The notes below the pieces were generated by a model that saw only the letters and a list, made by a program, of their open reading frames with translations, was not told the DNA's origin and made no database searches. From positions 1-64,000 of the forward strand of contig JARKSP010000047.1 of assembly GCA_029974225.1 (NCBI GenBank): DNA of 64,000 nt, given 5' to 3'. Each line of letters begins with the position of its first letter. The stretch's first letter is position 1. This DNA comes from Erysipelotrichaceae bacterium (GTDB lineage: Bacteria > Bacillota_I > Bacilli_A > Erysipelotrichales > Erysipelotrichaceae). A program made the position numbers and the translations under genes. Shown here piece after piece: positions 1 to 64,000 of this stretch.

Positions 1-3275
<3,275 letters not shown>

Positions 3276-3292
3276 CAGATATCACCGCCTTA

Positions 3293-3303
3293 ATTATACC
3301 ATA
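3293..3303 (-). promoter_or_regulatory. Extended -10 promoter element (TATGGTATAAT) upstream of pcrA-ligA
   Basis: Plus strand attataccata = minus strand TATGGTATAAT, 18 nt upstream of pcrA start. Confidence 0.6.
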
Positions 3304-3393
3304 TTGCCAGTCAATTACCTGCAGTAGTAAAGATAAAAATAACTGTCTGGCAAATATTTGGACAGTATAAAAAATGTTTTTTTATTGCTTATC

Positions 3394-3404
3394 TATGCTA
3401 TAAT
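3394..3404 (+). promoter_or_regulatory. Extended -10 promoter element (TATGCTATAAT)
   Basis: Exact motif upstream of the Lrp/AsnC gene. Confidence 0.6.
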
Positions 3405-3425
3405 AATCACTATGAAAAGGAGAAT

Positions 3426-3917
3426 GTGATTATGTTAAAAGAAATGTTAAGTCTATTGGAGAAAAATGCCAGAATCGAGGTAACCGACTTAGCCGCCTTA
3501 CTGAATACTGATGAAAAAACTGTTAATGAACAGATCAGGGAATGTGAGGAAAAACATATAATTGCTGGCTATCACACTATCATCAACTGGGATAATACCA
3601 ATACAGAAATAGTTAAGGCGATGATAGCTGTCTCAAGCACTCCTGAAAGAGATCAGGGTTATGATCATATCGCGGAAATTATTGCCAGCTATCCTGAAGT
3701 CGCTTCATTATATCTGGTAAGTGGCCGTACAGAATTTATGCTGATTATCAATGCCGCAACAATGCGTGAAATTGCCGATTTTGTGGCTCATAGATTAGCT
3801 CCCATTGAGGGAGTCCGAACCACTGAAACCATGTTTATCCTGAAGGAATACAAGGTTATGGGTGAGCTTATGAATAAGGGAAAAGATAAACCGGGAAGAC
3901 TGCTGATGACATTATGA
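3426..3917 (+). CDS. Lrp/AsnC family transcriptional regulator
   Basis: 163 aa with N-terminal HTH and RAM-like C-terminal domain (VASLYLVSGRTEFMLII...FILKEYKVMGE). Confidence 0.88.
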   Translation: MIMLKEMLSLLEKNARIEVTDLAALLNTDEKTVNEQIRECEEKHIIAGYHTIINWDNTNTEIVKAMIAVSSTPERDQGYDHIAEIIASYPEVASLYLVSGRTEFMLIINAATMREIADFVAHRLAPIEGVRTTETMFILKEYKVMGELMNKGKDKPGRLLMTL

Positions 3918-5080
3918 TGATTTTTGATGAATTAATTAACAAACAGGTAAGAGAAATGGCCCCAAGCGGCATTAGAAAGTTTTTCGATATCGCCAGCACT
4001 AAAAAAGGCGTTATCTCTTTAGGCGTGGGCGAGCCGGATTTTATCACCCCCTACCATATCCGAGAAGCAGCCATGTATGCGATCAAATGCGGCAAAACCT
4101 TCTATACTGCCAATGTTGGTCTTTTAGAGCTGCGAAAAGAAATCTGCAACTACTATCTGCGCCGCTTCAATCTGAGCTACAATCCGGTAGGTGAATGTAT
4201 GATTACTGTTGGCGGTTCTGAAGCTATTGACATCGTTTTAAGAGCTCTGATAAATGAAGGTGATGAAGTAATTCTGCCAACTCCCAGCTATGTCGCCTAC
4301 GCCCCGATTGTCGAACTGTCAAAAGGCAAGGTTGTGGAAGTGACAATGAGAGAAGAAAACGGTTTTAAACTGCAAAGAGAGGAGCTTCAGAAAGCCATCA
4401 GCCCGAAAACCAAGGCGATTATCATCAATTTCCCCTCAAATCCTACCGGGGGAATTATGGAATATGATGACTATCTGCAGCTGGCTGATCTGATCAAAGA
4501 GAATAATATTCTGGTTATTTCTGATGAAATCTATGCTGAACTTACCTATGACAAAAAACATGTCAGCATTGCCAATATCCCTGAGCTGAAAGAAAACACT
4601 ATTATTATCAACGGCTTCTCTAAAGCTTATTCGATGACCGGCTATCGTATCGGCTATATTCTGGCTGCGGAGCCACTGGTCAGGATGTTCAATAAAATCC
4701 ATCAGTACACCATTATGTGTGCCTGCACTTCCAGCCAGTTTGCGGCTATTGCAGCAGCCAAGAACGGTGATAAGGACATTGAGGAAATGTATCTGTCCTT
4801 TAAGCAGCGTCGAAACTATATTGTCAAGGAGTTAAACCGGATCGGTCTTAAGACCCATCTTCCTGAAGGAGCATTCTATGTCTTCCCTTCTATTAAATCC
4901 ACCAATATGACTTCCAATCAGTTTTGTGAAGAACTGCTTGAAAAAGAAAATCTGGCCCTTGTTCCCGGCAGTGCTTTCGGGAAAGATGGCGAAGGATATG
5001 TCAGAATTTCCTACGCCTACTCCTTAGCCGAAATTAAACAGGCCATTACCAGACTGGAAAGATTTTTAGCCTCACTTTAA
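3914..5080 (+). CDS. Class I/II PLP-dependent aminotransferase
   Basis: 388 aa; SLGVGEPDF, NFPSNPTGG, ISDEIYAELTY, GFSKAYSMTGYRIGY (PLP lysine); overlaps the Lrp gene. Confidence 0.93.
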   Translation: MMIFDELINKQVREMAPSGIRKFFDIASTKKGVISLGVGEPDFITPYHIREAAMYAIKCGKTFYTANVGLLELRKEICNYYLRRFNLSYNPVGECMITVGGSEAIDIVLRALINEGDEVILPTPSYVAYAPIVELSKGKVVEVTMREENGFKLQREELQKAISPKTKAIIINFPSNPTGGIMEYDDYLQLADLIKENNILVISDEIYAELTYDKKHVSIANIPELKENTIIINGFSKAYSMTGYRIGYILAAEPLVRMFNKIHQYTIMCACTSSQFAAIAAAKNGDKDIEEMYLSFKQRRNYIVKELNRIGLKTHLPEGAFYVFPSIKSTNMTSNQFCEELLEKENLALVPGSAFGKDGEGYVRISYAYSLAEIKQAITRLERFLASL

Positions 5081-5085
5081 AATAT

Positions 5086-5111
5086 GCGCATCCTGTGATG
5101 CGCTTTAATTT
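5086..5111 (+). terminator. Possible intrinsic terminator
   Basis: GCGCATC CTGT GATGCGC hairpin followed by TTTAATTT. Confidence 0.45.
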
Positions 5112-5153
5112 GAATAAATGATATTAATGAAGTATGATATAACAGGTGAGAAA

Positions 5154-5975
5154 ATGGAAACAAAAATAATTACGGTGCCTTTAGAGGAAGGCAGCGAAAT
5201 TAAAGGCTCTGAACAAATAGCGGACTATTTAAATCAAAACGGCATTACTTCAGATACTGCAGTTACTTTTATCAAGGAAGAATCCAAGCGGGAAACTGTC
5301 TGTAACTGCTGTCTGAAAACCAAAGAAGCTGTTCTACAATGTCTTGACCGAAAACAGTTTCCTTTAATCATCGGCAGTGACCATAGCGTTTCTATCGGTT
5401 CCGTTTCAGCAGTTCTGCAGAAATATGACGTTTCAGTCTTCTGGATTGATGCTCATCCGGACATCAACACCCCCGAGGCTTCAATCACCAAAAGAATCCA
5501 TGGTATGCCGGTAGCTACCCTGATGAAAGACGGTTATCCGGAACTTTCAGAGCTGACAGAAGACAAGGTTCTGAAAAAGGAAAATCTTATCTATCTGGGA
5601 GTGCGCTGCTTTGATCCATACGAAAAAGCATATATAGAAGAAAACAAAATTGCCTTATACAATAATTTTTCAGCAGCTAAGGACAGTATCGTCAGGGTAC
5701 TTAAGAAAATCAGAAAGAATATCGTCGGACCGGTGCATATTTCTTTTGATCTGGATGCTATCAACCCTGAAATCTGTCCGGGTGTCAATACTCCGGTAAA
5801 AGAAGGGTTATCGTTTATTCAGGTTAAAGAGACCCTCAACTATCTCTTTGATAATTTTGAAGTTGTCGCAATGGACATCGTTGAATACAATCCTTTAAAT
5901 GATGTCGCTAGAAAGACTGTTAATATTATCAGTGAAATCGTTGAACTGGTAAAAGAAAAAGTGCATCACTTTTAG
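5154..5975 (+). CDS. Arginase/agmatinase family protein
   Basis: GSDHSVSIGS, WIDAHPDINTP, HGMPVA, SFDLDAINP, MDIVEYNP metal-site motifs; ORF opens at 5118 but AGGTGA 4 nt upstream supports ATG at 5154. Confidence 0.85.
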   Translation: METKIITVPLEEGSEIKGSEQIADYLNQNGITSDTAVTFIKEESKRETVCNCCLKTKEAVLQCLDRKQFPLIIGSDHSVSIGSVSAVLQKYDVSVFWIDAHPDINTPEASITKRIHGMPVATLMKDGYPELSELTEDKVLKKENLIYLGVRCFDPYEKAYIEENKIALYNNFSAAKDSIVRVLKKIRKNIVGPVHISFDLDAINPEICPGVNTPVKEGLSFIQVKETLNYLFDNFEVVAMDIVEYNPLNDVARKTVNIISEIVELVKEKVHHF

Positions 5976-6001
5976 AGTGCTCACCTATTCTTTTTTTATT
6001 C

Positions 6002-6012
6002 TATGGTATAAT
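6002..6012 (+). promoter_or_regulatory. Extended -10 promoter element (TATGGTATAAT)
   Basis: Exact motif about 50 nt upstream of the 6061 CDS. Confidence 0.6.
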
Positions 6013-6060
6013 TAAAATGGTTTACTTTTAAAATAAACCAGCAAATAGAGGAATTATCTT

Positions 6061-6930
6061 ATGATTGCTATTGCGGACAAGTGGCAGGATTATCAACTTA
6101 TTGATGCCGGAAATAAAGACAAGCTGGAAATCTGGAAAGATGTCATTTTAGTGCGCCCTGATCCGCAGGCTATCTGGGAAAAAGGCTTTGACCAGCGCTG
6201 GAATAAACCCGATGCACAATATATTCGCTCGGACAAGGGCGGCGGAAGCTGGACTTTCAATAAAAAACTGCCAGAATACTGGACCGTTAACTATCAGAAT
6301 CTGGTCTTCAAGGTTTCTCCAACCAACTTTAAACATACCGGTCTGTTTCCGGAACAGGCTGCCAACTGGGATTGGCTGATGCAGCTGATTAAAAATTCTC
6401 CTAAGGAAATTAAAGTATTAAACCTTTTTGCCTATACCGGAGGTGCAACCATGGCATGTGCTAAAGCCGGAGCCAGGGAAGTAGTCCACGTTGATGCCGC
6501 TAAAGGCATGGTAAACTGGGCTAAAGAAAACATGATGCTGAACCATCTGGAAAACCGTACCATTCGTTTTATTGTTGATGATGCCCTGAAATTTGTCAGA
6601 AGAGAACAGAAAAGAGGTCACAGATATCATATCATCATTATGGACCCTCCCTCATATGGCCGCGGGCCAAATGGTGAACTCTGGAAACTGGAAGACAGGC
6701 TGGAAGAACTTATTCAGCAGACTGTTTCGCTGCTGGAAAATGAGCCGGTTGCTTTTTTGGTAAATGCCTATACTACCGGATTCAGTATCCTGGCTTTAGA
6801 CAATATTATGAAGAAATACCTGCTGAAAGCTTTTCCCCAGGGAACAGTCAATACCGTGCAGCTGGGCTTACCGATTTTAAATTCTGATATGATTCTGCCC
6901 TGTGGTATTTCGGGAAGGTTTCAGCTATGA
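6061..6930 (+). CDS. Class I SAM-dependent methyltransferase (RlmI/RlmK-like rRNA methyltransferase family)
   Basis: 289 aa; VLNLFAYTGGATMACAKAGA motif I, MDPPSYGRGPNGELWKL. Confidence 0.85.
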   Translation: MIAIADKWQDYQLIDAGNKDKLEIWKDVILVRPDPQAIWEKGFDQRWNKPDAQYIRSDKGGGSWTFNKKLPEYWTVNYQNLVFKVSPTNFKHTGLFPEQAANWDWLMQLIKNSPKEIKVLNLFAYTGGATMACAKAGAREVVHVDAAKGMVNWAKENMMLNHLENRTIRFIVDDALKFVRREQKRGHRYHIIIMDPPSYGRGPNGELWKLEDRLEELIQQTVSLLENEPVAFLVNAYTTGFSILALDNIMKKYLLKAFPQGTVNTVQLGLPILNSDMILPCGISGRFQL

Positions 6931-7583
6931 TAAAAATCATTTTTGAAGATAATCATCTTCTGGTAGTGGAAAAACCGGTTAATATGCCCGTCTGTCCGGA
7001 TGACTCCAAGGATCTGGATTTACTAACGGCATTAAAAGACTACCTGAAAGAAAAGTATCAGAAACCGGGCAATGTCTATCTGGGACTGGTCCATCGTTTA
7101 GATCGGCCTGTTGGCGGGGTGCTGGTTTTTGCCAAGACCAGTAAAGCTGCTGCCCGGCTATCCGACAGTCTGAGAAAAAACCTCTTTAAGAAAACCTATC
7201 TGGCTGTTGTCTGCGGCCAGGCCAAAAATAGAAGCCAGCTGCAGGATTATCTGATTAAGGATTCTTCAGCCAACAGGGTTTCAGTAACTACCAAAGAACA
7301 GGGCAGACTGGCAATACTGGATTATTCTCTTATTAAAACCAGAGATGACCTTTCGCTGGTAGAAATTGACCTGCAGACCGGAAGAAGTCATCAGATAAGA
7401 GTTCAGATGGCCAATGCCAGTTTACCATTATGGGGAGATCAGAGATACAATCCCCAAAGCATCAAAGGTCAGCAGATTGCCCTTTATGCCAGCAGATTAT
7501 CTTTCCCGCATCCCATAACCAAAGAAACAGTTTCCTTCACCTGTTATCCGACAGGTGGTAAAATATGGTCATATTTCGACTAG
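6927..7583 (+). CDS. RluA family pseudouridine synthase
   Basis: 218 aa; LVHRLDRPVGGVLVFAKTSKAAARLS, LQTGRSHQIRVQMA; overlaps the methyltransferase stop by 4 nt. Confidence 0.93.
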   Translation: MIKIIFEDNHLLVVEKPVNMPVCPDDSKDLDLLTALKDYLKEKYQKPGNVYLGLVHRLDRPVGGVLVFAKTSKAAARLSDSLRKNLFKKTYLAVVCGQAKNRSQLQDYLIKDSSANRVSVTTKEQGRLAILDYSLIKTRDDLSLVEIDLQTGRSHQIRVQMANASLPLWGDQRYNPQSIKGQQIALYASRLSFPHPITKETVSFTCYPTGGKIWSYFD

Positions 7584-7598
7584 AAAGGGTGAACCAAA

Positions 7599-8981
7599 AT
7601 GAAAAATAAAACCAAAATAACTATTTTATCGGTTGTCGTAGCCATCTTAACCATCTCCTTAGCAGGCCTGCTTTATCTGACTTTTATCAAAGACAGTAAA
7701 CTGAAAGCCATGGGCTATACTTATGATGAAATAAAACTGCTGCATCAATATGATTTGGCAGAAAAAGTTGACCATTATCATCAGAGTTTATTATATGCCT
7801 TGACCTCTAAGGATTTCCAGCAGAAAAATCTCGACTACTACCTGCTTCTGGAAAGTCAGATGGACTATACCAGTATCATCAACCAGCTGGCTGATAAATA
7901 TGATTTACAGCAGTGTCAGACGCTGCTGCAGTTTTTGGATGTCCAGGATATAATAGAGCTTGATGATTATGATAAAATCGAAAATCTGACCGATTTTAAG
8001 ACTTTGATCAATAATGGCTACACCCTGTTTTCAGCTGTGACCCTGACCAATAGTGTTGACAGCGAGACTATCAGACTGTTTACTGCTGAGCTGAATCAGC
8101 AGAAAGCTGATAACTATATCAGTTATCTGCAGAAAGGCTACACACCTGAAATCATCAATAAACTTCATAGTCTGTCAGTTGATATTTTCAACAATATCGC
8201 CGGTATCAACTATTTCAAACAACTGGACGGTCTGATCTCTAATTCAAATTTCAAAATTAACAATCTGGCCAGATACATCTGGTACATTCAGGAATTCGGC
8301 TGTGATGAAGCTGAAGCTATTGATGATGTCAACAGAAACCTGGACTTTGTCGAAGAACCAGACTTTGAAAGCTTCTATACGGGAGAAATCTTTATCGTTA
8401 ATGAATTTTCGCTGACCATGCTGGTCAATAAAAATCACCAGCTGAAGCAAGACTTTGTTCCGGAAAACCTGGTTGAAATACCTGGCGATTATCGTGAACA
8501 CAGTCAGCCTCTCTATCAGGAGGTTGCTGATGCCTTCATTACTATGAGTGATGCCTGCTACGCCGATTGTGATAGAAGAATACTGGTTTACAGCGGTTAT
8601 CGCTCCTATGATATGGAAGATTCTCTATATCAGACCATTGTTGCTGCCAATACCAGTGCGGAAGAGGCGGAGCTGGAGGATCAGGTCATTGTTGACAGTT
8701 TCGCTGCCCGAGCCGGAGCCAGCGAACATCAGACCGGTCTGGCTATCGATGTTCTGCAAAAGGGCTATAGTCATCAGGAATTTGCCGACTGTAAGTCTTC
8801 GGACTGGATGAATGACCATGCCCATGAATATGGCTTCATCTTAAGATATCCGCCAGCTAAAGCCTTTATTACCGGCTACTATTACATCAGCTATCATTAT
8901 CGATATGTTGGAGTTAAGCCGGCTACCATCATGAAGACCTACAACTGGACTTTGGAAGAATACAATTTGTTGTTTAATTAA
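7599..8981 (+). CDS. M15/VanY family D-alanyl-D-alanine carboxypeptidase
   Basis: 460 aa; N-terminal TM; VYSGYRSYDMEDSLY, ASEHQTGLAIDVLQK, HAHEYGFILRYP, YHYRYVG. Confidence 0.9.
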   Translation: MKNKTKITILSVVVAILTISLAGLLYLTFIKDSKLKAMGYTYDEIKLLHQYDLAEKVDHYHQSLLYALTSKDFQQKNLDYYLLLESQMDYTSIINQLADKYDLQQCQTLLQFLDVQDIIELDDYDKIENLTDFKTLINNGYTLFSAVTLTNSVDSETIRLFTAELNQQKADNYISYLQKGYTPEIINKLHSLSVDIFNNIAGINYFKQLDGLISNSNFKINNLARYIWYIQEFGCDEAEAIDDVNRNLDFVEEPDFESFYTGEIFIVNEFSLTMLVNKNHQLKQDFVPENLVEIPGDYREHSQPLYQEVADAFITMSDACYADCDRRILVYSGYRSYDMEDSLYQTIVAANTSAEEAELEDQVIVDSFAARAGASEHQTGLAIDVLQKGYSHQEFADCKSSDWMNDHAHEYGFILRYPPAKAFITGYYYISYHYRYVGVKPATIMKTYNWTLEEYNLLFN

Positions 8982-8987
8982 CCACTT

Positions 8988-9011
8988 AGCCCTTAATTAA
9001 GGGCTTTTTTT
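8988..9011 (+). terminator. Intrinsic terminator
   Basis: AGCCCTTAATTAAGGGCT perfect palindrome followed by T-tract. Confidence 0.85.
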
Positions 9012-9029
9012 ATGTCAGAGCTACATAAT

Positions 9030-9040
9030 TATGGTATAAT
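9030..9040 (+). promoter_or_regulatory. Extended -10 promoter element (TATGGTATAAT) of proS
   Basis: Exact motif, 24 nt upstream of proS ATG. Confidence 0.65.
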
Positions 9041-9064
9041 TTTACAAGGCCGGAGGTATCGGGT

Positions 9065-10750
9065 ATGAAACTTAAAAACAGTTATTTTTATTCCCTTAGA
9101 GAAGCACCAAAAGATGAAGAATCTATCAGTGGTATCCTGTTAAATCGAGCTGGGTTTATTAAAAAATCATCAGCTGGTATTTATATGTTTCTTCCCCTGG
9201 GTTTAAGGGTTAAAAGAAATATCGAAAACATTATCAGAGAAGAAATGGACAAAACCGGTTCTCAGGAACTTATCATGCCCTGTATGATGCCAGAAGAAGT
9301 CTATGTTGCCAGTGGCAGAAGAGAAAACTTTGGCAGCTCTATGTTTTCCTTAGAAGATAGAGCGGGAAAAAAGATGGTTTTAGGACCAACTCATGAAGAA
9401 CTGTTCGCTGTTGCAGCAGCAATGAAAGTTAATTCCTATAAAGATTTACCTGTTTCTCTATATCAGATTCAGACAAAGTTCAGAGATGAAGCCAGACCAA
9501 GATACGGGCTAATAAGAGTAAAAGAATTTCTGATGAAGGATGCCTACACTTTTGACCTTGATTATGAGGGATTAGATGTTGCTTATAGTAAAATATTCCA
9601 TGCCTATCATAATGTCTTTACTCGTCTGGGTTTAGACTACAAGGTTGTTGTAGCTGACACGGGGGTTATGGGAGGATTATTATCCGAAGAATTCCAGGCT
9701 ATCAGCGATATCGGAGAAGACACAGTGGTTTTATGTGACAGCTGTAACTATGCCAGCAATCTGGAAGTAAGTAAGAAGGTTGATCCAGCCAAAGAAACCG
9801 AAAAAGAAAAACCATTAAAAATGGTCGAAACCCCTGACCAGGAAAGTATTGAAGAAGTAGCTGAGTATCTAGGTCTTCCTATTGAGAAAACTGTCAAAGC
9901 CTTACTGATGAATGTCGATGACACATTTGTGGTTTTTCTGGTAAGAGGCAACCGCGAACTTAATGAATCAAAAGTTCTGAAACTGTTAAAGGGACAGACC
10001 TTAAGCTTTGCCAATGATGAACTGATTGCGACCAGCAATGCTGTGGCTGGCTATACCGGTCCAATCGGACTGAAGGCTAAAATTGTTATCGACTCAGAAG
10101 TACTGACAATGAAAAACTTTGTCACCGGCGCCAACAAAGAAGGCTACCACTACATCAATACCAATGTTAAAGACTTCAGCTATGATCTGACCGGTGATAT
10201 TGTCAATGTTGCCGAAGGTGATAAATGCCCTCAATGCGGCGGCAGAATCTACTTTAAAAAAGGTATTGAAGTAGGCAACACCTTTAAACTGGGTGTCAAA
10301 TATTCTCAGGCCATGAACCTGTACTATCAGGACAGGGATATGTCCTTAAAACCGGTGGTCATGGGCAGTTATGGCATCGGTGTTGGCCGAACCATGGCGG
10401 CCATTGTAGAACAGAACCATGATGAAAAAGGTTTAATCTGGCCTATAAATATCGCTCCATATAAGGTCGGCATTGTCATCATCAATGTCAAGGATGAAAC
10501 ACAGGTCAATCTGGCCAATCAGATCTATGATAGACTGATGCAGGCAGGTATTGAGCCTATTATGGATGATCGAGATGAAAGAGCCGGGGTTAAATTCAAC
10601 GACATGGAACTGATTGGTATCCCAATGCGTATAACCGTAGGTAGAGATGCCGGCAATGATAATGTTGAATTTATCCTAAGAACCGCCACAGAAAAAGAGA
10701 TTCTATCATCTGAAAAAGCCATAGAAAAAGTTATTGCGCTAGGCAAATAA
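9065..10750 (+). CDS. proS: Prolyl-tRNA synthetase (bacterial type with editing insertion)
   Basis: 561 aa; LLNRAGFIKKSSAGIYMFLPLGLRVKRNIENIIREEMDKTGSQEL, GPTHEE, FRDEARPRYGLIRVKEFLMKDAYTFD. Confidence 0.97.
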   Translation: MKLKNSYFYSLREAPKDEESISGILLNRAGFIKKSSAGIYMFLPLGLRVKRNIENIIREEMDKTGSQELIMPCMMPEEVYVASGRRENFGSSMFSLEDRAGKKMVLGPTHEELFAVAAAMKVNSYKDLPVSLYQIQTKFRDEARPRYGLIRVKEFLMKDAYTFDLDYEGLDVAYSKIFHAYHNVFTRLGLDYKVVVADTGVMGGLLSEEFQAISDIGEDTVVLCDSCNYASNLEVSKKVDPAKETEKEKPLKMVETPDQESIEEVAEYLGLPIEKTVKALLMNVDDTFVVFLVRGNRELNESKVLKLLKGQTLSFANDELIATSNAVAGYTGPIGLKAKIVIDSEVLTMKNFVTGANKEGYHYINTNVKDFSYDLTGDIVNVAEGDKCPQCGGRIYFKKGIEVGNTFKLGVKYSQAMNLYYQDRDMSLKPVVMGSYGIGVGRTMAAIVEQNHDEKGLIWPINIAPYKVGIVIINVKDETQVNLANQIYDRLMQAGIEPIMDDRDERAGVKFNDMELIGIPMRITVGRDAGNDNVEFILRTATEKEILSSEKAIEKVIALGK

Positions 10751-10756
10751 AAAAGG

Positions 10757-10775
10757 CCCTCCCTGGAGGGTTTTT
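10757..10775 (+). terminator. Intrinsic terminator after proS
   Basis: CCCTCC CT GGAGGG TTTTT. Confidence 0.85.
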
Positions 10776-10781
10776 ATATCC

Positions 10782-11144
10782 TCAGCTGTATAGCTGTTCT
10801 TTTTTCTTTCTGATATATAAGGCGATTAAAAGGGTCACAGCACTGATAACCAGATAAACAAAGCCATAGAAAATAAAGCCGGGTTCGATAGAACGGAAGA
10901 TAACAGAATAGGAAACAGTAAAGACAATAGCCGGCAAAAAGATAAAAATTAAATACTCCTTAACGTTTTTACTGGTAACTATGCCAATCATAATACAATA
11001 GACAGGATTAATAAAATACATCAGCACAAACAAAGCCGCAGTAACTGTATCCGCCGGTAAAAACCTTACCATCACATAGGGACAAAGACCAATCAAAGCT
11101 ATCGTATAACCCAGTATATCAAGAAATCCAGTTTCCATCTTCAA
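10782..11144 (-). CDS. Small multi-pass membrane protein of unknown function
   Basis: 120 aa, several hydrophobic segments, no family recognised. Confidence 0.6.
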   Translation of the reverse strand: MKMETGFLDILGYTIALIGLCPYVMVRFLPADTVTAALFVLMYFINPVYCIMIGIVTSKNVKEYLIFIFLPAIVFTVSYSVIFRSIEPGFIFYGFVYLVISAVTLLIALYIRKKKEQLYS

Positions 11145-11320
11145 ACCATCCTAACATTTATATTCTAACAAACTCCTTATGCCGGCCGCAATCCAATCTC
11201 CGGTTTAAAGCAGCTATCTTTTAAAAACTTAATTAATTTATTCAGGAAATCTATTTATTACCGAGCATAAACAGACCTGATTAGGTATAATATTAATATA
11301 GACAAGGAGAAAAGAATAAA

Positions 11321-12331
11321 ATGAAATATCCATTTCCAAAAGTTGATCTGCACTTCCATTTAGATGGGTCCATGGTTCCAGAAGTTACCTGGAAACTGGC
11401 CAGAGAAAGGAACATTAAACTGCCGGGTGAAACACTGGAGGGTTTTAAACAGCATTTAGTCGAAACAGCTGATTGTGGTGATCTGGGAGAGTATCTGGCT
11501 AGATTTGATCTTTCTACCGCAATTCTGCAGGATGAGACAGCTCTGGAAGAAACCATCTATACTACTATTGAAAATGTTAAAGATTATCTATGCTATGCGG
11601 AAATAAGATTTGCTCCGCAGCTTCATACCCGCAAAGGTCTATCCCAAAGAGAAGTAATTGAAGCTGTTATCAAAGGAAAAAAGAGAGCGGAAAAGGATTT
11701 TCCTGCCATCAGAGTCGGAATCATCCTCTGCTGTATGATTGCTGACTATGATAACAGTGAGGAAAACTTCGAAACGGTCAGACTTTTTGAAGAATACTGC
11801 AATTACAGAGATATTGTAGCTCTGGATCTGGCCGGACATGAAGATCTGGTGCCAATGTCTCATTATGCTCCACTGTTTGTCTCCCCAAAAGCAAAAGGTC
11901 TGCCCATGACCATCCATGCCGGAGATGATGGCAAACCGGAAAACTGTTCGCTGGTTATTGATTTTGGGGCTACCAGAATCGGCCACGGGCACAAATGCTA
12001 TTATAATAAAGAAGTGCTGCAGAAAGTTATTGACACCAAAACAACCCTGGAAATCTGTTTAACCAGTAATGTTCAGTGTAAGACCCAGCCATCATACCAG
12101 GAACATCCGGCAAAACGTTTACTGGATGCCGGTGTTAAAGTTACCTTAAATACGGATAACATGATTCTGGGTAATCTTACCCTTTTAGAGGAATACGACA
12201 AGGCTCTCAGTGAAGCAGGCTTTACCTATAATGATCTGATAACCTGCAACATAAATTCCATTGAGGCAGCCTTTATGCCCGAAGAAGATAAACCGCCTTA
12301 TATTGCGGAATTAAAGAAATACTACCGCTAA
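11321..12331 (+). CDS. add: Adenosine deaminase
   Basis: 336 aa; PKVDLHFHLDGSM, TIHAGDDGKPENC, RIGHGHKC, LEICLTSNVQCKT, VTLNTDNM. Confidence 0.95.
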   Translation: MKYPFPKVDLHFHLDGSMVPEVTWKLARERNIKLPGETLEGFKQHLVETADCGDLGEYLARFDLSTAILQDETALEETIYTTIENVKDYLCYAEIRFAPQLHTRKGLSQREVIEAVIKGKKRAEKDFPAIRVGIILCCMIADYDNSEENFETVRLFEEYCNYRDIVALDLAGHEDLVPMSHYAPLFVSPKAKGLPMTIHAGDDGKPENCSLVIDFGATRIGHGHKCYYNKEVLQKVIDTKTTLEICLTSNVQCKTQPSYQEHPAKRLLDAGVKVTLNTDNMILGNLTLLEEYDKALSEAGFTYNDLITCNINSIEAAFMPEEDKPPYIAELKKYYR

Positions 12332-12354
12332 CAGTTCTATACACTAAAAAAACA

Positions 12355-12385
12355 AACCCTTCCAATCTGAAATCAGAAGGGTTTT
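12355..12385 (+). terminator. Intrinsic terminator (serves convergent add / 12406 CDS)
   Basis: AACCCTTC-loop-GAAGGGTT followed by TTT. Confidence 0.75.
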
Positions 12386-12405
12386 TCTATCTGAAGATAT
12401 TTTTA

Positions 12406-14106
12406 TTAATTCTTTACAAAGTTGTTTAATCTAAAGCCGTCACAGACAATATAGCCAACACATTTATCAAAATAGATAAACTCAATGTTGCCATCATCAT
12501 AAATTTCATAGTGGGTAATTCTAAACTCATTGTTATCCGAGACTTCCTTCACCTTTTCCGCATAGAAGGTAAATTCATCAGTCAGGGTACAGCCATGAAA
12601 ATCAAAGAATGGCAGCAGGATTTTTTCGGTTTCCGTTCTTCCCCCTTTGACAACACGCTTAAAAGTCATCTTGACCCTGTTGTTTTTCAGATGCTTTAAT
12701 TTTACATCGACATGATAATCGTTAGCCAGCAGATCTCGGACAATGAACGGTTCAGGAATAAAGACACTCTTTCTTAAAGGTATCTGCAGTACCTCCTTAC
12801 ATTTTTCAATGGCTTCCTCAATATTTTTCTTTACGTTACTATCACCATAAAAATCGTGCTGCTGGATTCTCTTGTCAATGGCATATTTGGCCATCAGAAA
12901 ATAATAGTAGGCCGGAATATAATCACTGTCTTCGCCATCCAGATAGGTTGAACCTACCCGATAGGCAATATCGGCAAACTTGCAGTCGAAAAAGCCAGCC
13001 TCCATTACTTCCTTGTTTTCATTGAACAGATCATAATAGATGTTTTCCCCGATGTTTCGGTTTTTCACTACTCCTCTGCCGGCAATAAACATATCGGCTA
13101 ATTTGTACAGTGATTCATAATTTCCCGCCGCTGCACCGACTGAAAAATATTTAAAAGCTAAATCATCCTGAGCAATTCCCTTATTGGCTCTGCCAAAATA
13201 GTAAATATAACCTAGGGTATTGGCATAATTAGGATCACCGGTTCGTGAATACAGCTTTTCAAAAATCTGCTGTGCTTTAACCCAGTCACATTCAAACAGC
13301 TCATTGCCACCATAAACTGAATATCCCAGCACATCCAGTCCAACATTGTCATCTTTTTCTGCCAGGGTTATGACAAACCTCTTAAAGATTTCATCATATG
13401 GATATTCCAGCTGTGAAATCATTTTGTTTTCTGTTACATACAGCAGAACATTTCTCATTGTCTGATCGCTATACTCCCGGTCAGGCAGGTCCTTCTCATA
13501 ATTTTCTTTTACTATCTGAACTTCTTTGATTAAACCTTCCAGATCAAACAGATCATCCATCAGCTCTTCACCGTATTCATCATCATCTACCTCGGGACTA
13601 AGCAGACAGCCAAAAACAAACTCGATGATATCACCATTATTCTTAAACAGCCAGCGGTCAAAATCAGCATCCGATCTTTCAAATTCGCTTAAATAGCAGT
13701 ATTTCAGTACCATGTTAACCACATATCTCCAGCGATTAAAATCATCAACACTGGCATTTTTCACCTTCAGATTCATTAAGAAGGCAATCAGATCATCTAA
13801 GGTTGGCGTATATTCTTTTTCAAATTCAAATTTCGCAAGCATTCTTTTCATTTCGTATTCTTCATAATCCTGACCGGCAAAAACCAGATCAAAATAATCC
13901 ATACTGTAGCGGAAGATATTCCTTAAGTCATCAACTGACAGTTTAACCGGTCCGTCTCTTCTTAAATCAAAAGACAAAAACTTTTCTACTTTGTCTTTAA
14001 TCTTAACTTCCACCTCATAAACACCTTTTTCGATTTCATCATAGGAAACAACAATTCCCTTTTTATTGGTGCCGGTAACCTTAACTTTGTCATTAACTCT
14101 AAACAT
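12406..14106 (-). CDS. Sel1-repeat-containing protein with N-terminal KOW/SH3-like region
   Basis: ORF to 14130; ATG at 14106 has GGAGG upstream. NDKVKVTGTNKKGIVVSYDEIEKGVYEVEVK at N-terminus; YIYYFGRANKGIAQDDLAFKYFSVGAAAGNYESLYKLADMFIAGRGVVKN resembles Sel1 repeats. Confidence 0.7.
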   Translation of the reverse strand: MFRVNDKVKVTGTNKKGIVVSYDEIEKGVYEVEVKIKDKVEKFLSFDLRRDGPVKLSVDDLRNIFRYSMDYFDLVFAGQDYEEYEMKRMLAKFEFEKEYTPTLDDLIAFLMNLKVKNASVDDFNRWRYVVNMVLKYCYLSEFERSDADFDRWLFKNNGDIIEFVFGCLLSPEVDDDEYGEELMDDLFDLEGLIKEVQIVKENYEKDLPDREYSDQTMRNVLLYVTENKMISQLEYPYDEIFKRFVITLAEKDDNVGLDVLGYSVYGGNELFECDWVKAQQIFEKLYSRTGDPNYANTLGYIYYFGRANKGIAQDDLAFKYFSVGAAAGNYESLYKLADMFIAGRGVVKNRNIGENIYYDLFNENKEVMEAGFFDCKFADIAYRVGSTYLDGEDSDYIPAYYYFLMAKYAIDKRIQQHDFYGDSNVKKNIEEAIEKCKEVLQIPLRKSVFIPEPFIVRDLLANDYHVDVKLKHLKNNRVKMTFKRVVKGGRTETEKILLPFFDFHGCTLTDEFTFYAEKVKEVSDNNEFRITHYEIYDDGNIEFIYFDKCVGYIVCDGFRLNNFVKN

Positions 14107-14171
14107 TATCCCTATCCTCCTGCTAACCATATTTTATCATAGAAAGCCTCTGATAACTTATCAAACAATAA

Positions 14172-14205
14172 AAAAGAATGACACAACAACATCTGTCATT
14201 CTTTT
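14172..14205 (-). terminator. Terminator downstream of tRNA-Thr
   Basis: AAAAGAATGACA ... TGTCATTCTTTT inverted repeat. Confidence 0.65.
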
Positions 14206-14216
14206 ATCTTTTTACT

Positions 14217-14292
14217 GGTGCCGAATAGCAGAATCGAACTGCTGACCTCTTCATTACCATTGAAGCGCTCTACCGACTGAGCTAAGACGGCG
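14217..14292 (-). tRNA. tRNA-Thr(GGU)
   Basis: Minus strand GCCGTCTTAGCTCAGTCGGTAGAGCGCTTCAATGGTAATGAAGAGGTCAGCAGTTCGATTCTGCTATTCGGCACCA; anticodon loop ATGGTAA gives GGT; CCA encoded; D, anticodon and T stems pair; acceptor has two mismatches. Confidence 0.9.
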
Positions 14293-14406
14293 ACTGTTAC
14301 TATTATACTTTAATAATAACTGTTTCTCAACATCTAAAAGAATTGTTTGCGAAGAAAAGTAAATTCTAATCTATTTGCCAATCAGAATTTACTTTTTTCA
14401 TTTATA

Positions 14407-16104
14407 TCAGATTCTTTTTTCAAACTCGGCAATTACTTCTTCAACCTGACAGACAATGTCCTGTAGCGTCTCTTTTTTAAACGGATTTTTGAGATTAGAA
14501 CTCTTCAATAAATCAAAGTAGCCCATACTGCCACCCTTCTGACACAAACCTACATAATCCTTCCAGGCACTCTGTCTATCCTTCAAACTTTTAATATATA
14601 GTTCATAAGAACAGACCTGCGCCAAAGCATAATCGACATAATAGAACGGATAGATGAAGATATGCTGCTTCTGCAGCCAGTAACCGCCTTCTGTCATGAA
14701 TCTGTTGCCGTCATAGCTGCGCCACGGCAGATAAATCTTTTCAATCTGATGCCAGGCTGCTCTTCTTTCTCTGGCACTCATCTTAGGATTTTCAAAAACC
14801 CGATGCTGAAACTCATCAACCGCAACCATATATGGAATCTTGGTCAAAGAATCAGTTAGATGAGCATACAGATATTTATCCGCCTTTTCACCGAAAAACA
14901 AAGGCATCCAGTCATAGGCGAAATGTTCCATCGCCATCGAATGAATCTCATTGATTTCACTTGAGGAACCAATGCTCATCATCGATTTCTGATAGCGACT
15001 GGCCAGATAAATCTGGAACGCATGCCCGGCTTCATGAGTTAAAACATCAATATCAGCGCTGGTTCCATTAAAGTTAGAGAAAATAAATGGCGCTTTATAT
15101 TCGGGTAAAAAAGTGCAGTAACCTCCCAGATGTTTGCCAGCTCTGGTTTCCAGATCAAACAATTCATTTTCTCGCATAAATCTGAAGAATTCACTGGTTT
15201 CCCGGCTCATTTCATCATACATCTTCTGAGCTTTTTCTATTAATTCTCCGGTATCGCCAATCGGCAGGGCGTTTCCTTCGGGGAATTTCAAACCTTCATC
15301 ATAGAAATGTAGAGTTTCGACATTTAAACGTTTTCGCTGTTTTTCATATAGTTTTTGACAGACAGGAACAATAATATCCCGGACATTGTTTCTGAAGTCT
15401 TCCACCTCTTTTTTGGTATAATCATATCTTTCTCTGATCTGATAGGCATAATCAATATAGTTTTTAAAGCCCAGCTTTTTAGCCGTTTTGACTCGCTGTC
15501 TGACCAGTTTATCATAGATAGCGTCCAGCTTATCAGCAACTGATTCATACATGCCGGACCAGGCAAAAAAGGCTTCTTTTCTTATTTGACGGTCCGTTGA
15601 CTGCATATGTTTAAGTAAACCATAGAAATTACACTTTTCACCTCTGAACTCCGTTTCACATAAGGCTACATCCTTGGAATACTGCTGCATCAGTCTTGTT
15701 TCCCTAATGGCATCAAAAACTGTCAGTGGACTCATAAGTTTTAATTTTTTCTCCACTTTTTCCGTTAAGAAAGGGCCGTATTCTTCATCAAACTGTTTTC
15801 TGAAGGGGCTTTTCAACAGCTTTTTCGATAGGGATAAACTGACCAGCTGAATAGCTGCTCCTTTTTCATTGAAGTACTTCAATTCCCCTTCATAGAAAGA
15901 ATCGGTCTTGTCCATCGTGTTTCTGATTGAAGCAATAGAAAAAGCTGTAGCCAGTTTTGCGGCTTCCTTTTCTAATTCAATATATAAATCTTTAAACTCC
16001 GGATAGGTTTTGACTTTCCGGAATTTTTTACGATATTCTTTCAGTTGTTTTTTAACTTCCTTAAAATCAGGTCTGACATATTCTAAAGCACTGAATTTTT
16101 TCAT
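14407..16104 (-). CDS. pepF: M3 family oligoendopeptidase F
   Basis: 565 aa; DVLTHEAGHAFQIYLA (HExxH), AMEHFAYDWMPLFF. Confidence 0.92.
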   Translation of the reverse strand: MKKFSALEYVRPDFKEVKKQLKEYRKKFRKVKTYPEFKDLYIELEKEAAKLATAFSIASIRNTMDKTDSFYEGELKYFNEKGAAIQLVSLSLSKKLLKSPFRKQFDEEYGPFLTEKVEKKLKLMSPLTVFDAIRETRLMQQYSKDVALCETEFRGEKCNFYGLLKHMQSTDRQIRKEAFFAWSGMYESVADKLDAIYDKLVRQRVKTAKKLGFKNYIDYAYQIRERYDYTKKEVEDFRNNVRDIIVPVCQKLYEKQRKRLNVETLHFYDEGLKFPEGNALPIGDTGELIEKAQKMYDEMSRETSEFFRFMRENELFDLETRAGKHLGGYCTFLPEYKAPFIFSNFNGTSADIDVLTHEAGHAFQIYLASRYQKSMMSIGSSSEINEIHSMAMEHFAYDWMPLFFGEKADKYLYAHLTDSLTKIPYMVAVDEFQHRVFENPKMSARERRAAWHQIEKIYLPWRSYDGNRFMTEGGYWLQKQHIFIYPFYYVDYALAQVCSYELYIKSLKDRQSAWKDYVGLCQKGGSMGYFDLLKSSNLKNPFKKETLQDIVCQVEEVIAEFEKRI

Positions 16105-16190
16105 AATACCACCTTTCTCTTTTTAGGGACGCAAAGTATATTATACACTTTTATCAGCCAAAAACAAACCTGGAATTATCCAGGCCGGTT

Positions 16191-17114
16191 TTAGAAGTTG
16201 TTTTTTATGTACTTGACAGCACTGTTGGCGGCAATCGCCCCATCACTGGTCGCTGTAACTACCTGTCTTAGATCCTTATCGATAACATCGCCGGCTCCAA
16301 AGATACCTTCGATAGCTGTTGACATGTCAGCTTTAGCGAGGATATAGCCTCTCTCATTCAAGATGGCCTTATCTAAAAACGATGTTGCCGGATCTGCTCC
16401 GATATACGGGAAGATTCCTGAGCACATCAGTGGGGTAACCTCTTTGGTATCAACGTGTCTGATATTCAGGCCCACGATGTTATTATCTTCAATAATCAGA
16501 CTGTCGGGAAGATGTTTGTAGATGACATTGATCTTTTCGTTTTTCAATACCTCTTCGACCACCTTAGGTTCAGCTCTGAACTGATCTCTTCTGATGACAA
16601 TATTTACTTTTTCCACTAAGGAAGTAATAAATAACGCTTCTTCCAGAGCACTGTTTCCGCCACCGATAATGGTAACGACCTTATCACGATAGAAGGCTCC
16701 GTCACAGACGGCACAGTAAGAGATTCCCCGACCGGTAAATCTTTCAGCCATTGCCACGTCCAGCGGTCTTTCTTTGGTGCCGGTAGCGACAATAACTGCT
16801 TTAGCAGTGAATTCTCTTCCATCAGCTAAAACAACTCTTTTTATTTTATCGGAACTTTCAACTTTTACTACTTCCCCAAAATCAATTTCCGCTCCAAAAG
16901 CCAGACCGTGATTCATAAAAGACATCGCCAGGTCTACTCCTGAACTGCTCTGTACGCCAGTGTAGTTTTCAATCTTATAGGTTTTAACCAGCTTTCCGCC
17001 TGGACTTTCCTGTTCCAGAAGCAAAACTTTCATATTGGCACGTGAAGCATAGATTGCCGCTGTCAGTCCGGCTGGCCCTGCTCCCACAATAATTATTTCA
17101 AATTGACTGTCCAT
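16191..17114 (-). CDS. trxB: Thioredoxin-disulfide reductase
   Basis: 307 aa; IVGAGPAGLTAAIYASRA, SYCAVCDGAFYRDK (CxxC), GGGNSALEEALFI, GIFGAGDV. Confidence 0.95.
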   Translation of the reverse strand: MDSQFEIIIVGAGPAGLTAAIYASRANMKVLLLEQESPGGKLVKTYKIENYTGVQSSSGVDLAMSFMNHGLAFGAEIDFGEVVKVESSDKIKRVVLADGREFTAKAVIVATGTKERPLDVAMAERFTGRGISYCAVCDGAFYRDKVVTIIGGGNSALEEALFITSLVEKVNIVIRRDQFRAEPKVVEEVLKNEKINVIYKHLPDSLIIEDNNIVGLNIRHVDTKEVTPLMCSGIFPYIGADPATSFLDKAILNERGYILAKADMSTAIEGIFGAGDVIDKDLRQVVTATSDGAIAANSAVKYIKNNF

Positions 17115-18553
17115 AAATGTTCCTCCTGTAAAATATCAATAATCTCAATCATATCATCAATTAATACATTTGGTTTAGCATCGATTAAGCTTTGAAGCAG
17201 CATTTTATTCGAGGTTAATCCGATTGAATAGACGCCGGCATTTTTAGCACTGATAACATCACTTTCACTATCGCCGACATAGATAGCGTTAGTGAAATAA
17301 CCCTTCAGAGCCCTGATAGCCTTGATGATTGTTTCCCTGTCAGGTTTAGGGTTTTTGACCTGGTCAAGCCCTATCACCACTTCAAAGTAATCGTTTAAAC
17401 CGGTTACCTCCAGTCCCAGACGACAGGTGTCGGTCATCTTACTAGAGGCAATGGCCATATTATAATCGTTCTCCTTCAGATATTTCAGTAACTTTGTCAC
17501 ATTAGGCATTGGTTTAACCAGCTGTCTGTGGACTTCTCGGTTATGTTTTTTGTATGTTTCAATCATTTCTGCAATCTTTTCCGCACTGGCCTGAGGGCAG
17601 TATTTTTCAAAGGTCTGTTTTAAGGTCGGACCCAGAAAGGAAGCATAGTCTTCCTCCGTCAGTATTAAATCGGGGCAGTGAGTTTCAAAACTGTGTTTAA
17701 AAGAGGCATAGATGGCTTCCTGAGTATCCAGAATAGTGCCATCCAGATCAAAGATAATGACCGGCTTCTCACTGTAGATTTTCTTTCTGAAAGCACCTAA
17801 AAGTCCAGCAACTCCAATAGCCATAAAGACAGCTGAAACAAGCATCGCTGTTTTAAGATTACCAATCATCAGTGAATCTGACCTTTGGGTTTCAATCCAG
17901 AATCGGATTACTCCATACCAGCCCAGATAGCCGAACAAGCCATCGCCCCGGTAGGTTTTAGAGTATTTACGAAAAAGTCTGATCAGAATAAAGCCCAGAA
18001 GACACAGCATGGATTCATAAAAGAACATCGGTTGACGGTATTCATAATCAATATACATACCGCTTTTCAGAAATGACAGAATTCCATCAAAGTAACTTTC
18101 GTCAACCACATTGCCGTAAGCTTCCTGATTAAAGAAGTTGCCCCAGCGGCCGATTGCCTGGGCAATAAGAACATTGGGCAGCACTATATCCGCCAGATGC
18201 AGAAACTGAACGCCGTTTCTTTTTGTATGAAAATAGATGAAGCTCGCTCCCGCAACCAGGCCTCCCTGAATTGCCAGACCGCCATCCCAGATTCGGATAA
18301 TTGAAATCGGATCTGCCAGATAACCTGCCAGATCATAGAAGGCACAGTACCACAGTCGGGCTCCGATAATGCCAAAAAGCATAATACCGATGAAGGTATC
18401 ATCCAGAAAATCACTGGAATATCCGACTTTGGAAGCTTCTCTGGTAGCTAAATAGTAGGCTACAAGAGCCCCCGTTAATATGCATACGGCATACCATCTG
18501 ATTTCCAGGGAACCAATCCTTAGAAAGATGGACATCGTTGGAAAAAACTGCAT
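17093..18553 (-). CDS. lgt: Fusion protein: prolipoprotein diacylglyceryl transferase (N-terminal) + HAD phosphatase (PpaX/Gph-like, C-terminal)
   Basis: 486 aa; GARLWYCAFYD, WDGGLAIQGGLVAG, AQAIGRWGNFFNQEAYG (Lgt); then IIFDLDGTILDTQEA, SSKM, KPKPDRETI, YVGDSESDVISAKNAG (HAD) in the same frame. Confidence 0.93.
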   Translation of the reverse strand: MQFFPTMSIFLRIGSLEIRWYAVCILTGALVAYYLATREASKVGYSSDFLDDTFIGIMLFGIIGARLWYCAFYDLAGYLADPISIIRIWDGGLAIQGGLVAGASFIYFHTKRNGVQFLHLADIVLPNVLIAQAIGRWGNFFNQEAYGNVVDESYFDGILSFLKSGMYIDYEYRQPMFFYESMLCLLGFILIRLFRKYSKTYRGDGLFGYLGWYGVIRFWIETQRSDSLMIGNLKTAMLVSAVFMAIGVAGLLGAFRKKIYSEKPVIIFDLDGTILDTQEAIYASFKHSFETHCPDLILTEEDYASFLGPTLKQTFEKYCPQASAEKIAEMIETYKKHNREVHRQLVKPMPNVTKLLKYLKENDYNMAIASSKMTDTCRLGLEVTGLNDYFEVVIGLDQVKNPKPDRETIIKAIRALKGYFTNAIYVGDSESDVISAKNAGVYSIGLTSNKMLLQSLIDAKPNVLIDDMIEIIDILQEEHLWTVNLK

Positions 18554-18559
18554 TTTCTA

Positions 18560-19486
18560 TCACTCCTTGTTCATGTTAATCAATTCAACAACTCTCTCAT
18601 CCAGTATCTTAGAGAAATCATAGCCTTTGGCTTTTAAAATAAAGTTGTTGACGGCTGCTTCAATGATAACCGCAGCTGAACGCCCCTCCGAAAGTGGAAT
18701 GGTTATCTTTGGAATATTGACTCCAAAAATCGTAAACACCTCCTCTTTCAGATTCAGACGGTCATACTCAGCATTTTTGTCCCATCTTACCAGATGGATA
18801 ACATAATCGATTCTTGTTTTTTCAGCCGTAGCACCTGACCCAAACATCATCGCCACATCAATAACACCCACTCCTCTTAACTCCAAAAGGTTCTTTAGGA
18901 TAAAGGCCGCTTCACCGTGGATGTGGTTGTGGATTCGAAAAACTTCTACTCGGTCATCAGCAACCAGAACATGCCCTTTTTTAACCAGTTCCAGGGCAAT
19001 TTCACTTTTTCCGATACCGCTTTCTCCGGTAATCAGCACTCCTCTACCATAAACCTGCAGCAGAACTCCATGAACAGAATCTACTGGCGCAAAGAACTCC
19101 TCCAGATAAGCGACAATTTCCATTATCAGCGAAGAGGTTGGGGCATAGGAAGTGAAAATCGGGAAGTTTTTAGTTCTGGCAATTTCCAGCAGAATACCTG
19201 GACAAGGCAAGTCTCGGGAAATCAGAATCATCGGCAGTTTTTCATCAGTCAGATGATCAAAAACTTCTCTCTGTCTTTCTTCACTCATCTTGTGAATAAA
19301 CTTCATTTCTGTTTCCCCTAGCATAATTATGCGACTGTATATCTGCTCCGGGAAATAACCTGCCAGTTCTAAACCTGGCCTATTGACATTGGCATCACAA
19401 ATTTCTCGATTAAGGGAAGTGTCATCACCGTTAATCTGACGATAGCCAAAATAGTTCCACACATCTCTAACTGTTACTTTTTTCAT
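18560..19486 (-). CDS. hprK: HPr(Ser) kinase/phosphorylase
   Basis: 308 aa; GVLITGESGIGKSEIALELVKKGHVLVADDRVEV; ELRGVGVIDV. Confidence 0.95.
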   Translation of the reverse strand: MKKVTVRDVWNYFGYRQINGDDTSLNREICDANVNRPGLELAGYFPEQIYSRIIMLGETEMKFIHKMSEERQREVFDHLTDEKLPMILISRDLPCPGILLEIARTKNFPIFTSYAPTSSLIMEIVAYLEEFFAPVDSVHGVLLQVYGRGVLITGESGIGKSEIALELVKKGHVLVADDRVEVFRIHNHIHGEAAFILKNLLELRGVGVIDVAMMFGSGATAEKTRIDYVIHLVRWDKNAEYDRLNLKEEVFTIFGVNIPKITIPLSEGRSAAVIIEAAVNNFILKAKGYDFSKILDERVVELINMNKE

Positions 19487-22308
19487 TATTTTTCCTCCAA
19501 AATTCTTTTTAAATACTGCCCGGTATAACTTTCTTTTACTTCGGCAACCTCCTGAATGGTTCCGCAGGCTACCACATATCCGCCCTGGTCTCCCCCATCC
19601 GGACCTAAATCAATTATATAATCAGCATTCTTTATCACATCTAAATTATGCTCAATAACCAGAACGGTATCTCCGTTATCAACAATTCTCTGCAGTACCT
19701 TTAACAGCTTATCCACATCATAACTGTGTAAGCCTGTGGTTGGCTCATCCAGAATAAACAGCGTTTTACCGGTAGCTTTTTTATGCAGTTCACTGGCCAG
19801 CTTGACCCTTTGAGCTTCACCGCCGGAAATTGTCGTTGCTGACTGACCAAGTTTGATATAACCCAGACCCACATCATATAGAGCCTGCATTTTGTTTTTA
19901 ATCTTATAGATCGGTCCAAAGAACTCCAGAGCTTCTTCAACGGTCATCTCTAATACATCATAGATATTTTTTCCCTTATAGTACACCTGTAATGTCTCTT
20001 CATTATATCTTTTGCCGTCACAGACATCACAGACAACATAAACATCCGGTAAAAAGTTCATGCTGATTCTTCTTACGCCATCACCCCAGCAGGAATCACA
20101 CCTTCCGCCAGGCACATTAAAGGAAAACCTTGATTTGGTATATCCTCTCAGCTTTGCTTCCGGAGTCAGGGCAAACAGGTCTCTGATATCATCAAAGACA
20201 CTGGTGTAGGTCGCCGGATTACTTCTTGGAGTGCGGCCAATCGGATTCTGGTCGATTTCAATAATCTTGTCGATGTTTTCCAGACCCAGGATTTTTTCTA
20301 CTTTTCCCGGTCTGATTCGGACATTGCCCAGATTCTGACGGACACTCTTACCGATTACTTCATTGACCAGCGTGCTTTTGCCGGAACCGGAAACGCCGGT
20401 AACACAGACAAAGGTACCTAAGGGTATCTTGACTTCAATATTCTTCAGATTATTTTCTGCCGCTTTTATGATGCTCAAAAAAGACCCGTTGCCCGTTCTG
20501 ACTTTTTCCGGAATTTCAATCCTTCTTTTTTTTGCCAGATACTGACCGGTAATGCTCTTTTTACAATCTACTATTTTATCAGCCGGACCGTTGTAGACGA
20601 TTTCACCACCATGAATTCCGGCTAACGGGCCAACATCAACAATCCAGTCACACTCGCGCATCGTTTCTTCATCATGTTCTACAACAATCAGAGTATTTCC
20701 CAGATCACGCATATTCTTCAGCGTCTGAATCAGCTTGGCATTATCCTTCTGATGCAGACCGATTGACGGTTCATCCAAAACATATAGAACGCCGGTTAAT
20801 CGGGAGCCGATCTGGGTAGCCAGACGAATTCTCTGAGCTTCGCCACCTGACAGTGTTCCGGCCATTCTGTCCAGAGTCAGATATTCCAGGCCGACATCTC
20901 TTAGAAAGCTCAGACGACTGTAGATTTCTTTTAAGACACCCTCGGCAATGGTCTTCTGTGTTTCTGTCAGCTGCAGACTGCCGATAAACTCAAGCAGCTG
21001 CTTGATGCTCATTTCCGTCCATTCAATAATGTTTTTATTACCGATTCTGACCGATAAGGCAATCTCGTTTAATCTTTTGCCCTGACAGGTGGAACACTGC
21101 AGCTCTGACATATAGGAGCCATAGATATCCTTGGCAAAAGCACTGGTGGTTTCCATAAATCTTCTCTCAATCAGATTCAAAACACCTTCAACATAATCGG
21201 TAGAGGTTCTGGTAACTCCACCTCGTGAAGTTATTGAATAACTGATCGGTTCTCTGGAACCATAGAGAATAATATCCATTTCTTTTCTGGTGAAATCCTT
21301 CAGTGGCTTATCCTGATCAATCTGATAATGATCCAATAGAATCTTGAAGTTTTTCCATTCCAGATTCTCGGTATTGACTATTCGGCGATAATATCTGATA
21401 CCCCCCTGATTGATACTTAATTCTTTATCCGGTATCAGGATATCGATATCGACCTTCTGCTTGAAGCCCAGACCGTTACAGTCAGGGCAGGCTCCTAAAG
21501 GCGAGTTAAAAGAAAACAGTCGGGGTTCCAGTTTAGGGACACTGAAGCCACAGTACTTGCAGGCATAGTGATTGGAAAACAGAAACTCTTTATCCGAACT
21601 TTTGACAACAACCAGACCATCAGAAATAGATAAAGCTGTTTCAATGGAGTCAAAGATTCTTGAGCGGTTTTCTTCCTTTTTAACCATTCTGTCAATTACA
21701 ACATTGATATCGTGCTTAAAGTTTTTGTCCAGGGCTATCTCTTCTTCCAGAAGTCTGATTTCACCATCGACTTCCGCTCTGATAAAGCCCTCTTTCAGAA
21801 GCTTGGCCAGCAGATCCTTGTGGGTGCCCTTTTTCTGCTTGACAACCGGAGCCATAATGGTAATTCTGGCTCCATCTTCCAGATTCATCACCGAATTAAG
21901 CATCTCATTGATAGTCTGCGAAGTGATCGGCTCATTATGAATCGGACAGTAAGGAATTCCGATTCTGGCAAACAGCAGACGCATAAAATCATAGATTTCA
22001 GTAGTTGTGCCCACTGTACTTCTGGGGTTATTGCTGGTTGACTTCTGGTCAATGGCAATAGCTGGAGATAAGCCCTCAATTGACTCGACATTTGGTTTAT
22101 CCACGCCACCTAAAAACTGTCTGGCATAGGTAGACAGCGATTCAATATATCTTCTCTGCCCTTCGGCATAAATAGTATCAAAGGCTAAAGAGGTTTTCCC
22201 TGAACCCGATAATCCGGTCATCACAATGAATTTATCTCGGGGAATATCCAGGGTCACTCCCTTAAGATTGTTTTCTTTAGCTGAAACAATTGAAATTCTG
22301 TTCTTCAT
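19486..22308 (-). CDS. uvrA: Excinuclease ABC subunit A
   Basis: 940 aa; GLSGSGKTSLAFDTIYAEGQRRYIESLSTYARQFL, zinc fingers, two LSGGEAQR-type signatures. Confidence 0.98.
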   Translation of the reverse strand: MKNRISIVSAKENNLKGVTLDIPRDKFIVMTGLSGSGKTSLAFDTIYAEGQRRYIESLSTYARQFLGGVDKPNVESIEGLSPAIAIDQKSTSNNPRSTVGTTTEIYDFMRLLFARIGIPYCPIHNEPITSQTINEMLNSVMNLEDGARITIMAPVVKQKKGTHKDLLAKLLKEGFIRAEVDGEIRLLEEEIALDKNFKHDINVVIDRMVKKEENRSRIFDSIETALSISDGLVVVKSSDKEFLFSNHYACKYCGFSVPKLEPRLFSFNSPLGACPDCNGLGFKQKVDIDILIPDKELSINQGGIRYYRRIVNTENLEWKNFKILLDHYQIDQDKPLKDFTRKEMDIILYGSREPISYSITSRGGVTRTSTDYVEGVLNLIERRFMETTSAFAKDIYGSYMSELQCSTCQGKRLNEIALSVRIGNKNIIEWTEMSIKQLLEFIGSLQLTETQKTIAEGVLKEIYSRLSFLRDVGLEYLTLDRMAGTLSGGEAQRIRLATQIGSRLTGVLYVLDEPSIGLHQKDNAKLIQTLKNMRDLGNTLIVVEHDEETMRECDWIVDVGPLAGIHGGEIVYNGPADKIVDCKKSITGQYLAKKRRIEIPEKVRTGNGSFLSIIKAAENNLKNIEVKIPLGTFVCVTGVSGSGKSTLVNEVIGKSVRQNLGNVRIRPGKVEKILGLENIDKIIEIDQNPIGRTPRSNPATYTSVFDDIRDLFALTPEAKLRGYTKSRFSFNVPGGRCDSCWGDGVRRISMNFLPDVYVVCDVCDGKRYNEETLQVYYKGKNIYDVLEMTVEEALEFFGPIYKIKNKMQALYDVGLGYIKLGQSATTISGGEAQRVKLASELHKKATGKTLFILDEPTTGLHSYDVDKLLKVLQRIVDNGDTVLVIEHNLDVIKNADYIIDLGPDGGDQGGYVVACGTIQEVAEVKESYTGQYLKRILEEK

Positions 22309-22333
22309 ATTTACCTCTATTTTACACCTTTCT

Positions 22334-22344
22334 ATTTTATCATA
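22334..22344 (-). promoter_or_regulatory. Extended -10-like element (TATGATAAAAT) of uvrA operon
   Basis: Plus attttatcata; 26 nt upstream of uvrA start. Confidence 0.5.
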
Positions 22345-22376
22345 AATGTAAAATAATATATAATGTATTGACTAAA

Positions 22377-22387
22377 AATGTTATAAT
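22377..22387 (+). promoter_or_regulatory. Extended -10 element (AATGTTATAAT) of the XpaC/AAA cluster
   Basis: TGnTATAAT immediately upstream of RBS GGGAGG and ATG 22409. Confidence 0.55.
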
Positions 22388-22408
22388 AATCTAAATGGGA
22401 GGTATACC

Positions 22409-23401
22409 ATGGCTAGATACAGAAGAAAAGATAGCGGCCCGGGTTCATGGCTCGTTATCATTATATTAATAAGTGTTTTTTCAGGACTTGCTGAGTTTGT
22501 TTTGGGCAGTGCTTTTGGTTTGCTGGGATTATTCTTTGAAGTTATCGTTCCCTTGCTGATGTTTGCGGGCATCCTGTTTGCTCCCCTTATCTTTATCGGA
22601 ATTGGTATCAAGATAATTGTCGATGCCATTAAAAAACATAGAGGTGTCAGCACTTCTAAAACTGTCAGCAGCACCGCTACTCCTACCGTTTCTCATAAAA
22701 GACTGTTAAAACAGATTAATAAATTCTTTGATAAAAATCAGCAGCTGAACATTGATGAAGAGACATATCTGTTACTGACTGATAGAAATAATGTTTCTCT
22801 GGAAACAATTGATATCTATATGCGTGAAGAATATATCGGAACACTGAAAGACTATTTCAATGCTTATCCTAATTCTTTCAACTCGCTGTCTAATCTGATC
22901 AGCAAATACCTCAATGCCAAAAACCTGAATGAAAAGCAGGTTGTTGAAGAAATCAAAAAGGAAGTTACCAGAACCTTTGAAAAGGACTGTGCTTTCTATA
23001 TTAAAGAATTATCACAGCTTAAAGATGGAATTGAAAACCAGCAGGTTACCAAGGGACTGGAAGAAACAATTCATCATCTAAAGGCAATCAAGAAAATTGA
23101 AGACGAATTTACCGAAAGTAAAAGTAAAACCGTTAAGCTATATCAGTATTATCTGCCAATGCTGACTGATATTGTCAATAACTATAAACGCCTATCGTTA
23201 AATGTAGATAGTAATGCCGACTTTAAAAACAGTGAGGACCGCCTGCTTAAAACTACCGTCCTAATCAATGGAGCTTTAAGCACTATCTCAGGTTCTTTAG
23301 TTGAGGATTACTATACTGAACTGAATGTTGACATGCGTACACTGGAATCTATCTTGAAAAAGGATGGTCTGGTAGATGAATTACAGAATCAGGAGGGATA
23401 A
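22409..23401 (+). CDS. XpaC-like (5-bromo-4-chloroindolyl phosphate hydrolysis family) membrane protein
   Basis: 330 aa; two N-terminal TM segments; C-terminal KLYQYYLPMLTDIVNNYKRL...ALSTISGSLVEDYYTELNVDMRTLESILKKDGL resembles the XpaC family; near telA. Confidence 0.65.
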   Translation: MARYRRKDSGPGSWLVIIILISVFSGLAEFVLGSAFGLLGLFFEVIVPLLMFAGILFAPLIFIGIGIKIIVDAIKKHRGVSTSKTVSSTATPTVSHKRLLKQINKFFDKNQQLNIDEETYLLLTDRNNVSLETIDIYMREEYIGTLKDYFNAYPNSFNSLSNLISKYLNAKNLNEKQVVEEIKKEVTRTFEKDCAFYIKELSQLKDGIENQQVTKGLEETIHHLKAIKKIEDEFTESKSKTVKLYQYYLPMLTDIVNNYKRLSLNVDSNADFKNSEDRLLKTTVLINGALSTISGSLVEDYYTELNVDMRTLESILKKDGLVDELQNQEG

Positions 23402-23404
23402 ACT

Positions 23405-23935
23405 ATGAGTGAAAAACCTTGGAGCGAATCATTGGATGAAATGTTAGCCAAGTTAAACAATGGTGACTTTGTCGATCAGAGTCTTTACGAGTTTGAAAAA
23501 ACCATCAATGACAGTGTCTTAGGAGCTCGCTATCAGAGCACCCGAAAAGGCAGCACCTATTCAACAACCAACTATAAAACTGTCGTTCCACATATTGACA
23601 GAGCGGTAGAAAATGCCAAGTACAGTTCCAGATATCTGCATATTGTCAATTGTCTGGAAAATATCGTTTACCACAGATATCCGGAAAGCAAAAAGGATGG
23701 CTATCAGAAAGCTATCAGCTACTACCTGGAAGAAATCAAGAAACATCAGAGTTCTTTAAAGGCTTTCGATATCCAGGTCAGTGAAGATATGGCCGCCTAT
23801 AAAAACAGAGTCAGATCTTCCAACACTGATGATTATTTAAGAGGCTATTATGATGCCCTGCTGATGGTTAAAAAGATTTTAAACAATTCAAAACTGGCAA
23901 AGCTGGCAGAACTGGCTAATAAGGTTGGTAAATAA
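23405..23935 (+). CDS. Hypothetical protein, no family recognised
   Basis: 176 aa; clear RBS; located between XpaC-like and AAA+ genes with 3-nt and 2-nt spacers. Confidence 0.75.
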   Translation: MSEKPWSESLDEMLAKLNNGDFVDQSLYEFEKTINDSVLGARYQSTRKGSTYSTTNYKTVVPHIDRAVENAKYSSRYLHIVNCLENIVYHRYPESKKDGYQKAISYYLEEIKKHQSSLKAFDIQVSEDMAAYKNRVRSSNTDDYLRGYYDALLMVKKILNNSKLAKLAELANKVGK

Positions 23936-23937
23936 GT

Positions 23938-25986
23938 ATGACAAAGAAAAAAACGGAACGAGAACTGCTCTATGAGAAGGTATTAGGTAAAAATGCTCCC
24001 AAAAGAACATTAACTGAATCCGATATCTCAATATTGAAAAACAATCCCTTCACTAATGAGCCATTAAGTGATGAGCTGCAGCGACTGAAAGAAAACAGCG
24101 ATAAAATCAAGCAGCAGACCCAGACCCTGATGGACCAGATTTACAGTGTTGATTTTGATATGGATATTGATACCTTAAAACAGTCTATCAAGGATGATTT
24201 TGGCTCTGAATTTCCCATTGAACAGGTCAGTACCATCAACATTGTTGAAAACCAGGCTGAACTGAACAGCAAATTTGAATATATCGAAAACAAATTAAAC
24301 ACGGTTGTCAAAAAACAGGAAAACTATATTTCTTCTCTTTGCCGCGCTTTTAAAAGACCGTTCATTATGGGTCAGCAGTTAAGCGGGCTAAATGCCGGTA
24401 TTCTGATTACCGGAGAAAGCCATACCGGCAGACACAGCTCAATCGAACAGATGGGCAAGCTGCTGCTGGAAACAAATATCCTTTCCAACAGTAAAGTCTA
24501 CACCATTGATCTGTTAAAGTATGCCAGCAAGGAAGATGAAAATAACTTTATTATTGACCTATACGGCGCTATCAATAACTCACAGATTATCATCTTCGAT
24601 GGTATCAGTTCAATCAGCCCCTCATATCTGGGTTTTATCGAGGAAATCCTGGTTGACGGCAGGCTGTCACTGAACAAGCGCTATATTCTGAATAACAGAC
24701 AGCTGGTTGAAGCGACTACTTCACTGGTTAAAAATACTGTTTCCGAGTTAAACTTCAAGGGCAAGTATCTGATTTTTATCACTACACTTAAAACCAATAA
24801 ACTGCTGAATGTTGTAGGTTCAAGATTTATCAATACCATCTCTGATTCTCTATATACCAATAAGTTATCCCGAGATGACATTATTGAAATCTATCCTCCT
24901 AAGCTGGACAGTTTCAAACTGAGATGTCTGACCAATCTGAACATCAACATCAGCTGTGATGACAGTTTTATCGATTATATCAAAGACCAGTACCGTTCAG
25001 AAAATGTCAGGTTTCTGATTGACTCATTTGACAGAATCTATGGCGGTCTGTCGGAATATAAACTTTCAGAAAAAATTACCGAAACTTTTGATGTCAGCCT
25101 GCAGTATCGAGACAGAGAACTGTTCATCAATGATGAACCCCTGCAGAAATATCTGCCAAAGGTAATTGATAATGCTATTGAAGAGGTACAGAAAGAACTG
25201 GATAACATTGTCGGCTTAACAACTATTAAAAACTATATTCTGTCTTTGCAGGACTTCTATGCAGCTCAGAAACTACGACAGAAAGAAGGTCTGTCAACTA
25301 CTGAAGTCAGTAAGCATATGATTTTCACCGGCAATCCGGGAACCGGTAAAACAACCATTGCCCGACTGCTGGCTAAATATCTTAAGGCGATTGGCGTCTT
25401 AAGCAATGGACAGCTGATTGAAGTCAGCCGCAATGACCTGGTCGGTAAGTATGTCGGTCATACTGCTCCACTGACTATGCAGGTCATCAAATCAGCCATG
25501 GGCGGTATCCTGTTTATTGACGAAGCCTATTCACTGTATCGGGGAACTAATGATTCCTTTGGCCTGGAATGTATCGATACCCTGGTAAAGGCGATGGAGG
25601 ACAATCGTGAAGACATCATCGTTATTCTGGCGGGCTATACCAGAGAAATGCAGGACTTCCTGGAATCTAACTCCGGTCTGAAATCAAGGTTCCCTAATCA
25701 GATTGAATTCCCTGACTATACCGGACAGGAATTATATGATATCGCCATGATTAATGCTAAAAGCAAGGGCTATAAGGTTGCTGATGAAGTGACAGCGCCA
25801 TTAACTGACTACTTTACCAGAGTTCAGGAAAATGACTCGGTAAGAAGCGGTAACGGACGTCTCTCTAGAAATGTTATTGAAGAAGCTATCAGATATCAGT
25901 CAACCAGAATCCTGAATGACAGTGCCGCACAGATTGATCTGCTGACACTGGAAGACTTTAAACCTATAATTGAAAAGGAAGCTTAA
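23938..25986 (+). CDS. AAA+ ATPase, CbxX/CfxQ (SpoVK)-like, with degenerate N-terminal AAA module
   Basis: 682 aa; C-terminal GNPGTGKTTIARLLAKYLKAIG, GGILFIDEAYSLYRG, GRLSRNVIEEA; N-terminal GILITGESHTGRHSSIEQMGK and IIIFDGISS. Confidence 0.88.
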   Translation: MTKKKTERELLYEKVLGKNAPKRTLTESDISILKNNPFTNEPLSDELQRLKENSDKIKQQTQTLMDQIYSVDFDMDIDTLKQSIKDDFGSEFPIEQVSTINIVENQAELNSKFEYIENKLNTVVKKQENYISSLCRAFKRPFIMGQQLSGLNAGILITGESHTGRHSSIEQMGKLLLETNILSNSKVYTIDLLKYASKEDENNFIIDLYGAINNSQIIIFDGISSISPSYLGFIEEILVDGRLSLNKRYILNNRQLVEATTSLVKNTVSELNFKGKYLIFITTLKTNKLLNVVGSRFINTISDSLYTNKLSRDDIIEIYPPKLDSFKLRCLTNLNINISCDDSFIDYIKDQYRSENVRFLIDSFDRIYGGLSEYKLSEKITETFDVSLQYRDRELFINDEPLQKYLPKVIDNAIEEVQKELDNIVGLTTIKNYILSLQDFYAAQKLRQKEGLSTTEVSKHMIFTGNPGTGKTTIARLLAKYLKAIGVLSNGQLIEVSRNDLVGKYVGHTAPLTMQVIKSAMGGILFIDEAYSLYRGTNDSFGLECIDTLVKAMEDNREDIIVILAGYTREMQDFLESNSGLKSRFPNQIEFPDYTGQELYDIAMINAKSKGYKVADEVTAPLTDYFTRVQENDSVRSGNGRLSRNVIEEAIRYQSTRILNDSAAQIDLLTLEDFKPIIEKEA

Positions 25987-25998
25987 ACTTCCTTTTTT
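25974..25998 (+). terminator. Intrinsic terminator overlapping AAA+ stop codon
   Basis: AAAGGAAG CTTAAA CTTCCTTT followed by Ts. Confidence 0.7.
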
Positions 25999-26099
25999 TA
26001 GCCTGCAGTAGTAGTTTATATGCTATTTACCTGGAATTTAAATGCTTTTTACCAAAGAGTTAACAGCCGGTTATTAAAAGATTATACTATTGCGCCAGT

Positions 26100-26110
26100 T
26101 ATGTTATAAT
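26100..26110 (+). promoter_or_regulatory. Extended -10 promoter element (TATGTTATAAT) of telA-like gene
   Basis: Exact TATGnTATAAT motif 38 nt upstream of ATG. Confidence 0.6.
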
Positions 26111-26148
26111 TAAAGAGATGATGAAAGACAAAATGGAGGATTAAAATA

Positions 26149-27291
26149 ATGGATCAAGAAAAAATCGTCTTAACTTTAGACCCGAAAGCTGAAAAAGTTC
26201 AAGCTGAAGCAATAGCTGAAACCATTGAAAAAACAGATGTTGTTCCCGCAAAACTGGACTTATCAACTTTATCGGAAGAAGAAATTAAAATGGTAAATGA
26301 ATTTGCGGAAAAAATTGATATCACTGATACTGATGTTATCATGAGCTATGGTGCTAATTCTCAAAAGAAAATTTCCAACTTCTCTACAACCACTTTAGAA
26401 AATGTCAAAACTAAAGACCTGGGTCAAATCGGTGGTATGATTTCTGATCTGGTTGTCGAATTAAAAGACTTCGATGCCGGAGAAGAAACAAAGGGATTAA
26501 AAGGTTTTTTTCGAAAAGGAAAAAATAAACTGGAAGCCTTAAAGGCTAAATATGACAAAGTAGATAATAACGTGGAAAAAATCTGTACTTTACTGGAAGG
26601 TCACCAGATTACATTATTGAAGGATATCGCTGTTTTAGATGAACTTCATGATAAAAATGAAGTCAATAAAAAAGAGTTGACCATGTACATCATTGCCGGT
26701 CAGAAAAAACTGGAACAGGCGGTTAATGTTGAACTTCCTAGATTAAAAGCTATCGCTCAGGAAACAGGTTTAGTTGAAGATGCTCAGAGAGCTAACGACT
26801 ATGCTCAGCTGATCAACCGTTTTGAAAAGAAAATCCATGATCTGGAAATGACCAGAATGATTGCTATTCAGATGTCGCCACAGATCAGACTGATTCAGAA
26901 CAATGACACCCTGATGGCAGAAAAGATTCAATCTACCCTGGTCAATACTATTCCTTTATGGAAATCTCAGATGGTTATTGCTCTTGGCCTGTCACATGCT
27001 AAAGATGCCATCGATGCCGAAGCAGCTGTTGATAAGATGACCAATGAACTACTGAGAAAGAATGCTGAAGCATTAAAACAGGGTACCGTTGAAACTGCTC
27101 AGGCAAGTGAAAGAAGTATTGTTGAAATTGAAACCTTACAGTACACTAACAGATCGCTGATTGAAACACTGGATGAAGTATTAAGAATTCAATCTGACGG
27201 CCGAGCAAGAAGAAATGCTGCGGAAGTGGAACTGAGAAAACTGGAAAACGAATTAAAGAACAAACTTCTGGAAATCAGAAAGGACAAATAA
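26149..27291 (+). CDS. TelA/toxic anion resistance family protein
   Basis: 380 aa; LGQIGGMISDLVVELKDFD, GFFRKGKNKLEALKAKYDKVDNNVEKICTLLEGHQITLLKDIAVLDELHDKN, IQMSPQIRLIQNNDTLMAEKIQSTLVNTIPLWKSQMVIALGL are characteristic. Confidence 0.93.
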   Translation: MDQEKIVLTLDPKAEKVQAEAIAETIEKTDVVPAKLDLSTLSEEEIKMVNEFAEKIDITDTDVIMSYGANSQKKISNFSTTTLENVKTKDLGQIGGMISDLVVELKDFDAGEETKGLKGFFRKGKNKLEALKAKYDKVDNNVEKICTLLEGHQITLLKDIAVLDELHDKNEVNKKELTMYIIAGQKKLEQAVNVELPRLKAIAQETGLVEDAQRANDYAQLINRFEKKIHDLEMTRMIAIQMSPQIRLIQNNDTLMAEKIQSTLVNTIPLWKSQMVIALGLSHAKDAIDAEAAVDKMTNELLRKNAEALKQGTVETAQASERSIVEIETLQYTNRSLIETLDEVLRIQSDGRARRNAAEVELRKLENELKNKLLEIRKDK

Positions 27292-27294
27292 TAA

Positions 27295-27555
27295 ATGACT
27301 CCTTTTCTGGTTGCCTTTGGTTCAGTGGCTGCTGTTTATCTGTATGTTAAATATCGCAAAATGAAATCGATTAATCATGTCAACGAGACTTATGATGGTG
27401 ATGTTTATAAAAAATATCATAAGCGTAAACCTTTCGGTAAAAACAGAAGGCATCTGGTCAGACCAAATGATGACTTTACAAAAAGAAAGCCTTATAGTGT
27501 TACTCTGGAGAATCCAAAGTATCGTGAGAAGGCTGCTGATGAAAATAAAGAATAA
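27295..27555 (+). CDS. Small basic membrane-anchored protein, unknown function
   Basis: 86 aa; N-terminal hydrophobic segment then Lys/Arg-rich tail; 3 nt after telA stop. Confidence 0.65.
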   Translation: MTPFLVAFGSVAAVYLYVKYRKMKSINHVNETYDGDVYKKYHKRKPFGKNRRHLVRPNDDFTKRKPYSVTLENPKYREKAADENKE

Positions 27556-27602
27556 TAAAAGTCGTCTTTAAAAAGGAAGCTATCCTTTTCAAACCAAATT
27601 AA

Positions 27603-27629
27603 AACTCAAGTTTAAGCTTGAGTTTTTTA
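27603..27629. terminator. Bidirectional terminator between telA cluster and bactofilins
   Basis: AACTCAAG TTTAAG CTTGAGTT followed by T-tract. Confidence 0.75.
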
Positions 27630-27632
27630 TTT

Positions 27633-28142
27633 TTACTTTTGTTTTCGGACTGCTAAATTGCCAACGACAACTGCTCCTGATTCAATACTGATTGAACCCG
27701 TGATAATGTTGCCTTCAATAACACTGTTGCCAGCAATCTTCAGTTCATTTGCTGATTCGATGTTGCCTTTGATACTGGCATTCACATAAGCATTTTTAGC
27801 TTTGATATTACCGACTACACTGCTGCCGGTAATTGACAGTTTTGTGCGGCAGTTAATATCACCATTGATTTTTGAACCTTCTTCAGCTGTCAGCTGTTCA
27901 GCATTTACCAGACCGTCAACAGTACCATAAATATCCGCACTGCCGGCAACATCAACCAGACCCTTTACATAACCCATGATTTCAATGTTGCCACCACAGA
28001 TAATCTTGCTGTTTTCTTTGCCTTCAATAACGGTTGAAGAACCAATAACAGTTAGTTCATCATCATTATTTGAAACTTTTTTGCTGTCACCTTTGAATGG
28101 AGATTCAAAGTTTACTGACTGAAATAATCCTTTTTCTTTCAT
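27633..28142 (-). CDS. Bactofilin / polymer-forming cytoskeletal protein
   Basis: 169 aa; ELTVIGSSTVIEGKENSKIICGGNIEIMGYVKGLVDVAGSADIYGTVDGLVNAE beta-helical repeats. Confidence 0.85.
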   Translation of the reverse strand: MKEKGLFQSVNFESPFKGDSKKVSNNDDELTVIGSSTVIEGKENSKIICGGNIEIMGYVKGLVDVAGSADIYGTVDGLVNAEQLTAEEGSKINGDINCRTKLSITGSSVVGNIKAKNAYVNASIKGNIESANELKIAGNSVIEGNIITGSISIESGAVVVGNLAVRKQK

Positions 28143-28161
28143 AATCTTAACTCCTCACAAA

Positions 28162-28764
28162 TTAACGTTTAATTGAAATGGTCGCATTTAATACTGCACC
28201 ACTGGCTACAGAAATACTTCCTGTCACAATCTTACCGGTTATTGAACCGGTTGAGGTAATCTTCAATTCATTAATTATCTCTAAATCACCTTCAACATTT
28301 GAGTTAATGTAAGCATTTTTAGCAGCAATGTTTCCAACTATACTGCTGTCGCTGACAGCATTAACATCTGCTTTACAGATGATATTACCTAATACTTTAG
28401 CGCCAGTTTCTAAAGTTACATCATTAGCCTGAATATCACCTTCAATTGTTCCGTAAATATCAGCACTGCCGTTTACAGAAACGTTTCCCTTAATCTGTCC
28501 CTTAACTTTGATATTTCCACCACATGAAATATTTGAATCGATAACTGTTGAAGAACCTATAACAGTATATTCTCCATCATTATCCTCAACTCTGGTCGGA
28601 GCAGCAAAATAAGAAGCACTTTTTTTGTCATCTTTAAACGGACTTTCAAACTTAATGCTTTCAAATAAAGGTACTTCCACCTCTTTTACATCATCAATAC
28701 TTTCAATTCTCTCTAAGATTTCATCTAAATCCTGGGGATTTCTATTATCTTCACTCATATACAA
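28162..28764 (-). CDS. Bactofilin / polymer-forming cytoskeletal protein
   Basis: 200 aa; EYTVIGSSTVIDSNISCGGNIKVKGQIKGNVSVNGSADIYGTIEGDIQANDVTLETGAKVLGNI repeats; paralog of adjacent gene. Confidence 0.86.
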   Translation of the reverse strand: MYMSEDNRNPQDLDEILERIESIDDVKEVEVPLFESIKFESPFKDDKKSASYFAAPTRVEDNDGEYTVIGSSTVIDSNISCGGNIKVKGQIKGNVSVNGSADIYGTIEGDIQANDVTLETGAKVLGNIICKADVNAVSDSSIVGNIAAKNAYINSNVEGDLEIINELKITSTGSITGKIVTGSISVASGAVLNATISIKR

Positions 28765-28805
28765 CTCTCCTATTTACTGTATTTATTATAGATTAATTAT
28801 GACAA

Positions 28806-29910
28806 TTAATCAATTTGACTCTTCAGGTAAGAATAAATAAAATTATCTATCTGACCATCCATCACTTTCTCAACATTTGTTTCCTCATAATCAGTACGAT
28901 GGTCTTTAACCAGAGTATAGGGACAGAAGATGTAACTTCTGATCTGTGAGCCCCACTCGATAAGTTTCTGCTCACCTTTGATGGTTGCCAATTTTGCCTG
29001 CTGCTCTTCAATATGTCTTTGATAGAGTTTGCTTTTTAGCATATTAATGGCTCTTTCCTTGTTTTGAAGCTGGCTTCTTTCTGACTGACAGGTTGCTATC
29101 AGACCTGTTGGCTTGTGAATAACTCTAACTGCGGAATCGGTTTTATTGACATGCTGTCCACCCGCTCCTGAAGCCCGATGAGTTTCGATCTCCAGATCTT
29201 CAGGCTTCATATCAATTATAATATCATCCTCAAACTCAGGCATCACATCGACACTGGCAAAAGAGGTATGTCTTCGGCCGCCAGAATCAAAAGGCGAGAT
29301 TCTTACCAGTCGATGAACTCCCTTTTCCCCTTTCAGATAGCCATAGGCAAGCGGGCCTTCAACCAGGATACTGCAGGATTTAAGACCGGCTTCATCACCA
29401 TCCAGATAATCCAGTACCGTGACTTTAAAATCCTTCAAAGCACAGTATCTGGTATACATTCGATATAACATTTCCGCCCAGTCCTGTGATTCCGTTCCTC
29501 CGGCTCCGGGATGCAGTTCAACAATAGCATTATGGCGATCATAAGGTTCTGATAATAAAACCTTTATTTCAAACTGCTGATAATTCTCTAGGATTTCACC
29601 AAATTCCTGCTGTACCAGCATCAATATTTCTTCATCTTCATCTTCTTTTAAAGAGCTTAACAGATCTCCAATCTCTGTAATTGCCGTTGACAGCTGCTGC
29701 AGATTAGCTAACAAATCCTTTAAGGAATTGGCTTCACTGATTAGGCTCTGAGCTTTTTTTCTATCTGACCAGAAACTTTCTTCCAGCATGAGACTGTCTA
29801 TCTCATCAATTCTTTTTTGTTTGCTTTCCGTGTCAAAGAGACTCCTTTAAAGCTTCTACATTAGTAGAAATGCTCGCCAGCTGCCCTCTGATTTCATATA
29901 GTTCCATCAT
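28806..29910 (-). CDS. prfB: Peptide chain release factor 2 with programmed +1 frameshift
   Basis: Zero frame MMELYEIRGQLASISTNVEALKESL-TGA (29910..29833), slip CTTTGAC at 29838..29832, then +1 frame DTESKQKRIDEIDSLMLEESFWSD...; GAGGQHVNKTDSAVRV motif. Confidence 0.96.
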
Positions 29911-32261
29911 TATCTTTGCCTCCTGCCAAATTCAATACGACAGCTTGAACAGAAGTTGACAACTTCTTTAGAAATATTATCCATCATTGTCTCAAACATT
30001 TCATATCCTTCCTGAGTATAAGCTTTCAGTGGATTATCCTGAGCATAGGAGCGCAGATGAATGCCGTCTCTCAGCTTACTCATCAGGTCAATATGATCAA
30101 TCCATTTAGCATCAATAATCTTTAAGACGATTACTTTCTCCAGTTTGATCATTTCATCTCTGATTTCTTCTATCTTATTCTCATAGCTTTCCCATAAAGC
30201 ATCAAACGAAGCTTTCTTGATATCCTCAACCTCTTTTAGAGCAGCCAAGACATCTGCCACTGCTGTTTTACTTCCGCTCATCTTATCAATGGCAGCAGCT
30301 AAAGCTTCTTTGTTTACGATTGGGTTTCTCTGTGAATAATCAGTATATGAATCAACCAGATCATCAGCAAATCTTTCAAACATTGCTTCAATAATGGAAT
30401 GGACATCATCGTTTTCCAGAATTTCATCTCTTTGAGTGTACATTGTTTCTCTCTGCTGTCTCAAGACATCATCATATTCAAGTAAGGTTTTACGAATATC
30501 AAAGTTCATACCCTCAACTCTCTTTTGAGCTGATTCAATAGCTTTGGTGACAACCTTTGACTCAATCGGAATATCACCCAGCTGATCAAACATGCCGCTG
30601 ATTCTTTCGCTGCCGAAACGAACCATCAGCTCATCCTCTAAGGAAACGAAGAATTTAGAACATCCGGGGTCTCCCTGTCTGTCACTTCGACCACGAAGCT
30701 GATTATCAATACGTCTTGATTCATGTCTTTCTGAACCTAAAACTGCCAGACCTCCCAGCTCCACTACTCCTGGACCCAGCTTGATATCTGTTCCACGACC
30801 GGCCATGTTGGTGGCAATCGTTACCGAACCTCTTAAACCGGCTTTAGCAATAATGTCAGCCTCTCTTTTATGGTTTTTAGCATTCAGCACTTCGTGTCTG
30901 ATTCTTCTTTGCGAAAACATCTTGCTTAAAAACTCAGATACATCAACTGAAATTGTACCGACCAGTACTGGCTGACCATTGGCATTTCTTTCCATAACCT
31001 CTTTGGTTAAGGCCTCATATTTAGCTTTTCTGGTGCCATAGACAGCATCCGGATAATCAACTCTAACGATGTCTCTGTTAGTTGGAATTTCGAAAACCCG
31101 CATATTGTAAATTGAAAGAAACTCTTCTTCTTCCGTTTTGGCGGTACCGGTCATACCACACAGTTTGTTGTATAATCTGAAGAAGTTCTGATATGTGATG
31201 GTCGCCAATGTTGAAGTTTCTCTTTTGATTGGAACATTTTCCTTGGCTTCAATAGCCTGATGCAAGCCATCAGAGAAAACTCTTCCTTCCATAATACGAC
31301 CGGTAAATTCATCGACAATATGAACCTGTCGGTCTCTGACCAGGTATTCAACCTCATTACTCATCGTATAGTTAGCTTTTAAAGCCTGGTTTATATGGTG
31401 AACCAGCGCGGTATGTTCCGGCTGATAGAGGTTTTCAACCCTAAAATAGCTTTCCGCTCTCTCAACACCTTCTTCAGTCAGCATGATACTCTTTGATTGA
31501 ATATCAATAGTGTAGTCTTCATCCTCAGTCAGTCTTTTGACAAACCTGTCTGCCTGAATATATAGATTAGCAGTATCTTTTTTTCCGCCAGAAATAATCA
31601 GTGGTGTTCTTGATTCGTCAACCAGAATTGAGTCAACTTCATCCACCAGCGCCATGTTCAGCCCTCTTAAAACCCGATCTTCAACTTTAGTGACCATATT
31701 ATCTCTCAGATAGTCAAAACCCAGTTCACTGTTAGTGGTATAAGTGATATCACAGTTATAGGCCGCTTTCTTCTGCGACTGATTTAAACCATGGCGATTT
31801 AGACCTACCGTCAAACCTAAAAAGCGGTGAATCTGTCCCATCCACTGCGAGTCTCTTTCCGCCAGATATTCATTGACGGTAACAACATGAACCCCCTGAC
31901 CGGTCAAAGCATTTAAGTAAACCGGAAAGATACTGGTTAGGGTTTTACCTTCACCGGTTTTCATTTCCGCAATATCGCCCTGATGTAAAACAACCGCTCC
32001 CATTAACTGAACACGATAAGCATATTCACCGATCACTCTTTTGGCTGCTTCCCTGACTGTCGCATAGGCTTCTGGTAGAATATCATCCAGAGTTTCACCG
32101 TCAGCCAGTCTTTCTTTGAATTTTATGGTATTTTCTTTCAGCTGTTCATCAGTTAAAGAAGCCATATAATCCGCCAGTTCTTCAATTGGTTCAACTTTCT
32201 TTTCTAATGCCGCTGTATTTCTTTTACTGAAATTAAATAGTCTGCTGATTAAACTTGCCAT
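29910..32261 (-). CDS. secA: Preprotein translocase subunit SecA
   Basis: 783 aa; MKTGEGKTLTSIFPVYLNAL, VDEVDSILVDESRTPLIISG, ATNMAGRGTDIKLG. Confidence 0.98.
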   Translation of the reverse strand: MASLISRLFNFSKRNTAALEKKVEPIEELADYMASLTDEQLKENTIKFKERLADGETLDDILPEAYATVREAAKRVIGEYAYRVQLMGAVVLHQGDIAEMKTGEGKTLTSIFPVYLNALTGQGVHVVTVNEYLAERDSQWMGQIHRFLGLTVGLNRHGLNQSQKKAAYNCDITYTTNSELGFDYLRDNMVTKVEDRVLRGLNMALVDEVDSILVDESRTPLIISGGKKDTANLYIQADRFVKRLTEDEDYTIDIQSKSIMLTEEGVERAESYFRVENLYQPEHTALVHHINQALKANYTMSNEVEYLVRDRQVHIVDEFTGRIMEGRVFSDGLHQAIEAKENVPIKRETSTLATITYQNFFRLYNKLCGMTGTAKTEEEEFLSIYNMRVFEIPTNRDIVRVDYPDAVYGTRKAKYEALTKEVMERNANGQPVLVGTISVDVSEFLSKMFSQRRIRHEVLNAKNHKREADIIAKAGLRGSVTIATNMAGRGTDIKLGPGVVELGGLAVLGSERHESRRIDNQLRGRSDRQGDPGCSKFFVSLEDELMVRFGSERISGMFDQLGDIPIESKVVTKAIESAQKRVEGMNFDIRKTLLEYDDVLRQQRETMYTQRDEILENDDVHSIIEAMFERFADDLVDSYTDYSQRNPIVNKEALAAAIDKMSGSKTAVADVLAALKEVEDIKKASFDALWESYENKIEEIRDEMIKLEKVIVLKIIDAKWIDHIDLMSKLRDGIHLRSYAQDNPLKAYTQEGYEMFETMMDNISKEVVNFCSSCRIEFGRRQR

Positions 32262-32341
32262 TTAATATACCTCCTACCTTATTAATTGTATCACATATCT
32301 TATCCTAGTAAATTATAAAAAAATGCTACTGTTTCTTATAT

Positions 32342-33001
32342 TTATCTGTTTCCCAGCAATTTTATTAACTTTAATTTTCTGTTGCTGATGAAAGAACTGC
32401 TGTAGCAGATACATAAAACCTTTAAATCCAGACAATGCGGTTTCAAAAGCTGATAGGCAGCTTTGATGCTGGAACCAGTGGTAATCACATCATCTATCAG
32501 CAGTATCTTTTTACCTTTTAGCAATTCCTTGTTTTTCAAACGGATATATCTGCCTATCTTTTCTCGTTCTTTAAAATCCAGATGTTTTTGACTGATATCC
32601 TTACTCTTATATAGGACATCAATTACTTCCATCCTTAAGATATCGACCATATTCTCCAGATGATTAAATCCCCTTTTAAGCATGCTTTCTCTGCTGTTGC
32701 ACATCAATACCAGACTATAGCCCTGATATTTATTTCTTAGATATTTTACCTGAGGATATAAGAACAGAGGAAATAAAGCTTCATCATTATATTCCTTATA
32801 CTGAATCAGCAGTTCACGAATTTTACCACTATAGATATATAAGCCTTCAATCATAATCTCATCTAACCTGAAATTATGTTTATGGTCGAAAAGACTGCTG
32901 CGACAGCTGCTGCATAAAACATCATCTACATAAAAAAGCTGGCGGATACTTCCGCTTTGTCGGATTCCTTTATGACAGGATAGGCAATAAAAGTCAATCA
33001 T
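32342..33001 (-). CDS. comFC: ComF family protein (ComFC-like phosphoribosyltransferase)
   Basis: 219 aa; N-terminal Cys pairs, GKKILLIDDVITTGSSIKAAYQLL (PRPP-binding loop); downstream of comFA. Confidence 0.88.
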   Translation of the reverse strand: MIDFYCLSCHKGIRQSGSIRQLFYVDDVLCSSCRSSLFDHKHNFRLDEIMIEGLYIYSGKIRELLIQYKEYNDEALFPLFLYPQVKYLRNKYQGYSLVLMCNSRESMLKRGFNHLENMVDILRMEVIDVLYKSKDISQKHLDFKEREKIGRYIRLKNKELLKGKKILLIDDVITTGSSIKAAYQLLKPHCLDLKVLCICYSSSFISNRKLKLIKLLGNR

Positions 33002-33998
33002 TATTAGCTCTCTGCAGTCTTTGGATACATCTGTCTATCTTTTCACTTTTTCGACTGGCTAAAAAATAACATAAACCAAAAGGGTCGTTGATATCTCTTC
33101 CCACTCTGCCGGATATCTGAACCAGTGAAGCCTCGTCAAAAACGGCATGCTGAGCAAACATCACTATTACATTGACTCCTTTGATGGTTATCCCTCTTTC
33201 CAGAACGGTTGTGCAGATACAAAGCTGATATTTATCAGAGCGGAACTGTTCAATTATCTCCTCTTTATTGGTCGATTTGGAATTCATATAACAGCAGCGG
33301 TAAAACCTTCTCAGCATAAAATAAAGCAGTCTGCTCATTTTAATAGTTGGAACAAAAACCAGCAGTTTCCTGTCCAGTTTAACCAAAGAATTTATTTTAG
33401 CAATTAAAACAAAATATAAACTCCACCTGAAACTATAGATCACTTCAGGTATAATCAGATCATTTCCCAGCGGTCTCTTAGAAAGATGCAGATAACTTAA
33501 CTCCCTATTCATTACCCTCTGCATCAGCTTTTCATCAGGTGTTGCGGTCAGATAGATAACTGACTTTCTGTAGCTGTTTCTGGCAATTCCCTGCAGAACT
33601 TCATTGTCTTTAAAGGGAAAACCATCAGGCTCATCGATTATCAGCAGATCAAAATAATTACGGTAACGATAAAGCTGATGGGTGGTACAGACAATAAGGT
33701 CACCATCTATTCTGCCGGTATAGCCTTGACAGACAGCTGTGACCTCTAAATTCTTGAAAACCTCCTGCAGTCTTTTAGCTATCTCCAGGACCACCTGTCT
33801 TCTGCTGATAGCAAAGCCCACCTTCTTTTTTTGTTTTAAGGCCACAGAAATAGTTTCATAGACAATTTCTGTTTTGCCAGCCCCACAAACTGCTTCCAGT
33901 AAAACGGATTTTCCCTGCTCTACCAGTTCTGCCAGTTTTTCGGAGATTTCCTTTTGCCTGTCGCTCAGGCTGAAAGAAAGAAAGTATTCACTATCCAC
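32994..33998 (-). CDS. comFA: ComFA-like competence DNA helicase (apparent N-terminus incomplete)
   Basis: SVLLEAVCGAGKTEIVYETI, LLIIDEPDGFPF, YLTATP, VLERGITIKG, ISGRVGRD; frame continues upstream to 34127 encoding a CxxC-x17-CxxC zinc finger but without NTG start there. Confidence 0.85.
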   Translation of the reverse strand: MDSEYFLSFSLSDRQKEISEKLAELVEQGKSVLLEAVCGAGKTEIVYETISVALKQKKKVGFAISRRQVVLEIAKRLQEVFKNLEVTAVCQGYTGRIDGDLIVCTTHQLYRYRNYFDLLIIDEPDGFPFKDNEVLQGIARNSYRKSVIYLTATPDEKLMQRVMNRELSYLHLSKRPLGNDLIIPEVIYSFRWSLYFVLIAKINSLVKLDRKLLVFVPTIKMSRLLYFMLRRFYRCCYMNSKSTNKEEIIEQFRSDKYQLCICTTVLERGITIKGVNVIVMFAQHAVFDEASLVQISGRVGRDINDPFGLCYFLASRKSEKIDRCIQRLQRANND

Positions 33999-34162
33999 TT
34001 CCTTCAGTTCATCCGACAGCTGCTGTTCACTGACAAATTTAATACATCTACGACAATAGATACCTTTGCTGCCATAATAAAAATACTGGAGTTCATTATT
34101 ATTACATCTACTGCACTGTTGATCACCTCAAACAATTCTTGTCTGATTATTATTTATTTCCT

Positions 34163-34187
34163 AAAAAAGGATGAGCTTAACTCATCC
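34163..34187 (-). terminator. Intrinsic terminator immediately after LCP gene
   Basis: Minus strand GGATGAG TTAAG CTCATCC TTTTTT. Confidence 0.85.
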
Positions 34188-35779
34188 TATTCAATTTCTA
34201 CTATCTGGTTATTTAATATTTGGAAGATGTACTGTTTAGCCTGATGCAGCTGCGAATCATTTAAAACAACCATACTTAATTCATCACCCATTACATAGCT
34301 GACCAGATAATCACCATATCCGGTTACTGCATAGCTAACCACCCTCCAGTCGGCCATGTCATCAAGCTGCATCTGTGCTAAGGCATAAATGTCTTTCGAT
34401 TCGATGTTACTGGTAAATTTACCATCTAAAGCATCTAACAGTTTCCCGATTTTAGTGATAATCGAAACTGAACTCATCTTATTGATTATGGCCTTCAGGA
34501 CAATAGCCTGATGCTCATTTCTGCCCAGGTCACCGATCATATAACCATCTTCTGTAACATAATACCTTTCACGACAATAAGCTAGAGCTTCTTCACCATT
34601 TAAATGGATTATTCCTTTTTCAAAATCCCGGTGCTCTTCCCGGAAATCCTGTTCTCCACCATTATAGACAACACTGTTGGTTTCAAAATAGTATGGATTA
34701 TCAACATCTATCCCGCCTATGGTATTGACAATATCTATCAGTGAGGCAAAATTGACTCGCAGATAGTAGTTTATATCAATGTATAAAACTTCATTCAGGG
34801 TATTAATCCAGCTGTTGATTCCATCCGATAGCGTTGTTGCATGGGTCAGCTTATCCATCTTGTTATAATTGCCGTCCAAAGGAACGTAACTGTCTCTCGG
34901 TAGCGTAATCATCAGAATCTGTTTATTAATCGGATGCACAATCAGAACAATGTTAACATCACTTCTGACTCTCGCGGAAGGAGAAATCGTCGAGTAGCTC
35001 CATTGGTCTACGCCGGTTATCGCAACAACAAACGGCTGCTGGGTGATATTGCTGACAGAAGCAGTATCAGTAACTACGGTAATCTTTTGCGTGCATTGAT
35101 ATAGCAGTTTTACCTGGCTTTCAAAATCAGAGAAATCACTGTTTTCCTTGATAATATCCACATAATCCTGATTAAGCATAATCGCAGCTACCTCTCTGGC
35201 ATAAAGTTTTTCAACAGCGGAATAGATATTCTCCAGTTCCATGACTTTAATATCTTCACCGGCAATCTCTTTATTAACAACTTTGATAGCGTAATTCTGA
35301 TAATCTAAATCCAGACTCTGCTGAATGCCTACCAGCTTGCCAGCCAGATCTTCTATTTCCTGATAATTTGAGTCATTTAAAACATAGACATTTATGTTCA
35401 GGCTGCCCTCAGTGGGAACAGCAACAAAGATTCTTTCCAGCTTGCCAAGATAAGAAGGCAGAATAATACTTCCTCCAATCAGCAAAACTGCCAGAATTGA
35501 GCATAGGATACTCTGAAAAACCTTGATACCGGCTTTGATATTAGGAACTAAAGCAGCGATGGCAGAAATCAAAACCAGCACCGCCAGAATAACACCAATC
35601 AGAATCAGATATTTTGATGGTAAAAACCTGAAACTGGCAATCATGATAAACAGTAAGACTGCACTGGCCGCCATAATTAAAAATGTAAGCAGTGATATCT
35701 GTTTTATTAGTTTTCTTTTCTTTCTTCTTTTAAGAATTAGCTCTCTCTGTTTTGGCGTCAACTGTCTTTTTTCCGTCAT
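34187..35779 (-). CDS. LytR-CpsA-Psr (LCP) family protein
   Basis: 530 aa; three N-terminal TM segments; ARVRSDVNIVLIVHPINKQILMITLPRDSYVPLDGNYNKMDKLTHA, GGIDVDNPYYF, YCRERYY. Confidence 0.93.
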   Translation of the reverse strand: MTEKRQLTPKQRELILKRRKKRKLIKQISLLTFLIMAASAVLLFIMIASFRFLPSKYLILIGVILAVLVLISAIAALVPNIKAGIKVFQSILCSILAVLLIGGSIILPSYLGKLERIFVAVPTEGSLNINVYVLNDSNYQEIEDLAGKLVGIQQSLDLDYQNYAIKVVNKEIAGEDIKVMELENIYSAVEKLYAREVAAIMLNQDYVDIIKENSDFSDFESQVKLLYQCTQKITVVTDTASVSNITQQPFVVAITGVDQWSYSTISPSARVRSDVNIVLIVHPINKQILMITLPRDSYVPLDGNYNKMDKLTHATTLSDGINSWINTLNEVLYIDINYYLRVNFASLIDIVNTIGGIDVDNPYYFETNSVVYNGGEQDFREEHRDFEKGIIHLNGEEALAYCRERYYVTEDGYMIGDLGRNEHQAIVLKAIINKMSSVSIITKIGKLLDALDGKFTSNIESKDIYALAQMQLDDMADWRVVSYAVTGYGDYLVSYVMGDELSMVVLNDSQLHQAKQYIFQILNNQIVEIE

Positions 35780-35799
35780 AATATGCCCTCCATTTTACT

Positions 35800-35810
35800 A
35801 TTATACCATA
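35800..35810 (-). promoter_or_regulatory. Extended -10 promoter element (TATGGTATAAT) of LCP gene
   Basis: Plus attataccata; 21 nt upstream of the start. Confidence 0.6.
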
Positions 35811-35854
35811 TTAACACTTTTTTAATGTATAATTACATTGAAGGTGAAAGATAA

Positions 35855-36445
35855 ATGTTTAATATCAGAGAAAGAGTAGTCAGTTTGATTGAAGTAAAAA
35901 AATCTAAGTTTTACTGTATTCTTATACCTGTTGATGAGGAGGAGAAAATCAAAGACGAACTGGCACTTATCAAAAAAGAATATCCCGCGGCCAGACATTA
36001 CTGCTATGGAGCAGTAATTGGGGCTATCACCAGAAGTAATGACGATGGTGAACCGGCCTCTACTGCCGGCAGACCGATACTGGAGACCTTATTAAATCAT
36101 GATCTTGACAATGTTCTGGCTGTAGTAGTCCGATATTTTGGCGGTACTTTACTGGGGACAGCCGGACTTATCAGAGCCTATAGCCAGGCTACTGCCGAAG
36201 CTATAAAAATAGCAGATCTAACAGTACCGACAACCGTTTATAACTACAGGCTTACTGCTGACTACAGTTTAATCAGTAATCTGGAATACCTTCTGAGTAC
36301 CAGGGCAGTTATTACTGACCGCTATTATGGTGAACAGGTTACCTACTGCTTCCAGAGTGAAGAAGATATTTCCCAAGAAATAGAAGAAATTACCAGCGGT
36401 CAATACCGCTTAGAGTTTGTAAGTGAGGAGATTATTCAGAAATAA
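35855..36445 (+). CDS. YigZ/IMPACT family protein
   Basis: 196 aa; SNDDGEPASTAGRPILETLLNHDLDNVLAVVVRYFGGTLLGTAGLIRAYSQA. Confidence 0.93.
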   Translation: MFNIRERVVSLIEVKKSKFYCILIPVDEEEKIKDELALIKKEYPAARHYCYGAVIGAITRSNDDGEPASTAGRPILETLLNHDLDNVLAVVVRYFGGTLLGTAGLIRAYSQATAEAIKIADLTVPTTVYNYRLTADYSLISNLEYLLSTRAVITDRYYGEQVTYCFQSEEDISQEIEEITSGQYRLEFVSEEIIQK

Positions 36446-36462
36446 TCTCTTTTTTTGACCAA

Positions 36463-36489
36463 AAAAGATGGTTATCTGAACCATCTTTT
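36463..36489. terminator. Bidirectional intrinsic terminator
   Basis: AAAAGATGGTT ATCTG AACCATCTTTT. Confidence 0.85.
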
Positions 36490-36510
36490 ATATTTTATAA
36501 AATAATTAAA

Positions 36511-37260
36511 CTATTTTACAGCATCGATAATTGCCTTAAATGAATCAACTTTCAGTGAAGCTCCACCAATTAAAGCACCGTCAATATCCTTTTCTGCCAT
36601 ATAGGCAGCAATATTATCTGGCTTAACACTTCCGCCATACTGAATTCTTACGCTTTCAGCAGTTTCATCATCATACATCTTTCTGACCTGATCTCTGACG
36701 ATTGCGCAGGTATCCTGAGCAATTTCTTTAGTAGCGCTCTTACCGGTTCCAATAGCCCAGATTGGCTCATAGGCAATAACCATCTTAGCCACATCTTTAG
36801 CAGCTACTCCATCTAAACCAGCGGCAATCTGTCCTCTGACCCATTCTTCTGTTTTACCAGCTTCAAATGTTTCCAGTGATTCACCACAGCACATAATTGG
36901 CGTAATGCCAGCTTCAATTAATCTTTTGACTTTTTTGTTGACCGTTTCATCGGTGTCCTTAAACATTTCTCTTCTTTCTGAATGCCCAATGACACACCAT
37001 TTTAAGCCAATTTCTTCCAGCATAGGAACTGATACTTCTCCTGTATAAGCTCCGCTGTTTTCGAAATGGCAGTTTTGAGCGGCAACAATTAAATTCTTGG
37101 CATTTTTAATTGAACTTTCTAATGCCAGATATGAAGTTGCTACTCCAAAATCTGCACTGTCAACACCGTCAAGATAAGGATCTACTGCTGAAATGAAATC
37201 AACCGCTTCAGCAATAGTTTTGTTCATCTTCCAGTTTCCAACAATAATAGGCTTTCTCAT
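36511..37260 (-). CDS. tpiA: Triose-phosphate isomerase
   Basis: 249 aa; VGNWKMNKT, CVIGHSERR, VIAYEPIWAIGTGKSAT, IQYGGSVKPDN. Confidence 0.98.
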   Translation of the reverse strand: MRKPIIVGNWKMNKTIAEAVDFISAVDPYLDGVDSADFGVATSYLALESSIKNAKNLIVAAQNCHFENSGAYTGEVSVPMLEEIGLKWCVIGHSERREMFKDTDETVNKKVKRLIEAGITPIMCCGESLETFEAGKTEEWVRGQIAAGLDGVAAKDVAKMVIAYEPIWAIGTGKSATKEIAQDTCAIVRDQVRKMYDDETAESVRIQYGGSVKPDNIAAYMAEKDIDGALIGGASLKVDSFKAIIDAVK

Positions 37261-37277
37261 TTTTTATCCCCCTTTAC

Positions 37278-38495
37278 TTATTTTTCATTAATGACATCAA
37301 CGCCTGGCAATCCATTACCTTCTAAGAATTCCAGTGAAGCTCCTCCACCGGTAGAAACATGACTTACCTTATCAGCGTAACCTAACTGTTTTATGGCAGC
37401 GGCACTATCACCGCCACCGATGATTGTTGTACCATCAGTTTTAGCTAAAGCTGCGGCAATAGCATTGGTTCCTTTAGCTAACTGAGGATTTTCAAAGACC
37501 CCCATAGGTCCATTCCAGACAACAGTTTTTGCTTTTTTAACTTCTTCAGCAAATAACTCAGCTGTTTTTTCACCGATATCCAGACCTTGCATATCCGCAG
37601 GAATTGCTTCTACAGCAACAGTTTTAATTTCAATTTCCGCATCAATTGGATTAGGGAAGCTGTCAGCGACAACAGTGTCGACAGGAAGCAATAATTTCTT
37701 TCCTAAATCTTCAGCCTTTTTAATCATTTCGCCACAGTATTCAACCTTTTCCAAATCAACCAGTGATTCGCCAACTTCCAGACCTTTAGCTTTCAAAAAG
37801 GTATAGGCCATACCGCCACCGATAATCAGGGTGTCACATTTTTCCAGCAGGTTGTCGATAACTTTCAGCTTGTCCGCAACTTTAGCCCCACCCAGGATAG
37901 CAACAAACGGTCTGACTGGATGTTCAACGGCATTGCCTAAGAATTCCAGTTCCTTTTCAATCAGAAAACCAACAGCGTTTGGCAGAACATCAGCAACTCC
38001 GACAGTTGAAGCATGAGCTCTGTGGACTGAGCCAAAGGCATCGGAAACATATACATCAGCCAGTGATGCCCAGTAAGCAGCTAAGTCAGCATCGTTTTTA
38101 CTTTCACCTTTTTCATAACGGGTATTCTGCATAACCACAACGTTACCTTCGGTCAGTTCATTGACTGCTGCCTCCAGTTTTTCACCTCTGGTAGCATCAA
38201 CAAAGGTTACCTTGGCATTTGGCAGATACTCCTGTAATCTTGCTGCCACCGGAGCCATATTGTTTTTAGCTTTGTCGCTTGCTGTTTTTTCAGGATCCTT
38301 ATGGTCAACTTTTCCCAGATGTGAGAATAAAATAACCTTGGCTCCCTTTTCTAATAAATAGTTAATTGTTGGTAAAGCAGCCACAATACGGTTGTCGTCT
38401 GTAATGACATCGCCCGAATGAGGTACATTAAAGTCAACTCTTACTAAGACCTTTTTACCTTTAACATCTAAATCTCTAACTGTACGTTTAGACAT
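37278..38495 (-). CDS. pgk: Phosphoglycerate kinase
   Basis: [25 protein letters not shown]..., [21 protein letters not shown] opens at 38546, ATG at 38495 has GGAGG upstream. Confidence 0.97.
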
Positions 38496-38569
38496 ACCAA
38501 AACCTCCTCGTCCATACAATAAAATTATAGCACTTTTAAGTTGCATTTAGAAATACTTTGTGAATCATT

Positions 38570-39604
38570 TTACATAATCTTTAAAAGTTCATCAATATCT
38601 TCTTTTTCAGTAGCCCAGCAGGTAGCTAAACGGATTACACTGTGCCTTGCATCGTATTTTTCCCAGAAAGAAACCACTACCTTTTTCTGCAGCTGTTTCA
38701 GCTTTTCATTATCGATAATAATAAAAATCTGATTGGTCATATTTTCCACAAAGAACCGGTAGCCTTTTTCTTTTAAGCCCTTTCTTAAATATGATGCCCT
38801 TTCCAGAGCCTGCCTGCTTATTTTCAAATACAGCTCATCAGTGAACAGAGCCTCAAACTGCACTCCCAAAAGTCGGCCTTTGGAAAGCAGGGCGCCATGT
38901 TTTTTTATCAAGGTGATAAAACAGTCTGGCACATTGCTTTTAGTAAAGACTACCGCCTCTCCACACAGGGCTCCGACTTTGGTAGCCCCAATATAGAAGA
39001 CATCACAGTTTTCAGCGATATCCTTTAAAGTCAGATCGCTGTCCTGAGCCATAAGCCCATAGCCTAATCTGGCTCCATCAATATATAAAGGTATCTGATA
39101 CTGCTTACAGACATTATGCAGAGAAGCCAGTTCATCTTTATAATATATTGTTCCATACTCACTGGGAAATGAAATATATACCATTCCTGGATAAACCATA
39201 TGCGGGTGATTTTCATCATTATAGAATGTTTCCAGATAATCTTTAACATCAGCACTGCTTATTTTGCCACCATTATGTCTGATAGGCAGAACCTTGTTGC
39301 CGGTAAACTCAATTGCTCCGGCTTCATGAGTGGCAATATGTCCGGTATGCGCTGATATTACACCCTGATGCTTCTGTAACAGGCTGTTGATAACCACCTG
39401 ATTGGTTTGAGTGCCGCCAGTCAAAAAGAAAATTTCCGCCTTTTCATTTCCGATGGCTTCTCTTATTTTCTCTTTAGCTCGAATACAGAAGATGTCCTCG
39501 CCATAACCTGCAGCTGCCACCATACTAGTTTCTGTTAAATGTTTTAACACCTCTGGATGAGCACCATAGCTGTAATCATTAGAAAAATACAACATCTTAA
39601 TCAC
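38570..39604 (-). CDS. Low-specificity L-threonine aldolase / beta-eliminating lyase family
   Basis: 344 aa; FSNDYSYGAHPEVL, LTGGTQTNQVV, HEAGAIEFTG, YIDGARLGYGL, YIGATKVGALCGEAVVF. Confidence 0.88.
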   Translation of the reverse strand: MIKMLYFSNDYSYGAHPEVLKHLTETSMVAAAGYGEDIFCIRAKEKIREAIGNEKAEIFFLTGGTQTNQVVINSLLQKHQGVISAHTGHIATHEAGAIEFTGNKVLPIRHNGGKISSADVKDYLETFYNDENHPHMVYPGMVYISFPSEYGTIYYKDELASLHNVCKQYQIPLYIDGARLGYGLMAQDSDLTLKDIAENCDVFYIGATKVGALCGEAVVFTKSNVPDCFITLIKKHGALLSKGRLLGVQFEALFTDELYLKISRQALERASYLRKGLKEKGYRFFVENMTNQIFIIIDNEKLKQLQKKVVVSFWEKYDARHSVIRLATCWATEKEDIDELLKIM

Positions 39605-39709
39605 CTCTTTATATTAATATCTATCTTACTATTTTTCTTGATATTTTCAAATAGTCGAAAAAACATTATAATAGATGCGAGACCAGATTAAACAAGGGAG
39701 GAATTAATA

Positions 39710-41380
39710 ATGTTAACCGATATTCAGATAGCCCAAAGCTGCCAGAAGAAGCATATTTTAGAAGTTGCCAGAAAGATAGATATCGATGAAAAATACATTG
39801 AACAGTATGGTAACTATAAAGCCAAAATAGATTATTGTTTACTGGAAGATTTAAAAGATAGACAGGATGGCAGACTGATACTGGTTACCGCTATCAACCC
39901 TACTTCAGCCGGAGAAGGAAAAACCACTACCACTGTCGGGCTGGCTGATGCACTGATGAAATTAGGTAAAAAGACTATTGTTGCCTTAAGAGAACCTTCT
40001 CTAGGCCCGGTCTTTGGCATTAAAGGAGGTGCTGCCGGAGGCGGCTATGCTCAGGTTGTTCCCATGGAAGATATTAACCTGCACTTTACCGGAGACTTTC
40101 ATGCCGTATCAGCAGCTAATAATCTGCTGGCTGCAATGATTGACAATCACATTCAGCAGGGCAACAGTCTAAAAATCGATCCACGAAGAATCAGCTGGAA
40201 AAGAGCTGTCGATATGAACGATCGTCAGCTGCGGTCCATCGTCTGCGGTTTAGGCAGCAGAAGTGATGGCACTCCCAGACAGGATGGCTTTGATATCACT
40301 GTCGCCAGTGAAGTTATGGCTATCCTGTGCCTAAGTAAAAACATCAGTGATTTGAAACAGCGACTGGGAAATATTACTATCGGTTATACCTATGACAATA
40401 CTCCGGTTAAAGCGGCAGAACTTAAAGCTCAGGGGGCGATGGCTGCTCTATTAAAAGATGCCTTAAAGCCTAATCTGGTTCAGACACTGGAGGCTACCCC
40501 GGCCTTTATTCACGGCGGACCCTTTGCCAATATCGCCCATGGCTGCAATAGTGTCATCGCCACAAAACTAGCTTTGAAACTGGCTGATTATACCGTCACA
40601 GAAGCTGGTTTCGGTGCTGATCTGGGAGCAGAAAAATTTCTGGATATCAAATGCCGTATCGCCAGTCTGAAACCTGATGCCATTGTCATTGTAGCTACCT
40701 GCCGAGCTTTAAAAAATCATGGCGGCATTCCTAAAAATGATTTAAACAGGGAAGATCTGACGGCTTTAGAAAAAGGTCTGCCCAATCTTTTACAGCATAT
40801 TGACAATATTAAGAATGTCTTTAAAATGCCGGTAGTGGTCGCTATTAACAGATTCCCTGATGACAGTGCCGCTGAACTGCAGCTGATTGCAGAAAAATGT
40901 CGCAGTCTGAATGTCAGTGTCGCTTTAAGTGAAGTCTTCTCATCCGGTTCTGCCGGCGGCATCAGTCTGGCAAAAGAAGTAATTAAACTGACGGAAACCG
41001 CTAGCCAGTTTGAGTTCGCCTATGATCTGAATGATTCAATTTATGACAAATTGAACAAAATAGCCACCAGAATCTACCATGCCGACAGAGTGGAACTTAC
41101 CGCTAATGCCTTAAAACAGCTCAGCCAGCTTGAAGCACTTGGTTTTTCCAGCCTTCCTATCTGCATGGCTAAAACTCAGTATTCATTTTCTGATGATCCG
41201 CTCAAACTGGCAGCTCCTAAAAATTTCACCATTACTGTCAGAGAACTGAAAGTATCATCAGGAGCCGGTTTTATCGTTGCCCTGACTGGCGATATTATGA
41301 CAATGCCGGGACTGCCAAAAGTTCCGGCGGCTGAAAATATTGATGTTGATGACGATGGTCTGATTACCGGATTATTCTAG
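39710..41380 (+). CDS. fhs: Formate-tetrahydrofolate ligase
   Basis: 556 aa; [61 protein letters not shown]. Confidence 0.98.
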
Positions 41381-41393
41381 AAGGAAAAAAATT

Positions 41394-42005
41394 ATGTATA
41401 AAAATACTCTTGAACAGTTCACTATCGCTTTATCCAGCAAAGCCCCTGTCCCTGGCGGAGGTGGAGTGTGTGCTCTTGTTGGTGCTCTGGCCTCTTCCCT
41501 GGGAAGCATGGTTGCCTCTTTAACTATCGGAAAAAAGAGATATCTGACTGTCGAAGAAGAAATAAAACAGTTAAAACAGCAGTCTGAAGCATTAAGAATT
41601 AAACTTCTGGAGGATATCAATCTGGATGCTGAAAGCTTTCTGCCTCTTTCAAAGGCTTACACACTGGACAAAAATGATCCTGGCAGAGATGAGATAATGG
41701 AAAACTGCCTGATTTTAGCCAGTGAAGGACCGCTGACTATCCTAAAAGATATCTGCCAGGTCATTGAGCTGTTAGAACGATATGGACAGATTGGTTCTAA
41801 ATTAGCCGTTTCCGATGCTGCAACCGCGGCTATGCTGGCTTACGGAGCTTTATATGGCTGCAGTATCAATGTAAAAGTTAACACCAGACTGCTGAAAGAC
41901 AGAGAGTTTGCGGACAGAAGAAACAGAGAAGTCGATGAACTGGTGGAAAAATACACTAAAAAAGCTCAAACGATTTTCAATGATATTAACAGGGAGATGA
42001 TTTAA
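41394..42005 (+). CDS. fchA: Cyclodeaminase/cyclohydrolase (formimidoyl-THF cyclodeaminase) family protein
   Basis: 203 aa; SKAPVPGGGGVCALVGALASSLGSMVASLTIGKK, SDAATAAMLAYGAL. Confidence 0.9.
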   Translation: MYKNTLEQFTIALSSKAPVPGGGGVCALVGALASSLGSMVASLTIGKKRYLTVEEEIKQLKQQSEALRIKLLEDINLDAESFLPLSKAYTLDKNDPGRDEIMENCLILASEGPLTILKDICQVIELLERYGQIGSKLAVSDAATAAMLAYGALYGCSINVKVNTRLLKDREFADRRNREVDELVEKYTKKAQTIFNDINREMI

Positions 42006-42856
42006 TGGCTAACATTTTATACGGAAAAGCAGTCAGTGACAGCATCAGTGCAAGAACCAGAAAGATTGTTGAAACAGTAAAAGAACAGGGCCGGGAAGTA
42101 GGTCTGGCTATCATCAGAGTTGGAGAGAATGCGGATGATATTTCCTATGAAAAGGCAGCCGTCAGAAGGTGCCAGCAGTTAGACATCAAGGTGAAAACCA
42201 TAAATTTAGATAAAAACGTATCGTATGATGATTTTTACAGAATATTAGATTCAGTAAATAATGATGCTGATATCGATGGTATTTTAATGATGCGTCCTCT
42301 GCCAGAGAATCTGGCCAATGAAAAAGCCAGAAACTATCTGTGCCCGGCTAAAGATATTGATGGCGGCAGTGATGCGGCCCTGTCTTCTCTGTTTTGTGGC
42401 ACCGGTACTGGATTTGCACCCTGCACCGCTCAGGCAGTCATTGAAATGTTAAAATTCTACAACATTCCTTTAGTCGGTAAAAAAGCTGTCGTTATCGGCA
42501 GAAGTTTAGTGGTCGGAAAACCGGTCAGTATGTTGCTGCTGAATGAAAACTGTACCGTTACTATCTGCCACTCTAAAAGTGAAAATATTCCCAGCCTGAC
42601 CAGAGAAGCAGATATCGTTGTAGCCTGCAGCGGGCAGATGGAATCATTAAACAGAGACTACTTCAAAGCCGGTCAGACGGTCATTGATGTAGGCATCATT
42701 TATAATGAAAAAAAAGGAAAACTGTGTGGTGATGTTCTGTTTGAAGAAGTCGTGGATGTTGTGGAAAACATTTCACCAGTACCTAAAGGAGTAGGTTCGG
42801 TTACTATCGCGGTACTGCTAAACAACCTGGCTATTTCCGCAGCCCGAAAGTTATGA
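42005..42856 (+). CDS. folD: Bifunctional methylene-THF dehydrogenase / methenyl-THF cyclohydrolase
   Basis: 283 aa; SYEKAAVRRCQQLDI, GILMMRPLPENL, PAKDIDGG, VVIGRSLVVGKPVSMLLL, PVPKGVGSVTIAVLLNN. Confidence 0.95.
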   Translation: MANILYGKAVSDSISARTRKIVETVKEQGREVGLAIIRVGENADDISYEKAAVRRCQQLDIKVKTINLDKNVSYDDFYRILDSVNNDADIDGILMMRPLPENLANEKARNYLCPAKDIDGGSDAALSSLFCGTGTGFAPCTAQAVIEMLKFYNIPLVGKKAVVIGRSLVVGKPVSMLLLNENCTVTICHSKSENIPSLTREADIVVACSGQMESLNRDYFKAGQTVIDVGIIYNEKKGKLCGDVLFEEVVDVVENISPVPKGVGSVTIAVLLNNLAISAARKL

Positions 42857-42884
42857 TATTATATGTACATCATAAGGGAGAACT

Positions 42885-43406
42885 ATGACAACTAAACGCC
42901 TGACTACAATATCAATGTTAATAGCGATGAAGGTGATTCTATCAATATTGACACCGGTAAAACTATTAAACTTCAAATTTACCTTTGAAGCTTTTCCTGT
43001 TCTGGCAGCCGGTTTACTGTTTGGCGGATTTGAAGGGTTTATGGTTGGTTTTATCGGCAGTTTTTTGTATCAGCTGCTGTTTTCCGGATATGGCTTTACA
43101 GCTACCACCATCCTATGGATCTTGCCTCATGCCATCAGCGGTCTGGCAGTAGGTTATATCGCGGAAAAGAAAAAAAATAATCTAAGCTTTGTAACAATCT
43201 CGCTTATTGCCATCTTCTCTGCTCTGCTGGTTACCAGTTTAAATACTGTAGCCTTATTCATAGATGCCAAAGTATATGGCTACTACTCCAAAGCCCTGGT
43301 ATTCGGCTCAATTCCCTTAAAGATCATAAGCGGTATAATATTAGCGATTATCTATGCTACAGTACTGCCAAAGACAATCGAACTTATTAAGAAAATTGCC
43401 AAATAA
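42885..43406 (+). CDS. folT: ECF transporter S component, folate type (FolT-like)
   Basis: 173 aa multi-pass membrane protein; FKFTFEAFPVLAAGLLFGGFEGFMVGFIGSFLYQLL; follows folD. Confidence 0.85.
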   Translation: MTTKRLTTISMLIAMKVILSILTPVKLLNFKFTFEAFPVLAAGLLFGGFEGFMVGFIGSFLYQLLFSGYGFTATTILWILPHAISGLAVGYIAEKKKNNLSFVTISLIAIFSALLVTSLNTVALFIDAKVYGYYSKALVFGSIPLKIISGIILAIIYATVLPKTIELIKKIAK

Positions 43407-43433
43407 GCCTGCAGAAGATTGAATCGGAAAATT

Positions 43434-43466
43434 AAAGGATAGTTGTTTCAACTACCCTTTTTAATT
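43434..43466 (+). terminator. Intrinsic terminator
   Basis: AAAGGATAGTTG TTT CAACTACCCTTTTT (one bulge). Confidence 0.65.
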
Positions 43467-43522
43467 GTTGGAGGAACTGAAATTAATCCTGGTTTTGCTA
43501 ATTATAAAGGGAGGTAATATAA

Positions 43523-43603
43523 ATGCACAACCGGCCACCATCAGAATACGGAACTTTAAATTGGCAAAACAAAGAGAAGTTCTTTATAAGGAAAATGACA
43601 TAA
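43523..43603 (+). other. Candidate sORF (26 aa) or decayed gene remnant
   Basis: GGGAGGTAATATAA-ATG; MHNRPPSEYGTLNWQNKEKFFIRKMT*; another frame is open across the same stretch. Confidence 0.3.
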
Positions 43604-43707
43604 TCAGAGTGTCAGATAAAATCGCATAAATCAAAAATCTTCAAAGAATATAAACAGTTTACAAATATTAAAACAACAGTGTTTGTGATTTATTTCTGTT
43701 AATAAAT

Positions 43708-43730
43708 AAAGTTAGGGTTATCCTAACTTT
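43708..43730 (-). terminator. Terminator-like hairpin after nucleoside hydrolase
   Basis: AAAGTTAGG GTTAT CCTAACTTT. Confidence 0.55.
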
Positions 43731-44691
43731 TATTTAACCTGCGATATTTTTCAATTACTTTTTCATCATAATTGATAGCAAGATAAGCTTCTTTCATCTT
43801 GCAGCCATCCACTTCTTCATGAACATAAATATTGGTATCAGCGAACTCTCTGCTCATCTTTCCGCGTTTCGCACCTTCATAATCAACACTTATTCTGACC
43901 GGTCTAACCTCATCAAACAGTTCTGGATTTAACATATACATTGCCGCTACCAGATCATGTAAAACACAGAAGGTCTTGCCTATTGCCTGATAGGTTTTAA
44001 CCAGATAATGCTTTTCAAAAATATCAGCTACCAGATTACCCCAGCGACCACCTTCATATCTTAGAAAAGTAAATTCATTAACATCAAAGTAAACCTTCAT
44101 AGTCACATCCAGCGGGAACATATGGAACACCACTTTATTTTCATTTAGGGCACTCATCACAATATCCAAAGCCTTTAAATCAAAATAATAGTTGAACTCA
44201 CAGTATGGCGTAATGTTACCCCTTGAAAATGTTCCCCCCATTGAATAGACAGCTTTGACATTTTCAAAAGCCTGAGGATTCTTCAGAATTAAGGCCGCCA
44301 GATTTGACAGCGGGCCTAAAGCCAGAATTTCAATTTCACCAGGATATTTAAGCAGCATTTCTTCCATAAAATCAATCGCATTAATATCGCTTAGATTGGT
44401 GGTTGTATAAGGGATCTCGACATCACCAAAACCATTTTTACCATGAAAGAAACTGGATTTGATACTTGGATCGATCGATAAAGGCGCCACTCCCTTATAA
44501 ACCCTGACATCCTTTTTAAAGAAATCCACTAAACGCAAGGCATTTTTGTAGGTGTACTCCAGAGGTCTGTTTCCGCCAACACAGCTAATGCCCAATACTT
44601 CGATATCTTCTTTCAATAATAAGGCATTAATAGCTAAGGCATCATCAACCCCAGGATCACAGTCAATAATTACTTTTCTTTTTTTATCCAT
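43723..44691 (-). CDS. Nucleoside hydrolase
   Basis: 322 aa; KVIIDCDPGVDDALAINALL, VYSMGGTFSRGNITPYCEFNYYFDLKALDIV. Confidence 0.93.
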   Translation of the reverse strand: MDKKRKVIIDCDPGVDDALAINALLLKEDIEVLGISCVGGNRPLEYTYKNALRLVDFFKKDVRVYKGVAPLSIDPSIKSSFFHGKNGFGDVEIPYTTTNLSDINAIDFMEEMLLKYPGEIEILALGPLSNLAALILKNPQAFENVKAVYSMGGTFSRGNITPYCEFNYYFDLKALDIVMSALNENKVVFHMFPLDVTMKVYFDVNEFTFLRYEGGRWGNLVADIFEKHYLVKTYQAIGKTFCVLHDLVAAMYMLNPELFDEVRPVRISVDYEGAKRGKMSREFADTNIYVHEEVDGCKMKEAYLAINYDEKVIEKYRRLNKS

Positions 44692-46549
44692 CTTGGTTCT
44701 CCTTATAATGTTTCAAATAGATCTGAATTGTTATTATGTCAGCTGGATTGACTCCCGAAATTCTTGAGGCCTGCCCAATGGTTATCGGTCTTACATCCTG
44801 CAGTTTTTCTTTGGCTTCAATTGACAGATTTATGATTCTATTATAATCCAGATCATCTGGCAGGGGCTGTTTTTCCAATCTGATCAGATTAGCCGCTTCT
44901 CTTCTGGTTTTAGATATATAGCCTTCGAATTTAATTTCGATATCCAGCTGTCTGGCTAGCTTATCATCGATTTCAATATCATGCAGCTGACAGATAACTG
45001 CGGTTTCAATATTAGGTCTCTTTATCAAATCATGACAGTTAACCTGTGTTCTGTTATCACCATAGCCTTTTTCGCTGAGATAATCTAGCAGCTGCTGACT
45101 ATAATTGACTTTTGTTTCCGCTAGCAGCTGTTTGAAACGGTTTAGCTGGCTAACCTTGGAAAGAAACTTCCGATATCTTTCTTCACTTATCAGACCAGTC
45201 TGATAGCCATATTCAGTCAGCCTCTGATCAGCATTATCATGTCTTAAAAGCAGTCTGTATTCTGCCCGGCTGGTCAATAGACGATAAGGTTCCCTGGTTC
45301 CCTTGGTAACCAGATCATCAATCATAACGCCGATATAGGCTTCATCTCTTCTTAATACCAGTGGCTGTTTACCCTTTAACTTATTAACGGCGTTAATTCC
45401 CGCCAGCAGTCCCTGGCCGGCAGCTTCCTCATAACCGGAAGTCCCGTTAATCTGACCGGCAGTAAACAGGTTTTCCACCAGTTTTGTCTCTAATGACGGT
45501 TTTAAGTGCAGGGGATCAATGGCATCATATTCAATCGCATAGGCATATTTGTCAACAATGTGATTCTTAAAACCCGGTAGCGAATAAAGCATTCTGTCCT
45601 GGACATCATAAGGCATACTGGTCGAAAAACCCTGAACATAGGTTGTATCCAGCGATAATGACTCCGGCTCCAGAAAAATCTGATGGCGCTCCTTATCAGC
45701 GAATCTGACAATCTTATCTTCTACCGATGGACAGTATCTGGTTCCGGTTCCTTCGACAACTCCAGAATACATGCTTGATTTGTGCAGGTTTTCCTGGATG
45801 ATCTGATGCGTTTCAGGTTGAGTATAAATCAGATAACAGGGCAGCTGTTTTTCTAAAGGCCGAATCCTTTCCGTTTCGTAGGAAAAAGCTTCAGTTTCAT
45901 TATTTCCCGGCTCCAGAGTGGCACAGGAAAAATCAATGGAAGCCGTTTTTATTCTTGCTGGAGTTCCGGTTTTTAATCTCAGTAATTTAAAACCCAGCCT
46001 CTTCAGATTTTCAGAAAGATTTTTAGTGGTTTTCTGATTGTCTGGACCTATTGAAGTGACATGGTCTGAAACCATTATCTTGGAATTCATAAAAGTTCCC
46101 GTAGTTAAAATCACTATCTTGGCTTCCAGTACTTCTCTACTTTCTGTCAGTACCCCTTTGATTCTGCCCTCTTCAACCAGTATTTCCTCCACCAGACATT
46201 CTTTAACTGTCAGGTTTTCCTGATTTTCTAAAACTTCACGCATTTTTTCTTTATACAGAATCTTGTCGGCCTGAACTCTCAGGCTTCGGACTCCGGGCCC
46301 CTTGGTTGTATTAAGCATTTTAAACTGCAAGGCTGTCGCATCAGCTATTTTAGCCATCTGGCCACCTAAAGCATCAATTTCTCTGACAACTACTCCTTTT
46401 GCCGGTCCGCCAATAGAAGGATTGCATGGCAAAGAAGCCATAAACTCTTTGTTTAAGGTACATAGAACAGTATTAAACCCCAGCCTGCTGGTGGCCAGTG
46501 CTGCTTCACATCCGGCATGTCCCGCTCCTACGACAATTACATCGGCCAT
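44684..46549 (-). CDS. mnmG: tRNA uridine-5-carboxymethylaminomethyl modification enzyme MnmG (GidA)
   Basis: 621 aa; VVGAGHAGCEAALATSRLG, NPSIGGPAKGVVVREIDALGG, TGQINGTSGYEEAAGQGLLAGINA. Confidence 0.98.
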   Translation of the reverse strand: MADVIVVGAGHAGCEAALATSRLGFNTVLCTLNKEFMASLPCNPSIGGPAKGVVVREIDALGGQMAKIADATALQFKMLNTTKGPGVRSLRVQADKILYKEKMREVLENQENLTVKECLVEEILVEEGRIKGVLTESREVLEAKIVILTTGTFMNSKIMVSDHVTSIGPDNQKTTKNLSENLKRLGFKLLRLKTGTPARIKTASIDFSCATLEPGNNETEAFSYETERIRPLEKQLPCYLIYTQPETHQIIQENLHKSSMYSGVVEGTGTRYCPSVEDKIVRFADKERHQIFLEPESLSLDTTYVQGFSTSMPYDVQDRMLYSLPGFKNHIVDKYAYAIEYDAIDPLHLKPSLETKLVENLFTAGQINGTSGYEEAAGQGLLAGINAVNKLKGKQPLVLRRDEAYIGVMIDDLVTKGTREPYRLLTSRAEYRLLLRHDNADQRLTEYGYQTGLISEERYRKFLSKVSQLNRFKQLLAETKVNYSQQLLDYLSEKGYGDNRTQVNCHDLIKRPNIETAVICQLHDIEIDDKLARQLDIEIKFEGYISKTRREAANLIRLEKQPLPDDLDYNRIINLSIEAKEKLQDVRPITIGQASRISGVNPADIITIQIYLKHYKENQDG

Positions 46550-46613
46550 ACATTCATTCTCCTACTTTATAAGTATAGCACATTAGAAAACGGCGTAATT
46601 AAAAAAGGTGAAT

Positions 46614-47366
46614 CTACTTGGATCCACCTTGATATATTTCGAATTGCTTAGCCGCTGTGATTTTTATATTCTGATGATCTATTCCTTTTTTAGCCAGAAT
46701 TTCAATTACCGTCTCATAAGCCAGCTCTATCGTGTTGGCCTCCTGAGAGATATGGGCCAGAACTATCTCCTTAGTATCTTCGTTGATACACTCTGACAGA
46801 GCATAGCCACAATCTTCATTTGACAGATGACCACAATCCGATACAATACGATTTTTTATATATTTCGGTCTTGTCGTATTTAACAGCATTTCCGGGTCAT
46901 GGTTACTCTCCATAATGTAATAATTGGCATTTCTGATAATTCTGATATTTCTATCCGACAGGTATCCGGTATCCGTTACGATAACCAGCGTTTCCTGGCC
47001 ATCAAAAATAACATAGCCTACTGTAATCTCAGTATCATGAGATAGTGGTATTGCCAGAATATCCAAGTCTTTAACTGTAAAAACATCAAGAGGTTTAATC
47101 AGATGATTTCTGTTTAACCCACTGATTTTGAAGGGAGAATAAACATCTAAATTTTTAATAAACCCGGTATTATTCAAATGGTCACTATGAGCATGGGTAA
47201 TTAATACTCCATCCAAATCCTGATAATCAAGTCTGATTTCCTCAAAAGAGTCTTTCAAATATTTTTGCGTTATGCCAAAGTCAATCATTATCATGGTGTC
47301 TTTACTTTTAACGACTGTACAGTTTCCTTTTGAACCACTGGCTAAAACATAATATTCCATTACCAC
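46614..47366 (-). CDS. MBL-fold metallohydrolase (YycJ/WalJ-like)
   Basis: 250 aa; VLASGSKGNCTVV, LITHAHSDHLNNTGF, ESNHDPEMLL; ILAHISQEANT. Confidence 0.9.
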   Translation of the reverse strand: MVMEYYVLASGSKGNCTVVKSKDTMIMIDFGITQKYLKDSFEEIRLDYQDLDGVLITHAHSDHLNNTGFIKNLDVYSPFKISGLNRNHLIKPLDVFTVKDLDILAIPLSHDTEITVGYVIFDGQETLVIVTDTGYLSDRNIRIIRNANYYIMESNHDPEMLLNTTRPKYIKNRIVSDCGHLSNEDCGYALSECINEDTKEIVLAHISQEANTIELAYETVIEILAKKGIDHQNIKITAAKQFEIYQGGSK

Positions 47367-48883
47367 CGACCAGCCTGTTCACATGGTAAAATCCAGCAAG
47401 GATCAACAAGCTCACCATCAATATAAAAACCTATATCCAGATGCGGTCCACTGCTGAGACCGGTATTGCCGATCTGACCAATTACCTGTCCTCTTAATAC
47501 CAGATCACCGACTTCATAATAACCTGGTGTATGCATATGCAGATATCTGGCAATAATACCGTTGCCATGGTCAATATAATAATGATATCCCATCGTAAAA
47601 TTGTATGCTTTTACGATGATGGTCCCATCAGCAGCAGCTAAAACGTCACCATATGGATTGTATCTGTCGATAAAGTCACAGCCGTGATGATTGGCATAAC
47701 AATAGAAGTCACAGGTAATAATCGGGTTGTTTACCGGCAGTGAGAAAAAGATCCCTCTATTATCATAATCCTGCATATTGTACCTGTATTGTCCGATTGT
47801 CGGCTCAACTCTTATCACTACACTGTCCTGACGATAACTTGTCAGGATTCCGTTGACATAGATATCCGTATAGGTTGCATCATTATAACCGGTTGCCGGA
47901 GCAACATCTTCCACTACTTCACCTCTTTGAACCTTAATGTCAAAAGTGTAGATGCTTTCTGTCGGATAAGTTACTTCCTGAACCAGACGCTGCTGTTCAA
48001 CAACTACGGTAATCGGAGAAGTGAAGTAGGTAATAATCAGCTGCTGGCCAGGAACAATTGCCTGATTGATATTATCAATATCTTCATTTATAGCCAACAG
48101 CTGTTTTGGCAGTAGGCCGGCTTTAGAGGCTACACCACTGAGGGTATCAAATTCTACAACAGTGTAATATTCCAGTTCGTAGTCTCTTCCATAACATAAA
48201 TACATGAATATCGCATCTTCATCTGCAAACAGTTCGTTGGTGCTGGCTCCAGTTGGAGTAGCCTTGATTGTTTCTTCAATATAGATGCTTTTATCCTGGA
48301 CGCCATAAGTGGTCAGGTCAAGAATGTTTTCATGCCTTTCTAAGGCAGCATAAACCTTTTCATCGATAAAGCAGAGCGCAAATCTTCTCAAAGCATTAGA
48401 AAACTCTTCAATAGACTTAACATATATCGTATCAATTACCTCGCCATCTCTTACAATTTCTATTTTAACGGCCTGAACAACCAGCAGGTTGTTATTAGTA
48501 ATATAAGACAGTATTTCTTTGTCTTTATTCTCATATTTCCAGAAAGATTTCTCTTTTAGAATATAGATTTCATCACTGATATCAACTTTATAGCCCTCAA
48601 ACTTGGTTCCGGCTAATTTCGCTTCTTCCATATCAATAGCTTTTTGAATAAGTTCAGCATCATATAAGATCCCGATCAGGTTGCCCTTATGATAAACCTT
48701 GGTTACATCAATAGGTTCCAGGGAGACATATTCAATTTTCTGGGCTAGATATGATTTTTCTTCATTTAAGTTGATATTGGCAATAAGTGCCTGTTTCCCA
48801 ATATTGGAAGGGAAAAACATTACAATTAAAATAGAAAAAACAAGGCTTATAAACATTAAAATTAATTCTTTTTTTCTTTTCAT
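47360..48883 (-). CDS. M23 family metallopeptidase with LysM/G5-type domains
   Basis: 507 aa; N-terminal TM; HHGCDFIDRYNPYGDVLAAADGTIIV, DHGNGIIARYLHMHTPGY, GLSSGPHLDIGFYIDG; G5-like TYPTESIYTFDIKVQRGEVVE. Confidence 0.9.
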   Translation of the reverse strand: MKRKKELILMFISLVFSILIVMFFPSNIGKQALIANINLNEEKSYLAQKIEYVSLEPIDVTKVYHKGNLIGILYDAELIQKAIDMEEAKLAGTKFEGYKVDISDEIYILKEKSFWKYENKDKEILSYITNNNLLVVQAVKIEIVRDGEVIDTIYVKSIEEFSNALRRFALCFIDEKVYAALERHENILDLTTYGVQDKSIYIEETIKATPTGASTNELFADEDAIFMYLCYGRDYELEYYTVVEFDTLSGVASKAGLLPKQLLAINEDIDNINQAIVPGQQLIITYFTSPITVVVEQQRLVQEVTYPTESIYTFDIKVQRGEVVEDVAPATGYNDATYTDIYVNGILTSYRQDSVVIRVEPTIGQYRYNMQDYDNRGIFFSLPVNNPIITCDFYCYANHHGCDFIDRYNPYGDVLAAADGTIIVKAYNFTMGYHYYIDHGNGIIARYLHMHTPGYYEVGDLVLRGQVIGQIGNTGLSSGPHLDIGFYIDGELVDPCWILPCEQAGRW

Positions 48884-48884
48884 A

Positions 48885-50246
48885 CTATACCTCGTAATCT
48901 CTGGTTTCTAATGTTTCCTTTGTATGGAAAGCATTTGTTGGAGAATCAAAAGAAAATAGCAGCTCACCAGTTGCACCATTACGATGCTTAGCGATAATAA
49001 GCTCAATTTCTTTTACCAAATTCTTGGCTGCAGAATCATCTTCATCTTTCTTTTTATCTATCTTGCGATGCAAAAACATAACCAGGTCAGCATCCTGCTC
49101 AATTGCCCCAGATTCTCTTAAATCCGATAACATCGGCTTTCTTTCTCTGCCCATCTCAATACTTCTTGAAAGCTGTGACAAGGCAATTACCGGAACCTTC
49201 AGTTCTCTGGCCATCTGTTTTAAAGAACGAGAAATTTCACTTACCTCCAGCTGTCTGTTTTCCGTCTTGGAAACTGAAGGAGCAATCAGCTGCAGATAGT
49301 CAATAATTATCAGATCCAATCCATGGTCGCTCTGCAATTTACGACATTTGGCAAAAATATCATTAACCTTGATGGTTGGCGAATCATCAATGAAAATACC
49401 CGCCTTTTCCAGCTGACCTTTAGCCTCATCTATTCTGCCCCAGTCCTCGTTTCCCAGATTTTTGCCGGTTCTGAGTTTTCTAATTTCCACATTGCCTTTG
49501 GCAGCCATCATTCTCATCGCCAGATGAATAGCTGGCATCTCCAGAGAAAAGACAGCCACTTTCCTATCATATCTGATGGCGGTGTTACTGGCAATGTTTA
49601 AAGCAAAGGCTGTTTTACCTACTGAAGGTCTGGCAGCGATAATAATCAGATCTCCATCCTGAAAACCATTGGTGATATTATCTAAAAATGTAAAACCTGA
49701 AGGAACACCAGTCATTCCTCCTTTTTCTCTTAAAAGATGAATCCTTTTGATTAATTCGTTAAAGGTTTCCTTACTGTTTTTAAACTCTGTAACCTTTCTG
49801 TCCCGACTGACCTTTAGAATCATGCTTTCAGCTTCATTTAAAACATCTAAAGGGTCATACTGTCCTTCATAACTTTTCTGCCTGATTTTTTCTGATACCT
49901 CAATAAGCCTTCTTAACAAAGCTTTTTCTTTTATCGTGGTGATGTAGTGAACAGAATTGGCGCTGCTGATGGCTAAATCAGTCAGATGCATAATGTGATC
50001 TAATCCACCAACCTTGTTCAGCTCCTGAAGATCCTGCAATCTGGTAATAACTGTTGCGACATCAATCGGTTTATTTTCCTGATTCAAATCCTTCATCACC
50101 TGATAGATTTTTCTGTTGGCTGGCGCAAAGAAATCCTCGGGCTGCAGATTCTCTTCAAAGGTAAAGCGAAATGTTTCAGGGTATAGAAATAGCGAGCCTA
50201 ATAAGGCCTTTTCAGCATCAATACTTGCTGGCACCTGTAAAGTCAT
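48885..50246 (-). CDS. dnaB: Replicative DNA helicase DnaB
   Basis: 453 aa; SIDAEKALLGSLF, IIAARPSVGKTAFALNIA, SLEMPAIHLAMRM, LIIIDYLQLI, LSDLRESGAIEQDADLV. Confidence 0.97.
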   Translation of the reverse strand: MTLQVPASIDAEKALLGSLFLYPETFRFTFEENLQPEDFFAPANRKIYQVMKDLNQENKPIDVATVITRLQDLQELNKVGGLDHIMHLTDLAISSANSVHYITTIKEKALLRRLIEVSEKIRQKSYEGQYDPLDVLNEAESMILKVSRDRKVTEFKNSKETFNELIKRIHLLREKGGMTGVPSGFTFLDNITNGFQDGDLIIIAARPSVGKTAFALNIASNTAIRYDRKVAVFSLEMPAIHLAMRMMAAKGNVEIRKLRTGKNLGNEDWGRIDEAKGQLEKAGIFIDDSPTIKVNDIFAKCRKLQSDHGLDLIIIDYLQLIAPSVSKTENRQLEVSEISRSLKQMARELKVPVIALSQLSRSIEMGRERKPMLSDLRESGAIEQDADLVMFLHRKIDKKKDEDDSAAKNLVKEIELIIAKHRNGATGELLFSFDSPTNAFHTKETLETRDYEV

Positions 50247-50256
50247 AAATACCCTC

Positions 50257-50703
50257 CTATAAGCTGATTACTTCAACGGCGAACTTGGCGATTACTTCCT
50301 TGAATAATTCAACCTTCACCGGATAATTACCTAATCTGGTAATATTTTCCGTGTCGACAAACTTACGCTTATCCACTGTAATATTATACTGCTTAGCTAA
50401 CTCATCAGCAATCTTGCCCGTATTAATACTGCCAAAAAGTTTACCATCATTTCCACTTTTGGCAACAATCTTTAAAGTCAGTTTCTCCAGTCGGTCTTTT
50501 AAGTCTAAAGCCTGCTGCTTTCTGGCCTTATAATCAGCTGCAGCCTGATCTTTCTGGTTCTGTAATACTTTTAAAGCATTTTTAGTGGCTTCAACAGCCA
50601 GTCGGTTTTTAATTAAATAGTTACGAGCATAACCGTCGGCCACTTCCTTAATTTCATTTTTCTTACCCACGTTTTTTACATCAGTCAATAGGATTACCTT
50701 CAT
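50257..50703 (-). CDS. rplI: 50S ribosomal protein L9
   Basis: [39 protein letters not shown] opens at 50733, ATG at 50703 is the family N-terminus. Confidence 0.97.
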
Positions 50704-52669
50704 TACTGCTACCTCCCTGTTGATATTGCTCAATTGCCAGCATCAGCTCCTCTTTTAAAGCTTTCAGACTGGTATTTGTTCGCTGCAGTCCAGCTGCATT
50801 AAAGTGACCACCGCCACCCATTTTTTCCATAATAATCTGTACATTGATATCATGGTTACTGCGGGCTGAGATGGCAAAGGTATTGCTGTCGATTTGAGCA
50901 ATGACAAATGCTGCAGCAATTCCCTTGATTGAACAAATGTGATTAGCTCCTTTGGCTAAAGCAGTTCTAGACAAGAATTTGCCTTCTTTATTAACCACAC
51001 TGATGGCGATTTTATCTTTAACAATTTCCAGATTTTTAGAAATTATTGTTTTATCAATAAAGTCCTGAATTCCTTCTTTGAGCCAGTAATAGGCTAAAGA
51101 AGTGTTGCTGCCATTCTTTTTAAGCATTGCACAGGCTTCAAATGTTCTGGCAGAAGTTCGGGTTTTCAATTCATCTGTATCTACTAAAATTCCCGCATAC
51201 ATAATAGTTGCCTCCAGTTCTGTCAGTTCAATAACATTATTGGCGTAATGCATCAGCTCTGTTACCAGCTCAACTGTTGAGGAAGCTGACGGTTCATTGT
51301 AGATCAGCTTTGCACTGATATTGGTATCGCTCTTACGGCGATGATGATCAATAACGATAATTTTTGAAGCCTGAGTTACCAGTTTTGGTGTACTGGTCAA
51401 ATCCAGACTGTGATGGTCCACTGCAACAACCAGTGACTGTTCATCCAGAATAGATAAAGCTTCTTCCTCGGTTATGAAGATATGATTTTCAATCAGACTC
51501 ATAATGTTTTCATCATATATTCCAGCTGTTACCGGCTCAACATTAATACCATTAAATACAATATAAACCCTCTTATCTAAAGAAGAGACTATTCTGCTGA
51601 CTCCCAGGCAGGCACCCAGACTATCCAGGTCAGCATCGTTATGCGGTATTACAAAGATATTTGAACTTTCATCAAAGAACTTTTCCAGACTCTGAGCCAT
51701 AACTCGGGCTCTGACCTTGGAAGTCTTTTCACTGGCTTCTGAAGACTGTCCAAAAAACTCAACTTCTTTACCATGCTGCTTAACCGCTACCTGGTCGCCG
51801 CCTCTTGACAGCACTAATTCCAGCATGTTGTTGAGAGTACTGTCCAGTTCCTCATAGCTGCTGTCACCATGACTGAAAGCCATCGAAGAAGTTATCGAAA
51901 CATTCAGATTTCTGGCTGCAGTTTTAATTTCATTTAAAACATCAAATTTGCTGTTAAGCATCTTCTGAAAATTTTCATAGTTAATAACCAGAAAGAATCT
52001 GTCACTTCTGATTCTTCTGATAATAGCACCATTGCCTATTGCCCAGGATACTATTTTCTGACGAATACTGGTGTTGATAAGAGCAATTTTCTGCTCATCC
52101 TCATTGCGAATTGTTTCTTCATAGTTATCCAGACTGATTAAGCCTAAAACAATCTTCTCATTCTGATAAGCCTTTTTAAGATCATATATTTCAGTAATAT
52201 CTTTAACAAATATTACCTGTGAACGTTCTTCTTTAATACATTCATATTTGGTTCCATCATCATTAGTAATTACTGCCCGATGCTTGTCTCCGGAGAATAA
52301 CACCGCCATACCAGGAAAAACCTTGGTAATCCTTTCACCAATAATCATGATCTGGCGATTCTCAAAAAAGTCCGAGGCCCAGCTGACAACATAGTTGTCA
52401 TCATAAATAATAATTCCAATACTGCCATATTCCAAAGCTTCTTTTGCCTCAGTTCCTAAGACTCTATTTATATCAACCGTGCGTTTTCGTTTATCTAATT
52501 CCATTACCAGGAAAATATAAATCAGCAAAACAAAATTAGCTGCGATGAAAACATAAACTAAAAAATCATATTCAATTTTTAAGAAAAATTCAAACAATAA
52601 TGCTAATACTATTTCGATAAAGACCAGAATTAAGGCGACAAGTTTAATCTTGTCCATTTTGTTTAACAT
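50681..52669 (-). CDS. gdpP: DHH family cyclic-di-AMP phosphodiesterase GdpP
   Basis: 662 aa; two N-terminal TMs, degenerate [46 protein letters not shown]. Confidence 0.95.
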
Positions 52670-53627
52670 ATTTTTTCAACTCCTCTATTAACGTTTTTCT
52701 AAATGGAGTAAAGATATCAAAAATACCGATTCCAATGACAAATACTGATAAGACTAATGACAGCAGTAAGACTATAACCGCAAAACCAGCTCTTTTTTTA
52801 GGGTCTGGCACTCTGATAGCAAACAGTGTTGAAATCAGAATATAACCGAACATAAAGCAGACAATATAAGCAATAACGGTTATAGGAAATATTATATTCT
52901 TATATTGTGCAATATTTGTGAACTGATTCATCAGCATATTTCCAATCAGCCCGGCCAGCACCACAATCTTTAACCATAGTGGAGCATACATCTCGCTGAC
53001 CGGTTTCATTGGCGGAATAGTCATTTTTAATCTTCTTAAAACGATATAGGCAATGCTGTGAACTAGAAACCCTTCTAAAATTGAACTCAGCACTGATGAA
53101 ATGATGATGATGGATAACAGGGCATTGTTGTCAAACATCGCCAGCAGAGCCGAAGAAACGCTGGCATCGCCCCGGGCTATTTTTTCAATCAGAACCGCCA
53201 TTGTTTCTTGCATAAAATCCATTTCCGCCATCAGGTTATAGCCGAAAAAGCCAGCGAAGATAAAATAGGAAACAAACATCATAATCAGTGAAACCACCAC
53301 CACTGAAACTATCAGATAGGTGGCACTTTTCTGCCTGATAAGCCCGGCACCGTAAACTGTTCCGGCAATGACTGAACCTAAGACATAGAAACTGCCTGTT
53401 GAAATAGGACCGGCAATAATCATCGTCATAAGTAACATAGCCACATTCATTATGATGGCCTGTTTGACATCAAATTTAACGATATAGATAATTACCGGAA
53501 TTGGAATAATCCAAAAAAAGTATAATTCTAAACCGTTAGCCAGAAGGCGATTTATATAAACAAGTACACCTACCAGAGCACAGAACAGCGCTCCATAAGT
53601 GATACTATTTACTCTTGATTTACGCAT
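52644..53627 (-). CDS. YybS family (DUF2232) membrane protein
   Basis: 327 aa multi-pass; position between rpsR and gdpP as in other Firmicutes. Confidence 0.85.
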   Translation of the reverse strand: MRKSRVNSITYGALFCALVGVLVYINRLLANGLELYFFWIIPIPVIIYIVKFDVKQAIIMNVAMLLMTMIIAGPISTGSFYVLGSVIAGTVYGAGLIRQKSATYLIVSVVVVSLIMMFVSYFIFAGFFGYNLMAEMDFMQETMAVLIEKIARGDASVSSALLAMFDNNALLSIIIISSVLSSILEGFLVHSIAYIVLRRLKMTIPPMKPVSEMYAPLWLKIVVLAGLIGNMLMNQFTNIAQYKNIIFPITVIAYIVCFMFGYILISTLFAIRVPDPKKRAGFAVIVLLLSLVLSVFVIGIGIFDIFTPFRKTLIEELKKYVKQNGQD

Positions 53628-53725
53628 TGCTAATTTCTCCTACAACAAAAACATCTTTTCCGACAAAGATACATAATAATTATAAAGCATAAATTAAAGG
53701 TTGTAAAATCATAAGACCATATTAA

Positions 53726-53745
53726 AATCCCCTGTTCAGGGGATT
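53726..53745 (-). terminator. Hairpin downstream of rpsR
   Basis: AATCCCCTG TT CAGGGGATT. Confidence 0.7.
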
Positions 53746-53757
53746 TAGGTTTACTGA

Positions 53758-53988
53758 TTAGTCAACAACGTATGGTAATAAAGCCATTTGACGAGCACGT
53801 TTGATAGCTGTAGCTAGCATACGCTGATACTTAGCACTTGTCCCGGCAACTCTGCGTGGAATAATTTTTCCATTAGGCGAGACAAACTTCTTTAGTAATT
53901 CAGTATCTTTATAGTCAATATAAGTAATGTTGTTTTTAGTGAAGTAACATACTTTTCTACGACCAGGTCTATTTCTTCTAAATGCCAT
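53758..53988 (-). CDS. rpsR: 30S ribosomal protein S18
   Basis: 76 aa; [64 protein letters not shown]. Confidence 0.98.
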
Positions 53989-54002
53989 AATAAATTCCCT
54001 TT

Positions 54003-54446
54003 CTAGAATGGCAAATCATCACTTGAAATGTCCAATTTAGGACTGTCTGCCATATCTGTATAACTTTCATCCGGATAGTAATCAGTTGTATATGATGTTG
54101 AACTACCCGCTGATGCACTCTTAGTATCTAAGAACATGATGCTGTCGACTAATACTTCGACAACATAGACTTTTTTGCCTGGAATATTAGGATCATCATA
54201 ATTTCTTGTCTGAATCTTTCCTTCAACTCCAATTTGAGAGCCTTTATGCGTATAAGAGCTGATGAGGTCAGCGGTCTGACTCCAGGCTACACATGGCACA
54301 AAATCAGCATCTGGTGTATTAGTGTCTGTTTTGCTCTTTCTTCTGCTGACTGCTAAAAAGAAATTACAGACTGATGTACCACTTGGTATTTTACGCAATA
54401 CTGGATCTTTGGTCAAACGACCAACTAAAATAACTCGATTAATCAT
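54003..54446 (-). CDS. ssb: Single-stranded DNA-binding protein
   Basis: 147 aa; [33 protein letters not shown]; acidic C-terminal tip SSDDLPF. Confidence 0.97.
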
Positions 54447-54459
54447 AATTCTTCACCTG

Positions 54460-54744
54460 TTAATCAATTTTGACAATCATATGGCGAACAACATTTGCGT
54501 TGATACGGCTAATACGGTCAAATTCTTTGATAGCATCATTATTAGCATTAATAGTGATTACTACATAATATCCTTTTGTCATATCTTCAATCGGATAAGC
54601 AAATTCCTTCATTCCCCATTCATCCACTTTTTCAATTGTGCCATTATTATCAGTAATGATGCTATGTAGAGTGTTGATGGTTTCAGTACGAACTGCTTCC
54701 TCAGCTGAAGCGTTAAGGATATACATAATTTCATATTTTTTCAT
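54460..54744 (-). CDS. rpsF: 30S ribosomal protein S6
   Basis: 94 aa; MKKYEIMYILNASAEEA...EDMTKGYYVVITINAN. Confidence 0.96.
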   Translation of the reverse strand: MKKYEIMYILNASAEEAVRTETINTLHSIITDNNGTIEKVDEWGMKEFAYPIEDMTKGYYVVITINANNDAIKEFDRISRINANVVRHMIVKID

Positions 54745-54894
54745 GTTTTTCCTCCTTCTGGTCTAAGCGGCTTATTTCTAAGCAAGAAGTAAATATAAAT
54801 TTACCCGAACGCTGTTATATTTTAGCAAATTTCCCCTTTATTGTAAAGTCAAAATTCCCTTTCTATAAATAATATTCTAAGTTTTCAATAACTC

Positions 54895-56133
54895 CTAGTT
54901 TTTATTCATGAAGGCTTCAATGTCTTCAATTTCTCTGATAATGCCGGCACTAAGGTTGATACAACCATCTCCGGTAATCAGTAAGTCATCTTCAATTCTG
55001 ATACCAATATCTTCATCTTCCAGATACAGGCCTGGTTCATTGGTAATAACACAGCCCGGCTTAAGCTTTACATCTGGTAAAGTTACATCGTGAACCTCCA
55101 GGCCCAGCATGTGAGAAACATTATGGTAATAGTAGTCCTTTACCGTTGCTCCATTATCCAGCAGTCCAATGGCTGCCAGTTCCACTTCATAGAACTTAAG
55201 GACTTCGTCATTTAAATCTTTAGTGGTCATACCAGGTTTTGCTATTGCCTCAACCAGTTTACTGGCTCTTAAAACAATGTCATAAAGCTGTTTTTGGCGG
55301 TTGGTAAACTTTCCGTTTACCGGAAAGGTTCTGGTAATATCGGCATTGTAGTACTGGTAACTGGCTCCCAGATCACATAAGACCAGATCATCAGTTTTAG
55401 CATACTGGTTGTTATCGTTGTAATGCAGAATGGTCGCATTCTTTCCCGTGGCACAGATTGTAGTAAAGGCCTTGTCACATTGCTTGCATTTCAGGACGAA
55501 ATCAAAGTAGGCTTCCAGTTCGTTTTCCCAGACATTGGCGTGAGAATACTTCATCATCGTTGCGATTCCCTCCTGTGTTACCTCAATTGCTTTTTTAATC
55601 AGCTCTATTTCCTTTTCATCTTTCACCATTCTCATCAGACAGATTTTGTCATAGATGTTGGTACAGACAGCCTGAGGCTGATATTCCTTAATCTTATTAA
55701 ATAAATCGACTGTAGCATTAGGCTGATCCAGCTCCTGTTTGGTCAGATCACCACATAGAACAAAATCAACAGCGCGACCATTAAAATTCATCTCTGTCCC
55801 AATTGACGGCAGCAGACTGTCCAGATATCTGATATCTTCAATACCGCTTATTTCTCTTGCCTGTTTTGGTCTGATCCTGCCACCAACCCATTTAGCCAGA
55901 AGTTCATCATATGGCTCGATAAACAACATTTCTTTAGTGGTATTTTCATCCAGTTTTACCAGTACTAAAACCAGATTTTCCCTATCTAATCCCGTGTAAT
56001 AGTAAAAAGATCTGTTTACCTGAAAAGGATATTTGGCATCTCCAATACTGTAAGGGGCTTTACCGGCCATCAGTACCGTAACTGAATACTGCTCTAACAT
56101 TGTTAACAACTGTTTTCTTCTTTTTGCGTACAT
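54895..56133 (-). CDS. pepP: M24 family Xaa-Pro aminopeptidase
   Basis: 412 aa; LVLCDLGASYQYYNADITRTFPVNGKFT, VSHMLGLEVHDV, ITNEPGLYLEDEDIGIRIEDDLLIT. Confidence 0.93.
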   Translation of the reverse strand: MYAKRRKQLLTMLEQYSVTVLMAGKAPYSIGDAKYPFQVNRSFYYYTGLDRENLVLVLVKLDENTTKEMLFIEPYDELLAKWVGGRIRPKQAREISGIEDIRYLDSLLPSIGTEMNFNGRAVDFVLCGDLTKQELDQPNATVDLFNKIKEYQPQAVCTNIYDKICLMRMVKDEKEIELIKKAIEVTQEGIATMMKYSHANVWENELEAYFDFVLKCKQCDKAFTTICATGKNATILHYNDNNQYAKTDDLVLCDLGASYQYYNADITRTFPVNGKFTNRQKQLYDIVLRASKLVEAIAKPGMTTKDLNDEVLKFYEVELAAIGLLDNGATVKDYYYHNVSHMLGLEVHDVTLPDVKLKPGCVITNEPGLYLEDEDIGIRIEDDLLITGDGCINLSAGIIREIEDIEAFMNKN

Positions 56134-56142
56134 AATTTTCTC

Positions 56143-56784
56143 CTACTTAATATCATCAATAGTGGTTATTTTCTCATTGTGGTTTAAAGAAACAACACAC
56201 TTTACTCTGGTATTACTATATTTTTCCATAACTGCTGCCTCATCAGTCGGGATAAAACCATCTTTTCTGGCCTTTTTATAACAGGTCATCAGTTCATCGA
56301 TATAAAAGGCCTGTGGCGTCTGGGCACCATTAAGTATGTTTCGATCAATTGTTCTGACGATATAGCCTTCACTTACCACTTTAACGGTATCGACAATTGG
56401 CTTGGTCAGAATTGCTGCTTTTTCACTTTCCATTGCCAGCTTCAGATTGTTTAGATCTTCACTCTGCAGATAGCACCTTGCCCCGTCGTGAACCAGAACA
56501 ATTTCTTCCTTTACAGCCATCAGACCATGAAAAACCGAATCGCTTCGGGTTTCTCCGCCAAAACAGTACATCTCCTTGCCCGTTGCCCTGTTTTTAGCCA
56601 GATAATCAATCGTATCTGGGTTGGTAACTAAAACTATCTGACTGCAGTCCTTATCTTCTCTAAAAGGCTGTAAAGCCTTGTCAATAACAAGCGAGCCATC
56701 AGATAGCTTATGTAATAGTTTATTCGTTGTTGAGCCGAATCTCTCCGATTTTCCAGCCGCAACAATAACCACTGTATATTTCAT
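56143..56784 (-). CDS. ispD: 2-C-methyl-D-erythritol 4-phosphate cytidylyltransferase
   Basis: MKYTVVIVAAGKSERFGSTTNKLLHKL, VLVHDGARCYL, TIDRNILNGAQTPQAF, TDEAAVMEKY; ORF opens at 56829. Confidence 0.92.
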   Translation of the reverse strand: MKYTVVIVAAGKSERFGSTTNKLLHKLSDGSLVIDKALQPFREDKDCSQIVLVTNPDTIDYLAKNRATGKEMYCFGGETRSDSVFHGLMAVKEEIVLVHDGARCYLQSEDLNNLKLAMESEKAAILTKPIVDTVKVVSEGYIVRTIDRNILNGAQTPQAFYIDELMTCYKKARKDGFIPTDEAAVMEKYSNTRVKCVVSLNHNEKITTIDDIK

Positions 56785-56889
56785 AAAAACTCCCATTATT
56801 TCCTGTTTAACTAATTTTACCACAATCACAAACTTATATCACAAATTGTTTCATTTATTGTTTATACTATACTGGAAGGAGGGCTGGCC

Positions 56890-57339
56890 ATGAAACTAAC
56901 AACGAAAAAAGGTGATTATTTATTTACCCTTATTAAAGATAAAAAAGTCAGGAAAGATGATAAAACTATTGTCGCTCTGGGTCTGATTGATGAAACTATT
57001 GTCAGTCTTATTGAAACTGACAGCTTCAGTGATATTCCCTATGTGAAAGAAATAGTCGAAACCCTTAGCGGTATAGCTGCTTATGTCTCCGGTTATAAGG
57101 AAGCCTTTGATTTATCGGGGATACTTGCTAAAATGGAGGCTGACATCGAGAACTATCCCGATACCTTCGGTTTCAATTATCCCTTTAAACAAAAAGACAA
57201 AATCGCGCTCAGCAAAGCCAGAGTTCAGGTAAGAGCCCTGGAAAGAGCTCTGGTTGCCATAAATGAAACTGAAGTTTTCTATCTGCCTTTTATTAACCGT
57301 CTTTCAGACTTCATGTATTATTTACAGATTAAAATGTAA
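56890..57339 (+). CDS. Divergent PduO-type cob(I)alamin adenosyltransferase-like protein
   Basis: 149 aa; TTKKGDYLFTL...VRKDDKTIVALGLIDET and ARVQVRALERALVAI...YLPFINRLSDFMYYLQIKM align with PduO motifs; adjacent to B12-dependent RNR. Confidence 0.65.
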   Translation: MKLTTKKGDYLFTLIKDKKVRKDDKTIVALGLIDETIVSLIETDSFSDIPYVKEIVETLSGIAAYVSGYKEAFDLSGILAKMEADIENYPDTFGFNYPFKQKDKIALSKARVQVRALERALVAINETEVFYLPFINRLSDFMYYLQIKM

Positions 57340-57408
57340 ATAATTTTCATTCCCCTTAACTAGCTTCTATGTGTTAGAATATAAATACACTGTCGGAGGA
57401 ACCTATTT

Positions 57409-59910
57409 ATGTATAGTCAAAACTTAATCAACAAACTAAATTTAGACATCAAGAATAATTTTCCCTTAATCCATCCTATCGAGGAGGATTTTAAAATTAC
57501 CCATTCTGGTGTTTCTAGACTTGTAATGTTGGATAGATACTCTCAAAAGGACAGAGACTTAAAAACCTTATCAGTTGGAGATTTAGTCTTAACTGTTGTT
57601 AAGGAAGATCCTGTTTACCCTTCTAGAGGCATTGGCTATATAAAAGAAATTATTGGTGACTACTGCATTATTGAACTTGAAGAAGACTCAAGAGGTTCTC
57701 TGAACAGTATTGAAGAGATTGAAACCGGTCTGATTAAAAGATATCGTAATTTGATTGATAAACCACTGGAAATCTATTGGGAACAGATTGCCATAAGAGT
57801 TGGCAATGCTTTAGCGGAAGTTGAAAATGAAGATGTCAGAGCTAAATATGGTGCTATCTTTGCTCAGGAGCTGGCAAACCTGAATATCATCCCGGCAGGC
57901 AGGGTCCTGTATGGGGCCGGCAGCGGAACCAAAGTGACTTATTTCAACTGTTTTGTTATGCCTTTTATCCACGACTCCAGAGGAGGTATTGCTACTCACC
58001 GTCAGGAAGTCATGGAGATTATGTCGCGTGGTGGCGGAGTGGGAACTAACGGTTCTACCCTTAGACCTAAAAATGCTCTGGCTAAGGGTGTCGGAGGCAA
58101 AAGCTCAGGAGCTGTCAGCTGGTTAAATGACATTGCCAATCTGACCCATTTAGTTGAACAGGGAGGATCCAGAAGAGGCGCTCAGATGATTATGCTTGCG
58201 GACTGGCATCCTGACATCATTGAATTCATCGTTTCTAAAATGCAGAATCCAAGAGTTCTGAAATGGCTGGTTGATAACTCAAATGATGAGCAGATTAAGT
58301 ATCACGCCAGTAACAAACTGAAATTCGTTCCCCTGACCAACCAGCAGATTGCCATCTATGAAACCATTACCAAAGATGCCAATGCTGACACACAGCTTGT
58401 CAACTTTGCTCATGAACAACTCTTGAATGGCGGACATTTTGAAGTAGTAAATCAGGATTTTCTGTCAGGAGCTAATATTTCAGTTACTCTAACTGATGAA
58501 TTTATGGAAGCAGTAAGAAATAATTCAACCTTTGATTTACGTTTCCCCGACTTAGATAACTATACCAGAGAACAGAAGCAGTATTATGATGATCACTGGA
58601 TGGAATGTGGCGACATTCACTTGTGGCCTCTTCCGATTAAAACCTATCGGACTGTACAGGCTAGAGATATCTGGGATTTAATCTGTTTCTGTGCTACCTA
58701 TTCAGCGGAACCCGGCATCTTCTTTATCGATAATGCCAACAAGATGACCAATGCCATAGCTTATGGACAAAAGGTCGTAGCGACAAACCCCTGTGGCGAA
58801 CAGCCTCTGGCCCCTTATTCCGTCTGTAATCTGGCAGCTGTCAACCTGGCAAACTTTGTAGATAAAAAAACCGGAGAAATTCTTTATGATAAACTGGCTC
58901 AGACTGTCAAGGTGGCAGTAAGATTGCAGGATAATGTCATTGACTCAACTCCTTACTTTTTAAAGCAGAACGAAATACAGGCTCTGGGAGAAAGAAGAGT
59001 TGGCCTAGGTGTTATGGGTCTTCATGACCTGTTAATCTGGGCTAAAAAGCGTTATGGCTCTCCAGAAGCCTTAGATACCATTGATGAGGTCTTCCACTGT
59101 ATCGCTACAAATGCTTACCGTACATCAGTTGAATTAGCCAGAGAAAAAGGAAGTTTCCCTTTCTTAAAGGAAAACCACAAAGCCTTTATCAACTCAGGCT
59201 ATATGAAACAGATGGATGAAGATATCCGTCAGGATATCCTAAAATACGGCATCAGAAACTCACACCTTTTGACAATCGCTCCTACCGGTTCTACTGGAAC
59301 AATGGTTGGGGTATCAACCGGTTTAGAGCCTTATTTCTCTTTCTCCTATTTTAGAAGTGGCAGACTGGGCAAATTTATTGAGGTCAATGCCCAGATTGTC
59401 GATGAGTTTTTAGAACTCAATCCACAGTACACCAGAGAAACCCTGCCAGATTACTTCGTGAGCGCTATGGAACTGACTCCTGAAGAGCATGCTGATTCCC
59501 AATGCCGGATTCAGCGCTGGATTGATTCATCTATCTCTAAGACTGTTAATGCTCCTAAGGGCTACAGTGTCAGACAGGTACAGCAGGTATACACCAGACT
59601 ATACTATGGCGGAGCTAAAGGTGGTACAGTTTATGTTGATGGTTCAAGAGATTCTCAGGTACTGACCCTGTCAAATGAGCAGGAAGGTGAAACATTCGCG
59701 CAAATGGATATTGTCAAAGACTTTGGAATTCTGGTCAGTGAAGTTCAGCAGGAAGAAAAGAAAACCAATCTGAGAAGCGACAGGCAGGATAGAGAAATCG
59801 GTGTTGAAGTCGGCAACATCTGTCCGATCTGTCTGGAGGGTGTAGTTGAAGAAATCGGTGGCTGTAACACCTGTACCAACTGTAACGCTCAATTGAAGTG
59901 CGGATTATAA
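57409..59910 (+). CDS. nrdJ: Adenosylcobalamin-dependent (class II) ribonucleotide reductase
   Basis: 833 aa; IIPAGRVLYGAGSG, NPCGEQPLAPYSVCNLAAVNL, RRVGLGVMGLHDLL, APTGSTGTMVGVSTGLEPYFSFSYFR, C-terminal CPICLEGVVEEIGGCNTCTNC. Confidence 0.95.
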   Translation: MYSQNLINKLNLDIKNNFPLIHPIEEDFKITHSGVSRLVMLDRYSQKDRDLKTLSVGDLVLTVVKEDPVYPSRGIGYIKEIIGDYCIIELEEDSRGSLNSIEEIETGLIKRYRNLIDKPLEIYWEQIAIRVGNALAEVENEDVRAKYGAIFAQELANLNIIPAGRVLYGAGSGTKVTYFNCFVMPFIHDSRGGIATHRQEVMEIMSRGGGVGTNGSTLRPKNALAKGVGGKSSGAVSWLNDIANLTHLVEQGGSRRGAQMIMLADWHPDIIEFIVSKMQNPRVLKWLVDNSNDEQIKYHASNKLKFVPLTNQQIAIYETITKDANADTQLVNFAHEQLLNGGHFEVVNQDFLSGANISVTLTDEFMEAVRNNSTFDLRFPDLDNYTREQKQYYDDHWMECGDIHLWPLPIKTYRTVQARDIWDLICFCATYSAEPGIFFIDNANKMTNAIAYGQKVVATNPCGEQPLAPYSVCNLAAVNLANFVDKKTGEILYDKLAQTVKVAVRLQDNVIDSTPYFLKQNEIQALGERRVGLGVMGLHDLLIWAKKRYGSPEALDTIDEVFHCIATNAYRTSVELAREKGSFPFLKENHKAFINSGYMKQMDEDIRQDILKYGIRNSHLLTIAPTGSTGTMVGVSTGLEPYFSFSYFRSGRLGKFIEVNAQIVDEFLELNPQYTRETLPDYFVSAMELTPEEHADSQCRIQRWIDSSISKTVNAPKGYSVRQVQQVYTRLYYGGAKGGTVYVDGSRDSQVLTLSNEQEGETFAQMDIVKDFGILVSEVQQEEKKTNLRSDRQDREIGVEVGNICPICLEGVVEEIGGCNTCTNCNAQLKCGL

Positions 59911-59920
59911 GATAAAACAA

Positions 59921-59945
59921 AAACAAGATTAATTTCTTGTTTTTT
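59921..59945 (+). terminator. Intrinsic terminator after nrdJ
   Basis: AAACAAGA-loop-TCTTGTTT plus T-tract. Confidence 0.7.
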
Positions 59946-59986
59946 GATTCTTTAAAGCTGAAGGAGGATTGCCATCCTCTTTTTTA

Positions 59987-60601
59987 CTAATGAAACCTGT
60001 AATCCCTTAAACCAGCTCGATGCAAAAAGATAACCCCAGTCAGGAAAGCCCCCTGACTGACAATGTTGATACCTTGAGCCAGCCAGTTCATAAAACTCTG
60101 GCTAAAATCTCGGCTTGATAGATAGCCCATCAGCAGAGAACAGACAAATGAGATGACAAAAAAGATAATTGCCTTCTTCTCATTCAGTTTTTTAGCCAGA
60201 ACACTTAAACAGCCGTTCATTGCACCAAGTCCTATGACCATAATAGTCACAAAAAGAAATGTTCCACTGAATACCGCTGGAGCAGTGGCAACAATAACAT
60301 CTTTTTTCTGGATTAAAGCTAATACTAATCCAAGTCCTGCCAGCATAAAGCCGATAGCCTGAGTGGCAAAAAACATATCGGTTAGGGTTTTGAAATCACA
60401 AATATTTGCCGCATAAAGAAGTTTATGCGTAGCTTTCAGTAAGCCTGCAAGTGCTACATTGGCGGTGCCTGTAGCAAACATACTGAAGGCAGTTCTACTC
60501 ATTTTATTGTGTAAATCTCTATTTAGTATTGCTACAGCAATAATAAAGAAGACAACCGGAATAAAATCGACAATAGCCATCGGAATAGAAAAGTTATTCA
60601 T
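59987..60601 (-). CDS. Multi-pass membrane protein, unknown function
   Basis: 204 aa; about six hydrophobic segments; 3 nt after the DUF1295 gene. Confidence 0.7.
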   Translation of the reverse strand: MNNFSIPMAIVDFIPVVFFIIAVAILNRDLHNKMSRTAFSMFATGTANVALAGLLKATHKLLYAANICDFKTLTDMFFATQAIGFMLAGLGLVLALIQKKDVIVATAPAVFSGTFLFVTIMVIGLGAMNGCLSVLAKKLNEKKAIIFFVISFVCSLLMGYLSSRDFSQSFMNWLAQGINIVSQGAFLTGVIFLHRAGLRDYRFH

Positions 60602-60603
60602 AA

Positions 60604-61416
60604 TTATTCTTTCCTTTCAATCCTGCTTAAGTGATAAATTGGAATCAAGGGAAATAAAATTGGTGTGTTGTCAGCATATTTTCGATATTCAGGATCATGT
60701 CCATAATTCTTTTCATGACGCTTTTCTAAACGATAGGCGCCATGAATCATGACAAAGACAATCAGGATATAACCAATAATCGGCATAATCCACTGTCCGT
60801 TAGTCAAGGTGCCAAATCCGCTGATAAATAGCCCGGTCCAAAACACTATTTCTGAGAAATAGTTTGGGCAACGGCAGATTTTATATAAACCGCTGTCGCA
60901 GAATCTTTTTGGATTGATAGCCTTGGCAGCTGATTTCTGCCTGTCGGCAATTGTTTCACCAATAATACCGATAGTCATAATAACGACACCAAGATAGCCC
61001 CAGATATCACCACTGGTTTCATTAGCATAACGATAAATCACTGGCGAAGTCTGCCACATATACATCCACATTGAATAAAGCCACATTATCATATTGACGT
61101 AAACCGGCATTTTCTTGGTTGAACCGGTTGATTGCAGCGTTTTCTTATAATGAGCATTTTTAAATTCACGAGTCAGCAGGAAATAACCTAATCTGAAGCC
61201 ATACACAATCATTAAAAGACTCATTAAAGTTACCACTATGGTAGCTGAACCATTAATCAAGCTATAAATTAACAATCCTGCTCCTATACCCATCACTGCA
61301 AAGCCATATCCAACTGACATAAACCAGACAAACTGATGGAAACCACATAATGTCATTAAGGCACTGATAGACAATAAAATCCACCATAAAGGTGCAGGGA
61401 ATACTTTTCCTACCAT
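60604..61416 (-). CDS. DUF1295 / steroid 5-alpha-reductase C-terminal-like membrane protein
   Basis: 270 aa; KRFCDSGLYKICRCPNYFSEIVFWTGLFISGFG, YRLEKRHEKNYGHDPEYRKYADNTPILFPLIP. Confidence 0.8.
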   Translation of the reverse strand: MVGKVFPAPLWWILLSISALMTLCGFHQFVWFMSVGYGFAVMGIGAGLLIYSLINGSATIVVTLMSLLMIVYGFRLGYFLLTREFKNAHYKKTLQSTGSTKKMPVYVNMIMWLYSMWMYMWQTSPVIYRYANETSGDIWGYLGVVIMTIGIIGETIADRQKSAAKAINPKRFCDSGLYKICRCPNYFSEIVFWTGLFISGFGTLTNGQWIMPIIGYILIVFVMIHGAYRLEKRHEKNYGHDPEYRKYADNTPILFPLIPIYHLSRIERKE

Positions 61417-62279
61417 GATTTACCTCCAAAATAATTATCAATATATTCTTTAAAGCTTGCTTCTCCGGTAACATCCCTGCCAACCAGATCATTGGTTAAA
61501 GTCCATTTGGAAAACAGGATAATATCTCTCTTGCCTTCTTTTTTGATCTTTGGCAGATTGGCCAAAACATTAAACAGCCAAGGCGGAGCATATTTGATCT
61601 TTGTTTCTTTACCGGCCGCCTCAAAACACAGTTTTGCCATTTCTTCGTATGTGTAGGTTTCTTTACCGCCAACTTCATAAATTGGATTACCTTCATCATT
61701 CATATGCTCAAGGATGAAAGCGGCAAAATCCTCACAGGCGACCACATTGGCTTTAATAGTACCATACCCTTTTAACAGCTGCATTTCTCCATTATCGATA
61801 TATGGTCTGAATACCTTGGCAATATCATAGAAATAGCCTGTTGGACGATAGATAATATGAGCCATACCAGATTTTCTCAACTCTTCTTCAAACAGCCATT
61901 TAGCATGAAGCATTGGGACTTTTTCTGCCCCTGGACGCTCACAGGCAATAACCGAGATGTAGTTAAACTTCTTCACTTTGGCACTTTTAGCTTCGTTAAA
62001 TAAATTCAGATTTCCCTGATAGTCAATATCATAGGCAGAATATCTGGTGCTTGCCGAAGTCAGACCGACAGTTGAAATTGCCAGATCTGCCTTGTCAAAT
62101 AAACCCTTTAAGGTTTCTGGCCTTGTGGCATCAATTTCCTTAAAAGCATACCTGCCCTCATAACCGTTATTGGCTTTTTCCTTCAGGTCAGCGGCAATAA
62201 CTTCATAACCTTTTTCCACCAGTTGCTTTAAAACTTCAAATCCCAGGTTGCCAAAGGCTCCTGCCAATACAATTTTCAT
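61410..62279 (-). CDS. NAD(P)-binding atypical SDR / NmrA-like protein
   Basis: 289 aa; MKIVLAGAFGNLGFEVLKQLVEKGYEVIAADL Rossmann motif; IIYRPTGYFYD; overlaps DUF1295 gene by 7 nt. Confidence 0.88.
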   Translation of the reverse strand: MKIVLAGAFGNLGFEVLKQLVEKGYEVIAADLKEKANNGYEGRYAFKEIDATRPETLKGLFDKADLAISTVGLTSASTRYSAYDIDYQGNLNLFNEAKSAKVKKFNYISVIACERPGAEKVPMLHAKWLFEEELRKSGMAHIIYRPTGYFYDIAKVFRPYIDNGEMQLLKGYGTIKANVVACEDFAAFILEHMNDEGNPIYEVGGKETYTYEEMAKLCFEAAGKETKIKYAPPWLFNVLANLPKIKKEGKRDIILFSKWTLTNDLVGRDVTGEASFKEYIDNYFGGKSW

Positions 62280-62517
62280 ATTTTCCTCCCCCTTAATCTA
62301 TTGTTTATAGATTTTTTTAAATAAATCATTCTAAAAAAATAGAAAGTGATTACTCTATCTATATTATATTTTCATAGCAATCGATTGTCAAAATATCTGC
62401 AGAAGCCAAGTTAAAAATACCCTTAATTCCAGCACGATGCAATTTTATGCAAATATTTCAAAAGTATTGCAATATTTTAAAATATATCATATAATTAAAT
62501 CGAAAGGAGTGATACTG

Positions 62518-62889
62518 ATGTTTCAATGGTTAAAAGGAAACGCTTATTCAATGATTGCCACCTTAAGTGACAACTATATCACTCTAAATAATTGTGCCGC
62601 CAATCACTTTTCAGACATTAGATGGTGTATGATTGGACTGGATCAGAAAAACAAAAGACTTGCTATCAAACCTGTCACTAAAAGCGATATCGATCTGGGT
62701 CTGTACCCGGCCGAAAAGCTGCATCGCGTCAATCTAGGCAAAGGGTATGCCCGAATTGCTAATCGGAATCTGATGAAATCATTAGCAGAAATAACCAATT
62801 ATCCTTTAAGTGACAACATAAAGTATAGCGCAACATTCGATGAAAATGATATGATGTTAATAGTCGATTTAACAAGCAAGGAGGATTAG
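62518..62889 (+). CDS. Hypothetical protein
   Basis: ORF opens at 62437 but AAAGGAG before ATG 62518 gives MFQWLKGNAYSMIATLSDNYITLNNCAANHF...; upstream of nfeD-SPFH. Confidence 0.7.
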   Translation: MFQWLKGNAYSMIATLSDNYITLNNCAANHFSDIRWCMIGLDQKNKRLAIKPVTKSDIDLGLYPAEKLHRVNLGKGYARIANRNLMKSLAEITNYPLSDNIKYSATFDENDMMLIVDLTSKED

Positions 62890-62892
62890 TAA

Positions 62893-63318
62893 ATGTTAAC
62901 TATGTGGATTATTGTAGCAATCGGCGCATTCTTAATAGAAATCTTCACGATAGGAAACCTTATTTGTGTCTGGTTTATATTTGGTGCTCTTGCTAGTGCA
63001 TTACTCGCCTGGTTAAAAGTACAAGCAATCTGGCAATATATCGTTTTCTTTGTTGTTTCAATTGTTTCAATGTTAATCATTCGTCCACTGGCACACAATT
63101 ATTTACGAGGAAACATTGTTCCAACCAACTATGACCGCTTAATTGGCAAAAACACTACCCTTACCAAGGAAATTACGGCCGATAAATGGGGCGAGGTTAT
63201 CAAAGGTGGTGTCAAATGGAGTTGTGTCAGTGTTGATAATCAGCCAATCCCGGAAGGCACTAACGTTAAGATAGTAGCTATCGAGGGTGCAAAATTAATT
63301 GTTAAGAAAATAGATTAA
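62893..63318 (+). CDS. NfeD family membrane protein
   Basis: 141 aa; TM segments, then LIGKNTTLTKEI...VKWSCVSVDNQPIPEGTNVKIVAIEGAKLIVKKI OB-fold. Confidence 0.9.
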   Translation: MLTMWIIVAIGAFLIEIFTIGNLICVWFIFGALASALLAWLKVQAIWQYIVFFVVSIVSMLIIRPLAHNYLRGNIVPTNYDRLIGKNTTLTKEITADKWGEVIKGGVKWSCVSVDNQPIPEGTNVKIVAIEGAKLIVKKID

Positions 63319-63334
63319 AGAAAGGAAAAAACTT

Positions 63335-64000
63335 ATGCCACAAACACTTATTATCTTTGCGGTACTGTTTGTAATTGTTGCAGCGGTATTAATGTATACA
63401 GTTCGAATTGTACCTCAATCAGAAGCCTATGTCGTTGAAAGACTTGGAGCTTATTATGCAACCTGGACTACCGGAGTACACTTTGTACTGCCATTTATTG
63501 ATCGTATCAGTAATAAAGTCACCCTGAAAGAGGTTGTCAAGGATTTTGAACCTCAACCAGTTATCACTAAGGATAACGTTACCATGCAGATTGATACGGT
63601 TGTATACTTTCAGATTACTGACCCTAAACTATACACCTATGGTGTTGTAGGGCCAATCAATGCGATTGAAAATTTAACTTCAACCACCTTAAGAAATATT
63701 ATTGGTGACCTGGAGCTGGACGACACTTTAACCAGTAGAGATATTATCAATGATGAAATGCGTGCTATCCTGGATGAAGCAACTGACTCATGGGGAATTA
63801 AGGTAAGACGTGTTGAAGTTAAAAACATTCTGCCGCCAAAAGATATTCAGGAAGCAATGGAAAAGCAGATGCGTGCAGAACGTGAAAGACGTGAAGCTAT
63901 CCTAAAGGCGGAAGGTGACAAGCGCAGTGCCATTCTGGTAGCTGAAGGGGAAAAGGAATCAGCATTATTAAGAGCTGAAGCTAAAAAGCAGGCCTTAATC
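63335..64000 (+). CDS. SPFH/Band 7 family protein (stomatin-like), partial at window end
   Basis: MPQTLIIFAVLFVIVAAVLMYTVRIVPQSEAYVVERLGAYYATWTTGVHFVLPFIDRISNKVTLKEVVKDFEPQPVITKDNVTMQIDTVVYFQITDPKLYTYGV..., open to window edge. Confidence 0.95.
   Translation, partial: MPQTLIIFAVLFVIVAAVLMYTVRIVPQSEAYVVERLGAYYATWTTGVHFVLPFIDRISNKVTLKEVVKDFEPQPVITKDNVTMQIDTVVYFQITDPKLYTYGVVGPINAIENLTSTTLRNIIGDLELDDTLTSRDIINDEMRAILDEATDSWGIKVRRVEVKNILPPKDIQEAMEKQMRAERERREAILKAEGDKRSAILVAEGEKESALLRAEAKKQALI

Follow-up and report, generated by a model that had tools for sequence, protein, structure and literature searches.

Across Erysipelotrichales, a long XpaC homologue (XPA), a two-module AAA+ protein and TelA are strongly co-conserved, far above chance, shared ancestry possibly accounting for part of it. 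The stretch of 64,000 nucleotides of an Erysipelotrichaceae bacterium analysed here (the window) carries the three genes together with that of a small helical protein, ORF2. We favour, with a probability of about 0.45, the reading that under envelope stress the AAA+ protein uses ATP to remodel XpaC/TelA assemblies at the membrane; the link has good support, and the mechanism is the part that we infer.

The genes lie at positions 22409..27555 of the window, where five ORFs, all on the forward strand, have the boundaries given to them by an earlier sequence-only reading. As that reading also had it, they are flanked by uvrA on one side and by two bactofilin genes (PF04519) on the other, all three on the reverse strand. 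The short spacers that it described separate XPA from ORF2 (3 bp) and ORF2 from the AAA+ gene (2 bp), but not the AAA+ gene from telA, which are 162 bp apart. A terminator-like hairpin with a U tail (25972..25997, + strand; dG -10.5 kcal/mol, z -3.0) lies over the stop codon of the AAA+ gene, and a promoter-like site that matches by consensus only, TTAACA-17-TATACT (26060..26088, + strand), is found upstream of telA. The latter is weak evidence because a consensus scan of the region gave no more sites than shuffled sequence. The gap, the hairpin and the promoter-like sites indicate that the set is probably organised in two transcription units, the second composed of telA and the gene of an 86-aa protein, 3' of which another terminator-like hairpin is present (27601..27626, + strand). 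The bactofilin pair (27633-28764, - strand) is also found adjacent beside the cluster in a congener (L028). Positions 17093-18553 (- strand) code for a 486-aa fusion of Lgt (PF01790) and a HAD_2 hydrolase (PF13419), whose position is occupied by ORFs of 484-487 aa in relatives' loci.

XPA (22409..23401, + strand) is a 330-aa protein of the XpaC superfamily with N-terminal membrane segments, an alpha/beta middle domain (aa ~94-170) and an XpaC-like helical carboxyl terminus (aa ~190-326). Its designation as XpaC-like stands at the profile level, since 58 of 72 aligned XPA homologues match the Pfam family XpaC / Halogen_Hydrol (PF10112; best 5e-11) and, for the ~137 residues at the C-terminus, hhalign returns 98.7% between the XPA profile and the true short XpaC of relatives. 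It does not stand for the window protein alone, which has no match to PF10112 at E<=1 and does not reach the gathering score. The window's genome yielded XPA as its sole XpaC-like protein and no short XpaC.

The AAA+ protein (23938..25986, + strand) is composed of a degenerate module like the second AAA module (D2) of Clp/Hsp100 proteins (N-module, aa ~75-405) and of a CbbX/SpoVK/EccA-like module with intact catalytic motifs (C-module, aa ~414-675). Its identity as a CbxX/SpoVK-like AAA+ protein is confirmed by hits above gathering scores to PF00004 (70.5 bits) and AAA_lid_6 (PF17866, 36.9 bits), and the C-module matches the CbbX structures PDB 3zuh/3syk (E ~1e-60) and also EccA1 (9lur). All 75 diverse sequences compared keep the lysine of Walker A (K471), the acidic pair of Walker B (D528-E529), the pore-loop tyrosine (Y505), which aligns with QYIGHTAP in CbbX, and the SRF arginine (R584). 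The two Pfam domains, the Walker motifs and the pore-loop tyrosine are thus shared with CbbX, SpoVK and EccA, from which the window protein differs by its extra Clp-D2-like N-module and by scores below the curated NCBIfam equivalog cut-offs (SpoVK 310/423, CbbX 246/459 and EccA 237/467 bits). The N-module is alignable, across its large and small subdomains, to the second AAA module of Hsp104, ClpB and ClpC (E ~1e-16), but the acidic D/E pair of Walker B looked for in a Clp/Hsp100 D2 ATPase is present in 0 of the 75 sequences. The Walker A lysine is replaced by arginine in 49 of them, and the alignment is shortened at the site of the Hsp104 D2 pore loop, the position of which we take from general knowledge of Clp proteins. 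Retention of the motifs in one module, and their loss with a shortened pore-loop stretch in the other, suggest that the C-module is apparently active and threading and that the N-module is probably catalytically dead. A remodelling role fits this predicted anatomy.

ORF2 (23405..23935, + strand) codes for a 176-aa protein of no known family, with nothing above threshold in family databases and no predicted transmembrane segment; its predicted structure (pLDDT 77) is helical and has no significant match in the PDB. The proposal that it is an essential adaptor is weakened by its distribution: ORF2 is found in about two thirds of 80 loci (see below) and no copy lies between XPA and the AAA+ gene in 27 of them, making it an accessory member of the set. 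The 86-aa basic protein (27295..27555, + strand), to which the role of membrane anchor had been given, is confined among relatives' loci to the window's genus, and its gene was rejected as a conserved member of the set on this ground. It has no strong transmembrane segment, with a maximum 19-residue hydropathy of 1.44 versus 2.73 in the N-terminal transmembrane region of XPA. The membrane anchor is likely to be XPA rather than the 86-aa protein.

The 380-aa product of telA (26149..27291, + strand) is a TelA protein, as first read, matching PF05816 from profile position 1 to 331 of 332 (E 2e-114, 382 bits against a gathering score of 30). A scan of named genome contigs for matches to the XPA alignment yielded 80 loci. 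All come from Erysipelotrichaceae, Solobacterium or Holdemania, or from records labelled no more precisely than Firmicutes/Bacillota, Erysipelotrichia or Erysipelotrichales. In 74 of them the AAA+ gene comes next after XPA or after an intervening ORF2; the order is XPA-ORF2-AAA in 47 and XPA-AAA in 27, including Solobacterium records, both counts taking in loci with only the N-module readable. TelA is encoded downstream of this block within the stretch examined in 36 loci. A full run XPA-ORF2-AAA-XpaC-TelA-LemA-TPM with small spacers occurs in eight loci of sister lineages, the XpaC, LemA (weak) and TPM assignments being taken from representatives. Gene neighbourhood thus supports co-conservation of the XPA-AAA-TelA core, of ORF2 in part, and not of the 86-aa gene. 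The window's cluster includes neither LemA nor TPM; a TPM gene is found elsewhere in the genome. This TPM-domain protein (L226, 1405-2271) adjoins a 364-aa protein with zinc-ribbon-like CxxC motifs, not TelA.

The adjacency of XPA and the AAA+ gene (74/80) is tighter than the linkage of the latter to TelA (36/80), the window telA seemingly forms its own unit, and AAA+ relatives in Clostridia have no linked XpaC or TelA. These observations would suit a separate machine of XPA, ORF2 and the AAA+ protein, regulated together with TelA but not acting on it; it might, for example, chaperone a membrane enzyme, much as CbbX serves Rubisco. We regard this as rather unlikely in view of AAA-XpaC-TelA runs without adjacent XPA (L215, L220, L224), of which L215, from another family of the order, has AAA-XpaC-TelA-LemA-TPM and neither XPA nor ORF2, and of the presence of TelA in nearly every genome with the AAA+ protein.

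That presence was established in a sample of 245 Erysipelotrichales genomes, collapsible to 73 genera. Of these genomes, 126 have XPA, 124 the AAA+ protein and 138 TelA. XPA and the AAA+ protein agree in 233 genomes (both in 119, neither in 114), with XPA alone in 7 and the AAA+ protein alone in 5; TelA is present in 122 of the 124 AAA+ genomes and missing from 2. By genus, both are present in 22, each singly in 2 and 2, and neither in 47 (p 3e-14), and TelA is found in all 24 AAA+ genera (p 2e-13), both values ignoring kinship above genus. Such statistics ignore the species tree, and the uvrA-side neighbourhood is partly conserved too near the window's lineage, as would be expected if the genes stayed neighbours by ancestry without joint action. 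This is very improbable, however, considering that the XPA-(ORF2)-AAA block recurs in many genera while its flanking genes vary, and that XPA, the AAA+ protein and TelA are all kept in genomes where their genes are unlinked (e.g. G024, G467, G471, G487). A family of ~285-aa proteins with no Pfam match is encoded just upstream of XPA in about 30 loci (e.g. L070 5575-6429, L081, L112), among them many Solobacterium, Holdemania and other loci; a copy with one in-frame stop in the matched frame lies elsewhere in the window's genome (C74).

The AAA+ protein is not exclusive to Erysipelotrichales, full-length relatives being present in Subdoligranulum, where 648 residues align at 39% identity, and in a faecal contig. 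Within the stretches examined, neither the relatives in Clostridia (L227) nor that of the faecal contig (L228) are linked to XpaC or TelA. Faecal contigs without the AAA+ gene carry XpaC-TelA (L230, L231, L233, L234) or XpaC-TelA-LemA-TPM (L232). The AAA+ protein and XpaC/TelA need therefore not be neighbours, as seen in L227 and L228, where the former has no linked XpaC/TelA, and in L232, which has no adjacent AAA+ gene; since each part occurs outside the order without the other, the novelty resides in the combination and in no single family. The XpaC-TelA-LemA-TPM runs of L232 and of sister Erysipelotrichales have the TelA family and gene order of the window, which has homologues of part of them; unlike the window, the L232 run is devoid of AAA, XPA and ORF2. 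No description of the XPA-ORF2-AAA-TelA set was found in the open-access literature searched (subscription papers and supplements lying outside it). A phage or mobile origin finds no support, the flanks being core genes and the full-length AAA+ relatives in phage records being unverified faecal contigs. Assignment as a defence system was rejected, PADLOC giving only weak generic AAA+ or chance matches.

The XpaC-TelA operons of Bacilli (xpaC-yaaN; lmo1966-1967; llmg_1115-1116), found there in envelope-stress regulons, resemble the window in TelA, in the XpaC-homologous carboxyl terminus and in adjacency. The window adds the longer XPA with its middle domain, ORF2 and the double-AAA+ protein, and has no short XpaC found. 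The tie of XpaC-TelA to envelope stress stated by the sequence-only reading is borne out elsewhere, in distant homologues. The xpaC-yaaN operon belongs to the sigma-W regulon of B. subtilis (PMC3498285). Lactococcus llmg_1115/telA1 is CesSR-linked and induced by membrane-protein overproduction, under which its deletion partly impairs growth (PMC3139573). Listeria lmo1966-1967 is up under bacteriocin, and mutation of lmo1967 reportedly increases nisin sensitivity (PMC12791056). Moreover, xpaC is up in an E. faecium liaR mutant (PMC10269926). By analogy, envelope stress could be the trigger of the Erysipelotrichales set.

If the AAA+ protein is a remodeller of XpaC/TelA assemblies, the cluster would be an extended form, seen in Erysipelotrichales, of the XpaC-TelA(-LemA-TPM) envelope operon, in which XPA would be a membrane-anchored XpaC paralogue encoded beside a dedicated AAA+ motor and, in many lineages, with ORF2. 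The CbbX/SpoVK-like C-module would hydrolyse ATP and pull substrate via its pore-loop tyrosine, the dead Clp-D2-like N-module providing a putative scaffold or docking layer. The AAA+ protein would act as a hexamer recruited by XPA, and its most likely substrates would be the XpaC-domain protein and TelA assemblies formed or reset at the inner membrane face under envelope stress. The carriers are Erysipelotrichales that live in guts and digesters. Both TelA and XpaC occur widely and are induced by cell-envelope antimicrobials, with no mechanism so far; their coupling to a dedicated AAA+ protein suggests assemblies that need active remodelling and designates the enzyme to test.

The closest published precedent comes from a survey of PSP systems, where PspA occasionally has for neighbour a protein that carries two AAA+ domains, of which the N-terminal is inactive (PMC11237479). 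Likened by description only, it has the same architecture class and membrane-stress context as the window-type AAA+ protein, which, unlike it, is never found with PspA in its 124 genomes. PspA is above cut-off in 16 of the 245 genomes, 0/124 with and 16/121 without the AAA+ protein (p = 7e-6 by genome); at the genus level this exclusion is not significant (p = 0.15) and it partly follows family, making it a hint only. The window's genome has no match to PspA/IM30 (PF04012), the mark looked for in a PSP/ESCRT-III system. The XPA model (mean pLDDT 79) ends in long antiparallel helices and has no significant match in the PDB, BAR and eisosome folds appearing at E 0.27 and worse. The precedent, the lack of genomes with both proteins and the helices would accord with a PspA-independent membrane repair of ESCRT/Vps4 type, in which XpaC/TelA membrane polymers are disassembled by the AAA+ motor. 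The insignificant genus-level exclusion and fold matches, and a search that connected neither XPA nor TelA by sequence to PspA/ESCRT-III, make this unlikely. It is decidedly doubtful that TelA and the XpaC-domain proteins assemble into membrane-associated polymers which the double-AAA+ protein remodels, giving Erysipelotrichales an equivalent of ESCRT-III/Vps4 that lacks PspA. The carriers offer an apparently PspA-free setting for asking how membrane damage gets handled. Two genomes (G058, G091) have each two XPA matches and PspA, with no strong AAA+ match; in G058 the genes are in a tandem XPA-XPA-ORF2 order with no adjacent AAA+ gene (L219, 7227-9523).
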